Shown: positions 1-64,000 of the stretch, piece after piece
Position numbering within the stretch: the stretch's first letter is position 1
Layout: every line of letters begins with the position of its first letter
Source: a virus
Virus record (IMG/VR): IMGVR_UViG_3300028275_000006
Span: 124,001-188,000 of that record
Direction: 5' to 3' (one strand)
Length of the DNA: 64,000 nucleotides
The notes under the pieces: generated by a model
What the model saw: the letters and a program-made list of their open reading frames with translations, nothing else
Database searches by the model: none
Told to the model about the DNA's origin: nothing
Program-made: the position numbers and the translations under genes

Positions 1-160
1 CCATTGCGGCTTCTTCTAACAAGTTAGCAATCTTGTCGGGCTTACCTTCTGTGACTGCTAACCTGCCAGGAATCTGCCTACGTATCTCTGCTCGTTTATA
101 CAAGCGGAACACTAGGCTTTGCTCTGCTACAGGCAAATGACTTTCATCTTCACATCTCAT
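1..160 (-). CDS. Hypothetical protein, 3' part beyond window
   Basis: The reading frame starts at an ATG whose first bases overlap the TGA of the upstream RNA ligase gene (ATGA), so the two are probably translationally coupled. It stays open for 53 codons to the window edge. The visible part is charged and helical, with an internal Arg-rich stretch (YKRAEIRRQIPGR). No family is recognised. Coupling and the lack of in-frame stops are the only support for its being real. Confidence 0.6.
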   Translation of the reverse strand, partial: MRCEDESHLPVAEQSLVFRLYKRAEIRRQIPGRLAVTEGKPDKIANLLEEAAM

Positions 161-1041
161 ACTGTCTCCATATAGTTGCGTACCCAAGATAAACGAGCTT
201 GCTCGTCCATAGCAGTATACTCCTCAATGTTAGCACGGATAGCATCCACTAGTGGATAGTATTCTTCGTCTAAATTGTGCTTGATGTCTTTGTTCAAGTC
301 TACTAACTTGTCTGTGCGTGGATTGCGAGCAACCCACTTTGAAGTCAAGTAGTAAGGTGACTTGATCTTAGAACCAACGCCGTCCTTAGTATAGAATACA
401 AAACCTTCGTGCTTAACAGTCTTTACTAGAGCCTTTAACTCGCCTACTGTAGTAGTAAAGATATCCACAGGGAGGCATCCAAGATGCTTGCCCAAAGGTT
501 CTAGCGTAAACTTTTCGTAGTATAACTTACCGTTCCAGTCTTTGTGACGGAATCCGATAAAGTACAGTCCAGGTTCTTCAGGTATGATGTGTGGGTCAGT
601 TGGATGAACGCACTCAAACATAAAAGTAAAATCTGGGGCACATCTTAGTACATCACGGAAGTTATCAGTGATATATTCCTTTGCCATATCGACAAACTCG
701 CCTGAAGTAGAACCTGTTGTTGAAACTAGGATATCTCCATTGTGCCAAGTCATAGCAACCATAAAGCCGTTAACTTTACGAAGTGCTGTGATCTCAGTAT
801 CGTCGGATAGCACTGGTGCTTCCTTTTCAATACCATAGTTATAGATCTTTGTGAATGGTCGTTGTACTACATTAAACTCAGAGTCTACAATAGTACCTCG
901 ACATTCGGCGATGTATTCGTTCCACAAGTTATCGTAGAACACTTTCTTCTTGTACTTTAGCACATAGATACCATCGCCACATTCTTTCATGTTGACTAGG
1001 TTACTAGTGTTTACATACTCCTTCAATTCATCTTTAAACAT
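157..1041 (-). CDS. T4 Rnl1-like RNA ligase
   Basis: This 295-residue protein is probably an ATP-dependent RNA ligase of the covalent nucleotidyltransferase superfamily, joining 3'-OH and 5'-phosphate RNA ends through a lysine-AMP intermediate. The candidate nucleotidyl-accepting lysine is Lys89 in LRKVNGF (motif I, KxxG). Later blocks FMFECVHP (motif IIIa-like), HEGFVFY (motif IV) and SKIKSPYY (motif V) occur in the expected order. I chose the ATG at 1041 (MFKDELKEY) over a longer frame that would run into the neighbouring phosphoesterase. Length is somewhat below T4 Rnl1 (374 residues). It overlaps the metallophosphoesterase upstream by 8 bases, suggesting an RNA-repair pair. The family call is fairly sure; the substrate (for example cleaved tRNA) is inferred. 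Confidence 0.8.
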   Translation of the reverse strand: MFKDELKEYVNTSNLVNMKECGDGIYVLKYKKKVFYDNLWNEYIAECRGTIVDSEFNVVQRPFTKIYNYGIEKEAPVLSDDTEITALRKVNGFMVAMTWHNGDILVSTTGSTSGEFVDMAKEYITDNFRDVLRCAPDFTFMFECVHPTDPHIIPEEPGLYFIGFRHKDWNGKLYYEKFTLEPLGKHLGCLPVDIFTTTVGELKALVKTVKHEGFVFYTKDGVGSKIKSPYYLTSKWVARNPRTDKLVDLNKDIKHNLDEEYYPLVDAIRANIEEYTAMDEQARLSWVRNYMETV

Positions 1042-1582
1042 GATGACCCTTAATTTCGTTGTTTTTAATTCTGCCAATCGCATATTCCATTGACACAACA
1101 ATCTCACCGGTTGAATCCATACCTACATCGAATGCACGATACTTTTCTAATCCACTAACACCTCCGTGTAAGTGACCATGAAAATGTAATGCTCCTCTGT
1201 GCATTTGATCCCACTCAGCAATCGGATAGTGAAACATGACAATCTTGTGACCATCATATGTAATATCCAAATACTCGTGTACTTCTGCAAACGCACCACG
1301 GAACGTTTCGTCCATCAATGTCTTACGGTCATGATTTCCTCTAATTAAAATCTTTGTGCCATTCAAACGCTTTACCATTCTACCAGCATCACTACCTGAC
1401 ATGAACGCTACATCGCCTAAGATGTAGACTGTGTCTTCAGGTTTGACTTTATGGTTCCATTCTTCGGCCATGGCGTTGTTCATATATGCAACGTCGTCTT
1501 TAAATCGTGCTCTCGTCACTGGACAGAACTTCATGATGTTCTTATGTCCAAAGTGTAAGTCGCTTGTAATCCATGTTTTCAT
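1034..1582 (-). CDS. Calcineurin-like metallophosphoesterase
   Basis: This 182-residue protein has the metallophosphoesterase signature in order: DLHFGH near the N terminus, ILGDVAF, IRGNHD, then HYPI and FHGHLHG toward the C terminus. These are the ligands of a dinuclear metal centre in this family. The ATG at 1582 (MKTWITSDLHFGH) puts the first motif at the usual N-terminal position. The gene sits just before the RNA ligase and behind its own TTGACA-17-TATAAT promoter. Family members hydrolyse phosphomonoesters or phosphodiesters; here it might trim RNA ends before ligation, which is inference from position only. Confidence 0.88.
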   Translation of the reverse strand: MKTWITSDLHFGHKNIMKFCPVTRARFKDDVAYMNNAMAEEWNHKVKPEDTVYILGDVAFMSGSDAGRMVKRLNGTKILIRGNHDRKTLMDETFRGAFAEVHEYLDITYDGHKIVMFHYPIAEWDQMHRGALHFHGHLHGGVSGLEKYRAFDVGMDSTGEIVVSMEYAIGRIKNNEIKGHHV

Positions 1583-1606
1583 TTTTTCGCTCTTCTTTCT
1601 TGTTAT

Positions 1607-1635
1607 ATTATACAGCCAAAAGAACGCCCTGTCAA
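1607..1635 (-). promoter_or_regulatory. Sigma70-type promoter
   Basis: TTGACA (1630-1635), a 17-base spacer and TATAAT (1607-1612) match the consensus exactly and point into the metallophosphoesterase and RNA ligase genes. The -35 box lies inside the 3' arm of the upstream terminator hairpin. Confidence 0.85.
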
Positions 1636-1651
1636 CTCTCGAAGACAGGGC
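1616..1651 (-). terminator. Rho-independent terminator
   Basis: An 8-bp GCCCTGTC/GACAGGGC stem with a UUCG-containing loop is followed on the minus strand by a T-rich tract (TTCTTTTGG). It lies directly after the phosphatase stop codon and would end that transcript. Confidence 0.7.
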
Positions 1652-1662
1652 AAATGTTGTTT

Positions 1663-2130
1663 TTATACAACGGGCTTGTATGTGCGCCAATCGTCGATGT
1701 TGGGCTTTTCGTCCGCATCGTAGGTCCAACCCAAGGCTCGCATCATTCTGTGCTTAACGAGCAGATTAGGGCTTCTAAACCGCCCTGTATCCTGAAAGCC
1801 CAGCATTACGCCTACTTCGCATACAGCACCGCTACGACAAATTCCAGCAAAACAATGAACAACAACGTTCATTTTGTTATCCAAAGCGTGTTGTAAAAGA
1901 GCCACAAGTTGATTGGCTTGTTCTTGACTACACTTCATTGCTTCGTCGTCTACGTGGTCGTTTTCCTCCACGTCCAAAAATTCAAAGTTATGAATTTCCT
2001 TGAACTTATGGGCAGGAGTAGGACGCCAGCTCGCCGGGTCAACGATACTAATCAGCATACTATTTTCGCCTGCTTCGTGATGAAATCTTTTTGGGATATC
2101 ATCGGCGGCTACATTTTCAATCCAAGGCAT
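1663..2130 (-). CDS. Protein tyrosine/dual-specificity phosphatase-like protein
   Basis: This 155-residue protein carries HCFAGICRSG near residue 92, a match to the HCx5R(S/T) phosphate-binding loop of cysteine-dependent phosphatases. A candidate general-acid aspartate lies upstream in the Asp-rich stretch before the loop. The family forms a cysteinyl-phosphate intermediate and acts on phosphotyrosine, phosphoserine or small phosphorylated molecules. It starts immediately downstream of the 2140-2508 gene, with an AGGAGG-type ribosome site (minus strand AAGGAGGCATT). The physiological target is unknown; a phage might use it on host regulatory proteins or RNA 5' ends. Confidence 0.75.
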   Translation of the reverse strand: MPWIENVAADDIPKRFHHEAGENSMLISIVDPASWRPTPAHKFKEIHNFEFLDVEENDHVDDEAMKCSQEQANQLVALLQHALDNKMNVVVHCFAGICRSGAVCEVGVMLGFQDTGRFRSPNLLVKHRMMRALGWTYDADEKPNIDDWRTYKPVV

Positions 2131-2139
2131 AATGCCTCC

Positions 2140-2508
2140 TTATTTTTTCATTGCTTCCATCATTCCGAAAAGTTCAGCCCATTGTTCACTAGGCTTTTGA
2201 CCTTCGTTAAGATTCATAATAGCAAGAAAATCCTTGTAGTTTTCTGGAACCTTGAAATAGATGTTAGCATAAGTGCAGTCAAATGAGTCGTCCTCATCAT
2301 GACTGTACCAAGGATGTTCTGACATTTCATCAAAAACATCTTCGTAGTCTTCACGGTTACCACCACCATTACGTGTATGAACAACAATGTAACCTTCATC
2401 CATATAGACATTACGGAAACGACCAAAGTCGCTTGCAGTTTTGCCTAGAATTTCAAGTAACTTTCCGCTATCGGGATTCATGCCAAATATCATGTTGTAC
2501 ATTGACAT
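2140..2508 (-). CDS. Hypothetical acidic protein
   Basis: The 122-residue product is acidic, with a run of Asp/Glu around residues 60-75 and no signal peptide or membrane segment. It lies in a tight row of four small genes separated by a few bases, sharing the promoter at 3117-3145. I recognise no family. The consistent ribosome sites and spacing support a real gene. Confidence 0.7.
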   Translation of the reverse strand: MSMYNMIFGMNPDSGKLLEILGKTASDFGRFRNVYMDEGYIVVHTRNGGGNREDYEDVFDEMSEHPWYSHDEDDSFDCTYANIYFKVPENYKDFLAIMNLNEGQKPSEQWAELFGMMEAMKK

Positions 2509-2510
2509 AA

Positions 2511-2882
2511 TTACTCCTTTACAAAATCAACTCTTTCACTGTAATAGCCATTCGATTGACCTAGCCAACGAATGTCCACATAACCCTTGCGAGTTGCAAA
2601 CTTGTAGAAAGTCCATGTGTAAGACTCGTATGCTTCGAAGTCGGCTGGGCTTTCGCCATCAACTTCTTCTGCTATTAGAATCTCTGAACCTACTAAGTCC
2701 TGCAAATCGCCGACTATGCTTTCTATGCTTACGCTTTCGCAACAGTCTTGCTCGTGATACATACGATAGCGTTCGCCATCTGTGGTTTCAAAAACGATCT
2801 CGTCGCCACTCTCGTTGATGTTGGACAAAGTCTTGCCCTTCAACACATCAACGTTACAATATTCTCTGTCCCAATATCCCAT
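2511..2882 (-). CDS. Conserved hypothetical protein (DUF7448-like)
   Basis: This 123-residue protein contains LKGKTLSNIN, an EIVFETTDGERYRMYHEQDCCESV stretch (positions ~28-50, two adjacent cysteines) and a GSEILIAEE block. That pattern resembles a small beta-rich domain seen in many phage and actinobacterial proteins (DUF7448 from memory). No catalytic role is known. It is second in the small-gene row and begins close to the stop of the preceding gene. Confidence 0.7.
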   Translation of the reverse strand: MGYWDREYCNVDVLKGKTLSNINESGDEIVFETTDGERYRMYHEQDCCESVSIESIVGDLQDLVGSEILIAEEVDGESPADFEAYESYTWTFYKFATRKGYVDIRWLGQSNGYYSERVDFVKE

Positions 2883-2891
2883 GATATCTCC

Positions 2892-3110
2892 TTACTGCTT
2901 TCGCCGTTTCATCCAGGTGTAATCTACACCGTCTGGACACTTTCCATCTACAATGCTGTCAGCACCAAACATGCCAACAATTTCGTATTCGCTACTTTTG
3001 ATAGTTACAAATACTGCCAATGTTTTTGCCCAATCCATTGCTGGGCCAAGATTATCAAAATCTCGTTCGTAAACATTCTTGTTTACATCTTTCCATATTA
3101 CTTTATACAT
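2892..3110 (-). CDS. Small hypothetical protein
   Basis: This 72-residue protein is the first gene of the row running down to the phosphatase. Its start lies just downstream of the -10 box of the 3117-3145 promoter, so the leader is very short. The sequence (MYKVIWKDVNKNVYERDFDN) looks like a small beta/alpha domain similar to the 20266-20457 and 24735-24869 products, which also begin with a short strand reading a Y-x-V-x pattern. No function is assigned. Confidence 0.65.
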   Translation of the reverse strand: MYKVIWKDVNKNVYERDFDNLGPAMDWAKTLAVFVTIKSSEYEIVGMFGADSIVDGKCPDGVDYTWMKRRKQ

Positions 3111-3116
3111 TCAATT

Positions 3117-3145
3117 ATTATATCTTCACTTCAATATTTTGTCAA
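3117..3145 (-). promoter_or_regulatory. Sigma70-type promoter
   Basis: TTGACA (3140-3145), 17-base spacer, TATAAT (3117-3122). It starts right after the 3' end of tRNA-Gly and drives the 2892-1663 gene row. Confidence 0.85.
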
Positions 3146-3146
3146 T

Positions 3147-3221
3147 TGGTCCCGCTACTACGAATCGAACGTAGACTTACTCTTTAGGAGAGAGTCGTTC
3201 TATCCATTGAACTATAGCGAG
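3147..3221 (-). tRNA. tRNA-Gly(TCC)
   Basis: CTCGCTA pairs with TAGCGGG in the acceptor stem. The anticodon loop CTCCTAA is closed by ACTCT/AGAGT, the T loop is TTCGATT, and CCA is encoded. It is the last tRNA of the main cluster. Confidence 0.88.
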
Positions 3222-3231
3222 GGAGGGAATT

Positions 3232-3339
3232 TGGTGTGACCGGGAGGGTTCGAACCTCCAAGGACGGCATATCGCCTAGTCCCGACCCACGGAGTGTTTC
3301 ACAACAGTCCTGGAGCTCTGCCTATTCGCTCACGGTCAC
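3232..3339 (-). tRNA. Long atypical tRNA-like gene, anticodon unresolved
   Basis: This 108-base element has a perfect GTGACCG/CGGTCAC acceptor stem, an A discriminator, encoded CCA, a perfect T arm (GGAGG TTCGAAC CCTCC) and a class-II-like D arm. The middle does not form a standard anticodon arm. A hairpin with loop TTGTGAAA and a second stem GGAC/GTCC fill the space. It may be a class II tRNA with an altered anticodon arm, a degenerate tRNA, or a tRNA-like RNA. It has its own upstream promoter. Confidence 0.5.
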
Positions 3340-3345
3340 ATACTA

Positions 3346-3374
3346 AGTATATAACCTTTTCAGCAGTTTGTCAA
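3346..3374 (-). promoter_or_regulatory. Sigma70-type promoter for tRNAs
   Basis: TTGACA (3369-3374), 17-base spacer, TATACT (3346-3351), just upstream of the tRNA-like gene and tRNA-Gly(TCC). Confidence 0.75.
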
Positions 3375-3826
3375 CGGGTTATGAGGTATTCGTAGTTCAC
3401 TGTGTTGTCGTTTTCTTGCAACACACAGGCACCATTTCTGATATGGAACTTGTAGGCCATTTCAGTTTTTGGGCTAAGTGTTACAAAACGATTAACAGTT
3501 GGGAAAAGTTCTTTTATTTGATCCACTACACCAAAAAGTAGCTCTGCGGCCGCACCCGGCGCATAACTCCAAATTGTATAGAAGATTGCTGTAGTTGGTT
3601 CTGTGGGTGTTTTAGCCAAATCTTCAACAGTTGTTGGCACAAAATCGTGCAGACTAACACAGACCATTGCACGTGGTTTTTCGCCTTCTACAGTGGTGGC
3701 GACAAATCTGCTACCGCTAACACGAAATTCTTTGGGAATTTCTGGACGTACTGGATCATCCTTGATATAGTCAAGTAATGGATTAGTAGTTTCTCTGATT
3801 AATGTTAGCATATAACTATTTAGCAT
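3371..3826 (-). CDS. GNAT-acetyltransferase-like protein
   Basis: This protein of up to 151 residues has a C-terminal segment (TEMAYKFHIRNGACVLQENDNTVNYEY) that resembles the last part of GNAT N-acetyltransferases, where a helix carrying a residue such as Arg-Asn-Gly-A is followed by a terminal strand. The acetyl-CoA loop is not clear, so the call is tentative. An alternative start six codons in (MLTLIRETT) is possible; neither start has a clear ribosome site. It is isolated between tRNA genes and its stop overlaps the -35 box of the next promoter. Confidence 0.5.
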   Translation of the reverse strand: MLNSYMLTLIRETTNPLLDYIKDDPVRPEIPKEFRVSGSRFVATTVEGEKPRAMVCVSLHDFVPTTVEDLAKTPTEPTTAIFYTIWSYAPGAAAELLFGVVDQIKELFPTVNRFVTLSPKTEMAYKFHIRNGACVLQENDNTVNYEYLITR

Positions 3827-3849
3827 TTAGTGGGCAGATTATGGTGTTA

Positions 3850-3924
3850 TGGTGGTAACGGTGAGATTCGAACTCACACCTTGCTCCGTATGAAGGAGGT
3901 GCACGACCATTATGCTACGTTACC
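3850..3924 (-). tRNA. tRNA-Met(CAT)
   Basis: Acceptor GGTAACG/CGTTACC is perfect, the T arm is GTGAG TTCGAAT CTCAC, the anticodon loop is TTCATAC and CCA is encoded. G1-C72 pairing marks it as elongator-type, or tRNA-Ile2 if lysidine-modified. Confidence 0.85.
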
Positions 3925-4463
3925 AGATTATTAGTAAGATGTCCCGAGAGTTTTGGTTTGGGTAAGGCCATCCGACGGTGCGATTCGTCCCTCTCTTTGT
4001 CTAGCCCAACATGAAGTTCTTGTAGTCTCAATCCGCTCACCTTGCACCGGCGCTTGATACATATACTCTACAGCATTAAAGTTTATAACTTCAATTAACA
4101 AAAACTTCCGATCTTTGTTAACTCCTTGCGGATGCTTTTAGAACCTTAACTACTTACTAATAAAAGGGGTGGAGAGAGAAAGGCAAGTAATAGACTGGAC
4201 AATGTACAAGCGGGCTCTATAAAGATACCCTTAACAAGTCACAAGGCGCAAAGCACAGGGACCTGTATATTTCCAGTTAGCAACTCACAAAGTCGATTAA
4301 TATATAGAACTGGTTCACACAAGCACGAAACGTTTTCAAGACGTTTTGCCAGTAGTTGATGTTCGGTCTCTATAAGAGATCAAACCTTAGGCATGTAGCC
4401 TAAGTCTGTCTATCCTAATCTCCTTCTCTACTCCAGGCTCGGGCTTTCGCCTTTGCCAAAACT
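3925..4463. other. Long structured non-coding spacer
   Basis: No convincing gene is seen. The stretch is full of inverted repeats: TTATTAGTAAG near 3928 is mirrored by CTTACTAATAA near 4151; TTAACAAA/TTTGTTAA near 4094-4122; AAACGT/ACGTTT near 4329; CTTAGGC/GCCTAAG near 4388. It carries one copy of the CCTTGCG motif (4124). Confidence 0.6.
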
Positions 4464-4537
4464 TGGTTGCGGGACCTGGAATCGAACCAGGATCTAGAGC
4501 TTATGAGACTCTTGAGTTACCGTTTCTCTATCCCGCG
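4464..4537 (-). tRNA. Initiator-like tRNA-fMet(CAT)
   Basis: The 5' end CGCGGGA and 3' TCCCGCA leave a C1-A72 mismatch, the hallmark of bacterial initiator tRNA that permits formylation. The anticodon loop is CTCATAA and CCA is encoded. The three consecutive G-C pairs usual in the initiator anticodon stem are absent (AGAGT/GCTCT). Confidence 0.82.
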
Positions 4538-4547
4538 ATAACTTTAT

Positions 4548-4666
4548 AGGTGCTCTCTGTTCGACTCGAACGAAACCTGCTGAGCTCCTTATCTTCCTGG
4601 CACTTTCGGTGGGTAGTCGACTTAGCACCTAACTCGTGTTATCCAGTGTAGTTCAGCTCAGAGAGC
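4548..4666 (-). ncRNA. tRNA-like element inside a long inverted repeat
   Basis: GCTCTCT/AGAGAGC forms an acceptor-like stem with a 4-bp T arm (TTCGAGT loop), but the interior is about 40 bases too long and no anticodon arm is clear. No CCA is encoded. The pairing continues outward as ACTTTATA/TATAAAGT, so the ends form a 19-bp inverted repeat with two mismatches. It may be a structured spacer rather than a tRNA. Confidence 0.4.
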
Positions 4667-4874
4667 ATTTATAAAGTGTCTAGCCACTCCCACCACAGGA
4701 GCCCTAAACCGAGCTGTTACTCTGTCCACTAGCCTTTCCATTTAGACGGTGCTGAGGTCCGCCTTTGTGATTTCTCAAGTCGCTTTAAACAAGCCTTGCG
4801 GTAGATCCAATGCACCGAGCCATTAAGGTGTAGCAATTACCTAACTCTATCACGCTGAGTTAACGCGGGGTCTG

Positions 4875-5447
4875 TTACAGTAAACCTTCTGCTTGCAGAA
4901 CTGCTTCTGTTTTGTCAGACAATTGGATAGTTGTCTGAACATTTAACTCTAGGATTTCATCCTGAAGTTTTTGTTTCTGCTTTTTAGCAGTTGCCACTCT
5001 ACGACGGAATCCGTCTAGATCTTCACGAGTGAGCACACTAGTGTCTACTGTGTCGTTGTAGCCATAGATGCTACGACGGTTTTCGCTTTTGTCGTTACGG
5101 ATCTTGTCCAAACGACCTGCTACAACCTTTGCGCTTTCGCGAACGGTCTTACTAGCCAATCCGTTGTAGAATTGGATTTGTTTTTCTAGATGTGCAACAT
5201 CGGCCAATCTAGTGTCGATTCTAACTTCTGTGTTAGCACCGCTGACACTTTTACGAATCTCGTAAAGTGCTTCCACTAACGCATCTCTGCGTGTAAGGTT
5301 GTCGCAGAGTGTTCCTGCAACTTTGGAAATTTCTTGTTCCGCTTCTTGGAACTCGTTGATTTTTACTGTGGTCTCAAACTGGAAACCTTTGACGGTATCG
5401 TTGATACTGTTCTGAAGTGCATTTGCCTTACGTAGGGAGATATTCAT
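4875..5447 (-). CDS. Coiled-coil protein of unknown function
   Basis: This 191-residue protein is largely alpha-helical with heptad-like spacing at residues 30-60 and 150-180 and few aromatic residues. I chose the ATG at 5447, preceded by AAGGAAAAACAA, because longer upstream starts would run through tRNA-Gly(GCC). It is one of only two protein genes inside the main tRNA cluster. No family is recognised. A role in RNA handling would be speculation. Confidence 0.72.
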   Translation of the reverse strand: MNISLRKANALQNSINDTVKGFQFETTVKINEFQEAEQEISKVAGTLCDNLTRRDALVEALYEIRKSVSGANTEVRIDTRLADVAHLEKQIQFYNGLASKTVRESAKVVAGRLDKIRNDKSENRRSIYGYNDTVDTSVLTREDLDGFRRRVATAKKQKQKLQDEILELNVQTTIQLSDKTEAVLQAEGLL

Positions 5448-5513
5448 TTGTTTTTCCTTTAATGTTTCTATTATACAATCTTTTAAATCTAAATCAATGC
5501 CTTTTGGCAAAAC

Positions 5514-5589
5514 TGGAGCGGGAGACGAGGTTCGAACTCGCGACATTTACCTTGGCAAGGTAATGCTCTACCAACTGAGCTACTCCCGC
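5514..5589 (-). tRNA. tRNA-Gly(GCC)
   Basis: Acceptor GCGGGAG/CTCCCGC is perfect, anticodon loop TTGCCAA, T loop TTCGAAC, CCA encoded. It closely resembles bacterial tRNA-Gly(GCC). Confidence 0.95.
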
Positions 5590-5637
5590 ATATGAAGAAC
5601 CTAAGGCAAAGTTTATAACTTATCCAAAGGCCATATA

Positions 5638-5713
5638 TGGTACACGGTACGGGAATCGAACCCGTCTTACTGACGTGAAAGGCCAGTGTCCTAAACCGAT
5701 AGACGAACCGTGC
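5638..5713 (-). tRNA. tRNA-Glu(TTC)
   Basis: GCACGGT/ACCGTGT acceptor (one G-T), anticodon loop CTTTCAC, T arm ACGGG TTCGATT CCCGT, CCA encoded. Confidence 0.93.
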
Positions 5714-5719
5714 ATTACT

Positions 5720-5795
5720 TGGCTCCCCAGGGTGGGATCGAACCACCGACACCCTGATTAACAGTCAGGTGCTACTACCGCTGAGCTACTAGGGA
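5720..5795 (-). tRNA. tRNA-Asn(GTT)
   Basis: TCCCTAG/CTGGGGA acceptor, anticodon loop CTGTTAA, G discriminator as usual for Asn, T arm GGTGG TTCGATC CCACC, CCA encoded. Confidence 0.95.
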
Positions 5796-5802
5796 ATAAA
5801 CT

Positions 5803-5877
5803 TGGTACCTGGTGACAGTTTCGAACTGCCGACCCTCTCGGTGTAAACGAGACGCTCTACCACTGAGCTAACCAGGC
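5803..5877 (-). tRNA. tRNA-Val(TAC)
   Basis: GCCTGGT/ACCAGGT acceptor, anticodon stem TCTCG/CGAGA with loop TTTACAC, T loop TTCGAAA, CCA encoded. Confidence 0.94.
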
Positions 5878-5887
5878 AAACTAACAT

Positions 5888-5964
<77 letters not shown>

Positions 5965-5969
5965 AATGA

Positions 5970-6045
5970 TGGAGCGGGAGGCGAGAGTTGAACTCGTCTA
6001 TTTCAGTTTGGAAGACTGACGTGTAACCACAAACACTTCACCCGC
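5970..6045 (-). tRNA. tRNA-Gly(TCC), second copy
   Basis: GCGGGTG/CTCCCGC acceptor with one T-T mismatch, loop CTTCCAA, T loop TTCAACT, U73, CCA encoded. It differs throughout from the 3147-3221 tRNA-Gly. Confidence 0.88.
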
Positions 6046-6051
6046 ATATTT

Positions 6052-6135
6052 TGGTGCCCCAGGAGAGACTCGAACTCTCACGGCTCTCGCCACTGGCTTC
6101 TAAGACCAGCGTGTCTACCATTCCACCACCAGGGC
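6052..6135 (-). tRNA. tRNA-Leu(TAG)
   Basis: An 84-base class II tRNA with a variable-arm hairpin (TGGCGAGAGCCG), anticodon loop CTTAGAA, acceptor GCCCTGG/CTGGGGC, A73 and CCA. Confidence 0.93.
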
Positions 6136-6136
6136 A

Positions 6137-6940
6137 TTAACTGACAATACTATTTAAGTATTCCTGAATTGTCGTTGCAATTTTTTCTTGCACAGACAAT
6201 TTAATTTTTGCATTCTCACCATTAGCACTCATATACTGTTTTCCGTATTCAGTACAATCTATACCAGTGTGCATAAACTCTTTAAAAATTTCTGAGTTGT
6301 CAGGATTAGGATCTCCAAACCTAACAGTCGTCCATTTAATATTTTGAGAATCTAAAAACTTAATTAACATATTGTAACCATTTCTATGTCTACGAATATG
6401 CCAATCTTTGCTTTGACTTTTTTGAAAAGCAATACCGTTTAATCGCTTTTTATGAACTTCAATTGGATATCTATCTGGATTCCATTCTCCGTCTACATAA
6501 TTTTCACGTTCAAATACATATCGTTGATTGTTATATTTGAAACTGTGTGCTATATGACTAAACGTGTAATCTGTAACTAATACATGATCCGGTTTAGGAT
6601 TCTCTGCTAGGTACTGTTTTAATCTTTTGTGATGACCTATAAAATGTCCACCGTTAATAGATATATTAACTACATTGGAAACATTTAAGAAATTAGGCCA
6701 TGCGGCTTTTTGTTCTTCTTCCCATAGATAATGCCAAACAACATTTTCCATATTGCCATTGGGCATAGGTGTTGTAACATTGTTTTCTTTTCTATGTTTT
6801 AGATACCATTTAAAAACACTTCTAAAATCATTATGGAAACGTAGACTCCAAGTCCTCGGAGCATCGTCGTTGACTATGTCACCAGCCAAACAATTATTGC
6901 CATTACTTTGGCAATCTCCTAAAATTAAAAGTGTTTTCAT
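6137..6940 (-). CDS. SGNH-hydrolase-like protein
   Basis: This 267-residue protein opens with a beta strand and LGDCQSNGNN, close to the GDSxS block I of SGNH/GDSL hydrolases (the catalytic Ser would be Ser12). A possible block II glycine (NGGHFIG) and an FGDPNPDN segment follow. No clear C-terminal DxxH block is seen, so catalytic competence is uncertain. It lies between tRNA-Asp and tRNA-Leu and stops one base before the latter. SGNH enzymes deacylate esters of sugars or lipids; a role in modifying host surface glycans is only a guess. Confidence 0.6.
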   Translation of the reverse strand: MKTLLILGDCQSNGNNCLAGDIVNDDAPRTWSLRFHNDFRSVFKWYLKHRKENNVTTPMPNGNMENVVWHYLWEEEQKAAWPNFLNVSNVVNISINGGHFIGHHKRLKQYLAENPKPDHVLVTDYTFSHIAHSFKYNNQRYVFERENYVDGEWNPDRYPIEVHKKRLNGIAFQKSQSKDWHIRRHRNGYNMLIKFLDSQNIKWTTVRFGDPNPDNSEIFKEFMHTGIDCTEYGKQYMSANGENAKIKLSVQEKIATTIQEYLNSIVS

Positions 6941-6954
6941 ATTAATAGTTATCT

Positions 6955-7031
6955 TGGCGCACCGTAGGGGACTTGAACCCCTGGCCTCCGACGTGACAGG
7001 CCGGCGCTCTGACCAACTGAGCTAACGGTGC
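6955..7031 (-). tRNA. tRNA-Asp(GTC)
   Basis: Perfect GCACCGT/ACGGTGC acceptor, anticodon loop CTGTCAC, G73 as usual for Asp, T arm AGGGG/CCCCT, CCA encoded. Confidence 0.95.
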
Positions 7032-7446
7032 AAATTCTATTCTGAAACACACTAACCAACTACCAGAAGCATTTATAATGCCGTTATTCGGTTCGAGCTA
7101 ATGTGTTTTAGAATAGTGCTAACGCTGAGATTATACGTTAGCCAATAGTGCCTCTAGCATTATAGTCAGCCTTGCGAGCCAACCTTCTCTAGACATCCAC
7201 ATAAGCCATTACTGTACCTATGTCCACTATCAGCATCGCCGTTTTTAAAGACAGGCAGTAGTCTTGTCGCCATATGCTATTCTACGCTATCTACTCCGTT
7301 GACCTTGCGAGCCATTCAGCGGCGCTAACCACTTACGAAACTTCCAGCATAAACAGATTTCACCTTGCGAGCTACGTCTGACTCGATTACCTTGCGGCTC
7401 GAGTATTAGATGCTTTTCACATATGACCGAGGCAGTCTTTGCATTT
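7032..7446. other. Structured non-coding spacer
   Basis: No gene is seen. CTATTCTGAAACACACTA (7036-7053) is mirrored with two mismatches by TAATGTGTTTTAGAATAG (7100-7117). GCTAACG/CGTTAGC forms a hairpin at 7118-7142. Four CCTTGCG(A/G)G copies occur at 7170, 7303, 7363 and 7390. Confidence 0.6.
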
Positions 7447-7521
7447 TATAATCGATAGTTGGGATCGAACCAACAGTCCATTGCTTAAGAGGCAATTGCG
7501 TTACCATTACGCTATATCAAA
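7447..7521 (-). tRNA. tRNA-Lys(CTT), weak acceptor stem, no CCA
   Basis: The anticodon arm is perfect (ATTGC CTCTTAA GCAAT), as are the T arm (GTTGG TTCGATC CCAAC) and D arm. The acceptor TTTGATA/TATCGAT has one mismatch and a G-T, and the 3' end reads ATA rather than CCA, so CCA must be added. GAGGCAG (7429) and CTGCCTC (7536) bracket the gene. Confidence 0.75.
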
Positions 7522-8171
7522 CCTACCGCGATGAGCTGCCTCTGTTGCTCAATAACCTTTTGGATTACTGAATACAACTCACCACATACCTTTTGTCTCG
7601 CGGACTACTCAGTGATATTTCACGATCAATGTCCTGCATCAAAACAGTCCACTAACCATTAATATTGCATACAAGCCCTTAGGAGCGACCCCTTGGACAA
7701 ATACACTACCCTTTCTCATACCAATTCGCAAGTTGGTTTTGTTAGGAAGTCAGCACCACCCGTTACTTTTCATGCACCCTGGTTCCCTTGCGGGCCAGTC
7801 GATACACATTCTTTCCCTAACACTTGCTTCATTGTTACATCCACCGGTCTTCTCAGTGAACGCTACCTCGCGGTAGTGAGCAGGCTTGTTTACATGAACC
7901 ATTACTGGCGGAGTTGCGTAGGCTTACCTCCTTTGGGTTGATCACTCAACTTATTCTTCGTCAACGGCGAACCGCCAACAGGATAATAAACTACCCTTAA
8001 ATTTTTACCATTAAAAAATAACATTACACCCTATGGGATGAAACGTATTTCTGAGTGGAGTTCGATTCTCCTCATAAGCCATTGTTCACGGTTTTCTCAG
8101 AAGGGTAAGATGGCCTTATCCTTCATAAGTCTATGCGTCCATAGACGATACCCGTCAATGCTATTTCTTAA
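7522..8171. other. 650-base non-coding spacer
   Basis: No supported gene. Hairpins include CCAA/TTGG around a TTCGCAAG loop (about 7722-7738) and CTACC/GGTAG around TCGC (about 7864-7877). A plus-strand T-arm-like sequence with CCA (8054-8083) looks like a tRNA remnant without a matching 5' half. One CCTTGCGGG copy lies at 7787. Confidence 0.55.
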
Positions 8172-8257
8172 TGGTGGATGCGGCTGGAGTCGAACCAGCA
8201 GTGCCGTAAGGCGGCGGATTTACAGTCCACTGGGGTTACCAATTTTCCTACACATCC
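8172..8257 (-). tRNA. tRNA-Tyr(GTA)
   Basis: Class II, 86 bases. GGATGTG/CGCATCC acceptor, anticodon stem GTGGA/TCCGC with loop CTGTAAA, variable-arm hairpin, A73, CCA encoded. Confidence 0.94.
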
Positions 8258-8308
8258 ATATCTGCTTGAAATTTTTAAAGAACTAGGTTAATTTCTTAAC
8301 TAGTCTCT

Positions 8309-8337
8309 ATTGTATATGAACTTTAGAAACTAGTCAA
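8309..8337 (-). promoter_or_regulatory. Sigma70-type promoter for tRNA-Tyr
   Basis: TTGACT (8332-8337), 17-base spacer, TACAAT (8309-8314), between tRNA-Ser(GCT) and tRNA-Tyr. Confidence 0.7.
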
Positions 8338-8344
8338 GACATTT

Positions 8345-8439
8345 TGGCAGTGAGTAAGGGATTCGAACCCTTGATCCCCGTTTTTGCAGGAATGCCTTCT
8401 TAGCAGGAAGGTGCCTTCGACCAGCTCGGCCAACTCACT
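8345..8439 (-). tRNA. tRNA-Ser(GCT)
   Basis: Class II, 95 bases. Perfect AGTGAGT/ACTCACT acceptor, anticodon loop CTGCTAA, D arm GCCGAGCTGGTCGAAGGC, G73, CCA encoded. Confidence 0.95.
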
Positions 8440-8447
8440 ATATTTGT

Positions 8448-8476
8448 ATTATACGATCAACTGTTAAACAAGTCAA
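8448..8476 (-). promoter_or_regulatory. Sigma70-type promoter for tRNA-Ser(GCT)
   Basis: TTGACT (8471-8476), 17-base spacer, TATAAT (8448-8453), within the gap between the two serine tRNAs. Confidence 0.75.
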
Positions 8477-8483
8477 CACCTTT

Positions 8484-8573
8484 TGGCCGAAGCGGTGAGA
8501 TTCGAACTCACGGACCCTTTCGGATCGTCTGTTTTCAAGACAGGTGCAATAAACCGGACTCTGCCACGCTTCG
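8484..8573 (-). tRNA. tRNA-Ser(TGA)
   Basis: Class II, 90 bases. Perfect CGAAGCG/CGCTTCG acceptor, anticodon loop CTTGAAA, long variable arm (GATCCGAAAGGGTC), G73, CCA encoded. Confidence 0.93.
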
Positions 8574-8619
8574 TTGTTTTACTTGTATAATTCGTTGTAG
8601 ATAGAATCTGCTACAAATG

Positions 8620-8697
8620 TGGTACCCCTGCTCCGATTCGAACGGAGAGAACTTCTCCTTTTGAGAGAGACGACTTTACCAATTTGTCCACAGGGGT
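8620..8697 (-). tRNA. tRNA with Leu anticodon (CAA), short variable loop
   Basis: Perfect ACCCCTG/CAGGGGT acceptor, anticodon stem TCTCT/GGAGA with loop CTCAAAA, A73, CCA encoded. The variable region is only about 6 bases, whereas bacterial tRNA-Leu is class II. The D arm still looks leucine-like (GAC/GTC stem, 11-base loop). Confidence 0.75.
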
Positions 8698-8702
8698 ATA
8701 TC

Positions 8703-8776
8703 TGGTGCTCAAGGAAAGAATCGAACTTTCGATTGTGTCGTACCAAGACACTGGTATACCATTTACCTACAAGAGC
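8703..8776 (-). tRNA. tRNA-Thr(GGT)
   Basis: Anticodon stem GTGTC/GACAC with loop TTGGTAC. The acceptor GCTCT.../...GAGC has two T-T mismatches. T arm GAAAG TTCGATT CTTTC, CCA encoded. Confidence 0.85.
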
Positions 8777-8778
8777 CT

Positions 8779-8850
8779 TGGCGCCTCTGAGTAGATTCGA
8801 ACTACTATAACCTGGTTTAGAAGACCTGGCACTGCTCCATCAGCAGAGGC
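8779..8850 (-). tRNA. tRNA-Arg(TCT)
   Basis: Perfect GCCTCTG/CAGAGGC acceptor, anticodon loop CTTCTAA, T arm AGTAG/CTACT, CCA encoded. The D arm is short, giving 72 bases in all. Confidence 0.83.
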
Positions 8851-8851
8851 A

Positions 8852-8928
8852 TGGTACCCTTGGTTGGATTCGAACCTACACACAACGGATTTTAAATCCA
8901 TTCGCATTACCAATTAGCGTACAAGGGC
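8852..8928 (-). tRNA. tRNA with Leu anticodon (TAA), short variable loop
   Basis: GCCCTTG/CAAGGGT acceptor, anticodon stem ATGGA/TCCGT with loop TTTAAAA, A73, CCA encoded. Like the CAA gene nearby it is a class I molecule with a 5-base variable loop and a leucine anticodon. Confidence 0.78.
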
Positions 8929-8935
8929 ATAATTA

Positions 8936-9011
8936 TGGTGCCGCCCCTTGGGATCGAACCAAGTTCCTCGGTGCTTCAAACCGGTGCAATGACCACATTT
9001 GCTAAAGCGGC
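8936..9011 (-). tRNA. tRNA-Phe(GAA)
   Basis: GCCGCTT/GGGCGGC acceptor, anticodon loop TTGAAGC closed by CGGT/ACCG, T arm CTTGG TTCGATC CCAAG, A73, CCA. Confidence 0.9.
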
Positions 9012-9017
9012 GATATT

Positions 9018-9092
9018 TGGGGTGAAGCCGGGAATCGAACCCTGCCTTACTGTTTCACAGACAGCCGTGCGGACCACTACACTAGCAACACC
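9018..9092 (-). tRNA. tRNA-His(GTG)
   Basis: An extra 5' G (G-1) faces C73, the identity element of tRNA-His. Anticodon stem GCTGT/ACAGT with loop CTGTGAA. CCA encoded. Two T-T mismatches in the acceptor stem. Confidence 0.9.
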
Positions 9093-9094
9093 AT

Positions 9095-9171
9095 TGGCCG
9101 GCCCTGAGAGACTCGAACTCCCAACCTCCAGTTTCGAAGACTGGCACTCTAATCCATTGAGTTAAGGACCG
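9095..9171 (-). tRNA. tRNA-Arg(TCG)
   Basis: CGGTCCT/AGGGCCG acceptor, anticodon stem CCAGT/ACTGG with loop CTTCGAA, T loop TTCGAGT, G73, CCA encoded. Confidence 0.92.
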
Positions 9172-9178
9172 TTAAAAT

Positions 9179-9252
9179 TGGCAGGCCTACCAGGACTCGA
9201 ACCTGGAACGACTGAGTCAAAGTCAGTTGTGTTACCATTACACCATAGGCCA
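9179..9252 (-). tRNA. tRNA-Gln(TTG)
   Basis: TGGCCTA/TAGGCCT acceptor with an open 1-72 pair, typical of tRNA-Gln. Anticodon stem ACTGA/TCAGT with loop CTTTGAC, G73, CCA. Confidence 0.94.
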
Positions 9253-9478
9253 ACAGATTGAATTTGTAAGTAGTTGCCCCATCGTTATAGCAACCATTCA
9301 CCCATGTATATAAAGCCGGCTGGGACTCGGTACGTCACTTGGGATACTAGTCCAGTTAGCAACCAATCTGCAGGGATCTTCCGATCCCCCGGGAGTTGAA
9401 CCCGTCCCCTTTTACTATTAAGGTAGTTCGAACTTACCTACAATAGCGTGACATTCTCTTGCTGACACTTACAAAACT
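9253..9478. other. Non-coding spacer with tRNA-like fragments
   Basis: TTTGTAAGT (about 9264) and ACTTACAAA (about 9467) mirror each other across the spacer, as do CAGATTG (9254) and CAATCTG (9364). An isolated T arm (ACGGG TTCAACT CCCGG, 9389-9405) has no matching 5' half, so I read it as a degenerate tRNA. Confidence 0.45.
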
Positions 9479-9553
9479 TGGTGCCCCAGGATGGAATCGA
9501 ACCACCACACCCTGCTTACAAAACAGGACCTCTACCACTAAGGATACAAGGGC
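9479..9553 (-). tRNA. tRNA-Thr(TGT)
   Basis: GCCCTTG/CTGGGGC acceptor, anticodon stem CCTGT/GCAGG with loop TTTGTAA, T arm GGTGG TTCGATT CCATC, A73, CCA. Confidence 0.9.
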
Positions 9554-9558
9554 AAAAT

Positions 9559-9636
9559 TGGTCTCCACGGTACGATTCGAACGTACAGCCTCCTGACTCC
9601 AGATCAGGCCGTCTACCAGATTGACATTACGCAGAG
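9559..9636 (-). tRNA. tRNA, probably Pro(TGG), with C33
   Basis: CTCTGCG/CGTGGAG acceptor, perfect anticodon stem CCTGA/TCAGG and T arm GTACG TTCGAAT CGTAC, CCA encoded. The loop TCTGGAG places TGG at 34-36 but has C instead of the near-universal U33. A frame shift in the loop would read CTG (Gln). Amino-acid identity is uncertain. Confidence 0.6.
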
Positions 9637-9646
9637 ATAAAAATAA

Positions 9647-9721
9647 TTGCGACCGAAGGACTCGAACCTTCGCGGTAATCTAGAATGCCCCGGCAAGGCC
9701 GGTTAACCCACCATTGTCGCA
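9647..9721 (-). tRNA. tRNA-like gene, anticodon unresolved
   Basis: TGCGACA/GGTCGCA acceptor and GAAGG TTCGAGT CCTTC T arm are good, but no CCA is encoded and the middle does not give a normal anticodon arm. One weak fold exposes TTCTAGA (CTA), another a CCGG hairpin with CTTGCC. It may be decayed. Confidence 0.45.
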
Positions 9722-9725
9722 AATT

Positions 9726-9800
9726 TGGTGGAGGCCGAGGAAATCGAATCCTTCTAGACATCTTCCTTGCAAGGGAAGACCGTAGCCCACTACTGCCCCC
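9726..9800 (-). tRNA. tRNA-Ala(TGC)
   Basis: GGGGGCA/GGCCTCC acceptor, anticodon stem TCTTCC/GGAAGA with loop CTTGCAA, A73, CCA encoded. The G3-T70 pair, the alanine identity element, is present. Confidence 0.9.
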
Positions 9801-9807
9801 AAATTGG

Positions 9808-9839
9808 TGTTAGTTTCTATACCACCCATTGAAACTAAC
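9808..9839. repeat. Inverted repeat in tRNA spacer
   Basis: GTTAGTTTC and GAAACTAAC, 9 bp perfect, separated by 13 bases in the gap between tRNA-Ala and tRNA-Glu. Confidence 0.6.
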
Positions 9840-9885
9840 AAACATTGAGAGAACATGGATGAACCCACAAGATCTCTATTTGCTC

Positions 9886-9960
9886 TGGTATAGCGTACGG
9901 GGATCGAACCCGCCTAGTCACCTTGAAAGGGTGATGACCTCCCCAGAAGTCGAACGCTAT
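9886..9960 (-). tRNA. tRNA-Glu(TTC), second copy
   Basis: Perfect ATAGCGT/ACGCTAT acceptor, anticodon stem TCACC/GGTGA with loop CTTTCAA, T arm GCGGG TTCGATC CCCGT, CCA encoded. Confidence 0.9.
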
Positions 9961-9966
9961 GTAAAT

Positions 9967-10040
9967 TGGTTCCTGGACCGAGAATTGAACTCAGAATGAC
10001 CGGTTATCAGCCGATTGTTATACCATTTAACTATCCAGGA
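9967..10040 (-). tRNA. tRNA-Ile(GAT)
   Basis: Perfect TCCTGGA/TCCAGGA acceptor, anticodon loop CTGATAA, T arm CTGAG TTCAATT CTCGG, A73, CCA encoded. Confidence 0.92.
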
Positions 10041-10222
10041 ATAATACTATACAAAAAGAAACTAACGACAATGCGCTATGCACCCAGAGTCTATAGTTCC
10101 TGGCTGTGGTTAGTTTGTTTTTATACACTACCATATGGAAGCACTCTTATGCCTTTTTCGTCATAAGATGGTGGCCCGTCCTTACTACTGACGCTATGCG
10201 ACCAGTTAAGAATGCTTTCATA
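10041..10222. other. Spacer built from two inverted repeats
   Basis: AAAAAGAAACTAAC (about 10052) is mirrored by GTTAGTTTGTTTTT (about 10109) with one mismatch. CTACCATATGGAAGC (about 10128) is mirrored by GCTTTCATATGGTAG (about 10214), whose end runs into the CCA of tRNA-Lys. No gene is seen. Confidence 0.55.
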
Positions 10223-10297
10223 TGGTAGGGGCACAGAGAATCGAACTCTGATTTACGGGTTAAAAGCCCGCTACTTTAACCATTAAGTTATACCCCC
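10223..10297 (-). tRNA. tRNA-Lys(TTT)
   Basis: GGGGGTA/TGCCCCT acceptor, anticodon stem GCGGG/CCCGT with loop CTTTTAA, T arm CAGAG TTCGATT CTCTG, CCA. Confidence 0.93.
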
Positions 10298-10300
10298 ATA

Positions 10301-10376
10301 TGGTCCCTGCTGTGAGATTCGAACTCACACCTCATTGATTAAGAGTCAAGTGCGCTACCATTGACGCTAAACAGGG
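10301..10376 (-). tRNA. tRNA-Lys(CTT)
   Basis: CCCTGTT/AGCAGGG acceptor, anticodon stem with TTGA/TCAA and loop CTCTTAA, T arm GTGAG TTCGAAT CTCAC, CCA encoded. A second CTT tRNA of better quality than the 7447 gene. Confidence 0.9.
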
Positions 10377-10471
10377 TTGTACGTATTGATTTGATTTTAC
10401 GTGCCAACCCTAGACCATACGGGAGATCTAGAGTGACACTAACGTTTAGCACGTTTCATGCTACTCTCCTT

Positions 10472-10534
10472 TTAATATTTTTTCAAAACTTGATACAACA
10501 CGAACATTATAACTAACACTACAAGTACTGCCAT
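10472..10534 (-). CDS. 20-residue membrane peptide
   Basis: ATG is preceded at good spacing by AAGGAGAATATT. The product, MAVLVVLVIMFVLYQVLKKY, is one hydrophobic helix with a basic tail, like many phage membrane peptides. Thirteen bases after the stop a second AAGGAG precedes a six-codon frame (10439-10459, MKRAKR). Coding is inferred from the ribosome site and composition. Confidence 0.5.
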   Translation of the reverse strand: MAVLVVLVIMFVLYQVLKKY

Positions 10535-10547
10535 AATATTCTCCTTA

Positions 10548-10637
10548 TGGTCCCCCGTTGAGGAATCGAACCTCATCCTGGACCTTATCTAGATTAATCG
10601 GTTATAAGCCGACCTGCTCTCCATGAGCTAACGGGGG
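10548..10637 (-). tRNA. tRNA-Ile(TAT) with enlarged variable region
   Basis: Perfect CCCCCGT/ACGGGGG acceptor, anticodon stem TCGG/CCGA with loop CTTATAA, T arm TGAGG TTCGATT CCTCA, A73, CCA. The 90-base length comes from about 20 bases in the variable region, unusual for isoleucine. Confidence 0.8.
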
Positions 10638-10645
10638 ATATAACC

Positions 10646-10723
10646 TGGAGCAACGGGTCAGATTTGAACTGACGGTTTTACGGATTTGCAATCCGTTGCA
10701 TTGGGCCTCTCTGCCACCGTTGC
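10646..10723 (-). tRNA. tRNA-Cys(GCA)
   Basis: Perfect GCAACGG/CCGTTGC acceptor, anticodon stem ACGGA/TCCGT with loop TTGCAAA, U73 as in tRNA-Cys, CCA encoded. Confidence 0.94.
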
Positions 10724-10728
10724 ATTAT

Positions 10729-10803
10729 TGGCGTACCCCCAGGGACTCGAACCCCGACTAGCAGTTTTGGAGACTGTCGTGCTGCCATTAACACTAGGGA
10801 TAC
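10729..10803 (-). tRNA. tRNA-Trp(CCA)
   Basis: GTATCCC/GGGGTAC acceptor, anticodon loop CTCCAAA closed by ACAGT/ACTGC, G73 as in tRNA-Trp, CCA encoded. It is the first tRNA of the transcribed cluster. Confidence 0.93.
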
Positions 10804-10826
10804 ATAACACTCTCTTTCGAAAGTGT

Positions 10827-10889
10827 GTATTAAAGCATACTACTCATCGGCTACTGCCATTTGATTGTTCGGCAGTATGCTTTAATACG
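10827..10889. repeat. 15-bp perfect inverted repeat
   Basis: GTATTAAAGCATACT and AGTATGCTTTAATAC flank about 32 bases upstream of tRNA-Trp. It could be an RNA processing hairpin at the head of the tRNA array. Confidence 0.65.
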
Positions 10890-11003
10890 CTACCTTTTTA
10901 CACATTCTAGTTATCGCCTAGAACTTACCATCCGGTAGGCCGCCCACATTAAGCCCATGTTTTACGTGCAGGCAGGGTCGCGTTCCCTATAACACGTTTG
11001 AGA

Positions 11004-11174
11004 TTAGTCTTGCTCTACGAGCTCAACTTCTCTCTTGTAAAGTGCTGTGTGATAAGCACGAGCACGATTAAACTTTTCTTCGATGAGTTTTTCAAAAGCA
11101 TCGTCGTCCAGTTCATGCTCACTTAGCACTTTGGCACTTTTCTGTTTTCTAAAATCTTCAAAATTCATTTTCAT
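11004..11174 (-). CDS. 56-residue charged helical protein
   Basis: The frame MKMNFEDFRKQ... runs 56 codons and ends ELVEQD. It is rich in Lys, Glu and Asp with a likely helical middle. Codon use is protein-like, with no rare-codon runs, and it fills the gap between the tRNA array and the terminator. A second ATG two codons in is possible. No family is recognised. Confidence 0.6.
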   Translation of the reverse strand: MKMNFEDFRKQKSAKVLSEHELDDDAFEKLIEEKFNRARAYHTALYKREVELVEQD

Positions 11175-11190
11175 TTCCAAATCTTACAAA

Positions 11191-11222
11191 ACAAAAAACC
11201 CTGGGTTTTTAGTCCAGGGTTC
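11191..11222 (-). terminator. Rho-independent terminator
   Basis: AACCCTGG/CCAGGGTT stem, followed on the minus strand by TTTTTTGTTTTG. It sits after the 11248-11409 gene and may attenuate read-through into the tRNA array. Confidence 0.85.
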
Positions 11223-11247
11223 TTAAAAGTTATTGTGTATGTTACTG

Positions 11248-11409
11248 TTAACTTACACGATCCTCCAAGAACCCTACGATAATCTCAGGTGTACGATCAT
11301 TACCTAGACCTAGCCCGACATTACTAAACTGTGACCAATAGGCGGACATACATGCCGGCGCTTTGGCTTGTTTAGATATCGTTTGTCTATGTAAACTAAT
11401 CGTTTGCAT
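11248..11409 (-). CDS. 53-residue hypothetical protein
   Basis: An ATG at 11409 opens a 53-codon frame (MQTISLHRQTISKQ ... FLEDRVS) between two tandem promoters and a terminator, so it would be a monocistronic early transcript. No clear Shine-Dalgarno is seen (purine-rich AAGAAAAAGAGAAA). No family is recognised. Confidence 0.55.
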   Translation of the reverse strand: MQTISLHRQTISKQAKAPACMSAYWSQFSNVGLGLGNDRTPEIIVGFLEDRVS

Positions 11410-11467
11410 TTTGTTTCTCTTTTTCTTACCTTCTTAAAAGTTGTAGCGGAATTGCTACTGTCTTTGT

Positions 11468-11496
11468 ATTGTAATGCCTTTCAACATCTTTGTCAA
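11468..11496 (-). promoter_or_regulatory. Sigma70-type promoter
   Basis: TTGACA (11491-11496), 17-base spacer, TACAAT (11468-11473), second of two tandem promoters leading toward the tRNA array. Confidence 0.75.
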
Positions 11497-11560
11497 CATC
11501 TTTTTGTCTTTTTTGGACAACCTAATGTTTTGTGGAAAGTGATTGCTTTACAATATTTGT

Positions 11561-11589
11561 ATTATATGAGTATTTATAAAACTTGTCAA
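11561..11589 (-). promoter_or_regulatory. Consensus sigma70 promoter
   Basis: TTGACA (11584-11589), 17-base spacer, TATAAT (11561-11566): a full consensus promoter upstream of the 53-residue gene and the tRNA cluster. Confidence 0.88.
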
Positions 11590-11646
11590 TACCTATGTTG
11601 AAATGTGGCGATTTTGCAACATTTTGAAAACCGCCACACTTTTGTA

Positions 11647-12165
11647 TTAACCGTTTAGTACTTTTGCTAGACTATTGATCACTGCGGCAATACGTCCGAT
11701 GTCACGAAGTTGTTCTACGGTGTAGCCTTCCTTCTTCAATGTTTCGTAGTGCGCCTTAACACAGAAATGACACTTGCCAACAATACTTGCGGCAAGACTG
11801 TATGCTTCAAAGCGAGCCTTGGTAGTTCCGCCATGGCTTGCGATAGCGTTCATGCGTAACTGTGCTGGCAAGCCCTTTAGTTGCTCATCGTCTGCCATCT
11901 CAACATATGGATACCAAACGTTGTTCTGTGCCATAATTGAACCAGCGGTCATCGCGGCATCACGTTCTTTTTCGTCTGTGATGTTGCTCATGATGAAACT
12001 AATCAATTTTCCATTGCCGGTGCTCATAGCCGCGGCCAATGCACAACCTTCTGCTTCTACAACATCTGATAGTGTACTACGCTTGATTACTGCATCCAGA
12101 TTTAGTTTTGTGTCCTTGGCGTATTCTGGTAAACCTTCTTTTAATTGATCAACCCATTGTGTCAT
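11647..12165 (-). CDS. ahpD: AhpD-like alkylhydroperoxidase
   Basis: This 172-residue protein belongs to the carboxymuconolactone decarboxylase/AhpD family. Cys132-His-Phe-Cys135 followed by His139 (CHFCVKAHYE) matches the catalytic CxxC...H centre, and overall length is as in mycobacterial AhpD (about 177). AhpD reduces peroxiredoxin AhpC or acts directly on alkyl peroxides. It lies in one operon with an SGNH gene and AhpC, overlapping the former by four bases. The partnership with AhpC is strongly suggested by position. Confidence 0.9.
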   Translation of the reverse strand: MTQWVDQLKEGLPEYAKDTKLNLDAVIKRSTLSDVVEAEGCALAAAMSTGNGKLISFIMSNITDEKERDAAMTAGSIMAQNNVWYPYVEMADDEQLKGLPAQLRMNAIASHGGTTKARFEAYSLAASIVGKCHFCVKAHYETLKKEGYTVEQLRDIGRIAAVINSLAKVLNG

Positions 12166-12584
12166 AGTGTGTCTCCTTTAGTTGCTTTGGCTATGCTTTT
12201 ATAGCCTTTGTAAGTTGGGTGTACGTGATCCGGGCTAGTTTCGTGCTTTCTAGCATCTATTACAAAGTCCTTGTATTTTTCTGCTACTGCAAGAACTGCC
12301 CGTCTCTTATCGTCCTTGATATTAGGTACAATCCAATAAACACGAGTGGCGTCTACTAGTTGTCTTAGACTGTCTAGTTCCTCCACTGTGTTTATTTTTG
12401 CTGTATCGTTTGACCCTAGACTAATGATTACATTTTTTGCCTGTGTAGTGCCCTGAGTGTGTAACACATGACGATTAACATAGTCATAACTGTTAATGCC
12501 ACTCTTAGCACGAGTAACACATTCTGTACGAACTTGTCCTACTCCTACTGCTAGGCTATCGCCTAGGATTAAACAATCAAGCAT
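12162..12584 (-). CDS. Small SGNH/GDSL hydrolase
   Basis: The 140-residue product shows all four SGNH landmarks: LGDSLAVG near residue 7 (nucleophile Ser), a glycine block (KSGIN), LGSND (block III Asn) and DHVHPT near the C terminus (Asp-x-x-His). I chose the ATG at 12584 with AGGA seven bases upstream rather than a TTG start overlapping ahpC. Such enzymes hydrolyse esters or thioesters of lipids and glycans. Its placement between ahpC and ahpD is odd for a peroxide-defence operon; the substrate is unknown. Confidence 0.82.
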   Translation of the reverse strand: MLDCLILGDSLAVGVGQVRTECVTRAKSGINSYDYVNRHVLHTQGTTQAKNVIISLGSNDTAKINTVEELDSLRQLVDATRVYWIVPNIKDDKRRAVLAVAEKYKDFVIDARKHETSPDHVHPTYKGYKSIAKATKGDTL

Positions 12585-12595
12585 AATTGATCCTA

Positions 12596-13135
12596 TCAAA
12601 GAGTTTCGCCGCCTACTGTACGGTTACAAGCGCACAACTCACCAGTTTGTAGCGCATCAAGAATACGTAAAGTTTCTTCTGGGCTACGACCAACGTTCAA
12701 GTTGTTGACAGTAACGTGCTGGATAACGTTCTCTGGGTCAACAATAAATGTAGCACGTAGAGCCGCACCTGCTGGAGCATAAAATACACCCAACTGCTCA
12801 ATCAATGACAACTCGCCACGCTGTGTGTCTGCAAATTGTGTATGTGTAATTTTCTGTAAGTCTGGGTGTGCTTTTTGCCATGCGATTTTACAAAACTCGT
12901 TATCTGTGCTACCTGTTAGCAATACTGCGTCACGGTCAGCAAAGTCACCTGCTAGTTTATCGTAGGCTACAATCTCTGTAGGGCAAACGAATGTGAAGTC
13001 CTTTGGGTAGTAAACGATTACTTTCCACTTGCCAGCAAAACTTTCATCTGTAATGTCAAAGAAAGCATCTTCTGGTTGTCCTGGCTTAACACCAGTAATT
13101 GCGAATTTTTCTAATTTATGTCCAACTGTTTTCAT
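12596..13135 (-). CDS. ahpC: Peroxiredoxin AhpC
   Basis: The 179-residue protein is a 2-Cys peroxiredoxin: peroxidatic Cys51 in FTFVCPTE, and C-terminal Cys168/Cys170 in GELCACNRTVGGETL as resolving residues. This arrangement, with two C-terminal cysteines, is that of AhpC proteins that work with AhpD rather than AhpF. It detoxifies hydrogen and organic peroxides in the cytoplasm. AAGGAGAAACAA precedes the ATG. The TTGATT-18-TATAAT promoter upstream should drive the three-gene operon. Confidence 0.95.
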   Translation of the reverse strand: MKTVGHKLEKFAITGVKPGQPEDAFFDITDESFAGKWKVIVYYPKDFTFVCPTEIVAYDKLAGDFADRDAVLLTGSTDNEFCKIAWQKAHPDLQKITHTQFADTQRGELSLIEQLGVFYAPAGAALRATFIVDPENVIQHVTVNNLNVGRSPEETLRILDALQTGELCACNRTVGGETL

Positions 13136-13190
13136 TTGTTTCTCCTTGTGTGTGTTTGAAAACTATAACAACTCTTCGTTGTATGTGTAT

Positions 13191-13220
13191 ATTATATATC
13201 CTATTAAAATGCAAAATCAA
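13191..13220 (-). promoter_or_regulatory. Sigma70-type promoter for ahpC operon
   Basis: TTGATT (13215-13220), 18-base spacer, TATAAT (13191-13196). Confidence 0.65.
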
Positions 13221-13270
13221 TAGGTTTTTCCAATAATTATTTTAATAACGCTTATAGGTTTTTTCAATAA

Positions 13271-13296
13271 CAAAAGGGCCCGAAGGCCCTTTATTA
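13271..13296 (-). terminator. Rho-independent terminator
   Basis: AAAGGGCCTTCGGGCCCTTTT: UUCG-loop GC stem with T tract on both sides, directly after the outer-membrane gene. Confidence 0.9.
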
Positions 13297-13308
13297 ATTT
13301 TGGTTTGA

Positions 13309-13869
13309 TTAGAAACCGTACTTGTAACCAACACTTACTACGTTACTGTTGATATCACCTTCCTGGCGATCAAATCCAAGAAAGGCTGTACCATTTTTAG
13401 TAACACCGTAGTCAGCACCAATTCTCCAAGTGCGTGTCATGTAGTTGTCGCCACTGGAGAAACCAGTACGATAACGATAACCAGCTCTTAGACCAAAACG
13501 ATCATTAACTGCAATCTTAACACCTGGTTCAACAGAGTAGTAATCGAAACGATTACCAACTTGCCATTTCTCACCGACTGCACCGCGAACATATCCGCTT
13601 AGTTTGTCTGTAATACCAACTGTTGGAGTAACACCAACTTCTAGTTTACTAGAGTTTGCACCGTTACCATTTGTGTACATGTTTTCACCTTTTAGGTCAA
13701 CACCAACATTTGATGCGGCTTGTGTACCGATAGTAAACTCATAACCTTGTTGGTTGGCTCCTGTGCCACGTGGATCTTCGAATTTATATTCCAATCCAAC
13801 TACGTTACCTGCCGCAGAAGCGACACCGGCAACAGCGGCAAACAGAGTTGCAATAACAAATTTTTTCAT
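13309..13869 (-). CDS. Outer-membrane beta-barrel protein
   Basis: The 186-residue precursor has a clean signal peptide (MKKFVIATLFAAVAGVASA, cleavage after AxA). The mature part alternates polar and hydrophobic residues and ends SVGYKYGF, with a C-terminal phenylalanine typical of proteins inserted by the Bam complex. This indicates a small eight-stranded barrel. A phage could use it to change host surface properties. It is monocistronic between its own promoter and terminator. The exact family is not clear. Confidence 0.8.
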   Translation of the reverse strand: MKKFVIATLFAAVAGVASAAGNVVGLEYKFEDPRGTGANQQGYEFTIGTQAASNVGVDLKGENMYTNGNGANSSKLEVGVTPTVGITDKLSGYVRGAVGEKWQVGNRFDYYSVEPGVKIAVNDRFGLRAGYRYRTGFSSGDNYMTRTWRIGADYGVTKNGTAFLGFDRQEGDINSNVVSVGYKYGF

Positions 13870-13958
13870 TTTAAATTTTCCTTATGTGTAAACCGTACGG
13901 CAAATTTACATACCTTCCGTACGGCAATTAAAAGCGATTATACTAAATCACTTTGTAT

Positions 13959-13987
13959 AGTATATATAAGTGTAAATCAGTAGTCAA
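13959..13987 (-). promoter_or_regulatory. Sigma70-type promoter for barrel gene
   Basis: TTGACT (13982-13987), 17-base spacer, TATACT (13959-13964). Confidence 0.7.
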
Positions 13988-14004
13988 TATATTTTAGTGC
14001 CAAA

Positions 14005-14544
14005 TCAACTATATTCAAACGGTGTACTTGGGTGTCCATAGTCGACATGTAAATTGGATCCTTTAGTGTCATCGTATTGTGTGTAGTACGACTCGTTTGG
14101 TTTAACTTCTCTCCAATCATCATACTTGAGTTGGGCGAACGTTACTTGTTTCCTATCCAAAAGATCACAAATAATAAATGTACTAGTACATCTACCTTGA
14201 ATGTATTTCATAGGACCGTGCTTGTATTCGTTAGCCAACAATGCTTTGTGCATTTCGCTATGAGGTCTAAACATAATTCTAGTAATACCTAACTTTTGGT
14301 TACGTAGTCTAAATTTATCTATTAACGTGAGTTCGGAGATTTGAGCATTGTTTTCATCGTCGACACGTAATAGTACGTTCTTGACTTTAATGCTACCTTT
14401 TGTATGACTGTTGTCTGGTGTTTCCTTGGTGCTCCAAGCAACTGTACAGTCTACGTGATTGACATATAATGTCTCCCCATGAAATTTTAAGACCCACATA
14501 GGTATGGTCTGATCTTCTAAGTGTTTTTTGTTAAAATGGAACAC
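14005..14544 (-). CDS. Hypothetical protein, GTG start
   Basis: The 179-residue frame begins with GTG (codons for VFHFNKKH), preceded by AAGGACCTA at fitting distance. It is rich in His, Lys and Tyr, with a beta-rich middle and no membrane segment. It follows the zinc-ribbon gene. No family is recognised. Confidence 0.68.
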   Translation of the reverse strand: MFHFNKKHLEDQTIPMWVLKFHGETLYVNHVDCTVAWSTKETPDNSHTKGSIKVKNVLLRVDDENNAQISELTLIDKFRLRNQKLGITRIMFRPHSEMHKALLANEYKHGPMKYIQGRCTSTFIICDLLDRKQVTFAQLKYDDWREVKPNESYYTQYDDTKGSNLHVDYGHPSTPFEYS

Positions 14545-14593
14545 TAGGTCCTTACAAGCATATTCAATCTATTTCATTTTCGTTTCCTTTAGT

Positions 14594-14616
14594 TAAAGGG
14601 GGACTTTCACCCCCCG
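14594..14616 (-). terminator. Hairpin, possible terminator
   Basis: GGGGGTGAAAGTCCCCC followed by TTTAACT after the zinc-ribbon gene. The T tract is short. Confidence 0.5.
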
Positions 14617-14625
14617 TGTTTTTAT

Positions 14626-15384
14626 TTACGCAAATATTTCTAATGCAGTACCGCATTCTGAACAGAACTTAGCGTGAGCTTTATTCTGCTTGCCGCAAGT
14701 TACGCATTTTGGTTTGGCTTTAACTGTCACTGCCTTTTCAACAGGTTTGTTATCTCCCAAGTCGCCTACTAGTCTCAGCACAATATTGTGTACTGTAGAT
14801 TCTAGTGCGCCAACTGTGACATGTTGGAATGACTGAGTGGACTTGCTACCTGGAACAGTAATGCCGGTTTCATTTTTAAAACTTGCGGCACTTGCTGTTA
14901 CATTCATACTGTTAAGACTGGCATTGGTAGAGTAAGTAGCACCCATCGGGCTTGCCCAATCTCCTGTACTACCACTAATACCCCTAGTAAGAGTAGTTGA
15001 GCTCCAAGTAGGAATGTTTAGAATAGGGCGTGGAATTTCAAATTGATATTCAACACGGATTAACCCGTCTTCTAGTTTGATACCACGTGGACCATCTTCA
15101 ATTGCACTTGTGCGTTCGATAAACTTAAACTTGTTACCTTCGGAGAGATTGCCGTTTTTAATCCAACGCTCTAAGTCGACAGTCCGACCCGGGTCAATGA
15201 CCAATCCGCCAGGGACGACATTCTCTCCGTCGATAAACACATTTACGACAGCACGAGTTGTATTAAGATTTTTGAGTAAGATACTATATTCGCTAGCGAA
15301 CGGAATATAGACTGTGTCCTTGAATTCACGGAGCACTTTGCCTTTTGATTTGATAGAGGCTACTAGTTTTTGATTATACATCAT
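14626..15384 (-). CDS. Phage protein with C-terminal zinc ribbon
   Basis: The 252-residue protein has a beta-rich body: an N-terminal SIKSKGKVLREF, a YSILLKNLNTTRAVVNVFIDGE strand pair, and a linker rich in Ser/Thr. It ends in a compact zinc ribbon, CVTCGKQNKAHAKFCSECG (two CxxC pairs 13 residues apart). Proteins with this architecture are common in large phages and bacteria without known function. The ribbon may be an interaction module. Its late-type TATAAATA box lies at 15461-15468. Confidence 0.78.
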   Translation of the reverse strand: MMYNQKLVASIKSKGKVLREFKDTVYIPFASEYSILLKNLNTTRAVVNVFIDGENVVPGGLVIDPGRTVDLERWIKNGNLSEGNKFKFIERTSAIEDGPRGIKLEDGLIRVEYQFEIPRPILNIPTWSSTTLTRGISGSTGDWASPMGATYSTNASLNSMNVTASAASFKNETGITVPGSKSTQSFQHVTVGALESTVHNIVLRLVGDLGDNKPVEKAVTVKAKPKCVTCGKQNKAHAKFCSECGTALEIFA

Positions 15385-15460
15385 GGTTCTTCCTTTTTAC
15401 GGCGTACACTCTAAACGCCTAGTTATTAAAGAGTGTTAGTGTAGGACCACCCTACAAATT

Positions 15461-15468
15461 TATTTATA
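15461..15468 (-). promoter_or_regulatory. T4-late-like promoter box TATAAATA
   Basis: Full TATAAATA on the minus strand, overlapping the stop of the 15464 gene and 77 bases ahead of the zinc-ribbon gene. Confidence 0.5.
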
Positions 15469-15688
15469 TCGGCACTTCGATCAGTTGAAAAATTCTCCAA
15501 TCTCTGCGATCAGCCACTTTTTTCTTCTTGTTCTCTTCCTGAACATACTTCAAGAAGCTCTGTGCCTGTTCCATAGTACCGTAGAAGATGTCATTACCGT
15601 AAGCATAAGTTCCTACCGAGCCGGTTTCGCCTTCCCAGTAATGTCCTACTGCGTAGTTAAACTGTTTTGCTTGTTTCTTCTTTGCCAT
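15464..15688 (-). CDS. Small hypothetical protein
   Basis: 74 residues, basic at both ends (MAKKKQAKQF; NKKKKVADRRD), with an aromatic middle. Its start overlaps the end of the upstream membrane-protein gene by 32 bases. Unknown function. Confidence 0.6.
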   Translation of the reverse strand: MAKKKQAKQFNYAVGHYWEGETGSVGTYAYGNDIFYGTMEQAQSFLKYVQEENKKKKVADRRDWRIFQLIEVPI

Positions 15689-15905
15689 GATTGTCTTTCA
15701 TATATGGCGGAATCTTTTCAGATTCTTCTTGTGTCATAAACCGTTGTGGTTCATGTGCCCAATGTGGCATCCATGACCAACCCCACGACTTCCAATATTT
15801 GGCAACTAAGTTATTAGCGATAAGAATACCGCCTAGGATTATCAAGAATCCTAAAACTGTTAAAACTGATCCGGCTAAAAATACTGCCGCCTGATCCATA
15901 TCCAT
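15657..15905 (-). CDS. Small single-pass membrane protein
   Basis: 82 residues with one strong hydrophobic segment (about residues 8-30, AGSVLTVLGFLIILGGIL) and a polar, Trp-rich tail (KYWKSWGWSWMPHW). It lies just after tRNA 15927 and before a basic small gene. Probably inner-membrane, N-out or N-in undetermined. Confidence 0.65.
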   Translation of the reverse strand: MDMDQAAVFLAGSVLTVLGFLIILGGILIANNLVAKYWKSWGWSWMPHWAHEPQRFMTQEESEKIPPYMKDNHGKEETSKTV

Positions 15906-15926
15906 ACTACTTCTCTTTCTTAAAAA

Positions 15927-16000
15927 TGGTGCGCTAGACAGGAATCGAACCTGCTATCGGGAGTTTAGAAGTCCCTGCCTATCCATTGAGCTTCAAGCGC
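15927..16000 (-). tRNA. tRNA: Arg(TCT) or amber-reading CTA
   Basis: GCGCTTG/CTAGCGC acceptor, T arm GCAGG TTCGATT CCTGT, CCA encoded. The best-paired anticodon stem (GGGAC/CTCCC, four Watson-Crick pairs) leaves loop TTCTAAA, giving anticodon CTA. Shifting one base gives CTTCTAA (TCT, Arg) with a poorer stem. A solitary gene far from the main array. Confidence 0.7.
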
Positions 16001-16001
16001 A

Positions 16002-16211
16002 TTATCGTTCCCAAATTGTAGTCATGTTGAGCCAACGTGCTACGGGTTTAACTACCAGCGGAATCATTAAGCAAAGAATCCAAACCATTTGGATGTATTC
16101 TGCTTCTGTAAATTTGTAGGCAATGTTAGCAAAGCCAACTACTAGATAAATGGCGGACAGCCAAAAGAGGTAATGTCCGCCACTGCGTTGCCAAAGTAAA
16201 CGTTTTAACAT
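16002..16211 (-). CDS. Two-helix membrane protein
   Basis: 69 residues with two hydrophobic segments (about 13-31 and 40-57) and basic ends. It starts one base after the SPFH gene stop, so the two are probably co-translated. Could be a partner or holin-like accessory; no family is recognised. Confidence 0.65.
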   Translation of the reverse strand: MLKRLLWQRSGGHYLFWLSAIYLVVGFANIAYKFTEAEYIQMVWILCLMIPLVVKPVARWLNMTTIWER

Positions 16212-16212
16212 A

Positions 16213-17013
16213 TTACTTACCGTTGGTAGTAACAGTAGGAGTTACAACACCGTTGATAACCAAAGTTTGACCTTTGAAGTTGGCAATAGCATCGGGCAAC
16301 TTACGCATGGCTTCTGCTTCTGCCTCCGCCTTCAACAATGGAATTGCCATCGGATTGGCCTGCATCGATTCGTTACGTTTCTTAGCAGTAGCAACTTTGA
16401 CTTCTTCGGTCTTGTACTCGTTCTTGGCTTTGACCAATTCGTTGGCGCTGGCTACAACAGAGTCTGCAGGCACAATGTTACGAATAAGAACTTGTCCAAT
16501 TACAATAGTACCATCCAACTTTTCTTCAGCCAGTGTACGAGTAACTTGTTCTTTGATTTCAGTTTCCATTGCTTGACGTGCATCACCCATTTCCAATGCT
16601 TCATACTTACGTGCGGCTTTGTAGATAGCATTACGTGAAGCATTAAAGATGTAATTATACATCAAGTAAACATCGCCATTATGACTAGCGTGGAATGATT
16701 TATTTTTTGTATTATAAATCTCGGCCACTTGTGCTTGATTGATATTATAAGTAACCAACGCATCAAAGTCCTTCATTGTGCTATTATCTTTAGCCAATGG
16801 AGTCATGTCTTCAACTTTGACACTAATTTCCTTAGTTGGGAATGTAAGTACATCGCCGATAATAGTTTGGTTAAACGAACCAGGAAGCAATTCCTCATTC
16901 TTGACCTGCTTGTCAAAACCGACACGGAGACCAACTTCACCAGTTTCGATACGAGTACAACCCGTTGCCAAAACTGCGGCGGCAAGAATAGAGAGAGTTA
17001 AAATACGCTTCAT
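16213..17013 (-). CDS. SPFH/prohibitin-domain lipoprotein
   Basis: The 266-residue protein starts with a lipoprotein signal (LAAAVLATGC, Cys19), then a band-7/SPFH domain (GLRVGFDKQV...; FDALVTYNINQAQVAEIY) and a long Ala/Glu-rich helix (KAEAEAEAMRKLPDA). SPFH proteins form ring-like membrane assemblies that control proteases or lipid domains. Lipid anchoring instead of a transmembrane helix is a variation. Phage prohibitin-like proteins occur in T4-like phages near rIIA/rIIB, as here. Confidence 0.85.
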   Translation of the reverse strand: MKRILTLSILAAAVLATGCTRIETGEVGLRVGFDKQVKNEELLPGSFNQTIIGDVLTFPTKEISVKVEDMTPLAKDNSTMKDFDALVTYNINQAQVAEIYNTKNKSFHASHNGDVYLMYNYIFNASRNAIYKAARKYEALEMGDARQAMETEIKEQVTRTLAEEKLDGTIVIGQVLIRNIVPADSVVASANELVKAKNEYKTEEVKVATAKKRNESMQANPMAIPLLKAEAEAEAMRKLPDAIANFKGQTLVINGVVTPTVTTNGK

Positions 17014-17022
17014 TGTTTTTCC

Positions 17023-17199
17023 TTAAAATAAAATTACGATTGCTGTCATCACCATTAGTGCTAACAGTGAAACAATTATACTATAGGCCAATGACTTTGT
17101 CAATGACCAACGCTCCTTGCCCTCCATTTTCCTCCAGGTAGTAATACCTAAATGGATCAGGACGGCAAGGATTGCAAAGACTAGCCAAAGTCTAATCAT
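17023..17199 (-). CDS. 58-residue two-helix membrane protein
   Basis: The ATG overlaps the rIIB stop codon (ATGA), indicating coupled translation. Two hydrophobic segments (MIRLWLVFAILAVLIHLGI; SIIVSLLALMVMTAIVILF) flank a short basic loop (RKMEGKERW). The gene contains the promoter of the SPFH gene. A small membrane partner of rIIB or the SPFH protein is plausible. Confidence 0.7.
   Translation of the reverse strand: MIRLWLVFAILAVLIHLGITTWRKMEGKERWSLTKSLAYSIIVSLLALMVMTAIVILF
17075..17103 (-). promoter_or_regulatory. Consensus sigma70 promoter inside a gene
   Basis: TTGACA (17098-17103), 17-base spacer, TATAAT (17075-17080), embedded in the small membrane gene and driving the SPFH gene. Confidence 0.85.
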
Positions 17200-17993
17200 T
17201 GTGTTACCTTAAGAGCGGCATCGACTGCGGCCTTAACAGCGGCATCCAACTGCTCTTGTGTGTAGGCTTCATCCTGGACAGGTGCTTTGAAAGCATCGTC
17301 TGGATGTACGCCCAATTCACCAATAACTTCGTAGCGGCAAGCACGACCCTTAGACGCATTGTAGTCAGTAGGAATGCTTACAACATCACGTGGATTGATC
17401 TTAAGGATCACTGTACGTTCACCACCAAAGTGGTCCAAGTACTCACGTGAGCAGAAGTGCAGACCAGAACTACAAGTGTTTTCGGCCTTGTCGTCAACTT
17501 GGTTGCGCTCCATTTCAACAATCTGTCCAACAGAGTTATCCATTGTACCACTGTGGCAATCCTTATAGTCCTTACGAACTTTCTTGTATGCCAAGAAGTG
17601 ACCGTCATTGGTAATTGGCAAATTACCCTTTTCCAAAAACTTGTACAGTTCTGTAACAGCACGATGACTTGGGTTGCTCATCAAGTTCTCCATAAACTGA
17701 ACCATAGGCTCAATTGGGAAACCATCTTGGTACATAGAAATAATTCTATCTGCCAATGTGTTGTGGAACTCTTGTCCCTTCCAGTAGAACTTGTCTCCTT
17801 GGATAGCGATGTTACCAGCACCATATTCGAGCACAATTTTCTTTGGCTCAATTACTTCCTGTACTGTGTCCCAGTCACCTGTCTTAATTGCTTCTTTGAC
17901 TTTCTCATAGGCAATATGAGTAGAAGTAATTGTATGTGGATTGTTGTTAATTACAACAACAATATTTTTGCCTTGAATCAAATATGGAAACAT
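17196..17993 (-). CDS. rIIB: rIIB-like protein
   Basis: The 265-residue product matches rIIB of T4-like phages: an N-terminal part with two INNNPHTITST-type strands, then the conserved block LYKFLEKGNLPITNDGHFL followed by AYKKVR, and CSSGLHFCSREYL. The ATG at 17993 has AAAGGTG six bases upstream. It directly follows rIIA, the order seen in T4. In T4, rIIA and rIIB act at the membrane against superinfecting or prophage exclusion; the mechanism is unsettled. The C terminus ends in an Ala-rich helix. Confidence 0.9.
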   Translation of the reverse strand: MFPYLIQGKNIVVVINNNPHTITSTHIAYEKVKEAIKTGDWDTVQEVIEPKKIVLEYGAGNIAIQGDKFYWKGQEFHNTLADRIISMYQDGFPIEPMVQFMENLMSNPSHRAVTELYKFLEKGNLPITNDGHFLAYKKVRKDYKDCHSGTMDNSVGQIVEMERNQVDDKAENTCSSGLHFCSREYLDHFGGERTVILKINPRDVVSIPTDYNASKGRACRYEVIGELGVHPDDAFKAPVQDEAYTQEQLDAAVKAAVDAALKVTQ

Positions 17994-17994
17994 T

Positions 17995-20157
17995 TTAAAC
18001 ACCTTTCTGTGTGTCAATCAAATTAACGTACTCAGCAACTTCATGATTTGGCGCACTACGCAAGTATGCCAACAACGGATAACGCTTACTAATGGTTGCA
18101 CATTCATCAGTAAACTTCTGCACTTGAGCTTCTGGACTAAAGGTTACACCAGGAGCATAACGATTGCACAAACGCTTCAAACTTTGTTCACTGTACTTAA
18201 TCTTTTCATAGCCCTTGAACTGTTTTACCAATTCAACATACGGACTATTTTTGTTAGTAACATTAAACATGATGCTTTCATTATACTGCAACAGGTTGAA
18301 ATTGTCAACAGCCTGCAATACCAAACTCATAACAAGTTTATTATCAATTGGCTTGCTCAAAACACTAACAATGTGCTCTTCAATGTTGACCCAATTCTTT
18401 TGAGTCTTAATAAACTCAATGTCGCCTTTACGCACACCGTAGATTGTAGTCTTCAAACCAGTTAAACCACAGTCTTTCAAATCGTTGTAAAACTCTTTGA
18501 CGTTGCTCATACCATACTTACTTTGAACTTCAAAACCGCTCAAAGGCAAGTAGTAGTAAGTAGTAGCATCATCAAAACTGTCAGCCTTACCAGCATCACG
18601 CCAAACCATTTCGCGTTCACGATAGTAGCCACCTGTGCCACGTTCTTGCAAACACAAGATTGTAACGTTCTTTGCCAAACCAACTTGACGTTCTTTCTTC
18701 GACAACGAACTGGCTTTTACAATACGATCCTCTGGAGGATTAGCAATAGCCTTAAAGAACGCCTTAGTGTTCATGACTTTGTCTTTGTTTAATTTATCTA
18801 AGACAAAGACTGTAGCACTATTGTCTGGCTTAGTTTCACGATAGTGGAACTTGGCACGTTCAAGGGCACCGATATTGGTATCATTAACGATAAACTGTAC
18901 ACGGTCCTCTACAGTAATGCCCCAGTAGGCAAACATATCGTAATGCCCTTGAGCGTTCTTGTTATCACTGTATTGTGTGTCAGCCTTACGGTTAGGATAT
19001 GCCTTAGTGTGCTTGGCATAGTTAAAACCTCTGATAACGATGTTGTATTTCTTAGCAAGATCTTCAACACCCATTTTGAAAGTCTTAGTACCGCCGTAAC
19101 GGCTGTCATCGAATGTAGACAGGTTAGTGTCTGCTACATACTTCTTAACCGCCGCTTGCCACAAACCATTATGATACTTCTTAGTCAAGAAGATAGCACG
19201 ATCCCACAGGTTAGGAATAGCATCTGCTTCTTTGGCTACGTGAACAGCCAACTGAGCATTTACTGCCTCTAACTTGCGCTTGATGGCATCTACAGTCTGA
19301 GGAATGTATGACAAACCTTCACGGCTTGCTTGGAAGTCTAATTCGCCAATAGCAAAGTGCATTTCCAAACCACAGTTCAACAACAGGCGCAATTCGCCCA
19401 TAGCCTGTTCTGTGTTAGGAACATCTATAGGATAGGCAATATTGCCCATGATGGCTACAGCACGACGGTGTCCGTCTGTGTATGAGTGAACGCCTGGAAT
19501 GATATCCTTAGCATCATATTCTACATCACGGAAACGGAAGTCGCTGACACCGCTGATAACTGGGCGCAGAGCAAAATAAGTGTAGACATATCGTGCTTCT
19601 TCTTGGAACTTACTAAAGTCCCAACGGTCACTGACTGAGAATTTAACTTCGACACCGTCGGGTTCGCTGGTTTGTTCTTCACCCATCTTGGCAATACTAG
19701 GCACACCTGCTTCGTTAATAAAAGCAGAGTAAACACCTTTAACGCCGTCTTTGATTGCGGTTACCGTGAAGTTATCTGTATAACTAAAAGGACTCTTAGA
19801 ACCCAAACCTAATGCGCCGATAAAATCGTTGCTGTTGGTCTTAGTACTTTCAAAGTATGTGGTATAGATGTTTGTAACTTGTTCGTGGCTCAAACCAGTA
19901 CCATAGTCACGAATACTAAACCAAGGTTCCAATTGGTTGGGCAAGTGTACATCAAAAGGAGTATCTTGTTTGCCTGCGGCAGTATGGCTATCTACTGCGT
20001 TACAACTCAGTTCACGGATGATAGCACGGATCTTGTTAGCATACAAGCCTGAACTCAAAATGTTAAATGCCTTAGCAGAGTTGCGAATACGGAACTCGCC
20101 CACTTCACTTACATTACTCAAAATTGCTTCGTTTTGCGGAGCATTGTTAATAATCAT
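17995..20157 (-). CDS. rIIA: rIIA-like GHKL-ATPase protein
   Basis: The 721-residue protein has GHKL ATPase motifs: RELSCNAVDSH (N box), IRDYGTGLS (DxGxG) and GALGLGSKSPFSYTD (G2 region), all in the first 150 residues. T4 rIIA is 725 residues with the same layout. I chose the ATG at 20157 (MIINNAPQNE) after AAAGG, because a longer frame would extend across the promoter. It is likely membrane-associated and acts with rIIB in controlling lysis and exclusion. Confidence 0.93.
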   Translation of the reverse strand: MIINNAPQNEAILSNVSEVGEFRIRNSAKAFNILSSGLYANKIRAIIRELSCNAVDSHTAAGKQDTPFDVHLPNQLEPWFSIRDYGTGLSHEQVTNIYTTYFESTKTNSNDFIGALGLGSKSPFSYTDNFTVTAIKDGVKGVYSAFINEAGVPSIAKMGEEQTSEPDGVEVKFSVSDRWDFSKFQEEARYVYTYFALRPVISGVSDFRFRDVEYDAKDIIPGVHSYTDGHRRAVAIMGNIAYPIDVPNTEQAMGELRLLLNCGLEMHFAIGELDFQASREGLSYIPQTVDAIKRKLEAVNAQLAVHVAKEADAIPNLWDRAIFLTKKYHNGLWQAAVKKYVADTNLSTFDDSRYGGTKTFKMGVEDLAKKYNIVIRGFNYAKHTKAYPNRKADTQYSDNKNAQGHYDMFAYWGITVEDRVQFIVNDTNIGALERAKFHYRETKPDNSATVFVLDKLNKDKVMNTKAFFKAIANPPEDRIVKASSLSKKERQVGLAKNVTILCLQERGTGGYYREREMVWRDAGKADSFDDATTYYYLPLSGFEVQSKYGMSNVKEFYNDLKDCGLTGLKTTIYGVRKGDIEFIKTQKNWVNIEEHIVSVLSKPIDNKLVMSLVLQAVDNFNLLQYNESIMFNVTNKNSPYVELVKQFKGYEKIKYSEQSLKRLCNRYAPGVTFSPEAQVQKFTDECATISKRYPLLAYLRSAPNHEVAEYVNLIDTQKGV

Positions 20158-20197
20158 CTTTAGCCTTTCTGCGCCTAGTTGTTTACTGTATGTGTAT

Positions 20198-20226
20198 ATT
20201 ATAGCAAATGAACTGTGGTCTGTCAA
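20198..20226 (-). promoter_or_regulatory. Consensus sigma70 promoter for rIIA-rIIB
   Basis: TTGACA (20221-20226), 17-base spacer, TATAAT (20198-20203); consistent with early expression. Confidence 0.88.
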
Positions 20227-20265
20227 CTGTCGATGAGTCCAAAATATGAACCCATCGACACAAGA

Positions 20266-20457
20266 TTAACCAATTTGATCTATGCGGGCTCTCCAATAGA
20301 TCTCATAAGTGCCTTGATTACAGGCTTCTGCGTAGGTTTCGGCCTCTTCGCGGGTAGTGAAGAATTTGGTTTCTTCTGGGCAAGGACGCTGTCCCCATCC
20401 TGCTTCGTACTCAGTTACGGTGACTTTGTACAGGGTGCTAACTCTAACTTCGGACAT
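20266..20457 (-). CDS. 63-residue hypothetical protein
   Basis: Small beta-alpha protein (STLYKVTVTEYEAGW; FFTTREEAETYAEAC). The T-R-E-E-A-x-x-Y pattern recurs in many small phage proteins, often likened to a ferredoxin-like strand-helix unit. Monocistronic behind its own promoter, preceded by GGAG. Function unknown. Confidence 0.65.
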   Translation of the reverse strand: MSEVRVSTLYKVTVTEYEAGWGQRPCPEETKFFTTREEAETYAEACNQGTYEIYWRARIDQIG

Positions 20458-20484
20458 TTTGGGCTCCTTTCTTACTAGGCTTTT

Positions 20485-20513
20485 AGTATAAGCGATCTAG
20501 TAAGAAATGTCAA
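20485..20513 (-). promoter_or_regulatory. Sigma70-type promoter
   Basis: TTGACA (20508-20513), 17-base spacer, TATACT (20485-20490), upstream of the 63-residue gene. Confidence 0.8.
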
Positions 20514-20517
20514 TCGT

Positions 20518-20547
20518 AAAAAAGGTGTTGTATTTCTACAACACCCT
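20518..20547 (-). terminator. Rho-independent terminator
   Basis: GGTGTTGTAGAAATACAACACC then TTTTTTA, right after the AAA+ gene stop and abutting the next -35 box. Confidence 0.9.
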
Positions 20548-20552
20548 TGCGC

Positions 20553-21632
20553 TTAAAAAGCGTCCCAGTAAGAGTAAGTCTTCTCTTTAACTTTGGTAAG
20601 GATAAGGCTTGCACCTTCCTTGTTAGTGAACACGTACTTGGTACCATTGTCATCAATCTTCTTCAACTCGTCCGGAGTGAATCGGATACCCTGCCAATCC
20701 CAATCTTCGTCACCAGTTTCTTCGTCACGTTCAATAACCTTGTAAGAAATGTTGACATTCTTGTTAAGAGGATTGCCTTCCCATTCCTTGTCTTCAAAAT
20801 TGTTTTCTTTGACTTCTTCGCCATTGATAACCAACTTGATTGCATAACGAGAAGTCGAACCGTATTCTGGTTTGGCATTCAGCATAGTCATTGCTTCCTG
20901 CGGAGTTTCGTCGAAACGATTCATTTCTTCAACCAATGCCTTCAGCATGTCAAAGTTGAATTGGTCAAACGTACCAGCAATACCTACAATCTTTTCAATG
21001 TGTTCTTTGTTTTGAAGATTGTCCATGCAGTATTCACGAATGAAGTCTGCATCCAAGCCCTTATACTCAAGGCTGTAATAAACACGACCAGGACGATTAC
21101 GCATATGGCTATTAACACGCCATTTGTCGTTACAAGTAAGCACAAACAACTTTTTGGTTGGGTACACACCGTCCAGCAGAGTCAGCATCTGTTCTTGCTC
21201 GTGTTCATCATAGACTTTTTCAAATTCATCAAACACTACAATTACAGGTTGTTCAATACTTTGAATGAACGCATTGAATTGGTCTCCACACCAAGGAGCA
21301 TTGATTACAATAGTAGGAATACCTTTGTCATATCCCTTGACAGAAAGCATCTTAGCCAATAGTGTTTTGCCAGAACCTTTTTCACCAGTAAGCATTACGC
21401 CAGTAGTACTGGGACGATCCTCAAACGCATAAAGAATACGGTCGGCACGTTTGTTTGTATCGCCGTAAATCTTGCCTTTGATTTCGAACTTGTCAATTGT
21501 TTCAAGAAACAACTGCCCAGACATCTCGTCCTTTTTAACGACATAGTTACCAGCCGGCAACTTCTCTTGAATATCAAGTGCTTCTTTTTTGGATACTCGG
21601 TAAGTGCTACCTTGCTTTAGGAAATAGGTCAT
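20553..21632 (-). CDS. AAA+ ATPase
   Basis: The 359-residue protein contains Walker A GEKGSGKT (about residues 82-89), Walker B VIVVFDEFEK, a sensor-1-like FVLTCND, and an arginine-rich NRPGR segment. The AAA+ fold is followed by a C-terminal extension (residues 260-359) of strands and acidic residues ending SYWDAF. Similar predicted ATPases occur in large T4-like phages with unknown substrates; remodelling of protein complexes is the general expectation. Own promoter and terminator. Confidence 0.85.
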   Translation of the reverse strand: MTYFLKQGSTYRVSKKEALDIQEKLPAGNYVVKKDEMSGQLFLETIDKFEIKGKIYGDTNKRADRILYAFEDRPSTTGVMLTGEKGSGKTLLAKMLSVKGYDKGIPTIVINAPWCGDQFNAFIQSIEQPVIVVFDEFEKVYDEHEQEQMLTLLDGVYPTKKLFVLTCNDKWRVNSHMRNRPGRVYYSLEYKGLDADFIREYCMDNLQNKEHIEKIVGIAGTFDQFNFDMLKALVEEMNRFDETPQEAMTMLNAKPEYGSTSRYAIKLVINGEEVKENNFEDKEWEGNPLNKNVNISYKVIERDEETGDEDWDWQGIRFTPDELKKIDDNGTKYVFTNKEGASLILTKVKEKTYSYWDAF

Positions 21633-21668
21633 GTGATCTTTCTATGAAATAAAACTGCGATACTGTGT

Positions 21669-21697
21669 ATTATAGGCTCGGACAGGGCATCTGTCAA
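21669..21697 (-). promoter_or_regulatory. Consensus sigma70 promoter for AAA+ gene
   Basis: TTGACA (21692-21697), 17-base spacer, TATAAT (21669-21674). Confidence 0.88.
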
Positions 21698-21711
21698 TGT
21701 GTTTGGTAAAA

Positions 21712-21737
21712 TAAAAAAGGGCCCGAAGGCCCTTTGG
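21712..21737 (-). terminator. Terminator after tmRNA
   Basis: AAAGGGCCTTCGGGCCCTTTTTTATTTT on the minus strand (GC stem, TTCG loop, T tract), the same stem sequence as the terminator at 13271. Confidence 0.92.
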
Positions 21738-21739
21738 TT

Positions 21740-21938
21740 GTTTGGGTTACAAGGTAAGTCCTACCCCGGAGTTGCAGTTTCTTAGGCTGCTACTAGACCA
21801 TTGTCGGCTGTGAAGCCTTCAACAGTGAAGTACTCAAATGTAGATGCGTTTGCATTTACTAGTTTTGCTTGATTTACGGTCATCGCCTACCGTGTTGCCG
21901 TCTCTACTATCTACCCCTGTCGAAACCATGGCAGGCCC
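21740..21938 (-). ncRNA. ssrA: tmRNA coding piece (permuted ssrA, 5'-half)
   Basis: Starts with GGGCCTG, which pairs with CAGGTCC of the acceptor piece to rebuild a 7-bp tRNA acceptor stem, followed by the near-invariant ATGGTTTCGACAGGGG block. A tag reading frame lies at 21782-21853: 23 codons, GCA AAC GCA at the resume site and a C terminus of GLVAA before TAA. Short hairpins (ACGGTAGGCGATGACCGT) fit the pseudoknot region. The order acceptor piece, spacer, coding piece is that of circularly permuted two-piece tmRNA. The 3' end is approximate. Confidence 0.9.
21782..21853 (-). CDS. tmRNA proteolysis tag
   Basis: 23-codon tag, ANAS...ADNGLVAA, ending TAA. The hydrophobic Leu-Val-Ala-Ala end resembles ssrA degrons recognised by ClpXP and ClpAP (E. 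coli ends LAA). It starts at GCA after TAGTAAAT, the usual place of the resume codon. Confidence 0.85.
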   Translation of the reverse strand, partial: ANASTFEYFTVEGFTADNGLVAA

Positions 21939-22000
21939 ATCATAAAAACACAATACCAAAGTAAATTTACAATGAATACCAAAGTAAATTTATGTCCTTA

Positions 22001-22075
22001 TGGTGGACCTGGCGGGAGTCGAACCCGCGTCCAGAAGTCCTTCGCTTTGAAGGGATTACAACAATTCTTTAAACG
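22001..22075 (-). ncRNA. ssrA: tmRNA acceptor piece (permuted ssrA, 3'-half)
   Basis: Contains GGACGCGGGTTCGACTCCCG (T arm GCGGG TTCGACT CCCGC) and ends CCAGGTCCACCA with encoded CCA. In the gene it precedes the coding piece, separated by about 60 bases. The upstream boundary is approximate and lies next to the stop codon of the 22069 gene. Confidence 0.88.
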
Positions 22076-22647
22076 CCTGCCTTTGCTAATGTGCCAAATA
22101 TCCAAGGTTTTGGATCTAAGTCAATTGTCCAAGATGTCGGTTCATTTCTCATATCTTTTTTGTACACAATATTTATTTGGTCGTGTGTTAGTTTGACTAA
22201 GAAGCCGTCTGTTAATTGTTTTAGATTAGCCTTAACTGTTGCGTAATCTACAAAGGCAACAGCGAATGTTCCTTTAATTTGGACTATCATTAAATGATTA
22301 AAAACTTTGTCTAGTGTAGTTCTTTGATTCTTACTTTCGTAAACATTTTTTAATTTAAGACTGATTGTCTTTTTAGGAGTTCCTGACTTTGCGTAGAACA
22401 AAGGTTCGTTGCCAGTTTTAACTTCTACGTCGCCATTGGTCCAATCGGTAAATTTTATATCGTAATCGCGAACGTCAGTCCACTCGATGTTCTTTTTATG
22501 ATTAGATAATTGCATTGCCGCAATAATGAATTTTTCTTTCATCATTCGATTTGTGGATTCATTTAATACTGTCTGATGACAGATGTTATTACAAGCATCT
22601 GAAAACTTGTCAATATCTACCCAATCTAAAAATTCATTGTACTGCAT
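22069..22647 (-). CDS. Hypothetical protein, possible nuclease fold
   Basis: The 192-residue protein has DYDIKFTDWTNGDVEVKTGN, where D...ExK spacing hints at a PD-(D/E)xK nuclease core, but the match is weak. A ISLKLKNVYESKNQR segment follows. Its stop abuts the tmRNA acceptor piece. No family is recognised with confidence. Confidence 0.68.
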   Translation of the reverse strand: MQYNEFLDWVDIDKFSDACNNICHQTVLNESTNRMMKEKFIIAAMQLSNHKKNIEWTDVRDYDIKFTDWTNGDVEVKTGNEPLFYAKSGTPKKTISLKLKNVYESKNQRTTLDKVFNHLMIVQIKGTFAVAFVDYATVKANLKQLTDGFLVKLTHDQINIVYKKDMRNEPTSWTIDLDPKPWIFGTLAKAGV

Positions 22648-22649
22648 TG

Positions 22650-22745
22650 TTATTCGCCATCTGGAAATTTATCGTGCCAGTCCATGATCCACCAAATGAC
22701 CCAACCGACCACTGCGGCGATAATTAACCAGAACAGCAACGTCAT
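22650..22745 (-). CDS. 31-residue single-pass membrane peptide
   Basis: ATG overlaps the TGA of the upstream gene (ATGA) and the stop is followed two bases later by the next ATG. The product is one hydrophobic helix rich in Trp, Ile and Val followed by DWHDKFPDGE. Coupling on both sides supports translation. Confidence 0.6.
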   Translation of the reverse strand: MTLLFWLIIAAVVGWVIWWIMDWHDKFPDGE

Positions 22746-22927
22746 AATAAATCTAAGTCCTTCTTAAATTTTTCAATTTCATCTTTAAGATGTAATTTTT
22801 CTTTTTTAAGATTACTTACTGCTTTGTCGTCTTGGTATCTATTAAACTCTTCTTGAATTAAACGATCCAATTCGTCGTGCTTCTTTTGTAAATGCTTAAT
22901 GTGGTGTTGAATTTTTTCACGATCCAT
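22742..22927 (-). CDS. YdcH-like (DUF465) coiled-coil protein
   Basis: 61 residues, a helical hairpin with KHDELDRLIQEEFNRYQDD, LKKEKLHLKDEIEKF. This is the layout of the DUF465/YdcH family (L-K-K-x-K-L-x-L-K-D-E-I). No biochemical function is known. Overlaps both neighbours. Confidence 0.75.
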   Translation of the reverse strand: MDREKIQHHIKHLQKKHDELDRLIQEEFNRYQDDKAVSNLKKEKLHLKDEIEKFKKDLDLL

Positions 22928-23126
22928 TGCTACTCCTATTCATTGCATTTCTAATTATATCAAGTTCGCTTTTTAAACGACTGCGTTCTCGATTTATATA
23001 CTCAACGCTTTCCTGTAACAGTCGAACCTGCTCTTGAAGTTGTCGAACCTGTTGCTCCAGCGGAAGAAGATTTGGATCTTTTTCATGTACATGAATCTTT
23101 ACTTCTTCACTGTATGCTGGAATCAT
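22917..23126 (-). CDS. Small coiled-coil protein
   Basis: 69 residues with heptads of Leu/Val (LEQQVRQLQEQVRLLQESVEYI) and a short polar tail. Starts in an ATGA overlap with the 23123 gene and overlaps the DUF465 gene by 11 bases. Likely oligomeric; function unknown. Confidence 0.68.
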   Translation of the reverse strand: MIPAYSEEVKIHVHEKDPNLLPLEQQVRQLQEQVRLLQESVEYINRERSRLKSELDIIRNAMNRSSNGS

Positions 23127-23506
23127 TGTGCTACTTCCTCTTTTGCTGGCTCTTCTGCCGGTGCTTCTGTATTTACTTCAGGCTTAGGAGCTCTTGCTTC
23201 AAATCCACTGAGTAAGTTGGCTCTTGCAGTTTGGACTATTGTATCTAATTCTGCATCACTAACACGACCTCTAGTAAATTCTTTTAGTACATCAGCAAAG
23301 GCCGCCCCAACTACTGCGGCAATATCTGCTACTGTACCAATTGGCTTGCCTTCATTATGTTTTACTAATACTGCGGTTCTGCCATAGATGAAATGCTGAA
23401 TGTCGCGATCCAATGTTACTAGTACATCTGGTGTAGGATCGTTCATTAACTCCTTGAGCATATGAGCGAATGTTGCTACATCGCGTTTGATTTCTTTTTT
23501 ATCCAT
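23123..23506 (-). CDS. Hypothetical helical protein
   Basis: 127 residues: two helical segments (residues 1-30, 50-100), then an Ala/Pro/Glu-rich tail (NTEAPAEEPAKEEVAQ). Coupled to the histone-like gene by a TAATG overlap. No family is recognised. Confidence 0.66.
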   Translation of the reverse strand: MDKKEIKRDVATFAHMLKELMNDPTPDVLVTLDRDIQHFIYGRTAVLVKHNEGKPIGTVADIAAVVGAAFADVLKEFTRGRVSDAELDTIVQTARANLLSGFEARAPKPEVNTEAPAEEPAKEEVAQ

Positions 23507-23706
23507 TACTTACCTGCGGATTCTTTACGTTCGTTCTTTACTGCGGTTACATCGTTACGAACTTCTTTACATAGTTTGGCTAACTCTTGTAAGTGCTTGC
23601 GAACACGAGTACCTGCGGCATTAACACCCTTGTCATAGAACTTTTCAAAGTCACCTTCTGCGGCTTCGATTAGTTTTGAAAAATCTTGAAATCTGTTTGT
23701 TGCCAT
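23506..23706 (-). CDS. Histone H1-like (Hc1-type) DNA-binding protein
   Basis: The ATG at 23706 follows AAGGAGAAACATT and gives a 66-residue protein. Its pattern, FSKLIEAAEGDFEKFYDKG, NAAGTRVRKHLQELAKL, matches the short bacterial histone-H1/Hc1 domain (x-D-x-E-K-F-Y-x-K-G-x-x-A-A-G-T-R-x-R-K). Such proteins bind DNA and occur in chlamydiae, other bacteria and large phages. It might compact phage DNA or affect the host nucleoid. A longer frame upstream overlaps a zinc-ribbon gene and is not used. Confidence 0.85.
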   Translation of the reverse strand: MATNRFQDFSKLIEAAEGDFEKFYDKGVNAAGTRVRKHLQELAKLCKEVRNDVTAVKNERKESAGK

Positions 23707-23738
23707 AATGTTTCTCCTTGTTATTATGTTTATTACTT

Positions 23739-23906
23739 TTAGCCAACTTGGCTGGGCTTTTCTGGCCGTGTAGTACAGAATTGACACTCTGGATCCTTGC
23801 ACGGTTCTTCTAGCCACTTATTACACAACTCGCAAAAATACGCATCGTACTTGTTGCTATATTGTTTCTCACTTTCACAGACAGGACACTTATAACTTAT
23901 GTCCAT
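23739..23906 (-). CDS. 55-residue zinc-ribbon protein
   Basis: Begins inside the end of the 23897 gene (10-base overlap). Cysteines are spaced as CPVC, CELC, then EPCKDPECQFC, enough for one or two zinc sites. Small zinc-ribbon proteins often bind RNA polymerase or nucleic acid; here function is unknown. Confidence 0.7.
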   Translation of the reverse strand: MDISYKCPVCESEKQYSNKYDAYFCELCNKWLEEPCKDPECQFCTTRPEKPSQVG

Positions 23907-24733
23907 AATCCGTGCCTCACTTTGATTAGGCGAATCATCATAGCCTCATCTTCTTTTTCATAGTCTGCTTCGATTTTACGAAGTAACTTGTGTGCTTTAT
24001 CGCTCATCTTTCTAAGTTCAGGAGTCTTGTCATTACTGAAACTTAATTTGCCACCGTTGGCTAAACGTGCGGCTTCACAGTAAGCAGTCCAGCCACTTGC
24101 TTCCATCGGCTCTGGACGATTACGATATACCTGTGTCCACCATGTGTACAAGTCTAAGATTTCCTGCGCTTTGACTGCCTGCGGAGTAAGTTCGCCAAGG
24201 TTCTTACTGTCTGGTCCAACTTCGTCTTCTTTCCAACGTAGATTACGTTGCCATTCAAGGTTGTCAAGTCCGGCTTGAGGACAACGCCAAGTGCGCCATC
24301 TGAACCAACCAGTAGCCCAAAACGGTGCTTTGTATTTTTCTCTTTCACTCTTGTCACTCCATGCTATGTGCCACCAGGCTAGTTCAACCTCGACAAAATC
24401 TTGAAGTTCATTAAAGAGACAAGGTAAAAAACGATTACCAACATCGTGCCAATCACCGGGCTTGATATCACGAGGATGAGCGGTAAGGGCATGAGTTTTA
24501 GTAACCCAACGGTTGTTAATGTAATATTTGAGAGCATGTAGTTTATCCGGAATAAAAAATACAACTGTTTGTAAATGATCCAATCCTTCTTCTGCTAACC
24601 ACCAACGGATAGGATACGCGGCTTTAGCACGAGATTCCCACTCGTCCCACTCTTCGCTAGTCCCACACTTTAGTTTAGTAGTACCACGAAGCCAATCTGC
24701 AAATTTTGAACAAGTCCAATAATGATTACGCAT
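23897..24733 (-). CDS. Trp-rich conserved phage protein
   Basis: 278 residues with about 20 tryptophans (SKFADWLRGT, WHIAWSDK, GWFRWRTWRC) and a C-terminal acidic helix (KIEADYEKEDEAMMIRLIKVRHGLW). The layout recalls a hypothetical protein recurring in T4-like and large aquatic phages. No catalytic motif is seen; cytoplasmic by composition. Confidence 0.75.
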   Translation of the reverse strand: MRNHYWTCSKFADWLRGTTKLKCGTSEEWDEWESRAKAAYPIRWWLAEEGLDHLQTVVFFIPDKLHALKYYINNRWVTKTHALTAHPRDIKPGDWHDVGNRFLPCLFNELQDFVEVELAWWHIAWSDKSEREKYKAPFWATGWFRWRTWRCPQAGLDNLEWQRNLRWKEDEVGPDSKNLGELTPQAVKAQEILDLYTWWTQVYRNRPEPMEASGWTAYCEAARLANGGKLSFSNDKTPELRKMSDKAHKLLRKIEADYEKEDEAMMIRLIKVRHGLWT

Positions 24734-24734
24734 T

Positions 24735-24869
24735 TTAATCTATCTTATCTATTCCGTAGAGTTGCATGAAGCCGACCTTGTACACCGAAAACTCTATTGC
24801 CTCACTTAGTGTAGCAAACGTTCTCGATGAAAGTGTTCCAGCAGTCATGTAGTATCTTACCTTATACAT
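24735..24869 (-). CDS. 44-residue hypothetical protein
   Basis: The frame MYKVRYYMTAGTL...GIDKID fills the gap between ClpP and the Trp-rich gene, and its TAA lies just before the next ATG. Starts with the same small beta-strand pattern (YKVRYY) as the 2892 and 20266 products. No clear ribosome site. Confidence 0.5.
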   Translation of the reverse strand: MYKVRYYMTAGTLSSRTFATLSEAIEFSVYKVGFMQLYGIDKID

Positions 24870-24871
24870 CA

Positions 24872-25435
24872 CTATACTATATGATCCGCTACCCCAAAGT
24901 CAACCACTTCTTGTGCAGTTAGGTAAACATCGCTGGCTGGTAGTAGTTTTGCTTTAACTCTACTTTTAACCAAGCCTGTTGTTTCGGTTAGAATTGTTAT
25001 CATCTTTTCATTTAACAATTCGGTTTCTTTCATTTCTGCTTTTAGGTCGTGATACTTAGCATCCATTCCGGATGTAAATTGGTGACACATAAAACTAGTA
25101 TTACTAGCCGCATAACGATGCTTTTTATCACCGCAGGCAAAAATTAAAAATGCCGCACTCATGACAGCACCAATTCCAATAGTTCTTACAATATGTGGAC
25201 TGCTACGCATTACATCAATTAACGCTAGAGCCTGATACAAATCTCCGCCCGTGCTGTTAATATACAAGGTCAAAGTTCTACCTTCGCCTTGTAAATTTTC
25301 ATAGAGAATCCATTTGATGGCTTCGCCTACTGTATCTTCATCTATCTCTCCATTCAAATAAAAAGTAGAATTTTCCAGTAATCTAAGATCAATTCTATCT
25401 TCCGCATTGAACTCATCAATTTTTTTCATTTTCAC
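24872..25435 (-). CDS. clpP: ClpP-like serine protease
   Basis: 187 residues. Candidate nucleophile Ser93 (GAVMSAAF) and His118 (SFMCHQF) are 25 residues apart, as in E. coli ClpP (97 and 122). STGGDLYQALALID gives the oxyanion-side Gly-Gly. The sequence is divergent (canonical SMG/IHQP replaced by MSA/CHQF), suggesting altered partner recognition. It may form its own tetradecamer or mix with host ClpP. Overlaps the upstream gene by four bases. Confidence 0.88.
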   Translation of the reverse strand: MKMKKIDEFNAEDRIDLRLLENSTFYLNGEIDEDTVGEAIKWILYENLQGEGRTLTLYINSTGGDLYQALALIDVMRSSPHIVRTIGIGAVMSAAFLIFACGDKKHRYAASNTSFMCHQFTSGMDAKYHDLKAEMKETELLNEKMITILTETTGLVKSRVKAKLLPASDVYLTAQEVVDFGVADHIV

Positions 25436-25719
25436 TCCGGTATATATTGTCCAAAGCCGTTCTCTTGGAAGTGTGTGTATACGGCATCTTTATCTATTTC
25501 ATCTAATGCTTTTACTTCTTGTGCAAATGTATTAATGTTAATAGTTCCGTTTGAACTTTTAGAACTTTTTAACATTTGGAGTATATCTGCTAAATGGCCT
25601 AATCTTTCCAATCCAACATCTACTTCTCCATCTTCAAATAACTTGTATGCCCTTTCGGCATGGTCCGAGCAATACTCAAACATAGATGCTTCGAACTTCT
25701 GAACGTGTGCTTGTGACAT
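25432..25719 (-). CDS. Hypothetical helical protein
   Basis: 95 residues, helical (AERAYKLFEDGEVDVGLERLGHLADILQML). First gene of the operon leading into clpP (ATGA overlap). No family is recognised; an adaptor role is only a positional guess. Confidence 0.68.
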   Translation of the reverse strand: MSQAHVQKFEASMFEYCSDHAERAYKLFEDGEVDVGLERLGHLADILQMLKSSKSSNGTININTFAQEVKALDEIDKDAVYTHFQENGFGQYIPE

Positions 25720-25745
25720 GATTCCTTACTTTATTAAGTGCTACT

Positions 25746-25773
25746 ATTATAACACATTTATTTAACCTGTCAA
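25746..25773 (-). promoter_or_regulatory. Sigma70-type promoter for clpP operon
   Basis: TTGACA (25768-25773), 16-base spacer, TATAAT (25746-25751). Confidence 0.78.
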
Positions 25774-25793
25774 ATACTTATCTACTCAGTTAA

Positions 25794-25801
25794 CATAAAT
25801 A
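25794..25801 (+). promoter_or_regulatory. T4-late-like promoter box CATAAATA
   Basis: CATAAATA 25 bases before the first plus-strand gene, the usual late-promoter distance. Confidence 0.65.
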
Positions 25802-25825
25802 CACGTATAAAGAGCGGAGCGTAAA

Positions 25826-26107
25826 ATGGGTGATATATTCAAAATAATTGGTGATTTGGGTATGCCGGTAGCGGCGGCATTGGCAGGTGGATACTTTGTT
25901 TACCTAACAATCAAATTACTACTACAAGGTGTTTTGGGAAGTATCAAAGGTATGGCCGGTATTATTACTGCGTTAGACAATCGTGTAAAAACAATGAACC
26001 ACGATGTTGTACGTATTGATACTATTGTGTCCAACGCATTAGGTTTACGCCCTGACGTAGATCGTATTGCTAGAGCAGATGGTAAGAACGATGCTAGACG
26101 AGACTAA
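25826..26107 (+). CDS. Membrane-anchored coiled-coil protein (holin-like)
   Basis: 93 residues: a hydrophobic N-terminal segment (MPVAAALAGGYFVYLTIKLLL), then a helix LDNRVKTMNHDVVRIDTIVSNAL. The same layout recurs in the 26587 gene, so the two are paralogues or a pair. A single N-terminal membrane helix with a coiled-coil tail fits small phage holin- or spanin-like accessory proteins, unproven. Confidence 0.72.
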   Translation: MGDIFKIIGDLGMPVAAALAGGYFVYLTIKLLLQGVLGSIKGMAGIITALDNRVKTMNHDVVRIDTIVSNALGLRPDVDRIARADGKNDARRD

Positions 26108-26261
26108 TACAAAATTACAAGATGCAATTATAACGTTGCATGACATAGCCAGACTAATTGAACAAGAAGTTGGCCGAGGTAACCTTAGTGACGATATTAG
26201 AAACTGTGCTAATAGAGTCAATGTATTGATTAAGGAAAGAGTCGAAAATGCTGTATGTTGA
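26091..26261 (+). CDS. 56-residue helical protein
   Basis: ATG inside the end of the previous gene. MLDETNTKLQDAIITLHDIARLI... is amphipathic helix throughout. Overlaps its neighbours by 17 and 14 bases, typical of this island. Confidence 0.62.
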   Translation: MLDETNTKLQDAIITLHDIARLIEQEVGRGNLSDDIRNCANRVNVLIKERVENAVC

Positions 26262-26445
26262 TTACAGTTGGGATTTAAATCCTAGCGGTATCATATTCGA
26301 TGAAGAACTTGATATTGATAAGTTAGGTTGGAAGCACGGCGATTGCTTTAGAATTACCAACGTTAATGGTAAGGCAATGCTGGTTAAAATGCACCCAGTA
26401 GAGCAATTTGTAAAAGGATACCCAGTAAATGTTCAAGAAGAATAA
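26248..26445 (+). CDS. Small conserved phage protein
   Basis: 65 residues with a beta-rich pattern (DYSWDLNPSGIIFDEELDIDKLGWKHGDCFRITN; residues ~5-40). Resembles short proteins seen in T4-like aquatic phages. Function unknown. Confidence 0.66.
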   Translation: MLYVDYSWDLNPSGIIFDEELDIDKLGWKHGDCFRITNVNGKAMLVKMHPVEQFVKGYPVNVQEE

Positions 26446-26587
26446 ATGGCAGTTGTGGTATGATGCACAACCCCAACACATCAAAGATTGGATGGATCAG
26501 CCAAGAGCAATTTGGTATGACAGCGATATGTGGAAGGCTGGCATTACTGGATTAGTTGTTGGTTTAATAATAGGGATGATTATATAA
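26429..26587 (+). CDS. 52-residue C-terminally anchored membrane protein
   Basis: MFKKNKWQLWYDAQPQ... ends with one hydrophobic helix (GITGLVVGLIIGMII). The stop overlaps the next ATG (TAATG). Trp-rich basic N terminus and tail anchor suggest an inner-membrane accessory. Confidence 0.65.
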   Translation: MFKKNKWQLWYDAQPQHIKDWMDQPRAIWYDSDMWKAGITGLVVGLIIGMII

Positions 26588-26964
26588 TGGATGTCGTAGA
26601 GTTAGTCAATAAGTATGGGTTTCCAATCGTTATGGCGGTTGGTATGGGTTTCATTATCAAATACGTTTGGGAATGGGCCACAAAAGAAGTTAAGCCAGTT
26701 ATCAGCGATGCTAATACTGTGTTGATTGCTCTTATCGACCGTATCCGTATGCTAGACAATGACTTGATTCGTCTTAACCAAAAAGTTAATACAGTCTTAC
26801 ACCTACGTGGTAAGATGATTGAATCGGATCGTGTTATGGAAACTGCACTTGTAGAAGCACAGGCTAACAAGAAGTTCCACGAAGCAATGGAAGAAGCAGA
26901 CAAGATTGGCGCAAAGAAAGTTGACCCGGACGATAAAAAGACTGCGGCCGCTGGCGAGAGTTAA
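26587..26964 (+). CDS. Membrane-anchored coiled-coil protein, paralogue
   Basis: 125 residues: N-terminal membrane helix (YGFPIVMAVGMGFIIKYVW), coiled coil (LIALIDRIRMLDNDLIRLNQKVN) and a charged tail. Start set at the TAATG overlap; earlier in-frame codons lie inside the previous gene. Shares the -LDNxx-x-RxNxKV pattern with the 25826 product. Confidence 0.75.
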   Translation: MDVVELVNKYGFPIVMAVGMGFIIKYVWEWATKEVKPVISDANTVLIALIDRIRMLDNDLIRLNQKVNTVLHLRGKMIESDRVMETALVEAQANKKFHEAMEEADKIGAKKVDPDDKKTAAAGES

Positions 26965-26966
26965 TA

Positions 26967-27671
26967 ATGTCAACAATTATAGCCACCTTGGTGATGGTTC
27001 AAATCACCATAGCCTGTGTTACCCTTTATCTTCATAGAGGACAAACACACAGAGCAGTAACATTCCATCCAGCAGTAAATCACTTCATGCGTTTTTGGCT
27101 TTGGCTTACAACAGGTATGGTTACCAAGCAATGGGTAGCAATACATCGCAAACATCATCAAGCCAGCGATACAGATTTAGATCCGCACAGTCCACAAGTT
27201 TACGGTATTAAAACTGTGCTATTCAAAGGCTGGAGTTTATATCACTCTGCCAGTAAAGATACCGCAATGGTTGAAAAGTTAGGAGTAGGTACTCCTGATG
27301 ATTGGCTAGAGCGTAATGTTTACACCCTACACAGCCGCCTTGGAATTCTCTTAATGTTAGTCATAGACTTATTGTTCTTTGGTCCTTGGGGTATTCTTGT
27401 GTGGGGCATTCAAATGATATGGATTCCATTCTGGGCCGCTGGTGTTATTAATGGACTGGCACATTGGTGGGGATATCGTAATACTGACACCAAAGACACT
27501 AGCCGTAACTTATGGCCTTGGGCTATTTGGATCGGTGGTGAGGAACTACATAACAATCATCATGCCGATGGGGCCAATGCTAGTTTCCGTCAACGTTGGT
27601 TTGAATTAGATATCGGTTGGATCTATATTAAGGTACTACGCTTCTTTAACCTTGCACAGGTTAGGAATTAA
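26967..27671 (+). CDS. Fatty-acid desaturase (DesC/delta-9 type)
   Basis: 234 residues with the three histidine boxes of membrane desaturases: His23-RGQT-His28, His60-RKHH and HNNHH near residue 198, interleaved with four hydrophobic helices. Members use a di-iron centre and O2 to insert a cis double bond in acyl chains of CoA, ACP or lipids. A phage copy could raise membrane fluidity of the host. It is the last plus-strand gene of the island and its end overlaps the convergent carboxypeptidase by 11 bases. Confidence 0.93.
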   Translation: MSTIIATLVMVQITIACVTLYLHRGQTHRAVTFHPAVNHFMRFWLWLTTGMVTKQWVAIHRKHHQASDTDLDPHSPQVYGIKTVLFKGWSLYHSASKDTAMVEKLGVGTPDDWLERNVYTLHSRLGILLMLVIDLLFFGPWGILVWGIQMIWIPFWAAGVINGLAHWWGYRNTDTKDTSRNLWPWAIWIGGEELHNNHHADGANASFRQRWFELDIGWIYIKVLRFFNLAQVRN

Positions 27672-28395
27672 CAGCAATAAACTCTGCTTCAGGAATACGT
27701 GTCTTAGTATTCTTACTTCCTAGTACTACTACAATTCTGCGTCCTATTTCTGTATCCAACATCATTACTATGCAACCTCCACTGGCTCTTATGTAGCCAG
27801 TTTTGCTGACAATAAATTCATGACGCTTGCCAATAATTGGATTAGTATTATTAAAGATAAACCACTTTTTCTTTATCTTAATTTTAACCTGCGGTGTGCG
27901 TGATGCTTCAATAATCTCTGCGTAGTTCTTTGCCGCTAGAACTAGTTTAATTAAATCAGTGGCTGTGCTTACATTAAACACACTAAGCCCTGTAGGTTCG
28001 ACATACTTTGTGTCGTGCATACCTAACAGATGTGCTTTAGTATTCATTGCTCTAACACAGGCATCCTTACCATTAGGATAGTATTGACACAGTAGATCAG
28101 CCGCTTTGTTGTCGCTGTGTACTAATGCTAGTTGTATTGTTTCGGCTCGGGTATACTTACCGATTTGTTCATCTAAGTTTTGATTAGCATCTAACACAAC
28201 CATTGCCGTCATTAGTTTAGTAATGCTGGCAATACTACGCTGTTGATCTATGTTTTCGCTTTGAATAATTCTGCCGGATTCATCGGCCACGAGCCAGCTC
28301 TGAGCGGTGATAGACAGAGGTTTGGCAGTGGCGGCGCTTGTTTGCCCATGATGTAAAAAGGCAAAAAATACCAATATAGATATAACTCTACACAT
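27661..28395 (-). CDS. D-alanyl-D-alanine carboxypeptidase (PBP5/6-like, S11)
   Basis: The 244-residue precursor has a signal peptide ending SAATA, then Ser57-Ile-Thr-Lys60 (SxxK), Ser94-Asp-Asn96 (SxN) and Lys198-Thr-Gly (KTG), the full serine-DD-peptidase set. It lacks the C-terminal domain and amphipathic anchor of E. coli PBP5 (403 residues). It would act in the periplasm, trimming pentapeptide stems. I chose the ATG at 28395, since the earlier ATG (28410) sits in the -10 box; the mRNA may then be leaderless. Confidence 0.88.
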   Translation of the reverse strand: MCRVISILVFFAFLHHGQTSAATAKPLSITAQSWLVADESGRIIQSENIDQQRSIASITKLMTAMVVLDANQNLDEQIGKYTRAETIQLALVHSDNKAADLLCQYYPNGKDACVRAMNTKAHLLGMHDTKYVEPTGLSVFNVSTATDLIKLVLAAKNYAEIIEASRTPQVKIKIKKKWFIFNNTNPIIGKRHEFIVSKTGYIRASGGCIVMMLDTEIGRRIVVVLGSKNTKTRIPEAEFIAVNS

Positions 28396-28401
28396 CTGTC
28401 T

Positions 28402-28430
28402 ATTGTACACTCTGCTATAATCTCTGTCAA
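28402..28430 (-). promoter_or_regulatory. Sigma70-type promoter for carboxypeptidase
   Basis: TTGACA (28425-28430), 17-base spacer, TACAAT (28402-28407). Predicted start is within a few bases of the ATG at 28395. Confidence 0.75.
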
Positions 28431-28431
28431 A

Positions 28432-30483
28432 TTATTTTTCATGTGCTATGAATTCACCATTCCAATTATCTGGAAGGTTCTGTTCTTTCATAAACTCGCA
28501 ACGTTCAATCCAGATTTTGTAGTACTTGTCCATTTGTCCACCAAAGTTGCCTTTTAGTTTTTTACACATAGCGGCTGCTTCGTCGAACTTCTTTTGTTTA
28601 TACAAGGCATGCATCAACTCGTGCTGTACTTTATCTTTACTGTAATCTTCACCTTTGGTTCTTAATGCTGTATAGATTAAGTCTGCTACAGTTTTGCCTT
28701 TAGGTTGTAAGTTATCTAGCATTAGATAGAAGAAGTCATCTTTAGTACGGTTGTAAGTTTCAGCACCGATGATACATAACACGCCATAGGCCTTACAACG
28801 TGCTTCTAAACGAGCGGCGGTTGAAACCATGTCACCTAAGATGTCGTAACTATGTCTGTCAGTTGATCCCATCTCACCAATAAAGCCAATACCTGAGTTA
28901 CAACCCCAACCCATTGCGGCTGGTGGTAAGCCTTGTGCTTCCATTAGTTTAGTATACTCATCAACAGCATCTAACATCTGTAAACCAACAGCAACAATAG
29001 TACGGGCATGATTAGGATCTTCAATCGGAGCACCGTGTATGTGCATACTTGCGTCACCTACATACTTTATGACCATACCCTTGTTGTCCATGATAGGCTG
29101 ACTAATAGCATCCATGTAACCGTTCATATACTTGCCTAATCCAGCAACATCATCACCGTAGTGTTCTCCAATGGGTGTAAAGCCACGCAAGTCACTGAAC
29201 ATAACGGATACGTCTTTACGCACACCACGCTTGATTAGGTCTGGATCTTTTTGTAGCATTTCTACTACTTCCTTACTACAGTATCCAGCGAACTGTTTCT
29301 TAATTGCCTGTTTCTGTAAAAACTCGCTTATAAACTTAACGCCATAACAATGAAGAGCAACGATAATAAGGCCAAACGCGATCGCAGTCGCGTCTCCCAA
29401 GACGAGCCAATTATTGAAAGCGTAGATAGTACCAGGAACGATGGCACCAACAATAACCACAGTAGCACCAATGCCAACATAAGTCCACCTCGATAAGAAA
29501 ATTAATAATATGCCAAGTGATACTAATGCTAAAATTTCAACCCCGTCGGCATAGTCGGGACGTTGAATAACAATGCCGTTAACCATTGTACCAATTACTG
29601 CGGCCTGCACTTCGTGAGGAAATACAGCACCTTTGCTTGTCGGTAACGGATTACTAATACCAGCGGCAGTAGGACCTACAATAACGACGGCGCCACCTAA
29701 ATCTTTTGGAAGTTTAACAGCACTAACGCTATGAGCTTCTTGGCTCCAATCGATCCAAATTCTTCCTAAACTATCTGTAGCAATAGGACCAAACTTTGGA
29801 ATACGCATTTTCTCAACGCCGCCTTCAAAAAGTTTTACTTGGAAGGTAGAGTCTCCTGCGGCGACTCTAAGTGTCTCTAAACTCAATGCTGGATATAATT
29901 TGCCGTCTACAGTAACAATTAACGGCATGCGGCGATTAACACCATCTACTTCTGGAAGTGTTCCTGTAATGCCAACACCTGCGGCATTTTGTTCTAGTTG
30001 AGGAACGTTGGCGATTAGTCCCGGGTATTGAATAATTTGATCTAGATGTTCTGGACCTAGTACAGCCGATCCTGGAACACGTGGTGTATTCTTTGTTTTC
30101 TGTGCTGGCGCACTTCCTAGTACTACAGGGAACTCTTTTAGAGTTTGTCCTAGCGCACCATCTCCACCAGTACGATCTGTCTCTGGCATAAGAACATTAA
30201 GTACAACAAGTCCTGCATTTCTTTGGTATAGTTCCTTCACAAGTTTAGCATATTCTGCTCTTGGTAAGGGCCACTGACCATATTTGTCTAACGTGGCTTC
30301 GTCGATATTTACAGTAACTATGTTGTTAACTGTAACTTCTTTACTTGTAATTAATGTGTCAAAATAACGTAGTCTTACGCTTTCAACAAATGTAGGATCT
30401 GCAACTCTGACACCAACAACTAGTGCTAGAGTTAGTAAAGCAGTCCATGGACTTACTAGTATTTTTTTGAATTGTATTTTCAT
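28432..30483 (-). CDS. CHASE2-domain adenylate/guanylate cyclase
   Basis: 683 residues: one N-terminal membrane helix, a periplasmic CHASE2 sensor (about 40-320; RYFDTLI, VNIDEATLDKYGQWPLPR), three membrane helices (about 325-400) and a class III cyclase domain (about 430-590). Metal aspartates are in FSDLRGFT and KYVGDASMHI; Lys of KYVGD and Asp of DILGD favour ATP. The transition-state Asn of GDxVNxAARLE is Ser here (GDMVSTAARLE), so activity may be low. CHASE2 cyclases often pair with FecR proteins in bacteria, as in this locus. Confidence 0.92.
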   Translation of the reverse strand: MKIQFKKILVSPWTALLTLALVVGVRVADPTFVESVRLRYFDTLITSKEVTVNNIVTVNIDEATLDKYGQWPLPRAEYAKLVKELYQRNAGLVVLNVLMPETDRTGGDGALGQTLKEFPVVLGSAPAQKTKNTPRVPGSAVLGPEHLDQIIQYPGLIANVPQLEQNAAGVGITGTLPEVDGVNRRMPLIVTVDGKLYPALSLETLRVAAGDSTFQVKLFEGGVEKMRIPKFGPIATDSLGRIWIDWSQEAHSVSAVKLPKDLGGAVVIVGPTAAGISNPLPTSKGAVFPHEVQAAVIGTMVNGIVIQRPDYADGVEILALVSLGILLIFLSRWTYVGIGATVVIVGAIVPGTIYAFNNWLVLGDATAIAFGLIIVALHCYGVKFISEFLQKQAIKKQFAGYCSKEVVEMLQKDPDLIKRGVRKDVSVMFSDLRGFTPIGEHYGDDVAGLGKYMNGYMDAISQPIMDNKGMVIKYVGDASMHIHGAPIEDPNHARTIVAVGLQMLDAVDEYTKLMEAQGLPPAAMGWGCNSGIGFIGEMGSTDRHSYDILGDMVSTAARLEARCKAYGVLCIIGAETYNRTKDDFFYLMLDNLQPKGKTVADLIYTALRTKGEDYSKDKVQHELMHALYKQKKFDEAAAMCKKLKGNFGGQMDKYYKIWIERCEFMKEQNLPDNWNGEFIAHEK

Positions 30484-31016
30484 TTTTTAAATCCTGGCTT
30501 TGGTAAGTGGTTGCGGCCGTAACTAATTCTACTGCCTATAATTTGTTCTAATGCTGTATGTAAGGCTTGTCCTGATAAATGTTTACGCAACCATTTTTCT
30601 GCTAAGTTGTTAATAATCTTTTCATTAGCGTGTGCAAAGCCGCCTTTACTTTTAGCGTGTACATAAGCGTGATATGCTTCGTGGGCCGCAACAGCAACGT
30701 CTCGTGCCGCGGTGCTGTCTAGATTTGGTAAGTTGATACTGCCAACGCCGTCGCCTGTATCCCTAAACATTGGATCTCCGCTACTCTGGTAGACATAATA
30801 CATTCCAGGACCTAATTCGTCATCATCGTCAGTTACTCTATCTCTACCTAGAATATTTCTAACTACATCATATGCTGTCCAAAGCGTGGCTGCAGGTTCT
30901 CTGCTTAATTTTGTAGTTGGAAGCATTATTTTATCTTCAGGATCGAAGTCACCATATCTTGCTTTTAAATCGGCGTCACTTGCTTCTGCTTCTTTTATAA
31001 ATTCTTTTGCTCTCAT
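30480..31016 (-). CDS. MRAKEF-type protein with HExxH motif
   Basis: 178 residues, starting MRAKEFIKEA, an N-terminal tag shared with the 38404 and 39954 proteins. AHEAYHAYVHAKS contains HEAYH, the zinc-metalloprotease signature, with possible third ligand downstream. In T4-like phages such tags may be prohead targeting/cleavage signals. The protein could be a capsid-carried protease; unproven. ATGA overlaps on both sides. Confidence 0.72.
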   Translation of the reverse strand: MRAKEFIKEAEASDADLKARYGDFDPEDKIMLPTTKLSREPAATLWTAYDVVRNILGRDRVTDDDDELGPGMYYVYQSSGDPMFRDTGDGVGSINLPNLDSTAARDVAVAAHEAYHAYVHAKSKGGFAHANEKIINNLAEKWLRKHLSGQALHTALEQIIGSRISYGRNHLPKPGFKK

Positions 31017-31156
31017 GATCTTGGTGCCGCGCCGTTTCGAGTAGCAGGATCCCATGAGTGGCAACCCTTGGGTCGTCCGTCTTTGTCGCAAAATGCTATT
31101 CCGGCGCAGCCTGCTAAGGTTGTAATAATTGCTAATATTAAGATGTTTTTCAGCAT
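31013..31156 (-). CDS. 47-residue lipoprotein
   Basis: MLKNILILAIITTLAGC is a lipoprotein signal with lipobox LAGC; the mature part is about 31 residues with two Cys (FCDKDGRPKGCHSWD). Its TGA overlaps the next ATG (ATGA). Position inside the curli-like operon suggests an envelope role, perhaps spanin-like. Confidence 0.68.
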   Translation of the reverse strand: MLKNILILAIITTLAGCAGIAFCDKDGRPKGCHSWDPATRNGAAPRS

Positions 31157-31174
31157 CCAATATTTAGTTAGATT

Positions 31175-33568
31175 TTATTGGCGAACAACTGTGCTACAAC
31201 CCGCTGGATTTGTACAACTTTGAATGATGCTAAATGATTTGCCGCCTGTTTGTTGCAGGTCAACACTGGCTGGGCCACCTGCGTTAGTTACATCAATAAC
31301 TGCTCTGTTAGCAGTATTTCCTGTTTGTGTCACTAGTGCTGAGTTGTTATTTCCTGTTAGTGTAATATCAGCGAAATGGCCAGCACCGCCAGACTGTGTA
31401 GTGTTTACAGTATTAATATCGCCTGTAACTTTACTGAACAATATGTGATTACCGGTTTGTGTATGATTTACAGTATTACCATTTCCTTGTATTTTAGTTT
31501 CAGCATAATTTGAACCACTAGCATTTGACTGATTAGTAGTTATGTTATTGCCCCACCCAGGCACTTCTTGCTTTAAGTAGTTACTGCCAGTTTGAGTATT
31601 ATTAACAATATTGTTGTTTCCTTCTAAGGTAAATTCGATTTTGTTCTTAGTACCACTTTGTGTAATAGTTACATTATTGTTAGTACCGTATGTTTGTGTG
31701 ATGTACAATTCGTTATTGTAGTTTTGTGTACCGTTGTTCCAAGTATTAATTCTAGTTTGTTTAACATCTATATCTGCTGGAGGAACGTATGAGCCACCGC
31801 TACCTATAACTTGATCACCAGGCGCATTTGTTTGTGTAATTGTTCCACCTTCAACTACTGGTCCTAATAAAACTGTTGTACCCGACACGTCAACTACTGC
31901 GCTGTTAGAATAAACAAATCCACTAGTGTCAATTGTATTTGTTTCAGTAATCCACCCTGTAGTAAATGCAGAGTTAGGTACGTTCATACGGCCTGCACCG
32001 TAGTCCCATTGAAAACGTAGTCCATAGCCGCCGGTGTCGTTCCAGTACCATGCTTCAAAATTATAAGTCTGTCCTGCTACTATGTCTATCCAGCCAGACG
32101 CTGTATAGCCACCTATACTCTGAAGTTGGAATGTAGATCTATCGTTGATAACTGTTTGTCCGTTTACACTCATAACAAATCCGTCATCGCTGTTGCTATA
32201 GAAGTATAATCTATATACAGTACCTGCAGGATAATTTTGTGTCGTCGGAGCAGTAATCGTTCCGTTGAATCTAACTAAGGTACCAGTGTCCATATTTGGA
32301 AAACTGCCGTTAGTCGGAACATAAACTCCGTTACTAGTTGTACCAATACTAACAGGCTGTCCACCAGGTGGCATATCAGGTACACGATATGGCCCTAACC
32401 AGTTTTTAATACAACCTAACCAACCGCAGTTATAAGTGTAAGGATCGAATTTGTAGACTTTATAGTTTAATCCCTGCTGTATGTTTTGTGTTGTAGTTGT
32501 TGCTGTGCCGTTTGCTTCTATGGTGCTGCCATTAACGCCGGTTGTAGTAACTGTATTAATTGGTGTTGTAGTTGTTGTCAGAACACCGTTTACAATTTTT
32601 GTAGTTACTACGTTAGACGCAACCTTAGTTTGATATACTGCTTCAGTACCATTTGTACTTGTGCTAGTTCCGTCGCTGTAAGTTGTTGTAGTTACAGGTG
32701 TGCGATAAACAGTAGTTGTATTACCATTAACCACAGTTCTAGTTGTATAAGTTACACTAGTTCCTGTTACTGTAGGAGTCGGAGCAGGAGCCGCACCGGC
32801 AGTTGCGCCCGTGCCAGCATTGGTCACTGACATTGTGTTATTATATCCACCAGCAGTACCACTAGTAGTACCACCAGTAGCACTAGGGCCGCCACCGTTA
32901 GCGTTAGCAACTAAGCCAACTGTACTCGAACCAGGCACTCCATCGCTGTTAACGATACAGGCATTTGATCCGCCCCATGCACCTTGACAAGCACCGAACC
33001 CTGGATTTGATACCCAACCTTGTGCTGTTATATTATTATAAGGCCCAAACTCCGGGTTATACAATAAGTTGCCGCCGCCATTAAGTTGGAATGTAGGAGC
33101 ACGATACCAAGGACCATAATCACCTGCCCAGTAACTTCCATCAATACCGTACATACTGACTGTGGCATAGGCTACTTGGCTTGCTTGTGCCGCAGTAAGC
33201 GTTGCACTGATAGTTACTGTAGTCCAAGGTACCGCAGTATCAATACAAGGATTACCACACACAGCATTTGGGTTTGGTAAGTTAGCAGAGTTAGTTGAGT
33301 TTACGCTAGTGATTAATCCACCACTGCTGTTATAGAACTGTATCTTTACGTTAGCCGTATCACTTTGTCCTGCACGGCCGCCGCCGTTGTGTGCTAGTAC
33401 ACTCATTGTAAATGTACCGCCTTGTTGCATATTACTATCAAACACTACTTGTTGACTAATTGTAGTAGTAACATAAGCAGTAGCAATAGCATTATAAGTC
33501 ACAGCCTGACTATGTGCGCTAATGCACACAGTTAAAAACACAAGGAACTGTAATAAACGTTTTATCAT
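31175..33568 (-). CDS. Secreted adhesin: PA14-like domain plus curlin repeats
   Basis: 797 residues with a signal peptide (to about residue 22), Thr/Asn/Gly-rich beta regions, a PA14/GLEYA-like carbohydrate-binding module at about 430-530 (YRLYFYSNSDDGFVMSVNG; FEAWYWNDTGGYGLRFQWDYG), and a C-terminal third of curlin-type repeats (ITQSGTKNKIEF, NNTQTGSNYLKQ, VTQTGNTANRAV). It would be exported by the CsgG pore and joined to amyloid fibres, giving them a sugar-binding head. Overlaps the FecR gene by four bases. Confidence 0.8.
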   Translation of the reverse strand: MIKRLLQFLVFLTVCISAHSQAVTYNAIATAYVTTTISQQVVFDSNMQQGGTFTMSVLAHNGGGRAGQSDTANVKIQFYNSSGGLITSVNSTNSANLPNPNAVCGNPCIDTAVPWTTVTISATLTAAQASQVAYATVSMYGIDGSYWAGDYGPWYRAPTFQLNGGGNLLYNPEFGPYNNITAQGWVSNPGFGACQGAWGGSNACIVNSDGVPGSSTVGLVANANGGGPSATGGTTSGTAGGYNNTMSVTNAGTGATAGAAPAPTPTVTGTSVTYTTRTVVNGNTTTVYRTPVTTTTYSDGTSTSTNGTEAVYQTKVASNVVTTKIVNGVLTTTTTPINTVTTTGVNGSTIEANGTATTTTQNIQQGLNYKVYKFDPYTYNCGWLGCIKNWLGPYRVPDMPPGGQPVSIGTTSNGVYVPTNGSFPNMDTGTLVRFNGTITAPTTQNYPAGTVYRLYFYSNSDDGFVMSVNGQTVINDRSTFQLQSIGGYTASGWIDIVAGQTYNFEAWYWNDTGGYGLRFQWDYGAGRMNVPNSAFTTGWITETNTIDTSGFVYSNSAVVDVSGTTVLLGPVVEGGTITQTNAPGDQVIGSGGSYVPPADIDVKQTRINTWNNGTQNYNNELYITQTYGTNNNVTITQSGTKNKIEFTLEGNNNIVNNTQTGSNYLKQEVPGWGNNITTNQSNASGSNYAETKIQGNGNTVNHTQTGNHILFSKVTGDINTVNTTQSGGAGHFADITLTGNNNSALVTQTGNTANRAVIDVTNAGGPASVDLQQTGGKSFSIIQSCTNPAGCSTVVRQ

Positions 33569-34671
33569 TTTTGTATCAAGGTAATAATAGTATTACCTCC
33601 CTGATTTATTCTGTTCTTAAATTCTAAATTGCCCTGTGTTTGTAATATTGTTGAGTTTTGTGTGAGTGGTGTTTTAACACATTGTATGTCAGCACCGTTG
33701 TCGCGACAGAGTTCAACACTCATATCATCTTTGTAGGCTATAATGCCACTGGACTTTTTATAGTCTGGTAGCACAGGATCTACAGGATCTAAAAACTTTT
33801 GATCCAGTATGTTTCCCACAATGTCGAATAAGTTAGCAAGGAAATCATTAGACAAAAAGTTTTTGGCTAACTTATCTTCATAAATCATATTGGCCTGCAT
33901 ATCTAAATAATTCTCCAAACCTTTCTCTTTTAAAAAGTCAAAGTCTAAAGCATTAAATGTTCTCTGTTGTTCTTGTTGTGCTTGTTTGACTTCGCGCGGA
34001 GGACTGACAATTAACATATTGCCAATGGCCATTTCACTTAGATTTAATACTTTAGGCGGTGTAGGAGGTTGTGTTCTACTTTGAACTTTAGTTACTTGGA
34101 AGGGTTGATTTAGTATTACAGTACCTACATCATTGCTAACTTCAATACTGCCAGTCTTACAGTTAGTTTCAATATCTCTAACTGAGCGTGTTGGTCTATC
34201 ATTAGGACAACTAGGTAAAAGAATAATTGTACTTTCGCCTAGCTCGTCTACAGTGGCAGTAAAGTCAGTACCGCGTACAGCAACAGTAGCACTAGGAGTA
34301 GAAAGGGCCACATTCTGAGGCGAATTCTTAGCAATCTGTCCAGACGCATAACGAACTGTGCCAAGAGCAATCTTAGCACCTAGTTTACCCGCCTTACTTT
34401 TTGGATCATAAACGAAATCATCAATTACAAGTTTAGAATTTTCATTGACTTGGACTTTAGTATCGTCCTCAAATGTTATCCCCACCTTGCCCTGCTGGGT
34501 CTTGATCGCATCGTTCATTTCCACTCCAGTCCCTTTCGACGCCGTTAGTGTCGAATTCTGTCTCTGGATAGTCGGGGGTGTATTGATTTGTTCCGTTACT
34601 TTGCCTATCGCGGCGTAGGCCAACGATGTACTCAGCAACGGAACGCATAATACTACCATCCATAATTTCAT
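33565..34671 (-). CDS. FecR-domain periplasmic protein
   Basis: 368 residues: signal peptide (to about 20), then a FecR domain (DAIKTQQGKVGITFEDDTKVQVNENSKL..., NVALSTPSATVAVRGTDFTATV at ~65-160) and a helical C-terminal half. FecR domains in such loci often bind surface polymers or transmit signals; pairing with CHASE2 cyclase is common in bacteria. Not a sigma-regulator type, since no membrane anti-sigma helix is seen. Confidence 0.86.
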   Translation of the reverse strand: MKLWMVVLCVPLLSTSLAYAAIGKVTEQINTPPTIQRQNSTLTASKGTGVEMNDAIKTQQGKVGITFEDDTKVQVNENSKLVIDDFVYDPKSKAGKLGAKIALGTVRYASGQIAKNSPQNVALSTPSATVAVRGTDFTATVDELGESTIILLPSCPNDRPTRSVRDIETNCKTGSIEVSNDVGTVILNQPFQVTKVQSRTQPPTPPKVLNLSEMAIGNMLIVSPPREVKQAQQEQQRTFNALDFDFLKEKGLENYLDMQANMIYEDKLAKNFLSNDFLANLFDIVGNILDQKFLDPVDPVLPDYKKSSGIIAYKDDMSVELCRDNGADIQCVKTPLTQNSTILQTQGNLEFKNRINQGGNTIITLIQK

Positions 34672-34680
34672 GGAACCCTC

Positions 34681-35655
34681 TTAGTTTTTCTGTAAAATAG
34701 TGTAAGTGTTGCCACTTCCTGATATAGCAAGATTAGTTAGATTGCTAACTGATCCTTGTTGTGTAATACCAATAGTATTAGTACTACCTGTTACAGATAA
34801 CGTTGTGCTGTGTCCAGTAGCAGATCCACCTGTTTGTGCAAGTGTAATGCCATTGCTACCGCCTGTTACAGTAATACTAGCATAGTGATCGTACGCACCA
34901 GTTTGTGTTACGTCTGTAGTATTACCAGAACCTGTGATGTTGATAATTGCTTGAGCACCAGTTACACCGTATGCACTCTGTGTTACAGATGTAGTGTTAG
35001 TTGCACCAACAGTTGTTAGACTAACTTGACCTTTGTTTCCGGTCATGTTAAGTGTAGTTGCGTTGCCGCCGCCACCTGTTTGACTAACAGTTGCTACAGT
35101 TTCATCAGCGTTGATTGTACCTGTAAATGTGTTGTTAGCACCACCACTAGTTCCAACAGTTAATTGGTTACTTGTACCAGTCATGTTAAGTGTTGTAGTT
35201 GCACTACCGCCACTTTGAACAAAACTAACAACGTTACCACTGGCTGTGCCTGTACCATTATTGTTAATATTAATGTAACCTGTGTTTCCACCACCACTTA
35301 CTTGGTAATTTAAATTCACACCAATATTAGCATAACCTTGTACAGTACCACCTTGTGTTGAGTTAACACCTAACGCCAATACGTTAGTTGCTCCTGTTTG
35401 CTCAATGTTGATAGTCTGTGCGGCACCAGTTAGTTTAGCAGGATCAGTTGTTCCACCTGCTGTGCCATTTAATAATATACCCTTTACTTTGTTTCCTGCT
35501 CCGTCTTGAGTCATAGTAATAGTACTATTATCGCCGGACTGATCAATGTAAATGCTATTGTCAGCCGCATAACCCAATGTTGTCATTGCAGACAACACCA
35601 GAATTGTGAGTAATTTTCTCGACAACCCACCAGCGCCTGTGATTCTCTTATGCAT
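34681..35655 (-). CDS. csgA: Curlin-repeat amyloid subunit (CsgA/CsgB-like)
   Basis: 324 residues, with a signal peptide (cleavage after YAA, about residue 30) then Asn/Gln/Gly/Thr-rich repeats of about 20-25 residues carrying QSG, TQTG and SGG turns (IYIDQSGDNSTITMTQDGAG). This is the curlin pattern, with more repeats than CsgA (5). It should be secreted by CsgG and assemble into beta-solenoid fibres. Confidence 0.85.
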   Translation of the reverse strand: MHKRITGAGGLSRKLLTILVLSAMTTLGYAADNSIYIDQSGDNSTITMTQDGAGNKVKGILLNGTAGGTTDPAKLTGAAQTINIEQTGATNVLALGVNSTQGGTVQGYANIGVNLNYQVSGGGNTGYININNNGTGTASGNVVSFVQSGGSATTTLNMTGTSNQLTVGTSGGANNTFTGTINADETVATVSQTGGGGNATTLNMTGNKGQVSLTTVGATNTTSVTQSAYGVTGAQAIINITGSGNTTDVTQTGAYDHYASITVTGGSNGITLAQTGGSATGHSTTLSVTGSTNTIGITQQGSVSNLTNLAISGSGNTYTILQKN

Positions 35656-35738
35656 CGTTTTTACAGAATTAGGTTATCTTCCCTAACTCGCTCCTTGGTC
35701 TAAGACCATTAAAAAATTTAAAGTGCTACCTCTCTTTC

Positions 35739-36908
35739 TTATTTTTGTTTGTTAACTACTTCTTTTTTAACAAACCCTTTACGCTTCTCTACGTCCTGCA
35801 CTTGTACCCAATCACCTTCGCTCCCGGTTATGAATACTCGTGTATTTGGCTTAAACTGCCAAGTCCTTTGACTCTTTTCGTTTGGCTCCTTGTATATAAA
35901 CTGAGCATCCTTTAGAATTGCTTCTGTAGGTAACTTCTCTAGTTCTTTTGCGGCGGTACTGGGTACGGCCTTGGTTTCGGTTTCGGATTTGGTTTGTGAT
36001 TGAACCACGACATCTTTCTTCTCCTCTACTTTAACTTCTTCTTTAATCTCAGAGCTAATTACCGGCTGGGCCGCTGGTGCTGGTACAGGTGCCTTGGCCG
36101 CTGGTGCGGATTCTGGTTTAAACTCCCATACACCTTTACGTTGTCCTTCCTTAATTAACTCTACGACTGCCATTTCAATAGTTGCCTTTGTAGCGTAAGT
36201 GCCAGGTTCATTGATAGTTAAACCTGCTTCTGCTTCAAATGCCTTAGTGCCTGCGTCAAAGAATTTTAATGCAGATACGCTGTCTGCTGAACTTAAGATA
36301 GTCTTTTGTACTGTCACTGTGGCTAATACCTTACCAGTGTTTACGCTAACTGCTCGTAAACTTACTGTTACTGTATCAGTGCTCCACTGTGTATTTTTGC
36401 CTATGCCAAATATACGTTGACCTACACCACCGCTGGTAGTGCTTTGATCGTAGCCTACTATTCCGCCTTCTACAATAATTCCAGCGAATTGCATTGGTAG
36501 CAATGGTTTAGCATCTTTACCTTCATATGCTTCGCGCATTTGCCTAATAATTAAACGTTCTTTAGTTAGGTTATCAATGCCCACACGTTCTACAACGTCG
36601 AACCATTGACCGCGTCCTACATTTTGTAATGCCTGTATTAAGAATGTTTCTGCACCCTGTGTCACTGCTGTTGATAAACTGGCAATGTTTGCCTGCGGTC
36701 TACGTTGACCTGTTTTATCAGTAAAACTATAAACGGCCACGCTTAGTGGTCTTCCAGCGATTGGACTAGGTATTGTATCAAATTCTTTCTTAACATTAGT
36801 CATTTGCCCTGTAACTTCAGGACTCTTGTCTAGTACTCCAGTTGTCTGCATAACAGCACAACCTGAAAGCATAGTTAAAACTGCTAGGGATAGTATTGTC
36901 TTTTTCAT
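35739..36908 (-). CDS. csgG: CsgG-like outer-membrane secretion pore with SH3-like tail
   Basis: 389 residues: lipobox LSGC (Cys17), CsgG domain to about residue 260 (VAVYSFTDKTGQRR, TQGAETFLIQAL, GIIVEGGIVGYDQSTTSGG), a Pro/Ala/Lys/Glu linker and a C-terminal SH3-like domain (FKPNTRVFITGSEGDWVQVQD). CsgG makes the nonameric curli pore. E. coli CsgG is 277 residues, so the tail is an addition, possibly peptidoglycan-binding. Confidence 0.92.
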   Translation of the reverse strand: MKKTILSLAVLTMLSGCAVMQTTGVLDKSPEVTGQMTNVKKEFDTIPSPIAGRPLSVAVYSFTDKTGQRRPQANIASLSTAVTQGAETFLIQALQNVGRGQWFDVVERVGIDNLTKERLIIRQMREAYEGKDAKPLLPMQFAGIIVEGGIVGYDQSTTSGGVGQRIFGIGKNTQWSTDTVTVSLRAVSVNTGKVLATVTVQKTILSSADSVSALKFFDAGTKAFEAEAGLTINEPGTYATKATIEMAVVELIKEGQRKGVWEFKPESAPAAKAPVPAPAAQPVISSEIKEEVKVEEKKDVVVQSQTKSETETKAVPSTAAKELEKLPTEAILKDAQFIYKEPNEKSQRTWQFKPNTRVFITGSEGDWVQVQDVEKRKGFVKKEVVNKQK

Positions 36909-36911
36909 GTC

Positions 36912-37451
36912 TTAGTTCCCCGGCATTTGGAATGAACTTAATGGAACATACACACAACTCATTCCAGTGTCTGTGCATGATGCTGTACTTGGGTTAGTGG
37001 CTGTAGGATCTGCAATCTTTAACATAATGCAGTATCCGTAGGCTGTTGAACAGTTAGCATCGTTAGCACTACTAACTCTGCCCCAACTAATATAGTTGCC
37101 CTGGAAGTCAATGTTGCCAGAACAGTTTGTGTTGCTACTTGCTGTACAGTTGTTATTGGCAAACATAGCGGTTGCTACGTTCTGACTAATCTGTGCATAG
37201 ATACGTGATTCTAAGTTACTAACAAACTTAGCAAGGTTGGTGTTTTTCTTATCTGCGGCTGCTTTGTCAATTTCAGCCTGTAGTTTATCTGCACGTTCTT
37301 TCTGACGTGTGCGCTCTTGATTCTCAATGGTTAATACATGACTGCTGTAACCTACGCCGTTAAAGGCAGGACTCTTAAAGGTGTAATCACCTAAAGGTGC
37401 TGCCGATACAATCATAGGCAATAATGCTATAAGTGATAATAGTTTTTTCAT
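36912..37451 (-). CDS. csgF: CsgF-like curli accessory protein
   Basis: 179 residues: signal peptide, then YTFKSPAFNGVGYSSHVLTIENQERTRQ (residues ~23-50), akin to the CsgF N terminus that lines the CsgG pore, a coiled-coil neck and a Cys-containing C-terminal domain (longer than the 138-residue E. coli CsgF). CsgF couples secretion to nucleation. First gene of the operon; a late-like ATTAAATA box lies at 37479-37484. Confidence 0.85.
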   Translation of the reverse strand: MKKLLSLIALLPMIVSAAPLGDYTFKSPAFNGVGYSSHVLTIENQERTRQKERADKLQAEIDKAAADKKNTNLAKFVSNLESRIYAQISQNVATAMFANNNCTASSNTNCSGNIDFQGNYISWGRVSSANDANCSTAYGYCIMLKIADPTATNPSTASCTDTGMSCVYVPLSSFQMPGN

Positions 37452-37478
37452 TCGGTTCGCTCCCGGCTATCTCACTAT

Positions 37479-37484
37479 TATTTA
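37479..37484 (-). promoter_or_regulatory. Late-like TAAATA box before csgF
   Basis: TAAATA 28 bases upstream of the csgF ATG, suggesting late transcription of the curli operon. Confidence 0.45.
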
Positions 37485-37517
37485 ATCTAGAGCAAGAAAG
37501 ATTCTATTACCACATAA

Positions 37518-37547
37518 TAAAAAAGGGCTCCGAAGAGCCCTTTTATT
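37518..37547 (-). terminator. Rho-independent terminator
   Basis: AAAAGGGCTCTTCGGAGCCCTTTTTTATT after the BAX-inhibitor gene; GC stem, UUCG loop, T tract. Confidence 0.9.
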
Positions 37548-37565
37548 AATTAACATACTAGTTAA

Positions 37566-38255
37566 TTATTTTCTATCACCAAACAACTGTAGTAAATTAA
37601 TGAACAGATTAATAAAATCCATATATAGTGTTAATGCACCTGTTACTTCGGTTGCAGGATCAGAGTCGATTGAAACCATTTCTCGTATTTGCTGTGTATC
37701 GTAAGCAGTTAATCCTAGAAAGATAATAATTGCTAATGCACTGATAACCATGGCCATTACACTACTACCAATAAAGATGTTAACAATACTGGCAATAACA
37801 ATAGCAATCAATCCAATGAACATAAACTGTCCAAGACTTTCCAAACTACGTTTTGTAAAGTATCCATAGAAGCTCATTGTACCAAACAAGATCGCCGCAC
37901 CCATAAACGCACTAACAATACTGCCCATGGTAAAGATAGCAAAAATTGTAGCAAAGCTCAAACCCATTAATGCCGCAAAACCATGTAAGCATAGTTGGGC
38001 GACTTGTTTACTAGGGTTATTAGATAGTACCATGCTAACACCAAAGATAGCAACCAGTGGTGCAAAAATTACAATCCACTTCATTACACCTGTAAAGAAG
38101 AATTGTAACAATTCTGGGCTAGTACCTACAAAGTAACTAACAATCATAGACACAAGAACTGCTAGGCTCATGTGTCCATAGACACGACCCATTGCTTCAT
38201 TGATCTGTGCGGCTGAACGGTAAATTCCAGTACCTGTGTAACTTGCACCAAACAT
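37566..38255 (-). CDS. BAX inhibitor-1/YccA-type membrane protein
   Basis: 229 residues with seven hydrophobic helices and the family end (LTAYDTQQIREMV, ALTLYMDFINLFINLLQLFG). Bacterial members (YccA, YbhL) interact with the FtsH protease or act as pH-sensitive calcium channels. A phage copy could shield membrane proteins from FtsH, a plausible guess given the SPFH protein nearby, since HflKC and YccA both modulate FtsH. Confidence 0.93.
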   Translation of the reverse strand: MFGASYTGTGIYRSAAQINEAMGRVYGHMSLAVLVSMIVSYFVGTSPELLQFFFTGVMKWIVIFAPLVAIFGVSMVLSNNPSKQVAQLCLHGFAALMGLSFATIFAIFTMGSIVSAFMGAAILFGTMSFYGYFTKRSLESLGQFMFIGLIAIVIASIVNIFIGSSVMAMVISALAIIIFLGLTAYDTQQIREMVSIDSDPATEVTGALTLYMDFINLFINLLQLFGDRK

Positions 38256-38277
38256 AAATTTCTCCTGAAGTTAAAAA

Positions 38278-38353
38278 TGGTGCCCCTTGTCCGACTCGAA
38301 CAGACCACCTACTGATTACAAATCAGTTGCTCTACCAGATGAGCTAAAGGGGC
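38278..38353 (-). tRNA. tRNA-Thr(TGT), solitary
   Basis: Perfect GCCCCTT/AAGGGGC acceptor, anticodon stem ACTGA/TCAGT with loop TTTGTAA, T loop TTCGAGT, A73, CCA. Second TGT tRNA. Confidence 0.94.
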
Positions 38354-38362
38354 AATGTTTTT

Positions 38363-38392
38363 ATTATATATGAACTTCGTAAGATTTGTCAA
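38363..38392 (-). promoter_or_regulatory. Sigma70-type promoter for tRNA-Thr
   Basis: TTGACA (38387-38392), 18-base spacer, TATAAT (38363-38368); drives tRNA-Thr and probably the BAX-inhibitor gene. Confidence 0.8.
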
Positions 38393-38403
38393 CTAGATTT
38401 GGC

Positions 38404-39957
38404 TTAACGGATTGCGAAACCCATTTTACCAACTGGTCTTCTTGTAGCGTAGAAGTTACTGCTGGCATCCAATTTAATTGTGCCCGTGAATACTGGAGGA
38501 TAGATAACTTCAAAATTGGAGAAGTATGCTCCATTTGATGGTTTACCTTCAGCGTCCTTAGTAGGCTTCTGTTGTAATGAAGTTTTGACTTGTAACATAT
38601 TGGAACGTTCCAGAACTGCTTTGAAGAAAGCATCTGTCTTGTAGTCCTTGTTTACTTTATTTGCTGTGCCAGTTGCTACTGCGGCTAATAAATGCCAACC
38701 AATTCTGTAGTCTGGTCTTGTCGAATCGTCTGTGCCTTTATAAACTAACAATCCTTTTAAGTCGCCTAGTGTTTCGTCATCAACATGCGGCTGATCGCTG
38801 TCAATGATTTCCATAATTTTTTCTGCTTGTGTACCATCGATGATGCCTACTTTGACACCTAATTCTAATGCACCAGCAATAGAACCATTTCGTTTCCATT
38901 GTGCGCTTTTAGCCACATAACTCATGTCAGGGTCTTTAATAATGTTTACAATGTCTAGTAGCTCTTGGAAGCCTGGGTTGACTTTAGGATCAAACAATCC
39001 TTCATAACGTTGCGGGTATGCCGCTATATCGTCTACCACACCAGATACAGATGCCTTTGCGCCGCCTTGCTTGTCTTTGGAACTTACACGAATCTTCACA
39101 TCACCTGAAAACTTCAAATAACTATCGTATAGTTTTTCAGCAGGATCGTTTGGAAATTCTACACCAACGGCTTCTTCAAACTTCAAACCCATTCCGGCTT
39201 CGGCCTGTTGCCATGCACCACTTAAGAACTTTTTCTTAATTAATGAAATTGGTGCGGCTGTTTCACCTAAATCAATTTCGTAACTCTTAGCATAGTCGCC
39301 GGCGCCGGGGACAGGATTACTGCTACCAGAAGCAACAGCCTGCAATAGTTGTACTACCTGTTGTTTAATAGCATCTGCTAGATCATCACGCTCTTGAATA
39401 GAACCTTGCACTTGTGTAGGAATATCATCTACAGCAATGGTTGTATTAGTAGGAATAATTCCAACAGGTTTTAAATTAGTTAGAGCACGTTGTTGTACTC
39501 CAGAAATTTTATCTTCCTCTCCTGCTTTGCCGCTTAGTTGTACATAACCAGTTAGGTCTGAAAACTGTTTAGTCTGTAAGAAGATTGGATAAGCACCTGG
39601 CTTCTTAGCAGGCTTAAGAGCGATCCATGCTATGTTCTTTTTAGATTTTTCATCTTTAAAAATCATTACTAATGCGGCACCTGCTTTTTCAGGTATGCTT
39701 AGTCCGCCCACTGGCGGAAGTGTTAGTGCGTTAGATACTGCTACATTGTTAGCCTTCACATAGTCCATAATCTCTGGAACTAGTTCTTGATAATTGTCTC
39801 GCTTGTCTACGTCTTGTGGAAACACTTGAGATGCAATCATATGAATAACATTTCCATCTGCATTTTTAAATGCTACACGTTTGCCACGGCCGGCTTCTTC
39901 TGCACGGCGGGCCATGCCGCCTTCAGATTCAAATAAAATAAATTCTTTTGCTCTCAT
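38404..39957 (-). CDS. MRAKEF-type hypothetical, possibly head-carried
   Basis: 517 residues beginning MRAKEFILFESEGG. A conserved N-terminal tag precedes a mixed alpha/beta body with no recognised motif (PVGGLSIPEKAGAALVMIFK; FRIGWHLLAA-like region). The tag recurs in three genes of the window, suggesting shared sorting or cleavage by a prohead protease. ATGA overlap with the 39954 gene. Confidence 0.72.
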   Translation of the reverse strand: MRAKEFILFESEGGMARRAEEAGRGKRVAFKNADGNVIHMIASQVFPQDVDKRDNYQELVPEIMDYVKANNVAVSNALTLPPVGGLSIPEKAGAALVMIFKDEKSKKNIAWIALKPAKKPGAYPIFLQTKQFSDLTGYVQLSGKAGEEDKISGVQQRALTNLKPVGIIPTNTTIAVDDIPTQVQGSIQERDDLADAIKQQVVQLLQAVASGSSNPVPGAGDYAKSYEIDLGETAAPISLIKKKFLSGAWQQAEAGMGLKFEEAVGVEFPNDPAEKLYDSYLKFSGDVKIRVSSKDKQGGAKASVSGVVDDIAAYPQRYEGLFDPKVNPGFQELLDIVNIIKDPDMSYVAKSAQWKRNGSIAGALELGVKVGIIDGTQAEKIMEIIDSDQPHVDDETLGDLKGLLVYKGTDDSTRPDYRIGWHLLAAVATGTANKVNKDYKTDAFFKAVLERSNMLQVKTSLQQKPTKDAEGKPSNGAYFSNFEVIYPPVFTGTIKLDASSNFYATRRPVGKMGFAIR

Positions 39958-40862
39958 TCACAGTTCCAACGTTTACGTGCTTTGCAGATTGCCTTGTCTG
40001 GTGTCTTAGTGCAATCAATATTGTGCATTTTCTTTTGGCCATCACTTCTAGCACAAAAACTTGATCTACGCTTACTTGCCTTAGATCCTTTCTTTAATTT
40101 GCTAGGAGGTGTAGTGACTGCTGTTTTTAATTTACTACCAGGATGTTCTCTACGATATGCTTTAACGGCTTTACTGCTCATGCCATCGGTTTTGTCTTTC
40201 TTATTAACCTTCTGCCAATCTTCTGACATACCTTCTGGGCCAATTTGAACTAACCATTCTAATTCATCGTCTGCATCTCTAACACTGAAGAATTTAACAT
40301 TAGGAATCTTCTTAGCCGCAAACCATTTGTTAGCCACTTTAACCATTAGGGCACGATGTTGACGATCATTAACATCCGGTTCATATCCGCCTGTTAAGTT
40401 TGCCCACAATGCACTTGGATTGCCATGGCGATCGTAACCCAACAATTCACGCCATTGTTGTTGTAAGCGATCTGGCACATACTGATCCAATTCAGTGTCG
40501 CTCATCCACTCTCGGCCAATATCGACACCTTCCGCCATGGCGGCTTCAGTTAAGTCTTCTGGGGCAAAACCAATATAACTCTTACCATGCTCATCGCCAG
40601 ACTGCACAACAAATGCGCCGCCTTCTTCTGATTCGATTTCGCCAATTTCCCAACCCATACGATTTAATAGTTTTTCAACTTTTTGTTGTATGTCGTCATC
40701 GCCATTGTACCAAATACGAGCGTACTTGAGTAATGTTTCTTCTTCGTCGCCACTATTATCCGGCGCAAATTCTTTTACATTTTGCTTTTTCTTTTTAGCA
40801 ATAGCGATAGCGGCTTGTTGTGCGGCATTGGTTGCTTCTGTGATGAATTCTTTTGCTCTCAT
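39954..40862 (-). CDS. MRAKEF-type protein with Cys/basic C terminus (DUF6321-like)
   Basis: 302 residues: MRAKEFITEA tag, acidic middle, and a basic cysteine-bearing end (KKGSKASKRRSSFCARSDGQ; CTKTPDKAICKARKRWNCE). This end occurs in many T4-like aquatic phage proteins (DUF6321 from memory). It may bind DNA in the head. Confidence 0.72.
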   Translation of the reverse strand: MRAKEFITEATNAAQQAAIAIAKKKKQNVKEFAPDNSGDEEETLLKYARIWYNGDDDIQQKVEKLLNRMGWEIGEIESEEGGAFVVQSGDEHGKSYIGFAPEDLTEAAMAEGVDIGREWMSDTELDQYVPDRLQQQWRELLGYDRHGNPSALWANLTGGYEPDVNDRQHRALMVKVANKWFAAKKIPNVKFFSVRDADDELEWLVQIGPEGMSEDWQKVNKKDKTDGMSSKAVKAYRREHPGSKLKTAVTTPPSKLKKGSKASKRRSSFCARSDGQKKMHNIDCTKTPDKAICKARKRWNCE

Positions 40863-40882
40863 GGTAAAATCCGTCTATTCTG

Positions 40883-40888
40883 TATTTA
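40883..40888 (-). promoter_or_regulatory. Late-like TAAATA box
   Basis: CTAAATACAG 20 bases before the MRAKEF gene at 40862; overlaps the stop codon of the bilin reductase. Confidence 0.5.
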
Positions 40889-41566
40889 GCGAATTTCTGG
40901 GAACAAACATTCCTGTATGAATACCCTAACATCCTCTTCATCTAAGCCTAAACTAGCCATTACACGTGGAGTATGTGGGTTACATTTTTGATTGATTGCG
41001 TAGTAGTTCTGCGCTTCTGTGGTATTTTCAGTAGTATTATTAGTTTCTGCTACAGTTTCTAAGTAATGTGCCAGTGTATCTTTAGCCATTTCTATAATCT
41101 GCGCTAGTTCTTCTTCGCTCTGCACATTACCTGCGGCTACCATGCTAGGGCTGAATATGTTGGTAGCCCATTCTGGTAGTTGGCGTTCTCTGCGCCATTC
41201 GAGTCGTTTAACATAATCAGCAAACCATTCCATCATAGGATGATTAGAATCTCCTGCTTTGCTGTAATCATGAAAACAGCCAGTAATCTTATTCTTGCCT
41301 GCTACAACGTCAAAGCCGTAAATTGGTGCTGGATTGTGTAAGTGTGGGAAGATGCAACAATGCATCATCCAGAGTCCTTTGGTTTCTCTAGCATCCACAA
41401 CATCAACGTGAGCACGGCGATAAGACCCACTGGTCCAAACACGATTAACCCAACCAGGCTGATTAAAGCGATCCATGCCCGGTTCAAAGATTTCTGTTCC
41501 TGTTTCATTAAAACTGCTTTCTAAAAGATGCTGAACTTCAATCAGCGTGTCCCATACTTTACTCAT
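40886..41566 (-). CDS. Ferredoxin-dependent bilin reductase (PcyA/PcyX-like)
   Basis: 226 residues with the FDBR core: RVWTSGSYRRAHVDVVDARE, LWMMHCCIFPHLHNPAPIYGFDVV, then KNKITGCFHDYSKAGD (PIxGxDIVxxxxKxTxxFxDxS). The Asp of the central DVV strand and Asp of FHDYS correspond to family active-site aspartates. Family members reduce biliverdin with ferredoxin electrons. It directly follows heme oxygenase, as in viral PcyX and PebS pairs. Product (PEB or other) cannot be read from sequence. Confidence 0.9.
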   Translation of the reverse strand: MSKVWDTLIEVQHLLESSFNETGTEIFEPGMDRFNQPGWVNRVWTSGSYRRAHVDVVDARETKGLWMMHCCIFPHLHNPAPIYGFDVVAGKNKITGCFHDYSKAGDSNHPMMEWFADYVKRLEWRRERQLPEWATNIFSPSMVAAGNVQSEEELAQIIEMAKDTLAHYLETVAETNNTTENTTEAQNYYAINQKCNPHTPRVMASLGLDEEDVRVFIQECLFPEIR

Positions 41567-42113
41567 AGTGTGGAACTATATCCATCATTTGATCAAAGAA
41601 TTTTGCCGCAAAATCAAAACATACTCTTGCTTCATCTGCTAGACTATCATCTAGTTTTGCACGAATTGCTTCTTTGATCTTTTCAGGTTCGTCTCCAAAC
41701 TGATAGTATTTGCCACTGCCTGGAACTCTTTTAGCAATCATTTGACCGCCTGATAAATCTCCCATGTGACGTACATAAATGTGTGCCATCAACTTTTTAG
41801 GATCATCTTTGATGCTGAGAATATATTTGATATATTCATCCACTACCGGACACATTTTTGGTTCTTCAGGATTGTCTGAGCCCCATAGTTCTATGAAGTC
41901 AGATAAAATTGCAGGTGCTCTGCGTATCTCTGGTAGACCGGAAAGTAATCCATGTGGCATAGCACAGACTTCTAAAATCTCATACATTGGATGTTGATTT
42001 TTTAGATATGTTGCGTATAGTTTAGGATTTACATTTCCTGAAAATAAGACTTTAACAAAAGGCCTTGTTTCTGCTCTGCGATGTTGCTCGTGTGTAAGTT
42101 CTTTTAGACTCAT
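41559..42113 (-). CDS. Heme oxygenase
   Basis: 184 residues. His11 (LTHEQHRRAET) is the expected proximal heme ligand, and HIYVRHMGDLSGGQMI holds the distal helix Gly-rich signature. It opens heme to biliverdin IX-alpha, releasing CO and iron, and needs ferredoxin or another donor. Overlaps bilin reductase by 8 bases and clpS by four (ATGA), so the three are one unit. Shorter than plant/cyanobacterial HO1 (about 240). Confidence 0.94.
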   Translation of the reverse strand: MSLKELTHEQHRRAETRPFVKVLFSGNVNPKLYATYLKNQHPMYEILEVCAMPHGLLSGLPEIRRAPAILSDFIELWGSDNPEEPKMCPVVDEYIKYILSIKDDPKKLMAHIYVRHMGDLSGGQMIAKRVPGSGKYYQFGDEPEKIKEAIRAKLDDSLADEARVCFDFAAKFFDQMMDIVPHYE

Positions 42114-42418
42114 TCGGAATCCACTTTAATTTGTAATGGGAAGCCTGCTTGACGTGCAAGGTGTGTTGCCTCAACACCTTTCTGCTCGGCGATCTCGTAG
42201 GTATAAACACCTACTACTGCTGAACCTTCATTGTGTACAGTTAATGTAATCTGTTCAGCATTTTCTCTGGAGTGCTTAAACACAGTCATTAGTAATTCAA
42301 TAACAAAGTCGATTGGAGTTTTGTTATCATTTAAAAACAATACCTTGTAACGCTTAGGTTCAGTGATATCGATTTTAATCTTTTCGTCAATTTTAATTTC
42401 GGTGTCTACAGTTGGCAT
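42110..42418 (-). CDS. clpS: ClpS N-end rule adaptor
   Basis: 102 residues with the ClpS core YKVLFLNDNKTPIDFVIELLM, HSRENAEQITLTVHNEG, GVYTYEIAEQKG. The Asn-Asp and the Met/His pocket residues (ND at 31-32, His near 66) fit N-degron binding. ClpS delivers N-degron substrates to ClpAP and blocks ssrA substrates. Starts just after the Hsp20 gene. Confidence 0.94.
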   Translation of the reverse strand: MPTVDTEIKIDEKIKIDITEPKRYKVLFLNDNKTPIDFVIELLMTVFKHSRENAEQITLTVHNEGSAVVGVYTYEIAEQKGVEATHLARQAGFPLQIKVDSE

Positions 42419-42443
42419 ATTGGCCCTCCATTCTTAATGGTAT

Positions 42444-42470
42444 TTATTAGTGGGGGCCGGAGCCCCCGAT
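42444..42470 (-). other. GC hairpin between hsp20 and clpS
   Basis: GGGGGCTCCGGCCCCC; no strong T tract follows, so it may be a processing or attenuating hairpin. A TAAATA box lies at about 42437. Confidence 0.45.
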
Positions 42471-42473
42471 TTT

Positions 42474-42920
42474 TTACTTAACTTCTTTCACTTCAATCTT
42501 ACGTGGCAGAAGTGCTTCAGGAACAATGCGCTCGATTTGAATTGTAAGCACACCATCCTTAATTTCTGCTGACTTGATTTCCATGTGTTCTGCTAGAGTA
42601 AATCTACGTTCGAAATCACGGAAAGCAAGACCTCTGTGTAAGTACTCAACTTGGTATTCGCCTTCGTTAGCATTGATTGCCTTCTCGCCGCGAATAGTTA
42701 ATTGATCACCTTCCACTTCTACTGCAACTTCATCTTTACCGAATCCTGCTACAGCAACAACTATATTATACTGGTTTTCTCCAGACTTTTCAATATTATA
42801 TGGAGGATAGTTGTTCGAAATCTGATGTGCAAAGCGTGTTTCGAAAGTATCGAATAGATTGTCGAAACCGATTAATGCTCTGTTTAGAGCGGCTGTGTCA
42901 AAACGTGTTAATTGTGTCAT
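42474..42920 (-). CDS. Small heat-shock protein (Hsp20/IbpA-like)
   Basis: 148 residues with an alpha-crystallin domain (about 35-130; NIVVAVAGFGKDEVAVEVEGDQL, FTLAEHMEIKSAEIKDGVL) ending in a C-terminal anchor EVKEVK with an R-K-I-E-V strand. T4-like phages often carry Hsp20 proteins. Holds unfolded proteins for DnaK, encoded upstream. Confidence 0.95.
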   Translation of the reverse strand: MTQLTRFDTAALNRALIGFDNLFDTFETRFAHQISNNYPPYNIEKSGENQYNIVVAVAGFGKDEVAVEVEGDQLTIRGEKAINANEGEYQVEYLHRGLAFRDFERRFTLAEHMEIKSAEIKDGVLTIQIERIVPEALLPRKIEVKEVK

Positions 42921-42986
42921 TTTATATCTCCTTTAATTAAGCAAGAATTTTAGTAGGGCCCCACCCGGGCACCCTACATAACGAGT

Positions 42987-44852
42987 TTAGTTTGTTTCCT
43001 TAAACTCGGCATTGATTGCATCTTCCTGAACAGGTTCAAATGGCTTGTCCTGTTTGGCCTGTGCAATCGCTTGACTGGCCACTGCTAGTTCGCTAGTCTT
43101 TTGTACGATAGCGTCTTTGTCAGAACCTGTCAATTCTGTTTGAAGTGCTTTAACAGCATCTTCGATCTTTGTTTTATCTGTGTCTGAAAGTGTTGTTTCT
43201 TTCATGTCGTTTTCAACATTGTTGATCAACGCCTCGGCTGTGTTCCTAGCATCGATAAGTTCACGTGCCTTCTTATCTGATTCGGCATTAACTTCTGCAT
43301 CACGAACCATTTGTTCGATCTGCTCTTTGCTTAGACCACTGTCACTCTTAATTGTGATTTGATTTTCTTTGCCGGTGTTTTTATCTTTAGCACTAATTTT
43401 CATAATGCCGTTAGCATCGATGTCAAATGTAACTTCAATCTGTGGAGTGCCACGACGTGCTGGAGCAATACCGTCTAACTTAAACTCACCCAGGAGTTTG
43501 TTGTATTGGAATAGTTCACGCTCGCCTTGTGCTACTTTGATATCAACTGCTGGTTGATTATCTTCTGCTGTGCTAAACACTTGGCTAGCCTTAGTAGGTA
43601 TAGTTGTGTTCTTTTGTACAAGTTTAGTAAACACACCTCCCATAGTTTCAATGCCTAGTGACAATGGTGTTACGTCTAACAATAGAACGTCTGTACGATC
43701 ACCTGCTAGTACTGAACCTTGAATAGCCGCACCAACTGCTACTGCTTCGTCTGGGTTAACGTCTTTGCGTGGAGCCTTACCGAATAGTTTTTCAACTGCT
43801 TCTTGTACCTTGGGCATACGTGTTTGCCCACCAACAAGAATAACTTCGTCAATTTCTGATGGAGTAACACCTGCATCCTTCATAGCAACCTTACATGGTT
43901 CGATACTACGTTGGATTAGTTCTTCTACCAATGCTTCTAACTTAGCACGAGTAATCTTAACATTCATGTGCTTAGGACCACTTGCGTCTGCTGTGATGTA
44001 AGGTAAGTTAACATCAGTGCTGGCACTGCTAGATAACTCAATCTTGGCTTTTTCAGCGGCTTCTTTTAGACGTTGTAAGGCCAACATGTCTTTCTTAAGG
44101 TTCATGCCTGACTCTTTCTTAAACTCGTCGACCAAGTAGTCCATAATACGTTGGTCAAAGTCTTCACCACCTAAGAATGTGTCGCCGTTAGTGCTTAGTA
44201 CTTCGATTTGTTTTTCGCCATCCACGTTGGCAATTTCAATGATCGATACATCGAAAGTACCACCACCAAGGTCATAAACAGCAACTTTGCGATCTGCTTT
44301 GTCGTTTTTATCAACACCATAAGCAAGAGCTGCCGCAGTAGGCTCGTTAATAATACGCAATACTTCCAAGCCTGCGATTTTTCCAGCATCCTTAGTTGCC
44401 TGTCTTTGGCTGTCATTAAAGTATGCGGGAACTGTGATAACTGCTTGAGTAACTTTTTCACCTAAATAATCCTCTGCTGTCTTTTTCATCTTACGCAGAA
44501 CTTCAGCACTAATCTGCGGAGGTGCTAATTCTTTACCCTGTGCGCGAACCCATGCATCTCCATTCTTGGATTCCATGATTTCGTAAGGCATTAGGTCAAT
44601 ATCTTTTTGTACAGCCTGTTCTTTGAACTTACGTCCAATAAGACGCTTGGCCGCATAGATTGTGTTTTTGGGATTTGTTACTGCTTGACGTTTAGCACTA
44701 GCACCTACAAGTACTTCGTCTGTAGAATAGGCAACAATACTAGGTGTAGTTCTTGCACCTTCGCTGTTTTCAATAACTTTGGAATTTCCTGACTCGATGA
44801 CTGCTACGCATGAATTGGTAGTACCCAAGTCGATACCGATGACTTTGCTCAT
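42987..44852 (-). CDS. dnaK: Molecular chaperone DnaK (Hsp70)
   Basis: 621 residues with [24 protein letters not shown] and [11 protein letters not shown] (ATPase motifs), the linker [13 protein letters not shown] and a substrate-binding beta domain; lid helices end FKETN, missing the E. coli EEVKD tail. Phage-encoded full DnaK is rare. No dnaJ or grpE lies nearby, so it probably uses host co-chaperones. Leader of about 80 bases with hairpin GGGCAGTTGCCC. Confidence 0.97.
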
Positions 44853-44934
44853 AACATTTCTCCTTATAATTAAGCAAGATTTTAATTGTGGGCAACTGCC
44901 CGTTTCGTAAAACCCTATTGGCGTTCTACAAAAT

Positions 44935-44942
44935 TATTTATA
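44935..44942 (-). promoter_or_regulatory. T4-late-like box TATAAATA before dnaK
   Basis: Exact TATAAATA, 83 bases upstream of the dnaK ATG. Confidence 0.55.
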
Positions 44943-45227
44943 TCAGATTTTATCTAAATTTGGTATTTTAGACCATTTTTTTAACTTTTCGACTTTTGCC
45001 CTTTTTGCTTCGTGCAATTTGCCCCAACTGACTACTTCGTTGATCATTAGTATATCAATCATAGCCAGCATATCCCCTAGTTCTTCTTCTAGGTGCTGTC
45101 GATTGGTCTGCTCTGTTCCGTGTTTAGCATTGTCTATGCCAAAACGCCTAATTTTACTTACTGCTTGAATAACTTCTGCACACTCTTCCTGCAGAATGTC
45201 CATAACTTCGTTATTTTGTTCGTCCAT
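44943..45227 (-). CDS. MazG-like nucleotide pyrophosphohydrolase
   Basis: 94 residues with EECAEVIQAVSK and EEELGDMLAMID, the ExxE...EExxD metal ligands of the all-alpha NTP-PPase superfamily. Phage MazG-like proteins hydrolyse (d)NTPs and have been proposed to alter ppGpp levels. Two bases before bS21 stop; same operon. Confidence 0.87.
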   Translation of the reverse strand: MDEQNNEVMDILQEECAEVIQAVSKIRRFGIDNAKHGTEQTNRQHLEEELGDMLAMIDILMINEVVSWGKLHEAKRAKVEKLKKWSKIPNLDKI

Positions 45228-45229
45228 TT

Positions 45230-45463
45230 TTAATACATTTTTTTAGGTAGTTGTTGTTTACGCAGTTCTTTTTGCCAACGATTCTTAGCCGCAGACTTTG
45301 CTCGCTTACGAGCAGTTGTTGGCTTTTCATAGAACTCGCGATCTCTTAGTTCCTGCAATAATCCGCTATCCTGTATTTTCTTTTTGAAACGGCGTAGAGC
45401 TCTTTCAACGGGTTCACCGTCTTTTACAGTAACTCCACTACCACGTAGTTGTTTATCCCTCAT
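45230..45463 (-). CDS. rpsU: Ribosomal protein bS21
   Basis: 77 residues, VKDGEPVERALRRFKKKIQDSGLL, EFYEKPTTARKRAKSAAKNR, matching bS21 throughout. S21 helps Shine-Dalgarno pairing at initiation. Viral bS21 is known; it could bias host ribosomes to phage mRNA. Confidence 0.95.
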   Translation of the reverse strand: MRDKQLRGSGVTVKDGEPVERALRRFKKKIQDSGLLQELRDREFYEKPTTARKRAKSAAKNRWQKELRKQQLPKKMY

Positions 45464-45845
45464 TATCTTCCTCTGTTAATTTTGGAAAGTCGTAAAAACG
45501 ATTTTTATTTATTAAATCCCAAGGTGCTTGCATATTCGTGCATCTATAGTATGTAGTAGGAATACTCAAAATGTAAGCAAAGAACTGGCTTATACTTACA
45601 GGACTATTATCCATATCTATAAGAATAGTGTCGACGGAATTGGCTACGCTGAGTAACCATGCTATGTTGTCTTCGTCGCCTGTGTACAGATATATGTTTA
45701 AGTGTTCACTACAGTCTAAAGCATATTCCTGTACAGCGTCTTTGAGTGTGTCGCTAGGAGTAATAACTAGCATTGTTTGACTTTGATCGTATATACGATC
45801 CGGAGCGGTTATGATTTTGATTTTCTTCTTTGTATTCTCTGCCAT
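45453..45845 (-). CDS. Hypothetical protein
   Basis: 130 residues, alpha/beta with a central parallel-sheet pattern (TMLVITPSDTLKDA, NIYLYTGDEDNIAWLLSVANSVDTILID), then FPKLTEEDNEG. Overlaps bS21 by 11 bases. May be a small Rossmann-like fold; unknown function. Confidence 0.66.
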   Translation of the reverse strand: MAENTKKKIKIITAPDRIYDQSQTMLVITPSDTLKDAVQEYALDCSEHLNIYLYTGDEDNIAWLLSVANSVDTILIDMDNSPVSISQFFAYILSIPTTYYRCTNMQAPWDLINKNRFYDFPKLTEEDNEG

Positions 45846-45882
45846 AATGTCTCTGTGTCTTGTTCAGCGTTTTGGACGTAGG

Positions 45883-47250
45883 TTACTCCTTGGTCTTGGT
45901 CACTTGTTGATTCTGTTCCTTCACTATGTAGGTTGTCTTTTTTTTTGAACTGTCAGGTTCTATGACTTCTGTAAGATCGGGCTTGTATCTGTCTCCTGTT
46001 ACTTCGGATATATAATCCCCAGGACGCTCGTCCAAAGTTTCCTTCCAAGGTAACTCTTCAATTACACCAGATTCTTTTAATTTTTCCTGATGCTTAATAG
46101 TGTCATCTGGATTCTGTTCCTTCCAAATGCGCTTGGCTTCTTTTTCTTTTTCAAGTTCGCGTTCTGCTTCTTCAATCATTTTATTCCATTGCTCTAGTCC
46201 AATGTCTTCAACAATGTCCTTTTCTTCTTCTGGAATATAAGATCTAGCATGTTCTACTATTTCAGCATCTTCATCGTCGGCATCTTCTACTTGATAGTTT
46301 TGGATGTCTGCGTGTTTAGGATACATCCAACCAATTGGATGCGGATCAGCACTTTCTTTAATCTGTTCGACTTGCTCTTCGACTAATGGACCATCGTCTG
46401 CTTCGTATTTAGGTTCATTCTGTGCATCAATTGGAGTTGGCACAATTGGCGCTGGCTCAGGTTCTTCCTCTTCTTGTTTCCTAAACCATTGGAAACTATA
46501 TTGGCTAGCCAGCAACAAAATAACAGCCAATGGGTCAAATACTATAACAATAATAATGATTACCCAGGTAACTGCTTTTTCTAAAATCGTTTCATTTGTC
46601 TCGCCATAGACAAACGATGCGATATACTTAATTGGACCAACTTCGGCTTCGACCTTGCGTACCTCGGCGGCAATAGGCGCACGGGCATCATTAAGTTCCG
46701 CGATAGACTTCTGCGACTGTGATATTTCTGCTTGAAGTCTAGCACGTTCTTTCTGCTGGGACTTACGCAAAGCCACAGCCTTGTCGGCACCTTTTTCATC
46801 TGCTGAGCGACCCAATACTTGGTCCACTCCTTCATCCATCTGTTTAAGTGCTTTACGGTTTGCTTCAATATTTTCTTTTTCGGTTTTGATCTTTTCATCA
46901 TAGATAGCAATCTTACTTTGAACATCGCCGCTTACTAGACTTTGGTCACTGTGTGCTTTGGATAAGAAACCAAAAATACCCATAGAGGTAATAAGCATTA
47001 GTATAGCAATAGCGGATAATAGATAACCTCTAATAAAGTTAGGTGCCCTGGACCAATTTTGTTTTAGCCAAACAGTTGCGGCTAACTTACTAACTTCTAG
47101 GGCTACACCCATAACAATGATAGGAATAACAGCCGCAGAGAAAATGGCCATTAGGCCCGCTACGCTGTAATAAATGGCTACAGCGGATATGGTTAATCCG
47201 CTGAACAATGTTAGCCAAGCAATTAGTTTGTCACTAGTTTGATATCGCAT
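45883..47250 (-). CDS. Membrane protein with long coiled coil
   Basis: 455 residues: three N-terminal hydrophobic segments (about 10-105), a coiled coil (about 110-215) and a fourth hydrophobic segment (about 235-260), followed by a disordered acidic C-terminal region (260-455). Related architecture occurs in T4-like aquatic phages. Late-like box (TAAATA, 47258-47263) lies only seven bases from the ATG, so a leaderless transcript is possible. Confidence 0.78.
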   Translation of the reverse strand: MRYQTSDKLIAWLTLFSGLTISAVAIYYSVAGLMAIFSAAVIPIIVMGVALEVSKLAATVWLKQNWSRAPNFIRGYLLSAIAILMLITSMGIFGFLSKAHSDQSLVSGDVQSKIAIYDEKIKTEKENIEANRKALKQMDEGVDQVLGRSADEKGADKAVALRKSQQKERARLQAEISQSQKSIAELNDARAPIAAEVRKVEAEVGPIKYIASFVYGETNETILEKAVTWVIIIIVIVFDPLAVILLLASQYSFQWFRKQEEEEPEPAPIVPTPIDAQNEPKYEADDGPLVEEQVEQIKESADPHPIGWMYPKHADIQNYQVEDADDEDAEIVEHARSYIPEEEKDIVEDIGLEQWNKMIEEAERELEKEKEAKRIWKEQNPDDTIKHQEKLKESGVIEELPWKETLDERPGDYISEVTGDRYKPDLTEVIEPDSSKKKTTYIVKEQNQQVTKTKE

Positions 47251-47257
47251 AATCTAT

Positions 47258-47263
47258 TATTTA
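47258..47263 (-). promoter_or_regulatory. Late-like TAAATA box, close to start codon
   Basis: AATAAATAATAG seven bases before the ATG at 47250. Confidence 0.45.
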
Positions 47264-47707
47264 TTGGCGAGCAAAAGTCCAAAACTGACTATCTAATGTA
47301 TAGCAACCAACTTCTTCATATTCTCTACTTTTGCCTTGTTTATAAACTAGAGTAATTAATTTACGGCATACACCGCCTTGAACATGCCAAGACAATACCG
47401 GTTTAATTTTACCCCACGATTCTTCTGTGTTGTTATACCACTCCATAACCTGTCCATCTGGTACAGATTCTAATGTTAGTATAACAGCATTTGTGTGTCT
47501 ACGTCTATCTTCTTTACTCAATGCGCCATCCCAACTTTTAATTAGGTTGGCAAAAACACTAACAGCACTTCCAGGATAATCGTAATCATTTCTCACACCT
47601 CCGGTTGCACTTAATGGAACACGGAGATCTGAAGCCTGACTAGTTTGACAGATTAGCAGGGTCAGAAATGTAAACGTAATGACCTTGACGATGTGTTTCG
47701 CAAACAT
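47261..47707 (-). CDS. Secreted hypothetical protein
   Basis: 148 residues; the ATG at 47707 (GGAAGAAACT upstream) gives a signal peptide ending TSQAS. The mature part has two Cys (GGVCRKL, VGCYTL) probably disulphide-linked. Overlaps the upstream lipoprotein gene by 68 bases. Periplasmic; function unknown. Confidence 0.72.
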   Translation of the reverse strand: MFAKHIVKVITFTFLTLLICQTSQASDLRVPLSATGGVRNDYDYPGSAVSVFANLIKSWDGALSKEDRRRHTNAVILTLESVPDGQVMEWYNNTEESWGKIKPVLSWHVQGGVCRKLITLVYKQGKSREYEEVGCYTLDSQFWTFARQ

Positions 47708-47978
47708 AGTTTCTTCCATATTGTGTAACTACAGGACGACAATTTTGATCTACGCCAATTCTTGCAGGAACATGACGTTCAATAAAATCATCGGAGCATC
47801 TTACAGTAGTTTTGCTAGACACATTGGCTCCATCGACTACTTCGATAGTTTTTGATGTGTTACAAAACTGTGCCGTTTTAGTAGGAGCAGAACTACAGCC
47901 CGAGAGTAGAGCAATAATCACAAACATTACAATTATTGCTAACCACAGATAGTTCTTAACTGTATAAGGGTGTGTCAT
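47640..47978 (-). CDS. Lipoprotein
   Basis: 112 residues: signal with lipobox LLSGC (about residue 28), mature domain with four Cys. Overlaps the LPP20-like gene by one base and the secreted protein by 68. Periplasmic or outer-membrane. Confidence 0.74.
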   Translation of the reverse strand: MTHPYTVKNYLWLAIIVMFVIIALLSGCSSAPTKTAQFCNTSKTIEVVDGANVSSKTTVRCSDDFIERHVPARIGVDQNCRPVVTQYGRNYVCETHRQGHYVYISDPANLSN

Positions 47979-48442
47979 TACTGAGCCTTTGCCTTAAGAC
48001 GATTGAAAGTATCTTCAGTCATTTTCAAACGAACATAAGTGTAATATTGTCCGTTTAACGAGTACTGATGTTTCTTAGACTCTAATTGATCTTGTATCAA
48101 TTGGTTACCAGTAGATGTTTCTACTCGGGTCTGAGTAGCCTTTCGTTCGTCGATAATTTCTACTTTAGTCAAAGAATTGACTCGACTACCTAAGCGTTTG
48201 GCAAAGCCGTCTAATGCAAAGGCATCTGCTTGTGCTTCTGATGCTTGCTGGTAACGACTTTCGCCCATACCGCAAGAATAGACATAACCCTCACGTGCCC
48301 AAAACCAGCCTTCTTTGCCTCGTTGTTCGCAATCAGCATACCAACTTGGGTGTGCCGCAGTTTTACGGACTTCAATTTCCTTCATGCTTGAACAAGCAGA
48401 AAGAATACTTACCATAGATATTGCCAAAAGTGCCTTTTTCAT
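47978..48442 (-). CDS. LPP20-family lipoprotein
   Basis: 154 residues: lipobox LSAC (Cys17), then HPSWYADCEQRGKEGWFWAREGYVYSCGMGESR, ADAFALDGFAKRLGSRV; the P-x-W-Y and Gly-x-G-x-S pattern is that of LPP20 lipoproteins. Often paired with adhesive or curli-like systems in bacteria. Own promoter. Confidence 0.78.
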   Translation of the reverse strand: MKKALLAISMVSILSACSSMKEIEVRKTAAHPSWYADCEQRGKEGWFWAREGYVYSCGMGESRYQQASEAQADAFALDGFAKRLGSRVNSLTKVEIIDERKATQTRVETSTGNQLIQDQLESKKHQYSLNGQYYTYVRLKMTEDTFNRLKAKAQ

Positions 48443-48483
48443 AATGTGCCTTTCTGTGTGTGAAACAATTTACGACAGTTAAA

Positions 48484-48512
48484 AGTATAACACCACCCGA
48501 AGGTGGTGTCAA
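48484..48512 (-). promoter_or_regulatory. Sigma70-type promoter overlapping a hairpin
   Basis: TTGACA (48507-48512), 17-base spacer, TATACT (48484-48489). The spacer holds ACACCACC TTCG GGTGGTGT, a terminator-like stem. Confidence 0.75.
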
Positions 48513-48529
48513 CTGGTTTGGTAATCGAA

Positions 48530-48832
48530 TTACTTAAAGAATATCAATGCCATTAAAACGGCTTGAACAATAAAACCAAAGCCAATTGTAACTACATTTA
48601 GCATATCCTTTTGGACAGCGGCTTTGACAAACAACAGCGCAAGTCCGGACCAAACTAACAGTACCAAATCAACTGCTGGTAGTCTATCTGTAAGTCCACT
48701 CATTACTGCTAACAAACTTGGAATGGTACTAGCGTGTAATACAATGACTGCTAACCAACCAAATGTTTCTGCGGAAATTTGAGATACTTTGGTAGTAACA
48801 AACTCTTTGAGTTGATCAATATTATTAATCAT
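48530..48832 (-). CDS. Three-helix membrane protein
   Basis: 100 residues with three hydrophobic segments (about 23-45, 51-70, 75-98); coupled by ATGA to the SleB-type hydrolase (48829). A small multi-helix protein next to a cell-wall hydrolase is a candidate holin. Confidence 0.68.
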   Translation of the reverse strand: MINNIDQLKEFVTTKVSQISAETFGWLAVIVLHASTIPSLLAVMSGLTDRLPAVDLVLLVWSGLALLFVKAAVQKDMLNVVTIGFGFIVQAVLMALIFFK

Positions 48833-49383
48833 ATTTTGGTTTCCTTGCCTTTATAAAAAATGTGTTGTCCAATTTTGCCTATTTTTTCCAAATTCCATCT
48901 TGGGTTGACGTAGGAGGCATGATAGTATAAAGCATCTTTGAGAACGTCCAATCTGAAATTCTCAAGTAAAACCTTCTTAGCAACTTCGTAACTTTCATTA
49001 TAAGCCTCCTTGTTTACAGGTTTAGTTTTTGCCGCAGAGTCACATGCCCATGAAAATTGGCACACAACTTTTTCCATAATTACGTTCTTTTGGTAAACGA
49101 CACCGCAGACATCTTGTCCAAATTTGCCTGATGCAACACGGTTCATTGTTACTTGGGCAACAGCAACCTTACCTTCGAATGGCTCATAACCTGCTTCGCG
49201 ATAAATGTTGATTGCCAAACAATCTAATTGACGCTCTCGTGTCTTGATAGACACTACGTCCTGTGAGTATAGCCCGCCTCGTTCACGCAATGACTGAAAC
49301 TTTGTAGTCGTTACAGTTTGAACCAAAACGGCAACCATAACTAATCCTAAAAAATAGGATACTAATCTAAATGACTTTTCCAT
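48829..49383 (-). CDS. SleB-type cell-wall hydrolase (endolysin-like)
   Basis: 184 residues: N-terminal membrane helix (signal-anchor, about 8-27), then a Hydrolase_2/SleB domain (CLAINIYREAGYEPFEGKVAVAQVTMNRV; FSWACDS; ALYYHASYVNPRW). The Glu of YREAGYEP is the expected catalytic residue. Such enzymes cleave glycan strands as lytic transglycosylases. ATG at 49383 after AAGGAGGACTT. Signal-anchored endolysins are known. Confidence 0.9.
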   Translation of the reverse strand: MEKSFRLVSYFLGLVMVAVLVQTVTTTKFQSLRERGGLYSQDVVSIKTRERQLDCLAINIYREAGYEPFEGKVAVAQVTMNRVASGKFGQDVCGVVYQKNVIMEKVVCQFSWACDSAAKTKPVNKEAYNESYEVAKKVLLENFRLDVLKDALYYHASYVNPRWNLEKIGKIGQHIFYKGKETKI

Positions 49384-49470
49384 AAGTCCTCCTTTCACTT
49401 AGTGTTATTTTGGGCATAATATTGCACCGCAACAACATTACATTAAGGGAGTTAACTTCACGAGGCTCAA

Positions 49471-49668
49471 TTAAAGAACCCTGGGTTCGTGTAGTTGTCT
49501 CCATTGGACGCACAATCTCATAACTTGTGTGCCTTTGGCGAACTTGACCGCCCGAATCTCACGGGTTTCCAATTGGCCAAGACTCGCAGGATTGTTTCTG
49601 CTTGTGACATACTTTAATCCAACTATCTTAGTTTCTTTGCGAAACGTACAAATATATAGTTCATAATT
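49471..49668 (-). pseudogene. Protein-like open frame without start codon
   Basis: Within the 300-base gap between the SleB and 49693 genes, one frame runs about 64 codons (from near ...NYELYICTFRKETKIVGL to WRQLHEPRVL) to TAA with protein-like composition but no ATG, GTG or TTG in frame. Could be a decayed gene or use ATT. Otherwise the gap holds nothing. Confidence 0.3.
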
Positions 49669-49692
49669 CCAAAATCACTAGTTAAATAGGCC

Positions 49693-50076
49693 CTATCTTC
49701 TCATTTTGGAGATTTCTACGGCTTCTTCATTACTAAAAATTGGAACTGCATTACTCTTGTGCATAGTACCGATGCCTTTGATCATTGTGCCTGTATAAAC
49801 TTTATCTGGTGCTTTTAAACAAGGACCGCCAGTAAATGGTAAACTAGCAATCTTTGGTGTTTCTCTAACGAATGGCTTGTTGACTACCGGATTCATCGTC
49901 GGTGCCGCTAGTCCACGCTTACGTTTTTTATCTTCGGCTTCGATGGCCCACTTCTTTTGAAGTGCCTTCCAACTTTCGTCTAACTCTCTAGCCTTTTTGG
50001 CATGTTCAGCAGAACGAAACTTTTGTTTGCCTTTCTTTTTGCCAGTGGTACTAAGCCACGGGCCTTCTAAGTGCAT
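49693..50076 (-). CDS. Basic hypothetical protein
   Basis: 127 residues, basic (GKKKGKQKFRSAEHAKKARELDESWKAL), with conserved-looking PTMNPVVNKPF and FTGGPCLKAP. GGAGG lies 11 bases before this ATG; a TTG two codons up is alternative. Promoter at 50114. Unknown; resembles small phage proteins of unknown function. Confidence 0.68.
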   Translation of the reverse strand: MHLEGPWLSTTGKKKGKQKFRSAEHAKKARELDESWKALQKKWAIEAEDKKRKRGLAAPTMNPVVNKPFVRETPKIASLPFTGGPCLKAPDKVYTGTMIKGIGTMHKSNAVPIFSNEEAVEISKMRR

Positions 50077-50113
50077 ACTCAAAGTTACCTCCAAATATTG
50101 TTACTATAGGATT

Positions 50114-50142
50114 ATTATATAACAACTTTTGGTAACTGTCAA
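50114..50142 (-). promoter_or_regulatory. Consensus sigma70 promoter
   Basis: TTGACA (50137-50142), 17-base spacer, TATAAT (50114-50119). Confidence 0.85.
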
Positions 50143-50152
50143 GTGTTTTGGT

Positions 50153-50473
50153 TTATACTCGAAATGACTCGCCACAGCCACAACGGTCACGTTCATTTGG
50201 ATTGGTAAAGTCAAATCCTTCGTTAAGACCTTTCTTTACCCATTCAACTTGTACACCGTCCAGGTATGCTAGACTTTTTGGATCAACAAATACGTGTACA
50301 CCGTGACTAACAAAACTCATATCTTCTTTTGTGGGCTCGTCAACAAATTCAATCATATAAGCCATTCCACTACAGCCTGTAGTTTTAACACCTAATCGAA
50401 TGCCTAGCCCTTTGCCCCTACGGTCTAGTGTAATCTTTACTCGCTCTGCGGCTTTCTCAGACAGTGATATCAT
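50153..50473 (-). CDS. iscA: IscA-like Fe-S carrier
   Basis: 106 residues. Cys34 (TTGCSG), Cys98 and Cys100 (RCGCGESF) match the three Fe-S/iron ligands of A-type carriers (35, 99, 101 in E. coli IscA). Transfers clusters to apo-proteins. Overlaps iscU by 17 bases. Confidence 0.95.
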
Positions 50474-50846
50474 TTTTTGCCTTGTAGTCTGCTACTGCGG
50501 CTTTGATAGCATCTTCCGCAAGAATTGAACAATGGATTTTAACGGGTGGAAGTGCAAGTTCTTCGGCAATCGCGCTGTTCTTAATCTCTCCCGCTTGATC
50601 CAACGTTTTTCCTTTGAGCCACTCGGTGACCAACGATGAACTAGCAATAGCACTTCCGCATCCGTATGTCTTGAATTTCGCATCCTCAATAATGCCCTCG
50701 TTATTAACTTTAATTTGTAACTTCATCACGTCGCCGCAAGCAGGTGCTCCCACCATGCCTGTGCCAACGCCTTCCTCGTCTTTAGGGAAACTACCTACGT
50801 TGCGAGGATTTTCGTAGTGATCTATAACTCTATCGGAATAAGCCAT
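50457..50846 (-). CDS. iscU: Fe-S cluster scaffold IscU
   Basis: 129 residues. Cys37, Asp39, Cys63 and Cys106 fall at exactly the E. coli IscU positions; LPPVKIHCS holds the HscA-recognition LPPVK motif. Assembles 2Fe-2S clusters using sulphur from IscS, which is not in the window, so host IscS is needed. LPPVK suggests interplay with HscA-like chaperones. Confidence 0.96.
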
Positions 50847-50855
50847 TTAATCTCC

Positions 50856-51161
50856 TTAAACTGAAAACGAACTTCCACATCCACAAGTTGTTTGTGCATT
50901 TGGATTTTCAATATTAAAACTAGAGCCCATTAAGTCATCGATAAAGTCGACTTTGGCTCCTTGCAAATAGTTCATGCTCATTGAATCTATTAATATTCTA
51001 CCAAATTCAAAGTCGTCTTCTTCTTTGTTTTTTGCAAAATCGAACACGTAATTAAATCCCGAACATCCTCCACCTTCTATTGCAATTCTAAGGTATTTTT
51101 CTTTGCTTTCATCCAGCACCATTTGAATTTCTTTTTCAGCGGTTTCTGTTATTGTAATCAT
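50856..51161 (-). CDS. erpA: ErpA/IscA-type Fe-S carrier
   Basis: 101 residues with Cys33 (GGGCSG), Cys93 and Cys95 (TTCGCGSSF). A second A-type carrier, more ErpA-like, first in the erpA-iscU-iscA unit. GGAG precedes the ATG. Confidence 0.93.
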   Translation of the reverse strand: MITITETAEKEIQMVLDESKEKYLRIAIEGGGCSGFNYVFDFAKNKEEDDFEFGRILIDSMSMNYLQGAKVDFIDDLMGSSFNIENPNAQTTCGCGSSFSV

Positions 51162-51182
51162 GTCGTGTCTCCGTTGTAGTAA

Positions 51183-51190
51183 TATTTATC
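51183..51190 (-). promoter_or_regulatory. Late-like box GATAAATA before erpA
   Basis: GATAAATA 22 bases upstream of erpA, divergent from the plus-strand box at 51235. Confidence 0.55.
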
Positions 51191-51234
51191 GCACAATTAT
51201 CGTAGTTTAGTATTATTTTTGGTAGTTGTCAACC

Positions 51235-51242
51235 GATAAATA
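51235..51242 (+). promoter_or_regulatory. Late-like box GATAAATA before PAAR gene
   Basis: GATAAATA ends about five bases before the ATG at 51248; predicted transcript would start at the start codon. Confidence 0.5.
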
Positions 51243-51247
51243 TGAAT

Positions 51248-51565
51248 ATGCCAGCACTAGCAAGATTAACAGATTTGGGAGAAGGAAAATGTCCTTTGCA
51301 CTCCCCTAGCCCACCGGTAGATTATACTACCACACACATTGCCGGATGCAGTACTGTGTTTACAAACAACCTAGCACAACTAGTAGCCACTAGAGATCCT
51401 GGCGAACAATCCTGCGGACATACTAGCCAAACACTTACTGGATCTGCTACTGTGTTTGCAGAAAACTTGCCTGTGCATCGTATTGGAGATACAGGCCTTG
51501 GACAAGGCGGAGATACATATACAACTATCACCGGAAGTTCTAATGTGTTTAATGACGGAGCGTAA
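51248..51565 (+). CDS. PAAR-repeat spike-tip protein
   Basis: 105 residues: MPALARLTDLGEGKCPLHSP, then ATRDPGEQSCGH and HRIGDTGLGQGG repeats of PAAR type (Pro-x-x-Arg-x-x-D, Gly-rich, Cys/His metal ligands). PAAR cones cap gp5/VgrG spikes. Start at the second ATG fits the family N terminus; an ATG two codons earlier lies inside the promoter box. Confidence 0.88.
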   Translation: MPALARLTDLGEGKCPLHSPSPPVDYTTTHIAGCSTVFTNNLAQLVATRDPGEQSCGHTSQTLTGSATVFAENLPVHRIGDTGLGQGGDTYTTITGSSNVFNDGA

Positions 51566-51567
51566 CA

Positions 51568-53229
51568 ATGCCTTTACTAAATTTACCTAGCCCACCAGAT
51601 GGGTTTGATTTTGCTACTAATGGATTTGGTCAACAAACCGGTACATTAATCAAATCTGCGGCTAGTATAGTTAATGATGCGGCAAAGAAGATAGCCAGTT
51701 CATTTCCTAAGCCTCCTGCAGATGCAGGCACATTTACTCCCCCGGCAGATTCTAATGGTCCTAGTTTAAATGCTACTATAGATGCTATTAAAAATGGATC
51801 TATTAATAAAAGTATTACCGCTTCGATTAATAAAATCGGCGACGTTGCTGGATCATTGCCTTCTGATGTCAGCGAAGGACTTGCTTCTGCACAGGCCGCA
51901 GTAGCCGCAAAGATGGCCGCGGCGCAGGCGCAACTTCCTAAATTAATGGCAGTAGCACAGGCTAATATGGATCTAACAACTAAGAAAGCATTAGCAGCCG
52001 GTGCACCACCAACTGAAGAACAACTAAAAGCCGCCAGCGGTGCATTGGCTATATTTCAAGATGGACCTGCCGCTCTAAAAGCACAGGCAGAGGCTGTTAG
52101 TAAAACTGTAGCACAGGCAGGAGCAGACTTTGGTGCAAAACTTCCTGCGGCATTAAACACCGCATCTAATTTTGCTAAGGCAGGTTTAGATAAAGTATCA
52201 AGTCTTGCCACCGGCGCAGGCGCATCAATTACTTCGTTTGCTAATAGTGTACCTCCGCAGACTATCCCGGATCCACAGAATCCCAGTGGTCCTCCTATTA
52301 CTAATCCGGCATATACTACATTTGCCGCTAATCCTGATAATGCCAGTAAGTTAAGTAGTCTAGCAAATTTAAAAACTGCTATGACTACTGCGGGTGCTGG
52401 TCTTACTGCGGCATTTGGTGCAATCGAAACTAAAGCCAATACGGCTGTTAGTGCAGGTGTTGCAGATTTAAAGGCATTTGCATTTGCTAATCAATTGGCT
52501 CAACCTGCAGGTGGCATTATGGCCACGGCCAGGGCCGCTACGATTGATGCTAGTCAAGTTAGTGCCGCACAAATTAATAAAGTTGTTGCACAGGCCGCTG
52601 CCAGCAATCCAGCACAACCGCCTAAGTCTCCAGAGTCTGAGATTAAAGAAACAAAAATTAAAGAACCTGAAACTACTACTACAACTACACCTAAAACAGG
52701 AATCTTTGGCAAAGATCCTAATGAAAAAATTTCAGAGGCATTTGTTGAAGCCTATGCAATAAAATGGAGACAAATTAGGACTTACTTCGAGACTATTACT
52801 GCCAAAGATAATTTTGAAAAAAATCTTAATGCTTGGTACCCTGGATATGTTGCTATACGAGATAAAGGAAGACAAGTAGTAAAAGACAAACCAGATCCTG
52901 CTACTAGAACAGCCGAAGAAACGTATTACTCAGATAAGCGTGATAAACTTAACGCAAACTTCCAAGAATATTCTGTTTTTTGGAAAGGTGCTAGTCGTAC
53001 TCAAGCTCAAACTAATGAGAGAGCACGTCAGTGGCAATTGCTTAAAAAGTTATTTGACGAAAATAAAACATACGGCGAAGCACCGTTGAGTATTGAAACT
53101 GCTATTAAAACATCGGCTGTATTATCCGATGAAGAGGAAGCAAAATATTTTAAAACGTATGCGGATTTGATAAAGGCAAAGCCTGAAGCGGCCTTGCCTA
53201 GTAGTTTAGATCAACCGTTTTCAGCGTAA
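51568..53229 (+). CDS. Ala-rich baseplate or tail-associated protein
   Basis: 553 residues: Ala/Pro/Ser-rich first 330 residues (KKIASSFPKPPADAG; helical repeats AQAAVAAKMAAAQAQLPKLM), a Thr-rich linker, and a helical C-terminal domain (EAYAIKWRQIRTYFETI). Starts two bases after the PAAR gene; probably binds the spike or baseplate. Function by position only. Confidence 0.7.
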   Translation: MPLLNLPSPPDGFDFATNGFGQQTGTLIKSAASIVNDAAKKIASSFPKPPADAGTFTPPADSNGPSLNATIDAIKNGSINKSITASINKIGDVAGSLPSDVSEGLASAQAAVAAKMAAAQAQLPKLMAVAQANMDLTTKKALAAGAPPTEEQLKAASGALAIFQDGPAALKAQAEAVSKTVAQAGADFGAKLPAALNTASNFAKAGLDKVSSLATGAGASITSFANSVPPQTIPDPQNPSGPPITNPAYTTFAANPDNASKLSSLANLKTAMTTAGAGLTAAFGAIETKANTAVSAGVADLKAFAFANQLAQPAGGIMATARAATIDASQVSAAQINKVVAQAAASNPAQPPKSPESEIKETKIKEPETTTTTTPKTGIFGKDPNEKISEAFVEAYAIKWRQIRTYFETITAKDNFEKNLNAWYPGYVAIRDKGRQVVKDKPDPATRTAEETYYSDKRDKLNANFQEYSVFWKGASRTQAQTNERARQWQLLKKLFDENKTYGEAPLSIETAIKTSAVLSDEEEAKYFKTYADLIKAKPEAALPSSLDQPFSA

Positions 53230-53523
53230 TTAAGACGCTAACGTGATCCCAGTTGTTGTTTGAATGAACTGATCTGCAAACTGTTTGTCTGTTGCTTCTG
53301 CTACAGTTACAGTAGTCTTAAGTAGTTTAACTTCTTTGTCGGGACTTACTGTAAACAAATACGGCATAAGTCCTGGTCCTTTTGCACCCATACCAATAAC
53401 CATTGGCTTACTCAACTTATAGTAAGTTGCTGTTTCCTCTGTAAGTTTGGCTACTAATTCTTCTCCTGAAGTTAGTTTAAGTGTAATTACTTCGCCTACT
53501 GATACGCCTTTGTCAATTAACAT
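53230..53523 (-). CDS. Sm-like small phage protein
   Basis: 97 residues, VGEVITLKLTSGEELVAKLTEETATYYKLSKP, resembling an Sm-fold with a G-E-x-L-V-A-x-L strand-turn. Similar proteins are common in T4-like aquatic phages. Convergent with the plus-strand island, ending one base apart. Confidence 0.72.
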   Translation of the reverse strand: MLIDKGVSVGEVITLKLTSGEELVAKLTEETATYYKLSKPMVIGMGAKGPGLMPYLFTVSPDKEVKLLKTTVTVAEATDKQFADQFIQTTTGITLAS

Positions 53524-53524
53524 A

Positions 53525-53767
53525 TTATCCCTTTAATGTTTCAAAAAATGCTTCGTCTTTACCTGCTAGGCCCTGATAGCCACCAGGAAGGAGAACGCCA
53601 TCCTTAAAAATTTGTGGAACACTACGCAAGCCTTGATCCATAAGGAACTCACGTGCATCTGGTTCATCTTCCATCATAATTGTTTTAAATGGAATACCTT
53701 TGCTTTCTAACAATGCTTTTGCTCTGTCACAAAACGGACAGTTTTGTTTTGAATATACTGTAATCAT
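53525..53767 (-). CDS. Glutaredoxin
   Basis: 80 residues with Cys10-Pro-Phe-Cys13 and the cis-Pro block SVPQIF. Supplies electrons to RNR, encoded directly upstream. Confidence 0.95.
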   Translation of the reverse strand: MITVYSKQNCPFCDRAKALLESKGIPFKTIMMEDEPDAREFLMDQGLRSVPQIFKDGVLLPGGYQGLAGKDEAFFETLKG

Positions 53768-53776
53768 ACTTCTCTC

Positions 53777-54877
53777 TTATAAATTTGGTAATGCGTCATA
53801 ATCGATTGCATCGCTCATAACGCCAATAACGTAGTTAGTGCTTTCATTCTCTTGTAGAGCAGTTTGTTTTTTACTAGTATCGCTGTGCTTGTTAAACCAA
53901 GGAATAGGAGTTGTCTTAGGTGCAGGGTTAGTGTACTTAATGCCAATCTCCTTGAGTGCGTTATATGCGGTGTAATCTACAAAGTCTTTAAGAATGTTAG
54001 CGTTTAATCCAATCACTGGTCCTTTTTGGAACAAGTAGTCGGCCCATGCTTTTTCTTCACGTATTACATCCATATATAGCGCCAAGACTTCTGCTTCACA
54101 CTCTGTCTTGATTCGAGCAAAGCGTGGATCTTCTTTGACTACTTGATTGATCAAATAGGCAGTCCAACCTTTGTGTAGTAATTCATCTTGTAGAATTAAA
54201 CTGATAATGTTGCCATTACCAATAAAGATTTTATTTTCTACCATTGCTAGACTTGTAGCAAACGATACCATAAAGCGGAATGCTTCTAAGGCATAACTTG
54301 CGTTCAACGCTAACCAAATTGACTTGACGTGTTCTACTTCGGAAATTTCTTCGCCTAGTTCTTTGCGGCAGTTAATTAAGTGTAGGTCGTCATAATACTT
54401 GCCTACACTACTAGCCATGTCTACAATCTCTTTAGTGTCGTGGATAGTATTGAATACTTCTTTAGGCACATTATAGATGTTACGGATGATATGACTGTAA
54501 CTACGACTATGAATATTTGTTTCAAAGAATGTCCAGTTGTAAACCAGTGCTTCTAGTTCTGGCAGACTTACGACCGGAGTAAAGATTTGACTTGGGCCAC
54601 GGCCTTGTAAACTATCTAACGCTGTTTGACGCAACAAGTTAGATGTAAAGATATGTTTTACGGCATCGCTGGCATCTTTAAAGTCCTGTGCGTCCTTAGT
54701 TAAACTAATTTCTTCAGGTACCCAAAAGAAGCCGCGAGCAGTAGTTTCGAAATTTTGAATTTTAGGATACTTTACTTCCTCAAATCTTTGAATAGTAACA
54801 GGACCCTGTGGGTCCAAGAACATCTTACGATTAAGATAGTCTGTCTTTGTGTTTAAATTGTATTGCGCTTTACTCAT
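53777..54877 (-). CDS. nrdB: Ribonucleotide reductase small subunit NrdB (class Ia)
   Basis: 366 residues with di-iron helices (EALVYNWTFFETNIHSRSYSHI; LQDELLHKGW). C terminus ends DYDALPNL, the segment that binds NrdA. ATGA overlap with the small gene before it. Confidence 0.96.
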   Translation of the reverse strand: MSKAQYNLNTKTDYLNRKMFLDPQGPVTIQRFEEVKYPKIQNFETTARGFFWVPEEISLTKDAQDFKDASDAVKHIFTSNLLRQTALDSLQGRGPSQIFTPVVSLPELEALVYNWTFFETNIHSRSYSHIIRNIYNVPKEVFNTIHDTKEIVDMASSVGKYYDDLHLINCRKELGEEISEVEHVKSIWLALNASYALEAFRFMVSFATSLAMVENKIFIGNGNIISLILQDELLHKGWTAYLINQVVKEDPRFARIKTECEAEVLALYMDVIREEKAWADYLFQKGPVIGLNANILKDFVDYTAYNALKEIGIKYTNPAPKTTPIPWFNKHSDTSKKQTALQENESTNYVIGVMSDAIDYDALPNL

Positions 54878-55047
54878 TTTGTTTCCAATGTTATTTGTCC
54901 GTCTACGATTGTTACACGTTTAACTGGACGGCCATCGACGTACACAGGAACTTCAGTAAAGTTTTTCTTAATATTCGTAGCATCGGCCTTGTGTGCCAAC
55001 TGTTGCCACGCTTTAAATATTTCTTGATGTATGTCGTAAGCGTCCAT
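54874..55047 (-). CDS. 57-residue protein between nrdA and nrdB
   Basis: MDAYDIHQEIFKAW... KNFTEVPVYVDGRPVKRVTIVDGQITLETK: helix then three strands. TAATG overlap with nrdA and ATGA overlap with nrdB show coupling on both sides. Could be a small regulator of RNR; no family recognised. Confidence 0.68.
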   Translation of the reverse strand: MDAYDIHQEIFKAWQQLAHKADATNIKKNFTEVPVYVDGRPVKRVTIVDGQITLETK

Positions 55048-57374
55048 TATAATTTACATGCCTCACAATCGTCTTCTAAATCTACTTCTACATAATTCTG
55101 TGCTACAGTTTGTACTAGTTCTTCTTCTTTGGCTTTACTACCTGCCTTGTTGATTAGGCTATAATAGAAAGTTTTTAGTCCCCAGTAGTGTGCCTGCATC
55201 AAGTTCTTAGCAATCAATGTAGTTGGCACTTTACGATCCGCAAAGTGTGCTGGATTGTAGAATGTGTTTGTACTAATTGACTGGTCAACATAGGCCGCAA
55301 GTACAGCCGCAGTCTTTAAGTAACCATCGCAGTCTTTCTGTTCCCACATCATTTGATATTTGTTCTTGAGTTTATGATACTCGGGGACAACTTGTACAAA
55401 GGAACCTGCTTTGCTTTCCTTAACTGAAATAAGCGACATAGGCATTTCAATGCCATTAGTGCTGTTAATGACAACACTAGAACTTTCAACAGGGGCAATG
55501 GCCATAAGTGTAGCATTTCTAACTCCGTGTTCTAACATCTCGCCACGCAAAGTTTCCCAATCAAGTTCCGGAGTAAAGTCTGCTAGTTCATTAACACCTT
55601 TAGCACGTAACTCCCAAGGAAACTCTCCCTGACCGTATCGTGTATGTGCGCTATGCAGACAAGGTCCACGTTCTTTGGCCAATTCAACTGTGGCTTCTGT
55701 TAGGTAGTAGGCTTGATGCTCCATCCATGTCTTGACATCTTGTAGTGCATCTTTTTCGCCATACTTGAGTCCACGCTTGGCGTGCCAGTATGCTAAGTTA
55801 GTAACGCCAATACCCAATGGTTGGATTTCGTCGTTGCTTAGTTTACTTTGAATACTTAGGAAGTCTTGGTAGTCCAGTATGTTGCATAGACTACGCTGAA
55901 GGATGCGGCAAGCTCTACGCATATCCTCAGGATTGCGGAATGCTCCCCAATTAATGGAGCCCAGAGTACAGAGAGCGATACGACCAGCATCGTCATCGAG
56001 ACGCTTAAATGGCTTAGTAGGTAATAGTATTTCACAGCACAAATTACTTTGATAGATTGTATGATACTCAGGATCAAATGGACCTTGGTTCATTACGTTG
56101 TCTACAAACACAAGATAGATACGTCCTGTGTCTGTACGTTCTTTTAGAATACCGCCTTTAAAAACTTCTTCTGCTGAAATTACTTTCTTGCGAAGATCTT
56201 TTTGCTTTTCATATTTGACATATAATTCTTCAAATAGTTTAGTATCCTGATAAAATGCTTCGTACAAATCTGGTACTTCATTAGGATCAAAGAATGTTAT
56301 GTTTTCTTTGTTCTTGAATCGGCGCCAAAAGAACGCTGAGAGGACGACTCCGTAGTCCATGTGGCGGACTCTTGTCTCCTCAGTTCCTTGATTATTCTTG
56401 AGAACAATAAGATCATCGAACTGATGATGCCAAATAGGATAAAACACAGTAGCACTTGCATTACGAATGCCTCCTTGACTGCAACTCCTTAAATCACCGA
56501 ACCACTTCTTCAAGAAGGGGATCATGCCAGTGTGCATGATTTCTCCACCACGGATCGGGGAGCCCAATGGGCGTAGTCGACCGATTTCCAATCCAATCCC
56601 CGCTCTCTTACTGGCGTACTTAGCCATCATCTCTCCAGAAGCAAATATGCTATCCAGATCGTCGTCACTGCGGATAAGAACACAACTAGAAAACTGCTTA
56701 GTTGGAGTGCCAAGCCCTGCCAACACAGGTGTAGCAAGAGTAAACAAACCATCGGATGCTGCCGCATAGTATTCTTTAATGTAACGCATTCTTGCACTAT
56801 TCGGTTCTTCCTTATGGAAGACTGTAGCCGCGGCCACCATATATCTAACCTGTGGAGTTTCATAAATTTCCTTTGTCGCACGATTGCGTACCAAATACTT
56901 CTCTATTAACTGCTCAATAGCCGCATAACTATACTCTTCATCTTTAGAATGGTCTAACATATCATCCATTCTATTCCAATCATCTTCGCTATACCAATTC
57001 ATTAGTTCTGGTGTGTATAGTCCGACTTCAATATTTTTCTTTACGATCTCGTAGAGGCGAGGAGGCTCGTATTCGCCATATACATCCTTACGTAGCATAC
57101 TCAAGCGTTGCTTGCCTGCTACATATTGATAATTTACATGACCTACATCTGGATTATGTTCAACGTCAATTAAATCTACAATCGCTCGTAGTGTAATTTC
57201 ATCGATTTCTTGAGTAGTAATGCCATCATAGAAATGAGGCTGTGCTTTAATTTCAATCATCGACTGACTTACGTCTGCAATACCAGCACATACTTTCGCT
57301 ACCTGTGCCTGCCACTTTTCAATCGTTAATTTCTCTCTGTTACCGTTTCTTTTTATTACTGTTATATTTGTCAT
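55047..57374 (-). CDS. nrdA: Ribonucleotide reductase large subunit NrdA (class Ia)
   Basis: 775 residues with an N-terminal ATP-cone, PVLAGLGTPTKQFSSCVLI (active-site Cys), NLCCEILLPTKP and the C-terminal CEACKL redox pair. Makes dNDPs from NDPs. Confidence 0.97.
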   Translation of the reverse strand: MTNITVIKRNGNREKLTIEKWQAQVAKVCAGIADVSQSMIEIKAQPHFYDGITTQEIDEITLRAIVDLIDVEHNPDVGHVNYQYVAGKQRLSMLRKDVYGEYEPPRLYEIVKKNIEVGLYTPELMNWYSEDDWNRMDDMLDHSKDEEYSYAAIEQLIEKYLVRNRATKEIYETPQVRYMVAAATVFHKEEPNSARMRYIKEYYAAASDGLFTLATPVLAGLGTPTKQFSSCVLIRSDDDLDSIFASGEMMAKYASKRAGIGLEIGRLRPLGSPIRGGEIMHTGMIPFLKKWFGDLRSCSQGGIRNASATVFYPIWHHQFDDLIVLKNNQGTEETRVRHMDYGVVLSAFFWRRFKNKENITFFDPNEVPDLYEAFYQDTKLFEELYVKYEKQKDLRKKVISAEEVFKGGILKERTDTGRIYLVFVDNVMNQGPFDPEYHTIYQSNLCCEILLPTKPFKRLDDDAGRIALCTLGSINWGAFRNPEDMRRACRILQRSLCNILDYQDFLSIQSKLSNDEIQPLGIGVTNLAYWHAKRGLKYGEKDALQDVKTWMEHQAYYLTEATVELAKERGPCLHSAHTRYGQGEFPWELRAKGVNELADFTPELDWETLRGEMLEHGVRNATLMAIAPVESSSVVINSTNGIEMPMSLISVKESKAGSFVQVVPEYHKLKNKYQMMWEQKDCDGYLKTAAVLAAYVDQSISTNTFYNPAHFADRKVPTTLIAKNLMQAHYWGLKTFYYSLINKAGSKAKEEELVQTVAQNYVEVDLEDDCEACKL

Positions 57375-57398
57375 TTACGCCTCGATTGCAAAGTATGA

Positions 57399-57404
57399 TA
57401 TTTA
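57399..57404 (-). promoter_or_regulatory. Late-like TAAATA before nrdA
   Basis: CTAAATATC about 25 bases upstream of nrdA; may be fortuitous. Confidence 0.3.
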
Positions 57405-57411
57405 GTACTGT

Positions 57412-57837
57412 TCAAAACTGTTCGGACAATACATGAGTTTTTTCTATATGTATGTTCTTTGGAATGTCTTTAATATGCACACTTTTTTCTTGGTCTAGTC
57501 CTATTACACGGTCGCCCGCAATTAACATATAATATAACTTGGACTGTTCTTTGTCAAGGCCAACTTGAATCTCATAATGCCAATCTTTAAATTTTTCAGT
57601 TAGCATTAATGTATATCCAATTGCCAGTGTTGCGGTGTACTCGCAATAGACATTCTCCTCAATCATCTCCCATGGATCTGGCCATGTTGTTTGGTCATAA
57701 GGATCGATGTTACGCACAGATTTTGGAATTGTGTTCCAAAAGTCTATGGCTGTTTGAATTGGATCAGTGTCAGAGGTTAATTGGTCTCTGAGACCTCTCC
57801 AGGCGGCTAGGCGATCTTCGAATCGTTTGAGAACCAT
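57412..57837 (-). CDS. Hypothetical protein of T4-like phages
   Basis: 141 residues, MVLKRFEDRLAAWRGLRDQL..., with YTLMLTEKFKDWHYEIQVG and a C-terminal HIEKTHVLSEQF. Resembles an aquatic T4-like protein near the tail fibre gene. Function unknown. Confidence 0.7.
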   Translation of the reverse strand: MVLKRFEDRLAAWRGLRDQLTSDTDPIQTAIDFWNTIPKSVRNIDPYDQTTWPDPWEMIEENVYCEYTATLAIGYTLMLTEKFKDWHYEIQVGLDKEQSKLYYMLIAGDRVIGLDQEKSVHIKDIPKNIHIEKTHVLSEQF

Positions 57838-57840
57838 GTA

Positions 57841-59469
57841 TTAACTAATTGTTTCGTACCAATAGTTAATATAACCATCCTCAGAGACTGCTGTATTTGT
57901 ATATCTAACAAACACAGTTGGATCATTGGTAAATGTTCCTGCGTTTTCTAAAGTTGCTGAAAAACTTAGGTCTTCAATGTTTGAAGAATTACCAATGGTA
58001 CTACAGTCGTCTGTAAGGTGTACTAGATCATTTTCTCTATCTACATTAACAAAAATAGTTCCTTGTCTTGTAACGGCCTGTGCAGGGCTTGTATAGAAAT
58101 AATGAATGATGTGAGAAGTGCTGGTATTAGCAGGCAGTTTAATAAACGGACTACCAGTTGCACCCGAGTCGATATAAATTTCGTTGTTGTATTTGTGTTC
58201 CGATTTTACTATGCCTTTTACTTCTGGAATATAAGGAATAGAATTCAAGTATGTTGGATTAGAAGTTAATTCGATACTTCTTTCAAAGTAATCGTTAGTA
58301 GAAACGTTACCGCCTGAAACAAAATTAACTACTTCATAGGTTGCAGTTTCTTCAGTACCGCCGTCATTACCAACTTGTACATAGGTATTGCTTTCAGATA
58401 CGTTGCCTGTACCTGCAATAATTTCGTATCCAGTTTCTGTAATTCTAGAAAAACGTGAATGTGTAACTTTGTTTTCGTGCGGACCATACTGACGTCCACT
58501 GGCTAATGAATCTACGTTGTGGCCAAATCTAATTCCTCTACGTAGTTCATAGAATGTACTGTTGGTAAAATGATTAGATTCGATGTCGTATGTACTGTCG
58601 ATACCATAAGCAAAGTTTGTAATGTCAACATTGTCAAACAAATTACCAGTACAAGATACGCTGGCTGATTTTGCCACTAATCTTAATCCAACGCTGTCTG
58701 CATTTAAGGCTGTACTTGGGTATGCCCATACACCTTTAATCTTTAGATTACTAAATGTAGAATTTTTAGCGGCTATTAATTCTAAGCCAGGCTTATTTGC
58801 CACAGTATTTTCTAAGGTCATGTCGGACATGCCTATTAACTGTGGTTGATTTAAACTGGTCATAGTAGATGTGTCTGTATAGACACCTGGAGTACTGTCG
58901 CTACCAACTGTATATGCTACTGCAAATGCACCTGTCTGGCGAATCACTGTTTTATCTTTGCCAGCACCTTGTAAGTTTGCATAAGGAGGAATACGTAGTG
59001 GAGAAGTAATTTTATAGATACCTGCTTCAAACACTAATTTAATTCTGCTGGCTGTAGATCCTTTGGTAGCATCGTTTAGATATAATTGATCAATAGCACG
59101 TTGAATGGCTAATGTATCGTCTGTAGTACCATTTCCCACAGCACCAAATGCTCTAACAGAAACTACATCATCAAGACGTTCTTGAACAGTACGTTGTATC
59201 GGTTGCGCGGCGCTTGGACCTGTTTGGATTGTGGCATCATTTCTCTTGTACTGATATTGTAATGCTAGGTCAAGAATGTTGTCGTGTTCTGTAATAATTT
59301 TAGTGTTGCCCACATACGGAGCACCTTCACTAACACTACCATTACCTATGAACAATTCTTGCGTGTCAATTGCCCAACCAATTTCTCCGCTGGCTAACTG
59401 CGGTAAACTAGTACCTGAATTTTTACGTCCTCTTCGATGCTGAATTTTTGATATTTGCACTACAGCCAT
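57841..59469 (-). CDS. Tail fibre/spike with beta-helix
   Basis: 542 residues: N-terminal attachment block (QISKIQHRRGRKNSGTSLPQLASGEIGW, residues ~5-32, the short fibre-base motif), then a pectate-lyase-3-type beta-helix from about 105 (VRAFGAVGNGTTDDTLAIQRA). Binds or cleaves a surface glycan. Confidence 0.88.
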   Translation of the reverse strand: MAVVQISKIQHRRGRKNSGTSLPQLASGEIGWAIDTQELFIGNGSVSEGAPYVGNTKIITEHDNILDLALQYQYKRNDATIQTGPSAAQPIQRTVQERLDDVVSVRAFGAVGNGTTDDTLAIQRAIDQLYLNDATKGSTASRIKLVFEAGIYKITSPLRIPPYANLQGAGKDKTVIRQTGAFAVAYTVGSDSTPGVYTDTSTMTSLNQPQLIGMSDMTLENTVANKPGLELIAAKNSTFSNLKIKGVWAYPSTALNADSVGLRLVAKSASVSCTGNLFDNVDITNFAYGIDSTYDIESNHFTNSTFYELRRGIRFGHNVDSLASGRQYGPHENKVTHSRFSRITETGYEIIAGTGNVSESNTYVQVGNDGGTEETATYEVVNFVSGGNVSTNDYFERSIELTSNPTYLNSIPYIPEVKGIVKSEHKYNNEIYIDSGATGSPFIKLPANTSTSHIIHYFYTSPAQAVTRQGTIFVNVDRENDLVHLTDDCSTIGNSSNIEDLSFSATLENAGTFTNDPTVFVRYTNTAVSEDGYINYWYETIS

Positions 59470-59491
59470 AATCTACACTCCGTTATGACTG

Positions 59492-59499
59492 TATTTATG
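59492..59499 (-). promoter_or_regulatory. Late-like box CATAAATA before tail fibre
   Basis: CATAAATA 23 bases before the ATG, with GGAG between. Confidence 0.65.
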
Positions 59500-59502
59500 T
59501 GT

Positions 59503-60195
59503 TTAGGGTAGTCTATAATATTGTGCCACCCTGTCACACCAGCGATTTGTCCAGTAGTCAAAATCTGAAGGTTCTAATATAAACTCTTGATATTCGTAGT
59601 CTTTGCTACACATTAAAATAACACCCTTGCGTATATTAGTGCCGTGTATTTCGTTGTGTGCTAGAGCGTAGGCTGTTAACTGTAAAAAGTAATCCTCGAT
59701 CCACTCAAGTTTCTTGGGTTTGTTAGTCTGCTTAAAGTCTAGGATACTTTCGTCGCCTTCGTGTATGCCTACACAGTCTGTGGTTCCTGCATATAATTCT
59801 GGGAAATACAAAGGAACTTCACTGCCCCATACTTCCTTAATTTTAGGGAATCCTTGTGCAATAACAATCTTAGCCATGTCCAGGCTTTGTTGTGCATAAG
59901 GGTTACTCACACTTTCTTTTAGTGGCTCACCTTTAATGTAGTTTTCTAGGTATGTGTGCATCCTAGTTCCGCGACTGGCGGCTTCGGTGGTAATCTGTTG
60001 TGCTTTTTGTTCGCCAACAGCCTTTTTCCAATTAGCCAGTGCTTCACGGGCTTCTGCTGGTTTAGTTTTATCTAGGATTGTTGTTACACTGGGAACTTTA
60101 AACCCATCTGGGCAAGCATATAAACGCTTGCCAGTGGATTCATCTCTATTAAGTTTAGTGTAGGTATATTTTGGCTGTAATAATGTCGTAGTCAT
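59503..60195 (-). CDS. PD-(D/E)xK exonuclease (RecB-like)
   Basis: 230 residues with RGTRMHTYLENY (helix), YAGTTDCVGIH and SILDFKQTNKPKK (D...DxK core) and a Q of QLTAYALA. DNA processing nuclease. Own promoter. Confidence 0.88.
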   Translation of the reverse strand: MTTTLLQPKYTYTKLNRDESTGKRLYACPDGFKVPSVTTILDKTKPAEAREALANWKKAVGEQKAQQITTEAASRGTRMHTYLENYIKGEPLKESVSNPYAQQSLDMAKIVIAQGFPKIKEVWGSEVPLYFPELYAGTTDCVGIHEGDESILDFKQTNKPKKLEWIEDYFLQLTAYALAHNEIHGTNIRKGVILMCSKDYEYQEFILEPSDFDYWTNRWCDRVAQYYRLP

Positions 60196-60201
60196 GACGC
60201 A

Positions 60202-60230
60202 ATTATAACATTATGTTTACAGCCTGTCAA
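60202..60230 (-). promoter_or_regulatory. Consensus sigma70 promoter
   Basis: TTGACA (60225-60230), 17-base spacer, TATAAT (60202-60207), inside the 3' end of the frameshift ORF. Confidence 0.85.
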
Positions 60231-60559
60231 GAGGCCATTGCTGTATTTGTTGCGTGTTTTGCCATTTGTGCAACAGCGTCACTGCCTGTGTCGCCGTCTA
60301 CTGGACCTTGTGGTGGTGTTTGATTTTTAGTCTTTAGTTCAATGCCGTTTTGATCAAATCGTGCTACTAATTTTTGTAGATTAGGATCTGCATCGAAGGT
60401 TAATTTAAATGTGTCGTAGTCGAATTCTTCTTGGCCAATGTTTGTCATGAAACGATTAATTTCGTCCCATCTAAAATTGCCTGGAATGTTTTTGCTATCG
60501 GCTTTACCGATCAAACTCCTAAGAATTAGGATTAGGTTTGGATCGGTTGCCTCAATTAC
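60227..60559 (-). CDS. -1 frame extension of the scaffold-like gene
   Basis: The frame is open from the slippery run (60560-60568) and reads VIEATDPNLILILRSLIGKADSKN onward (residues ~1-24) to ...ATNTAMAS. No normal start with fitted ribosome site exists near its beginning, and it continues in protein-like sequence upstream of the scaffold stop. It is best read as the C-terminal part of a -1 frameshift product of about 405 residues; initiation at TTG 60514 is an alternative. Confidence 0.62.
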   Translation of the reverse strand, partial: VIEATDPNLILILRSLIGKADSKNIPGNFRWDEINRFMTNIGQEEFDYDTFKLTFDADPNLQKLVARFDQNGIELKTKNQTPPQGPVDGDTGSDAVAQMAKHATNTAMAS

Positions 60560-61443
60560 TTTTTTTTTGGTGCTAGTAAACTTGCTAGTTTACGGCTAAA
60601 CTCGATTGATTCACGAGTAGCACGACCTGCGGGCTCTTCGCCACCTGCCGCTGGAGCAGCCGCTCCTGCTTCTTCTTCACCGCCAACTACTGTGCCTGAT
60701 TCAGCACCTGCTTCTGGTTCTTCTGCGCCTGCTTCTGGTGCTGGCTCTGCGCCCATTGTTGGAGCGGCTCCTTCACCTTCGCCTGTTAAGATAGCAACTG
60801 CTTGTGTTAGTTGCTGACGTGAACTTTCTAATGCTGTGTAGATAGTTGCAAGGGCTGGTTTAACAACTCCCTCGAACTCCATTGATGTATCACTGCCCAT
60901 TTCGTCTCTTATAGAGTCAATTAATTCTAACATTGATTCGGCCTGCATATTTGCTGTGTCTTCCATCCAGCCTGTAACGCGGTCAACCATGTCACGAGCG
61001 GCCATGATTAACTCGGCCTTTTCTTCTTCGCCTTCACGTAGTACAGATTCTACTTGTACTACGGCTTTGTTCTTATTAACTTTATTCTGTAATTCTTCTG
61101 GAAGATCTTCAAATGCGATAACACCTTGCTCTACTTTTTCTAATACCATGCTTTCCATTTCAGTATAGCCGCTGTCAGTAGTCATTTCGTTGCTACGCTC
61201 TTCGATAGCACGATTTAACACATCTAGGAACAGTTTGTTCTTAGAATATGTTTCGTCTTCGTAGACAGCATTGTAGCTCTCGCTGGCTTCAAACTGACTA
61301 ATCTTTGTACGTAACTTGTTACGTGCATCTTCTAACTGTTCAAGAGTGAAACTCTCTAAATCAATTTTCTGTCCAAATTGCTGGGCTACGCTTTCGTTTA
61401 ACGCCTTGGCAGTTAATGGTTTGTTAAGTTCTGTAATACGCAT
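60556..61443 (-). CDS. Prohead core/scaffold-like protein
   Basis: 295 residues, helical and acidic (ERSNEMTTDSGYTEMESM; EAELIMAARD-like), with an Ala/Glu/Pro/Gly linker (GAEPAPEAGAEEPEAGAESG) and SIEFSRKLASLLAPKKK at the end. Starts MRITELNKPL, similar to head-core proteins of aquatic T4-like phages. AGGAAG before ATG. Ends on A AAA AAG TAA. Confidence 0.74.
   Translation of the reverse strand: MRITELNKPLTAKALNESVAQQFGQKIDLESFTLEQLEDARNKLRTKISQFEASESYNAVYEDETYSKNKLFLDVLNRAIEERSNEMTTDSGYTEMESMVLEKVEQGVIAFEDLPEELQNKVNKNKAVVQVESVLREGEEEKAELIMAARDMVDRVTGWMEDTANMQAESMLELIDSIRDEMGSDTSMEFEGVVKPALATIYTALESSRQQLTQAVAILTGEGEGAAPTMGAEPAPEAGAEEPEAGAESGTVVGGEEEAGAAAPAAGGEEPAGRATRESIEFSRKLASLLAPKKK
60560..60568 (-). 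promoter_or_regulatory. Frameshift slippery site (A AAA AAG)
   Basis: Nine A then G at the 3' end of the scaffold gene, directly before its TAA. Twelve bases on, CCGATCCAAAC pairs with GTTTGATCGG (one bulge) around an inner CCTAA/TTAGG hairpin. Confidence 0.6.
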
Positions 61444-61473
61444 GGTTAAAATCTTCCTGTGAAGTTGTTTTAT

Positions 61474-61481
61474 TATTTATA
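61474..61481 (-). promoter_or_regulatory. T4-late-like box TATAAATA before scaffold gene
   Basis: Exact TATAAATA, 30 bases before the ATG, with AGGAAG between. Confidence 0.75.
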
Positions 61482-61920
61482 CAATCGACGAGTAGAACAG
61501 GTTGTCGATTCGAGCCTTGGCTGTCTTAGCATAATCCTTGACTAACTCAAATCTCCAGTAAGCACTTTCCCTAGTCACAGGGTCCTTTGCGTTCTGGGCT
61601 GTTTTTCTGTAAAACTGTGAATCTATATAGTTCTTTCTAAAAATCTCATCGTTGTTTTTAATATCATCGATGCTGTGTTTTTTGCCTTTTTCGTGCATTT
61701 TGCATATAGCAAAAGCACTTACTTTTAAAAATACTGTGGCCACGTGAATTTTGCGTTTGTCTGCTAAAATTACGTTCCAATTATCGTCTGTACCTTTTAC
61801 AATGATATACTTCTTGTATCGTATCTGACGTTTGTTTACTGCTACAAAGATGCCCTGCTTGACAACTATGTCATAGAGCATGGAATCTAAATCTGCGGCG
61901 GCTTGTTTAATATCAAACAT
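61477..61920 (-). CDS. Conserved hypothetical phage protein
   Basis: 147 residues, MFDIKQAAADLDSMLYDI..., basic centre (RYKKYIIVKGTDDNWNVIL), C-terminal helix. Occurs in the head-gene region; no motif. Confidence 0.7.
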   Translation of the reverse strand: MFDIKQAAADLDSMLYDIVVKQGIFVAVNKRQIRYKKYIIVKGTDDNWNVILADKRKIHVATVFLKVSAFAICKMHEKGKKHSIDDIKNNDEIFRKNYIDSQFYRKTAQNAKDPVTRESAYWRFELVKDYAKTAKARIDNLFYSSIV

Positions 61921-62113
61921 TTGGATATACGTAAGAAGAATGTTTACCTTGTACTTTAATTAACAGACTCTTACGTATAAGACTTTCGATTATGGATTGC
62001 TCTCTTTCATTAAATCCTGCTAAGATGCTGGGCTCAGTGATAGTTTCAAGAAGTTCTTGTTCCTCCTTGCTGGTCCATACATCTATTTTTCTTACAAATT
62101 CGTTAATTTTCAT
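61913..62113 (-). CDS. Small hypothetical protein
   Basis: 66 residues, MKINEFVRKIDVWTSKEEQELLE..., helix-turn-helix-like composition (REQSIIESLIRKSLLIKVQGKHSSYVYPNV ending in a wing-like strand; residues ~37-66). Overlaps neighbours by 4-8 bases. Confidence 0.62.
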   Translation of the reverse strand: MKINEFVRKIDVWTSKEEQELLETITEPSILAGFNEREQSIIESLIRKSLLIKVQGKHSSYVYPNV

Positions 62114-62373
62114 TTTAATTCAGCCATCTGCTTTTTAAGGTCAGTTATCTGTTTTGTTAAATCAGCGATTTGATCAGTAATTTCTTTTTTCTTGTCTTGC
62201 ACTTCTTTTTGATGCTGTGCTATCTGTAACTGCATTTGTTTTTGCTGTGCGGCAGGATCCTGAGCAACCATTTGATTATTAGGATCCAGTGTGGCTCCTT
62301 GCGCTGTGGCTCCTGGAGCGGGCGCGGCACCTGGTGCTGGGGGTACTGCTTCTAATAAGTCTGATATTTTCAT
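62110..62373 (-). CDS. Coiled-coil head-region protein
   Basis: 87 residues, MKISDLLEAV then Pro/Ala-rich linker and a heptad helix (KKEITDQIADLTKQITDLKKQ). Tag-like N terminus as in scaffold-region proteins. Function unknown. Confidence 0.66.
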   Translation of the reverse strand: MKISDLLEAVPPAPGAAPAPGATAQGATLDPNNQMVAQDPAAQQKQMQLQIAQHQKEVQDKKKEITDQIADLTKQITDLKKQMAELK

Positions 62374-63098
62374 AGTTGTCTCTGCTCTATACTTAATTCT
62401 TGATCTTGTAGTGTGTTAATATGATCATTGAGTTTTTCGATCCATCCCTGACTGCGTAGCATTTTGAATACTAAATTCTCTGTGCCAAATTCTCCATCAC
62501 GGGCTAGACCTGCCTGTCGCATACGTTTTATGTCTTTCCACATATCTTCTGCTAGGGCAATGTCATTGTCGCCTAACACTACAATAATTCTATCTCTGTA
62601 GTTCTTGTACTTATCCTTAACATCCTGTGTGTTAATATCTACATCTTGTCGTGTGGGTTTTTCAATCCAACGACTCCTTAACACGCTGTAAATTCCCAAA
62701 CTGTGGTGCTCTTGGTTTACGTCCTGGGCATATAGCTCTACGTCTATACCTCGCACTTTGATGTCATGTCTAGCATTATATACATTTTTCTTGGCATCCA
62801 GCAGTTCGCGGAATTCTGGCTTGTCTGGTACAGCAACAACAATGTGCAGATCCAAGTCACTCTGTGGAGTATAACTGAATGCCGCGTTACTGCCGCTGAC
62901 TGTGATATCTTTAACGTCTAACTCAACTCCTATGAAATCTTTAAAGTGGCGAGCAATATCAATCAACGCTCTGCGTACTTCCCCGTGCATCATACCCGAC
63001 TCAGTGAACAATTTAGGGTTCAGTATGTCGTGGAAGACCACAGCATTACTAATGCTAAAGTCGGGACTAGGAATACCAGTTAATTCTGTGACGTTCAT
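62370..63098 (-). CDS. Nucleotidyltransferase-fold protein
   Basis: 242 residues. VSGSNAAFSYTPQSDLDLHIVVAV is the Gly-Ser...Asp-x-Asp signature of the Pol-beta/MNT-type superfamily; a later VRGIDVELYAQD gives the third Asp/Glu. Could transfer nucleotides to protein, RNA or small molecules. The TAAATA box lies five bases before the ATG at 63098, without a ribosome site. Confidence 0.8.
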   Translation of the reverse strand: MNVTELTGIPSPDFSISNAVVFHDILNPKLFTESGMMHGEVRRALIDIARHFKDFIGVELDVKDITVSGSNAAFSYTPQSDLDLHIVVAVPDKPEFRELLDAKKNVYNARHDIKVRGIDVELYAQDVNQEHHSLGIYSVLRSRWIEKPTRQDVDINTQDVKDKYKNYRDRIIVVLGDNDIALAEDMWKDIKRMRQAGLARDGEFGTENLVFKMLRSQGWIEKLNDHINTLQDQELSIEQRQL

Positions 63099-63102
63099 AC
63101 TA

Positions 63103-63108
63103 TATTTA
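63103..63108 (-). promoter_or_regulatory. Late-like TAAATA box, leaderless position
   Basis: AATAAATATAG five bases before the ATG of the nucleotidyltransferase-like gene. Confidence 0.5.
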
Positions 63109-63531
63109 TTCGTCGTCCGACGCAAAAATTACTGTGTTCTTGTGCTGTGGAGATTTAGTATCCAGCAGAGCACGTTCCAAGTCTGCTGTTTCGTTCAAGT
63201 CTACAATCATTGGAATGAAGTTTAAATCTTCAATTAACAGACCTGCATTGTTTCCTTCTGCATCTTTGTATCCGTCAGCATACTCTATGCTAAACTTAAA
63301 TGTCCAGATATTGTGCTGGCCTTTGTAGGCAGATCCAAATCCATAGTCCTTGACATCATCTTCCCTAAGTTTGGGACTGTTGATGTAGTGCGGGTTTACA
63401 CGCATACCTATGGTTTGAATCAACATTGTAAAGTTTTGATTTTGGAAATAGTCTATTTCCTTGCCCGGCTCTTTTCTTCGCTGTCCAGTCTCAGTAATAT
63501 CTACTAACGTCTGTATGGTAAACTCTTTCAT
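63106..63531 (-). CDS. T4-like structural or head/neck protein
   Basis: 141 residues (MKEFTIQTLVDITETGQRRK...). Beta-rich, polar, FEFSIEYADGYKD-like region. Proteins like this lie among head/neck genes of aquatic T4-like phages; from memory only. TAAATA box five bases before the ATG. Confidence 0.7.
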   Translation of the reverse strand: MKEFTIQTLVDITETGQRRKEPGKEIDYFQNQNFTMLIQTIGMRVNPHYINSPKLREDDVKDYGFGSAYKGQHNIWTFKFSIEYADGYKDAEGNNAGLLIEDLNFIPMIVDLNETADLERALLDTKSPQHKNTVIFASDDE

Positions 63532-63536
63532 GTGAG

Positions 63537-63542
63537 TATTTA
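63537..63542 (-). promoter_or_regulatory. Late-like TAAATA box, leaderless position
   Basis: TTAAATACTCAC directly before ATG at 63531; no ribosome site. Confidence 0.5.
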
Positions 63543-63550
63543 ACAGCCAC

Positions 63551-63581
63551 AAAAAAAGCCCTAGTTAAACTAGAGCTTTAA
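63551..63581 (-). terminator. Rho-independent terminator
   Basis: AAAGCTCTAGTTTAACTAGGGCTTTTTTT after the 63596 gene. Confidence 0.88.
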
Positions 63582-63595
63582 TGTATCCTGTTGGT

Positions 63596-63838
63596 TCAAC
63601 CCATCTTTAATAAGATTGCTACTACTAACGAAATAACGCCTGCAATGATAGTGCCGGCTGTGCCAATAATAACTTTGGTTAAACTCTTTTGACCTTCGAT
63701 GATATCGTTATGCACTGACTCTACTTTTTCTTCAAGTGCAGTTAAACGACCTTCAAGTTGTCCATAGCGTAAAGCACAAAGGTCAACGTGTGCTTCTAAA
63801 CTAGTTTTTTCTAATTCTGTTGTAGGCGCTGTAGCCAT
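63596..63838 (-). CDS. Small tail-anchored protein (XhlA-like)
   Basis: 80 residues: coiled coil (YGQLEGRLTALEEKVESVHNDI) then a C-terminal hydrophobic helix (IIAGVISLVVAILLKMG), the layout of XhlA-type holin partners. Preceded by GGAG. Confidence 0.72.
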   Translation of the reverse strand: MATAPTTELEKTSLEAHVDLCALRYGQLEGRLTALEEKVESVHNDIIEGQKSLTKVIIGTAGTIIAGVISLVVAILLKMG

Positions 63839-63889
63839 GTTTTATCTCCAAAATAAAAATACATGCCTAGTTGTGTGCCTTTGTTATAT

Positions 63890-64000
63890 TTATTTATCGG
63901 TATTGACCGATTTGCGACCTTTGACAAAGTCTTTGATGTCTCGAAGTTCCACCAAGACTTCACCAACATTGTCTCTAGTTTTATCCCACTGGTGTACTAG
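63890..64000 (-). CDS. Hypothetical protein, C-terminal part
   Basis: An open frame enters from beyond the window and ends ...VELRDIKDFVKGRKSVNTDK. The stop codon lies inside a GATAAATA late-type box (63891-63898) for the following gene. Helical, charged; no family. Confidence 0.6.
   Translation of the reverse strand, partial: LVHQWDKTRDNVGEVLVELRDIKDFVKGRKSVNTDK
63891..63898 (-). promoter_or_regulatory. Late-like box GATAAATA
   Basis: GATAAATAAATA about 53 bases before the 63838 start; overlaps the upstream stop codon. Confidence 0.55.

Follow-up and report, generated by a model that had tools for sequence, protein, structure and literature searches.

A two-piece tmRNA of betaproteobacterial type in a jumbo phage encodes a long composite tag from a virus-typical family under purifying selection

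Why should a phage tmRNA encode a tag roughly double the usual length, and is the added stretch kept as a peptide? The locus that raises this question lies on the minus strand of a 64,000-nucleotide stretch of DNA (the window), positions 124001-188000 of a 212,542-base virus record and thus part of a jumbo phage genome no shorter than 212 kb; the same region occurs, with 100% identity over the 9.7 kb compared, in an IMG/VR contig 270,181 bases long. It is established that phages can carry tmRNA (PMC4131195, PMC7162821), two-piece tmRNAs had been reported in 53 phage genomes by 2021, 50 of them aquatic (PMC9004378), and the tmRNA database, which holds 79 phage sequences, gives 10 residues as the commonest tag length (PMC11915505). 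A first-pass annotation of the window considered a permuted form with a long tag unusual for a phage; this holds for the tag length, but the permuted form alone is not rare in phages, as the 53 genomes and at least 74 permuted loci in IMG/VR attest.

To establish the identity of the RNA, we combined covariance models, gene calling and comparison with relatives. The minus strand at about 22093-21691 is a circularly permuted (two-piece) tmRNA, called independently by ARAGORN as c[21691,22093]. The Rfam search proposed in the first-pass annotation returned RF04321 at 138.4 bits (E 4e-27; gathering threshold 47) and RF01850 (beta_tmRNA) at 129.4 bits (E 4e-39; gathering threshold 84), so that the detection is far beyond chance. 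The alphaproteobacterial and cyanobacterial models scored lower, at 50.1 and 40.9 bits; together with the ARAGORN call, these scores show that the RNA is real and of betaproteobacterial type, in line with the earlier hint that it might point to a host lineage. The extent first given, 21740-22075, covers the core, and about 22093-21691 is the better boundary. The elements of the gene and its terminator are as follows.

22001-22063, minus strand: acceptor piece, with the 5' strands of P2, the T arm, the 3' acceptor strand CAGGTCC and the encoded ACCA (ARAGORN 3' tRNA domain, RF04321 alignment from 22063, covariation)
21939-22000, minus strand: intervening segment, 62 nt (comparison with relatives)
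21740-21938, minus strand: coding piece, with the GGGCCTG acceptor strand, the GGTTTCGAC block, the P2 3' strands, the PK1 hairpin, the tag frame and a tail (ARAGORN, RF04321, covariation)
21782-21853, minus strand: tag frame ANASTFEYFTVEGFTADNGLVAA with its TAA stop at 21784-21782 (ARAGORN, RF04321 alignment; frame-specific purifying selection in the family)
21716-21735, minus strand: intrinsic terminator AAAGGGCC-TTCG-GGCCCTTT, GC-rich, then a T-rich tail (sequence)

The order recognized at the outset, an acceptor piece with T arm and CCA ahead of a coding piece bearing GGGCCTG and the conserved block, was recovered in full, with GGGCCTG starting at 21938 and followed by CCATGGTTTCGACAGGGG. 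As predicted, the two ends rebuild a 7-bp acceptor stem: GGGCCUG and CAGGUCC, from separate pieces, pair at 7/7 positions, ACCA is encoded and ends at 22001, and the stem includes the alanine identity pair G3-U70 (present in 101/117). The coordinates originally assigned to the tag frame ending GLVAA are exact, stop codon included, and give 23 residues; the strong terminator noted after it is the GC-rich element at 21735-21716. The resume codon, GCA at 21853, stands in the canonical TAAAT/GCAAAC context and falls where the beta model places resumption. The 5' end of the mature acceptor piece is a predicted one, the 3' end of the coding piece, whose tail carries a GGTA...TACC hairpin, is uncertain, and the intervening segment is presumably taken out by processing; its length (26-268 nt) and sequence differ among relatives, as would be natural for a spacer that is removed. 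The window's spacer holds the direct repeat TAAATTTACTTTGGTATT, that of locus L329 a seeming small open frame (ATGGAAAAG...TAG) with an AAGGA-like ribosome site, and that of L334 a seeming small frame, also with an AAGGA-like site, whose CxxC-type peptide continues into the coding piece.

In the tRNA-like domain and P2/PK1 of the window's RNA, 30 of 31 pairs are canonical. For 54 distinct long-tag relatives the model's pairing is canonical at 91% of cells, compared with 37-52% for slid partners, and 17 of the 31 pairs show compensatory change. The coding strand folded alone (z -1.4) is uninformative, since half of the helices need the other piece. The RNA resembles the betaproteobacterial two-piece tmRNA (RF01850, merged into RF04321; PMC11915505) in gene order, G3-U70 acceptor stem, T arm, P2/PK1, resume context, terminator hairpin and degron-like end; it differs in residing in a phage without smpB and in encoding a tag of 23 residues instead of 10. 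The tag departs from the short-tag norm, yet a short tag is not a defining property of the RNA family.

How general are such tags? We scanned IMG/VR with a pattern keyed to the T arm and CCA alone, without selection on the tag, which yielded the at least 74 permuted loci mentioned above. Tags among the loci listed fall into lengths of 10-14 residues (at least 48 loci) and 23-32 residues (at least 26 loci), with none of 15-19 residues. More than 50 long tags were gathered in all. Most begin with an N-terminal box, ANA(D/N/S)TF(D/E/K)(F/Y), and finish with a degron-like segment that in many cases nearly reproduces a Burkholderiales host tag, as in locus L033 (...NDEQFAIAA), compared with ANDEQFAIAA in bacterial locus L336. 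The subfamilies include ANADTFDFSAMSFTGNTV... (26-31 residues), ANANTFKFMQVDFDISAMNDEEFAIAA and kin (27 residues), ANANTFKFFEVPASVA...ANAERFELAA (28 residues) and the window's own, ANASTFEYFTVEGFTADNGLVAA with variants in L329, L136, L169, L332 and L334. A motif scan of viral contigs for the N-terminal box returned at least 120 stretches; among the matches listed, 88 have the GGTTTCGAC block no more than 110 bases upstream, and about 20 further ones are apparent long tags ending in A. A tree of the tag-free part requires 11 changes (shuffled mean 29) and has low support, so that the long tags are clustered and do not form one clean clade; we therefore rejected a single origin. We also rejected derivation of the tag from a phage protein, as the searched parts of the phage genome (G000) gave no convincing match.

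Outside uncultured viruses, long tags are scarce. The N-terminal box, searched in 84,980 GTDB species genomes with a pattern that excludes the window's TCT codon 4, gave 96 matches, none in a tmRNA. In tblastn searches, the window tag and one SAM-type tag found no tag match in 50,697 phage records, and the SAM-type tag found none in plasmids. Among the Burkholderiales loci fetched, 29 of 30 encode tags of 8-10 residues, and the N-terminal box plus spacer occurred in 0 of 11 sampled permuted Burkholderiales tmRNAs with tags of about 10 residues. The one exception is L347 (L347 / L488 9811-10171, minus strand), an additional permuted tmRNA with a 28-residue tag, GNQPSNLQVMQQFDVPTPANGDQYLNVA, that lacks the box; the 5.3-Mb genome that carries it also has a standard tmRNA with the tag ANDENYALAA, and its neighbourhood consists of ordinary chromosomal genes. 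Long tags are thus not strictly confined to viruses, and the family is found almost only in uncultured ones. In the open-access literature searched, neither a report of the family nor its tag strings were found.

Among described phages, methylophage Melnitz and pelagimyophages (PMC9004378) likewise represent aquatic phages with a permuted tmRNA; that of Melnitz is of alphaproteobacterial type with a glutamine riboswitch, whereas the window's, of beta type, has a composite long tag, and Rfam at its gathering thresholds called no riboswitch there. Xanthomonas phage XacN1 (L003) is closer, being a jumbo phage with a permuted tmRNA and the box ANANTFDY, but its 12-residue tag, ANANTFDYALAA, fuses the box straight to ALAA and lacks the spacer of the window tag. 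The L211 tag, ANADTFETFALAA, is a similar short form with the same box and no spacer. Separately, one-piece tmRNAs of other phage lineages (L025, L027, L031, L057, L067, L103, L121) have tags of 18-30 residues, for example AKNNLPTVASNDSDFHMAIAA and ANNIVRFEDFTACGEELALAA, which suggests that tags have lengthened convergently in phages. Another long tag of the one-piece kind is that of mycobacteriophage Bxz1.

To determine whether the extension is maintained as a peptide, we compared substitutions in and out of frame. The tag frame, extension included, is under purifying selection in the long-tag family. In-frame pN/pS is 0.18 in SAM-31 (17 sequences), 0.36 in SAM-28 (20), 0.37 in PASVA-28 (6) and 0.42 in SAM-26 (4); window-type tags give 0.29-0.37, a weak estimate from only three sequences each, and over the final ten codons the ratio in the window's own group of three is 1.54. 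Frames +1 and +2 of these same groups yield 0.97-5.6. For the extension by itself the values are 0.15-0.44 in most groups (SAM-28 0.19, SAM-31 0.23), the last 10 codons of SAM-31 give 0.11, and MQV-27 (three sequences) stands apart at 0.78 overall and 3.5 in the extension. The third-position excess has p of about 1e-4. Codons 1-5 (GCA AAC GCA GAT/AAT ACA) are near-invariant even at synonymous sites, suggesting an RNA constraint at the resume site, and part of the conservation of the N-terminal box may be of this kind. Codons 6-18 vary synonymously while their amino acids are kept; at least these codons are therefore selected as peptide.

These results bear on two alternative views of the extension. 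The long tag could act exactly as a host tag does, with only the last few residues mattering and the extension being either a neutral spacer or a property of the loop at the RNA level; the degron pattern retained at the C terminus, the fixation of codons 1-5 at the DNA level and the variation of the extension between subfamilies would all accord with this. We consider it unlikely because the extension is constrained in frame and about neutral or faster out of frame (pN/pS about 1 or more), because codons 6-18 change with their amino acids kept, and because the long tags form a length class of their own (22-33 residues, with none of 15-19). Alternatively, the resume codon may have been miscalled, such that only the last ~10 residues would be translated as the true tag, and nothing upstream of them. 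Several relatives do end in a complete host-like tag (e.g., ANDSRFALAA); nevertheless, the match of the window's resume context to the beta-model position, the frame-specific selection on the extension and the lack of an internal AND-type restart in the window tag make this reading barely credible.

We next consider the proteins that might act with the tag. SmpB is absent from G000 (0/1) and from 50 related records (0/50), with control genomes positive, so host SmpB must serve if the RNA is active; the SspB adaptor (PF04386) was found in 0 of 30 records. Absence of SmpB would also be expected if the phage tmRNA merely competed with host tmRNA for SmpB or stalled ribosomes, as does the tag-less tRNA-like domain of mycobacteriophage DS6A, reported to inhibit endogenous tmRNA (PMC4131195, PMC11915505). 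A pure competitor needs no tag, whereas here the tag frame is complete, its resume context and stop are conserved and it shows purifying selection; we regard competition as a decidedly improbable explanation.

The phage itself encodes Clp proteins. A 746-residue ClpA-type double AAA+ protein (G000:67475-69715) contains Clp_N, two AAA+ domains, a GYVG motif and a VIGFG sequence corresponding to the IGL/IGF loop that docks ClpP; its TIGR02639 score of 885 bits lies below the model's curated cut-off of 993, making it a ClpA-type relative and not a certified equivalog. A canonical ClpP of 207 residues (221 bits) is encoded at G000:106296-106919, and a divergent ClpP gene shares the strand of the tmRNA and lies upstream of it. 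The features upstream are as follows.

25746-25773, minus strand: sigma70-like promoter, 12/12 (TTGACA-16-TATAAT with TG; consensus match alone)
24872-25435, minus strand: divergent ClpP-family serine protease, 187 residues (PF00574 3.6e-33; PDB ClpP 3.3e-21)
22069-22647, minus strand: 192-residue protein directly upstream of the tmRNA (no Pfam, PHROG or NCBIfam match)

These belong to a co-directional gene string with the promoter at its head, the divergent ClpP second and the tmRNA and terminator at its end. The order ClpP, 192-residue gene, tmRNA recurs in L169, L329 and L330, where the 192-residue protein keeps its place at 77-83% identity. The catalytic triad of the divergent ClpP (S93/H118/D169 in its numbering) is invariant in 82 aligned sequences, namely this protein, 80 loci related to it and the canonical ClpP of the phage; an AlphaFold model of the protein alone was poor (pLDDT 51) and was set aside. 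The divergent ClpP occurs in 11 of 26 long-tag and 2 of 24 short-tag records (Fisher p 0.009, ignoring kinship and record size). We do not claim that it is specific to long tags; short-tag tmRNAs also lie within 8 kb of it (L457, L458, L460, L463-L465, L468). Among records above 150 kb, ClpA accompanies 6 of 7 long tags and 5 of 10 others, which is not significant (p 0.30). The AAA ATPase at 20553-21632 was likewise rejected as a tag unfoldase, having weak AAA similarity and its own promoter past the terminator; it was not found adjacent to the tmRNA in L169, L329 or L330. That promoter, a second 12/12 sigma70-like match (21669-21697, minus strand), lies directly past the terminator of the tmRNA and precedes the genes for the AAA ATPase, RIIA and RIIB. 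In two IMG/VR contigs with a short-tag tmRNA (G331, G349), a ClpX-sized AAA_2 protein of ~400 residues lies about 4-5 kb from ClpP; both also have a ClpA-type protein, so some phages may carry ClpA, ClpX, ClpP and tmRNA together.

ClpA and ClpP are similarly phage-encoded in jumbo phage Atu_ph07 (PMC6102473) and in a survey of such phages (PMC7824862); unlike here, both sources treat them without reference to tmRNA, and Atu_ph07 is listed with no tmRNA (PMC11242549). Because these genes are common in jumbo phages, some reported without tmRNA, a functional link between Clp and tmRNA is something we infer, and the association may be coincidental.

Other features of the window are recorded here as observations in their own right. 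A GOLLD RNA (207 bits, 7122-7585, minus strand) with an embedded tRNA-Lys (7449-7522) lies among about 33 arrayed tRNA genes, all within the window. An amber-suppressor-type tRNA (15927-16000, minus strand, anticodon CTA; named tRNA-Pyl by ARAGORN) is also present; we rejected an associated recoding of TAG, which ends only 3 of 149 phage genes and interrupts none, and the tRNA may affect TAG-terminated genes of the host. Further protein genes are listed below.

12596-13135, minus strand: AhpC-type peroxiredoxin (auxiliary gene)
23506-23817, minus strand: Hc1 histone-like protein (auxiliary gene)
26967-27671, plus strand: fatty acid desaturase (auxiliary gene)
27661-28410, minus strand: D-alanyl-D-alanine carboxypeptidase (auxiliary gene)
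28432-30483, minus strand: large protein, phrog_35576, function unknown (E 2.5e-185)
42987-44852, minus strand: large protein, phrog_22485, function unknown (E 5e-275)

We propose that the locus is active in trans-translation, drawing on host SmpB and adding a composite tag, the extension being kept as a peptide for altered engagement in degradation, and we put the probability of this reading at roughly three in four. Cleavage of the precursor would yield two RNAs, acceptor and coding, that remain paired; the tRNA-like domain would be charged with alanine and use host SmpB; and the charged tmRNA would enter stalled ribosomes, on which translation would resume at GCA on the 23-residue tag. Three parts would make up this tag: at the N terminus the phage-typical box (ANA-x-TF-(D/E)-(F/Y)), next a spacer, and at the C terminus a degron whose final residues are a small one followed by AA. 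The most likely reason for selection to keep the extension would be an effect on which machine takes up the tagged protein for degradation, or on the manner of its uptake, with host Clp proteases and the phage ClpA with ClpP as candidate machines. A more specific version, possible but doubtful, is that phages have evolved a tag code of their own: phage ClpA, working with the canonical or the divergent ClpP, or else a hypothetical phage adaptor that binds the box, would recognize the extended tag, and proteins rescued during infection would enter a degradation path owned by the phage and separate from that of the host.

Permuted phage tmRNA is known; what is new is a large family of composite tags that is virus-typical and under selection, so that a widely used marker, tmRNA, proves to have a virus-typical class not found in the cultured phage records searched. 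Selection has kept a 13-20-residue extension as a peptide ahead of a degron-like, often host-like end, which makes the tag itself, beyond ribosome rescue, a possible target of the phage. The long tags may thereby supply natural two-part degrons.
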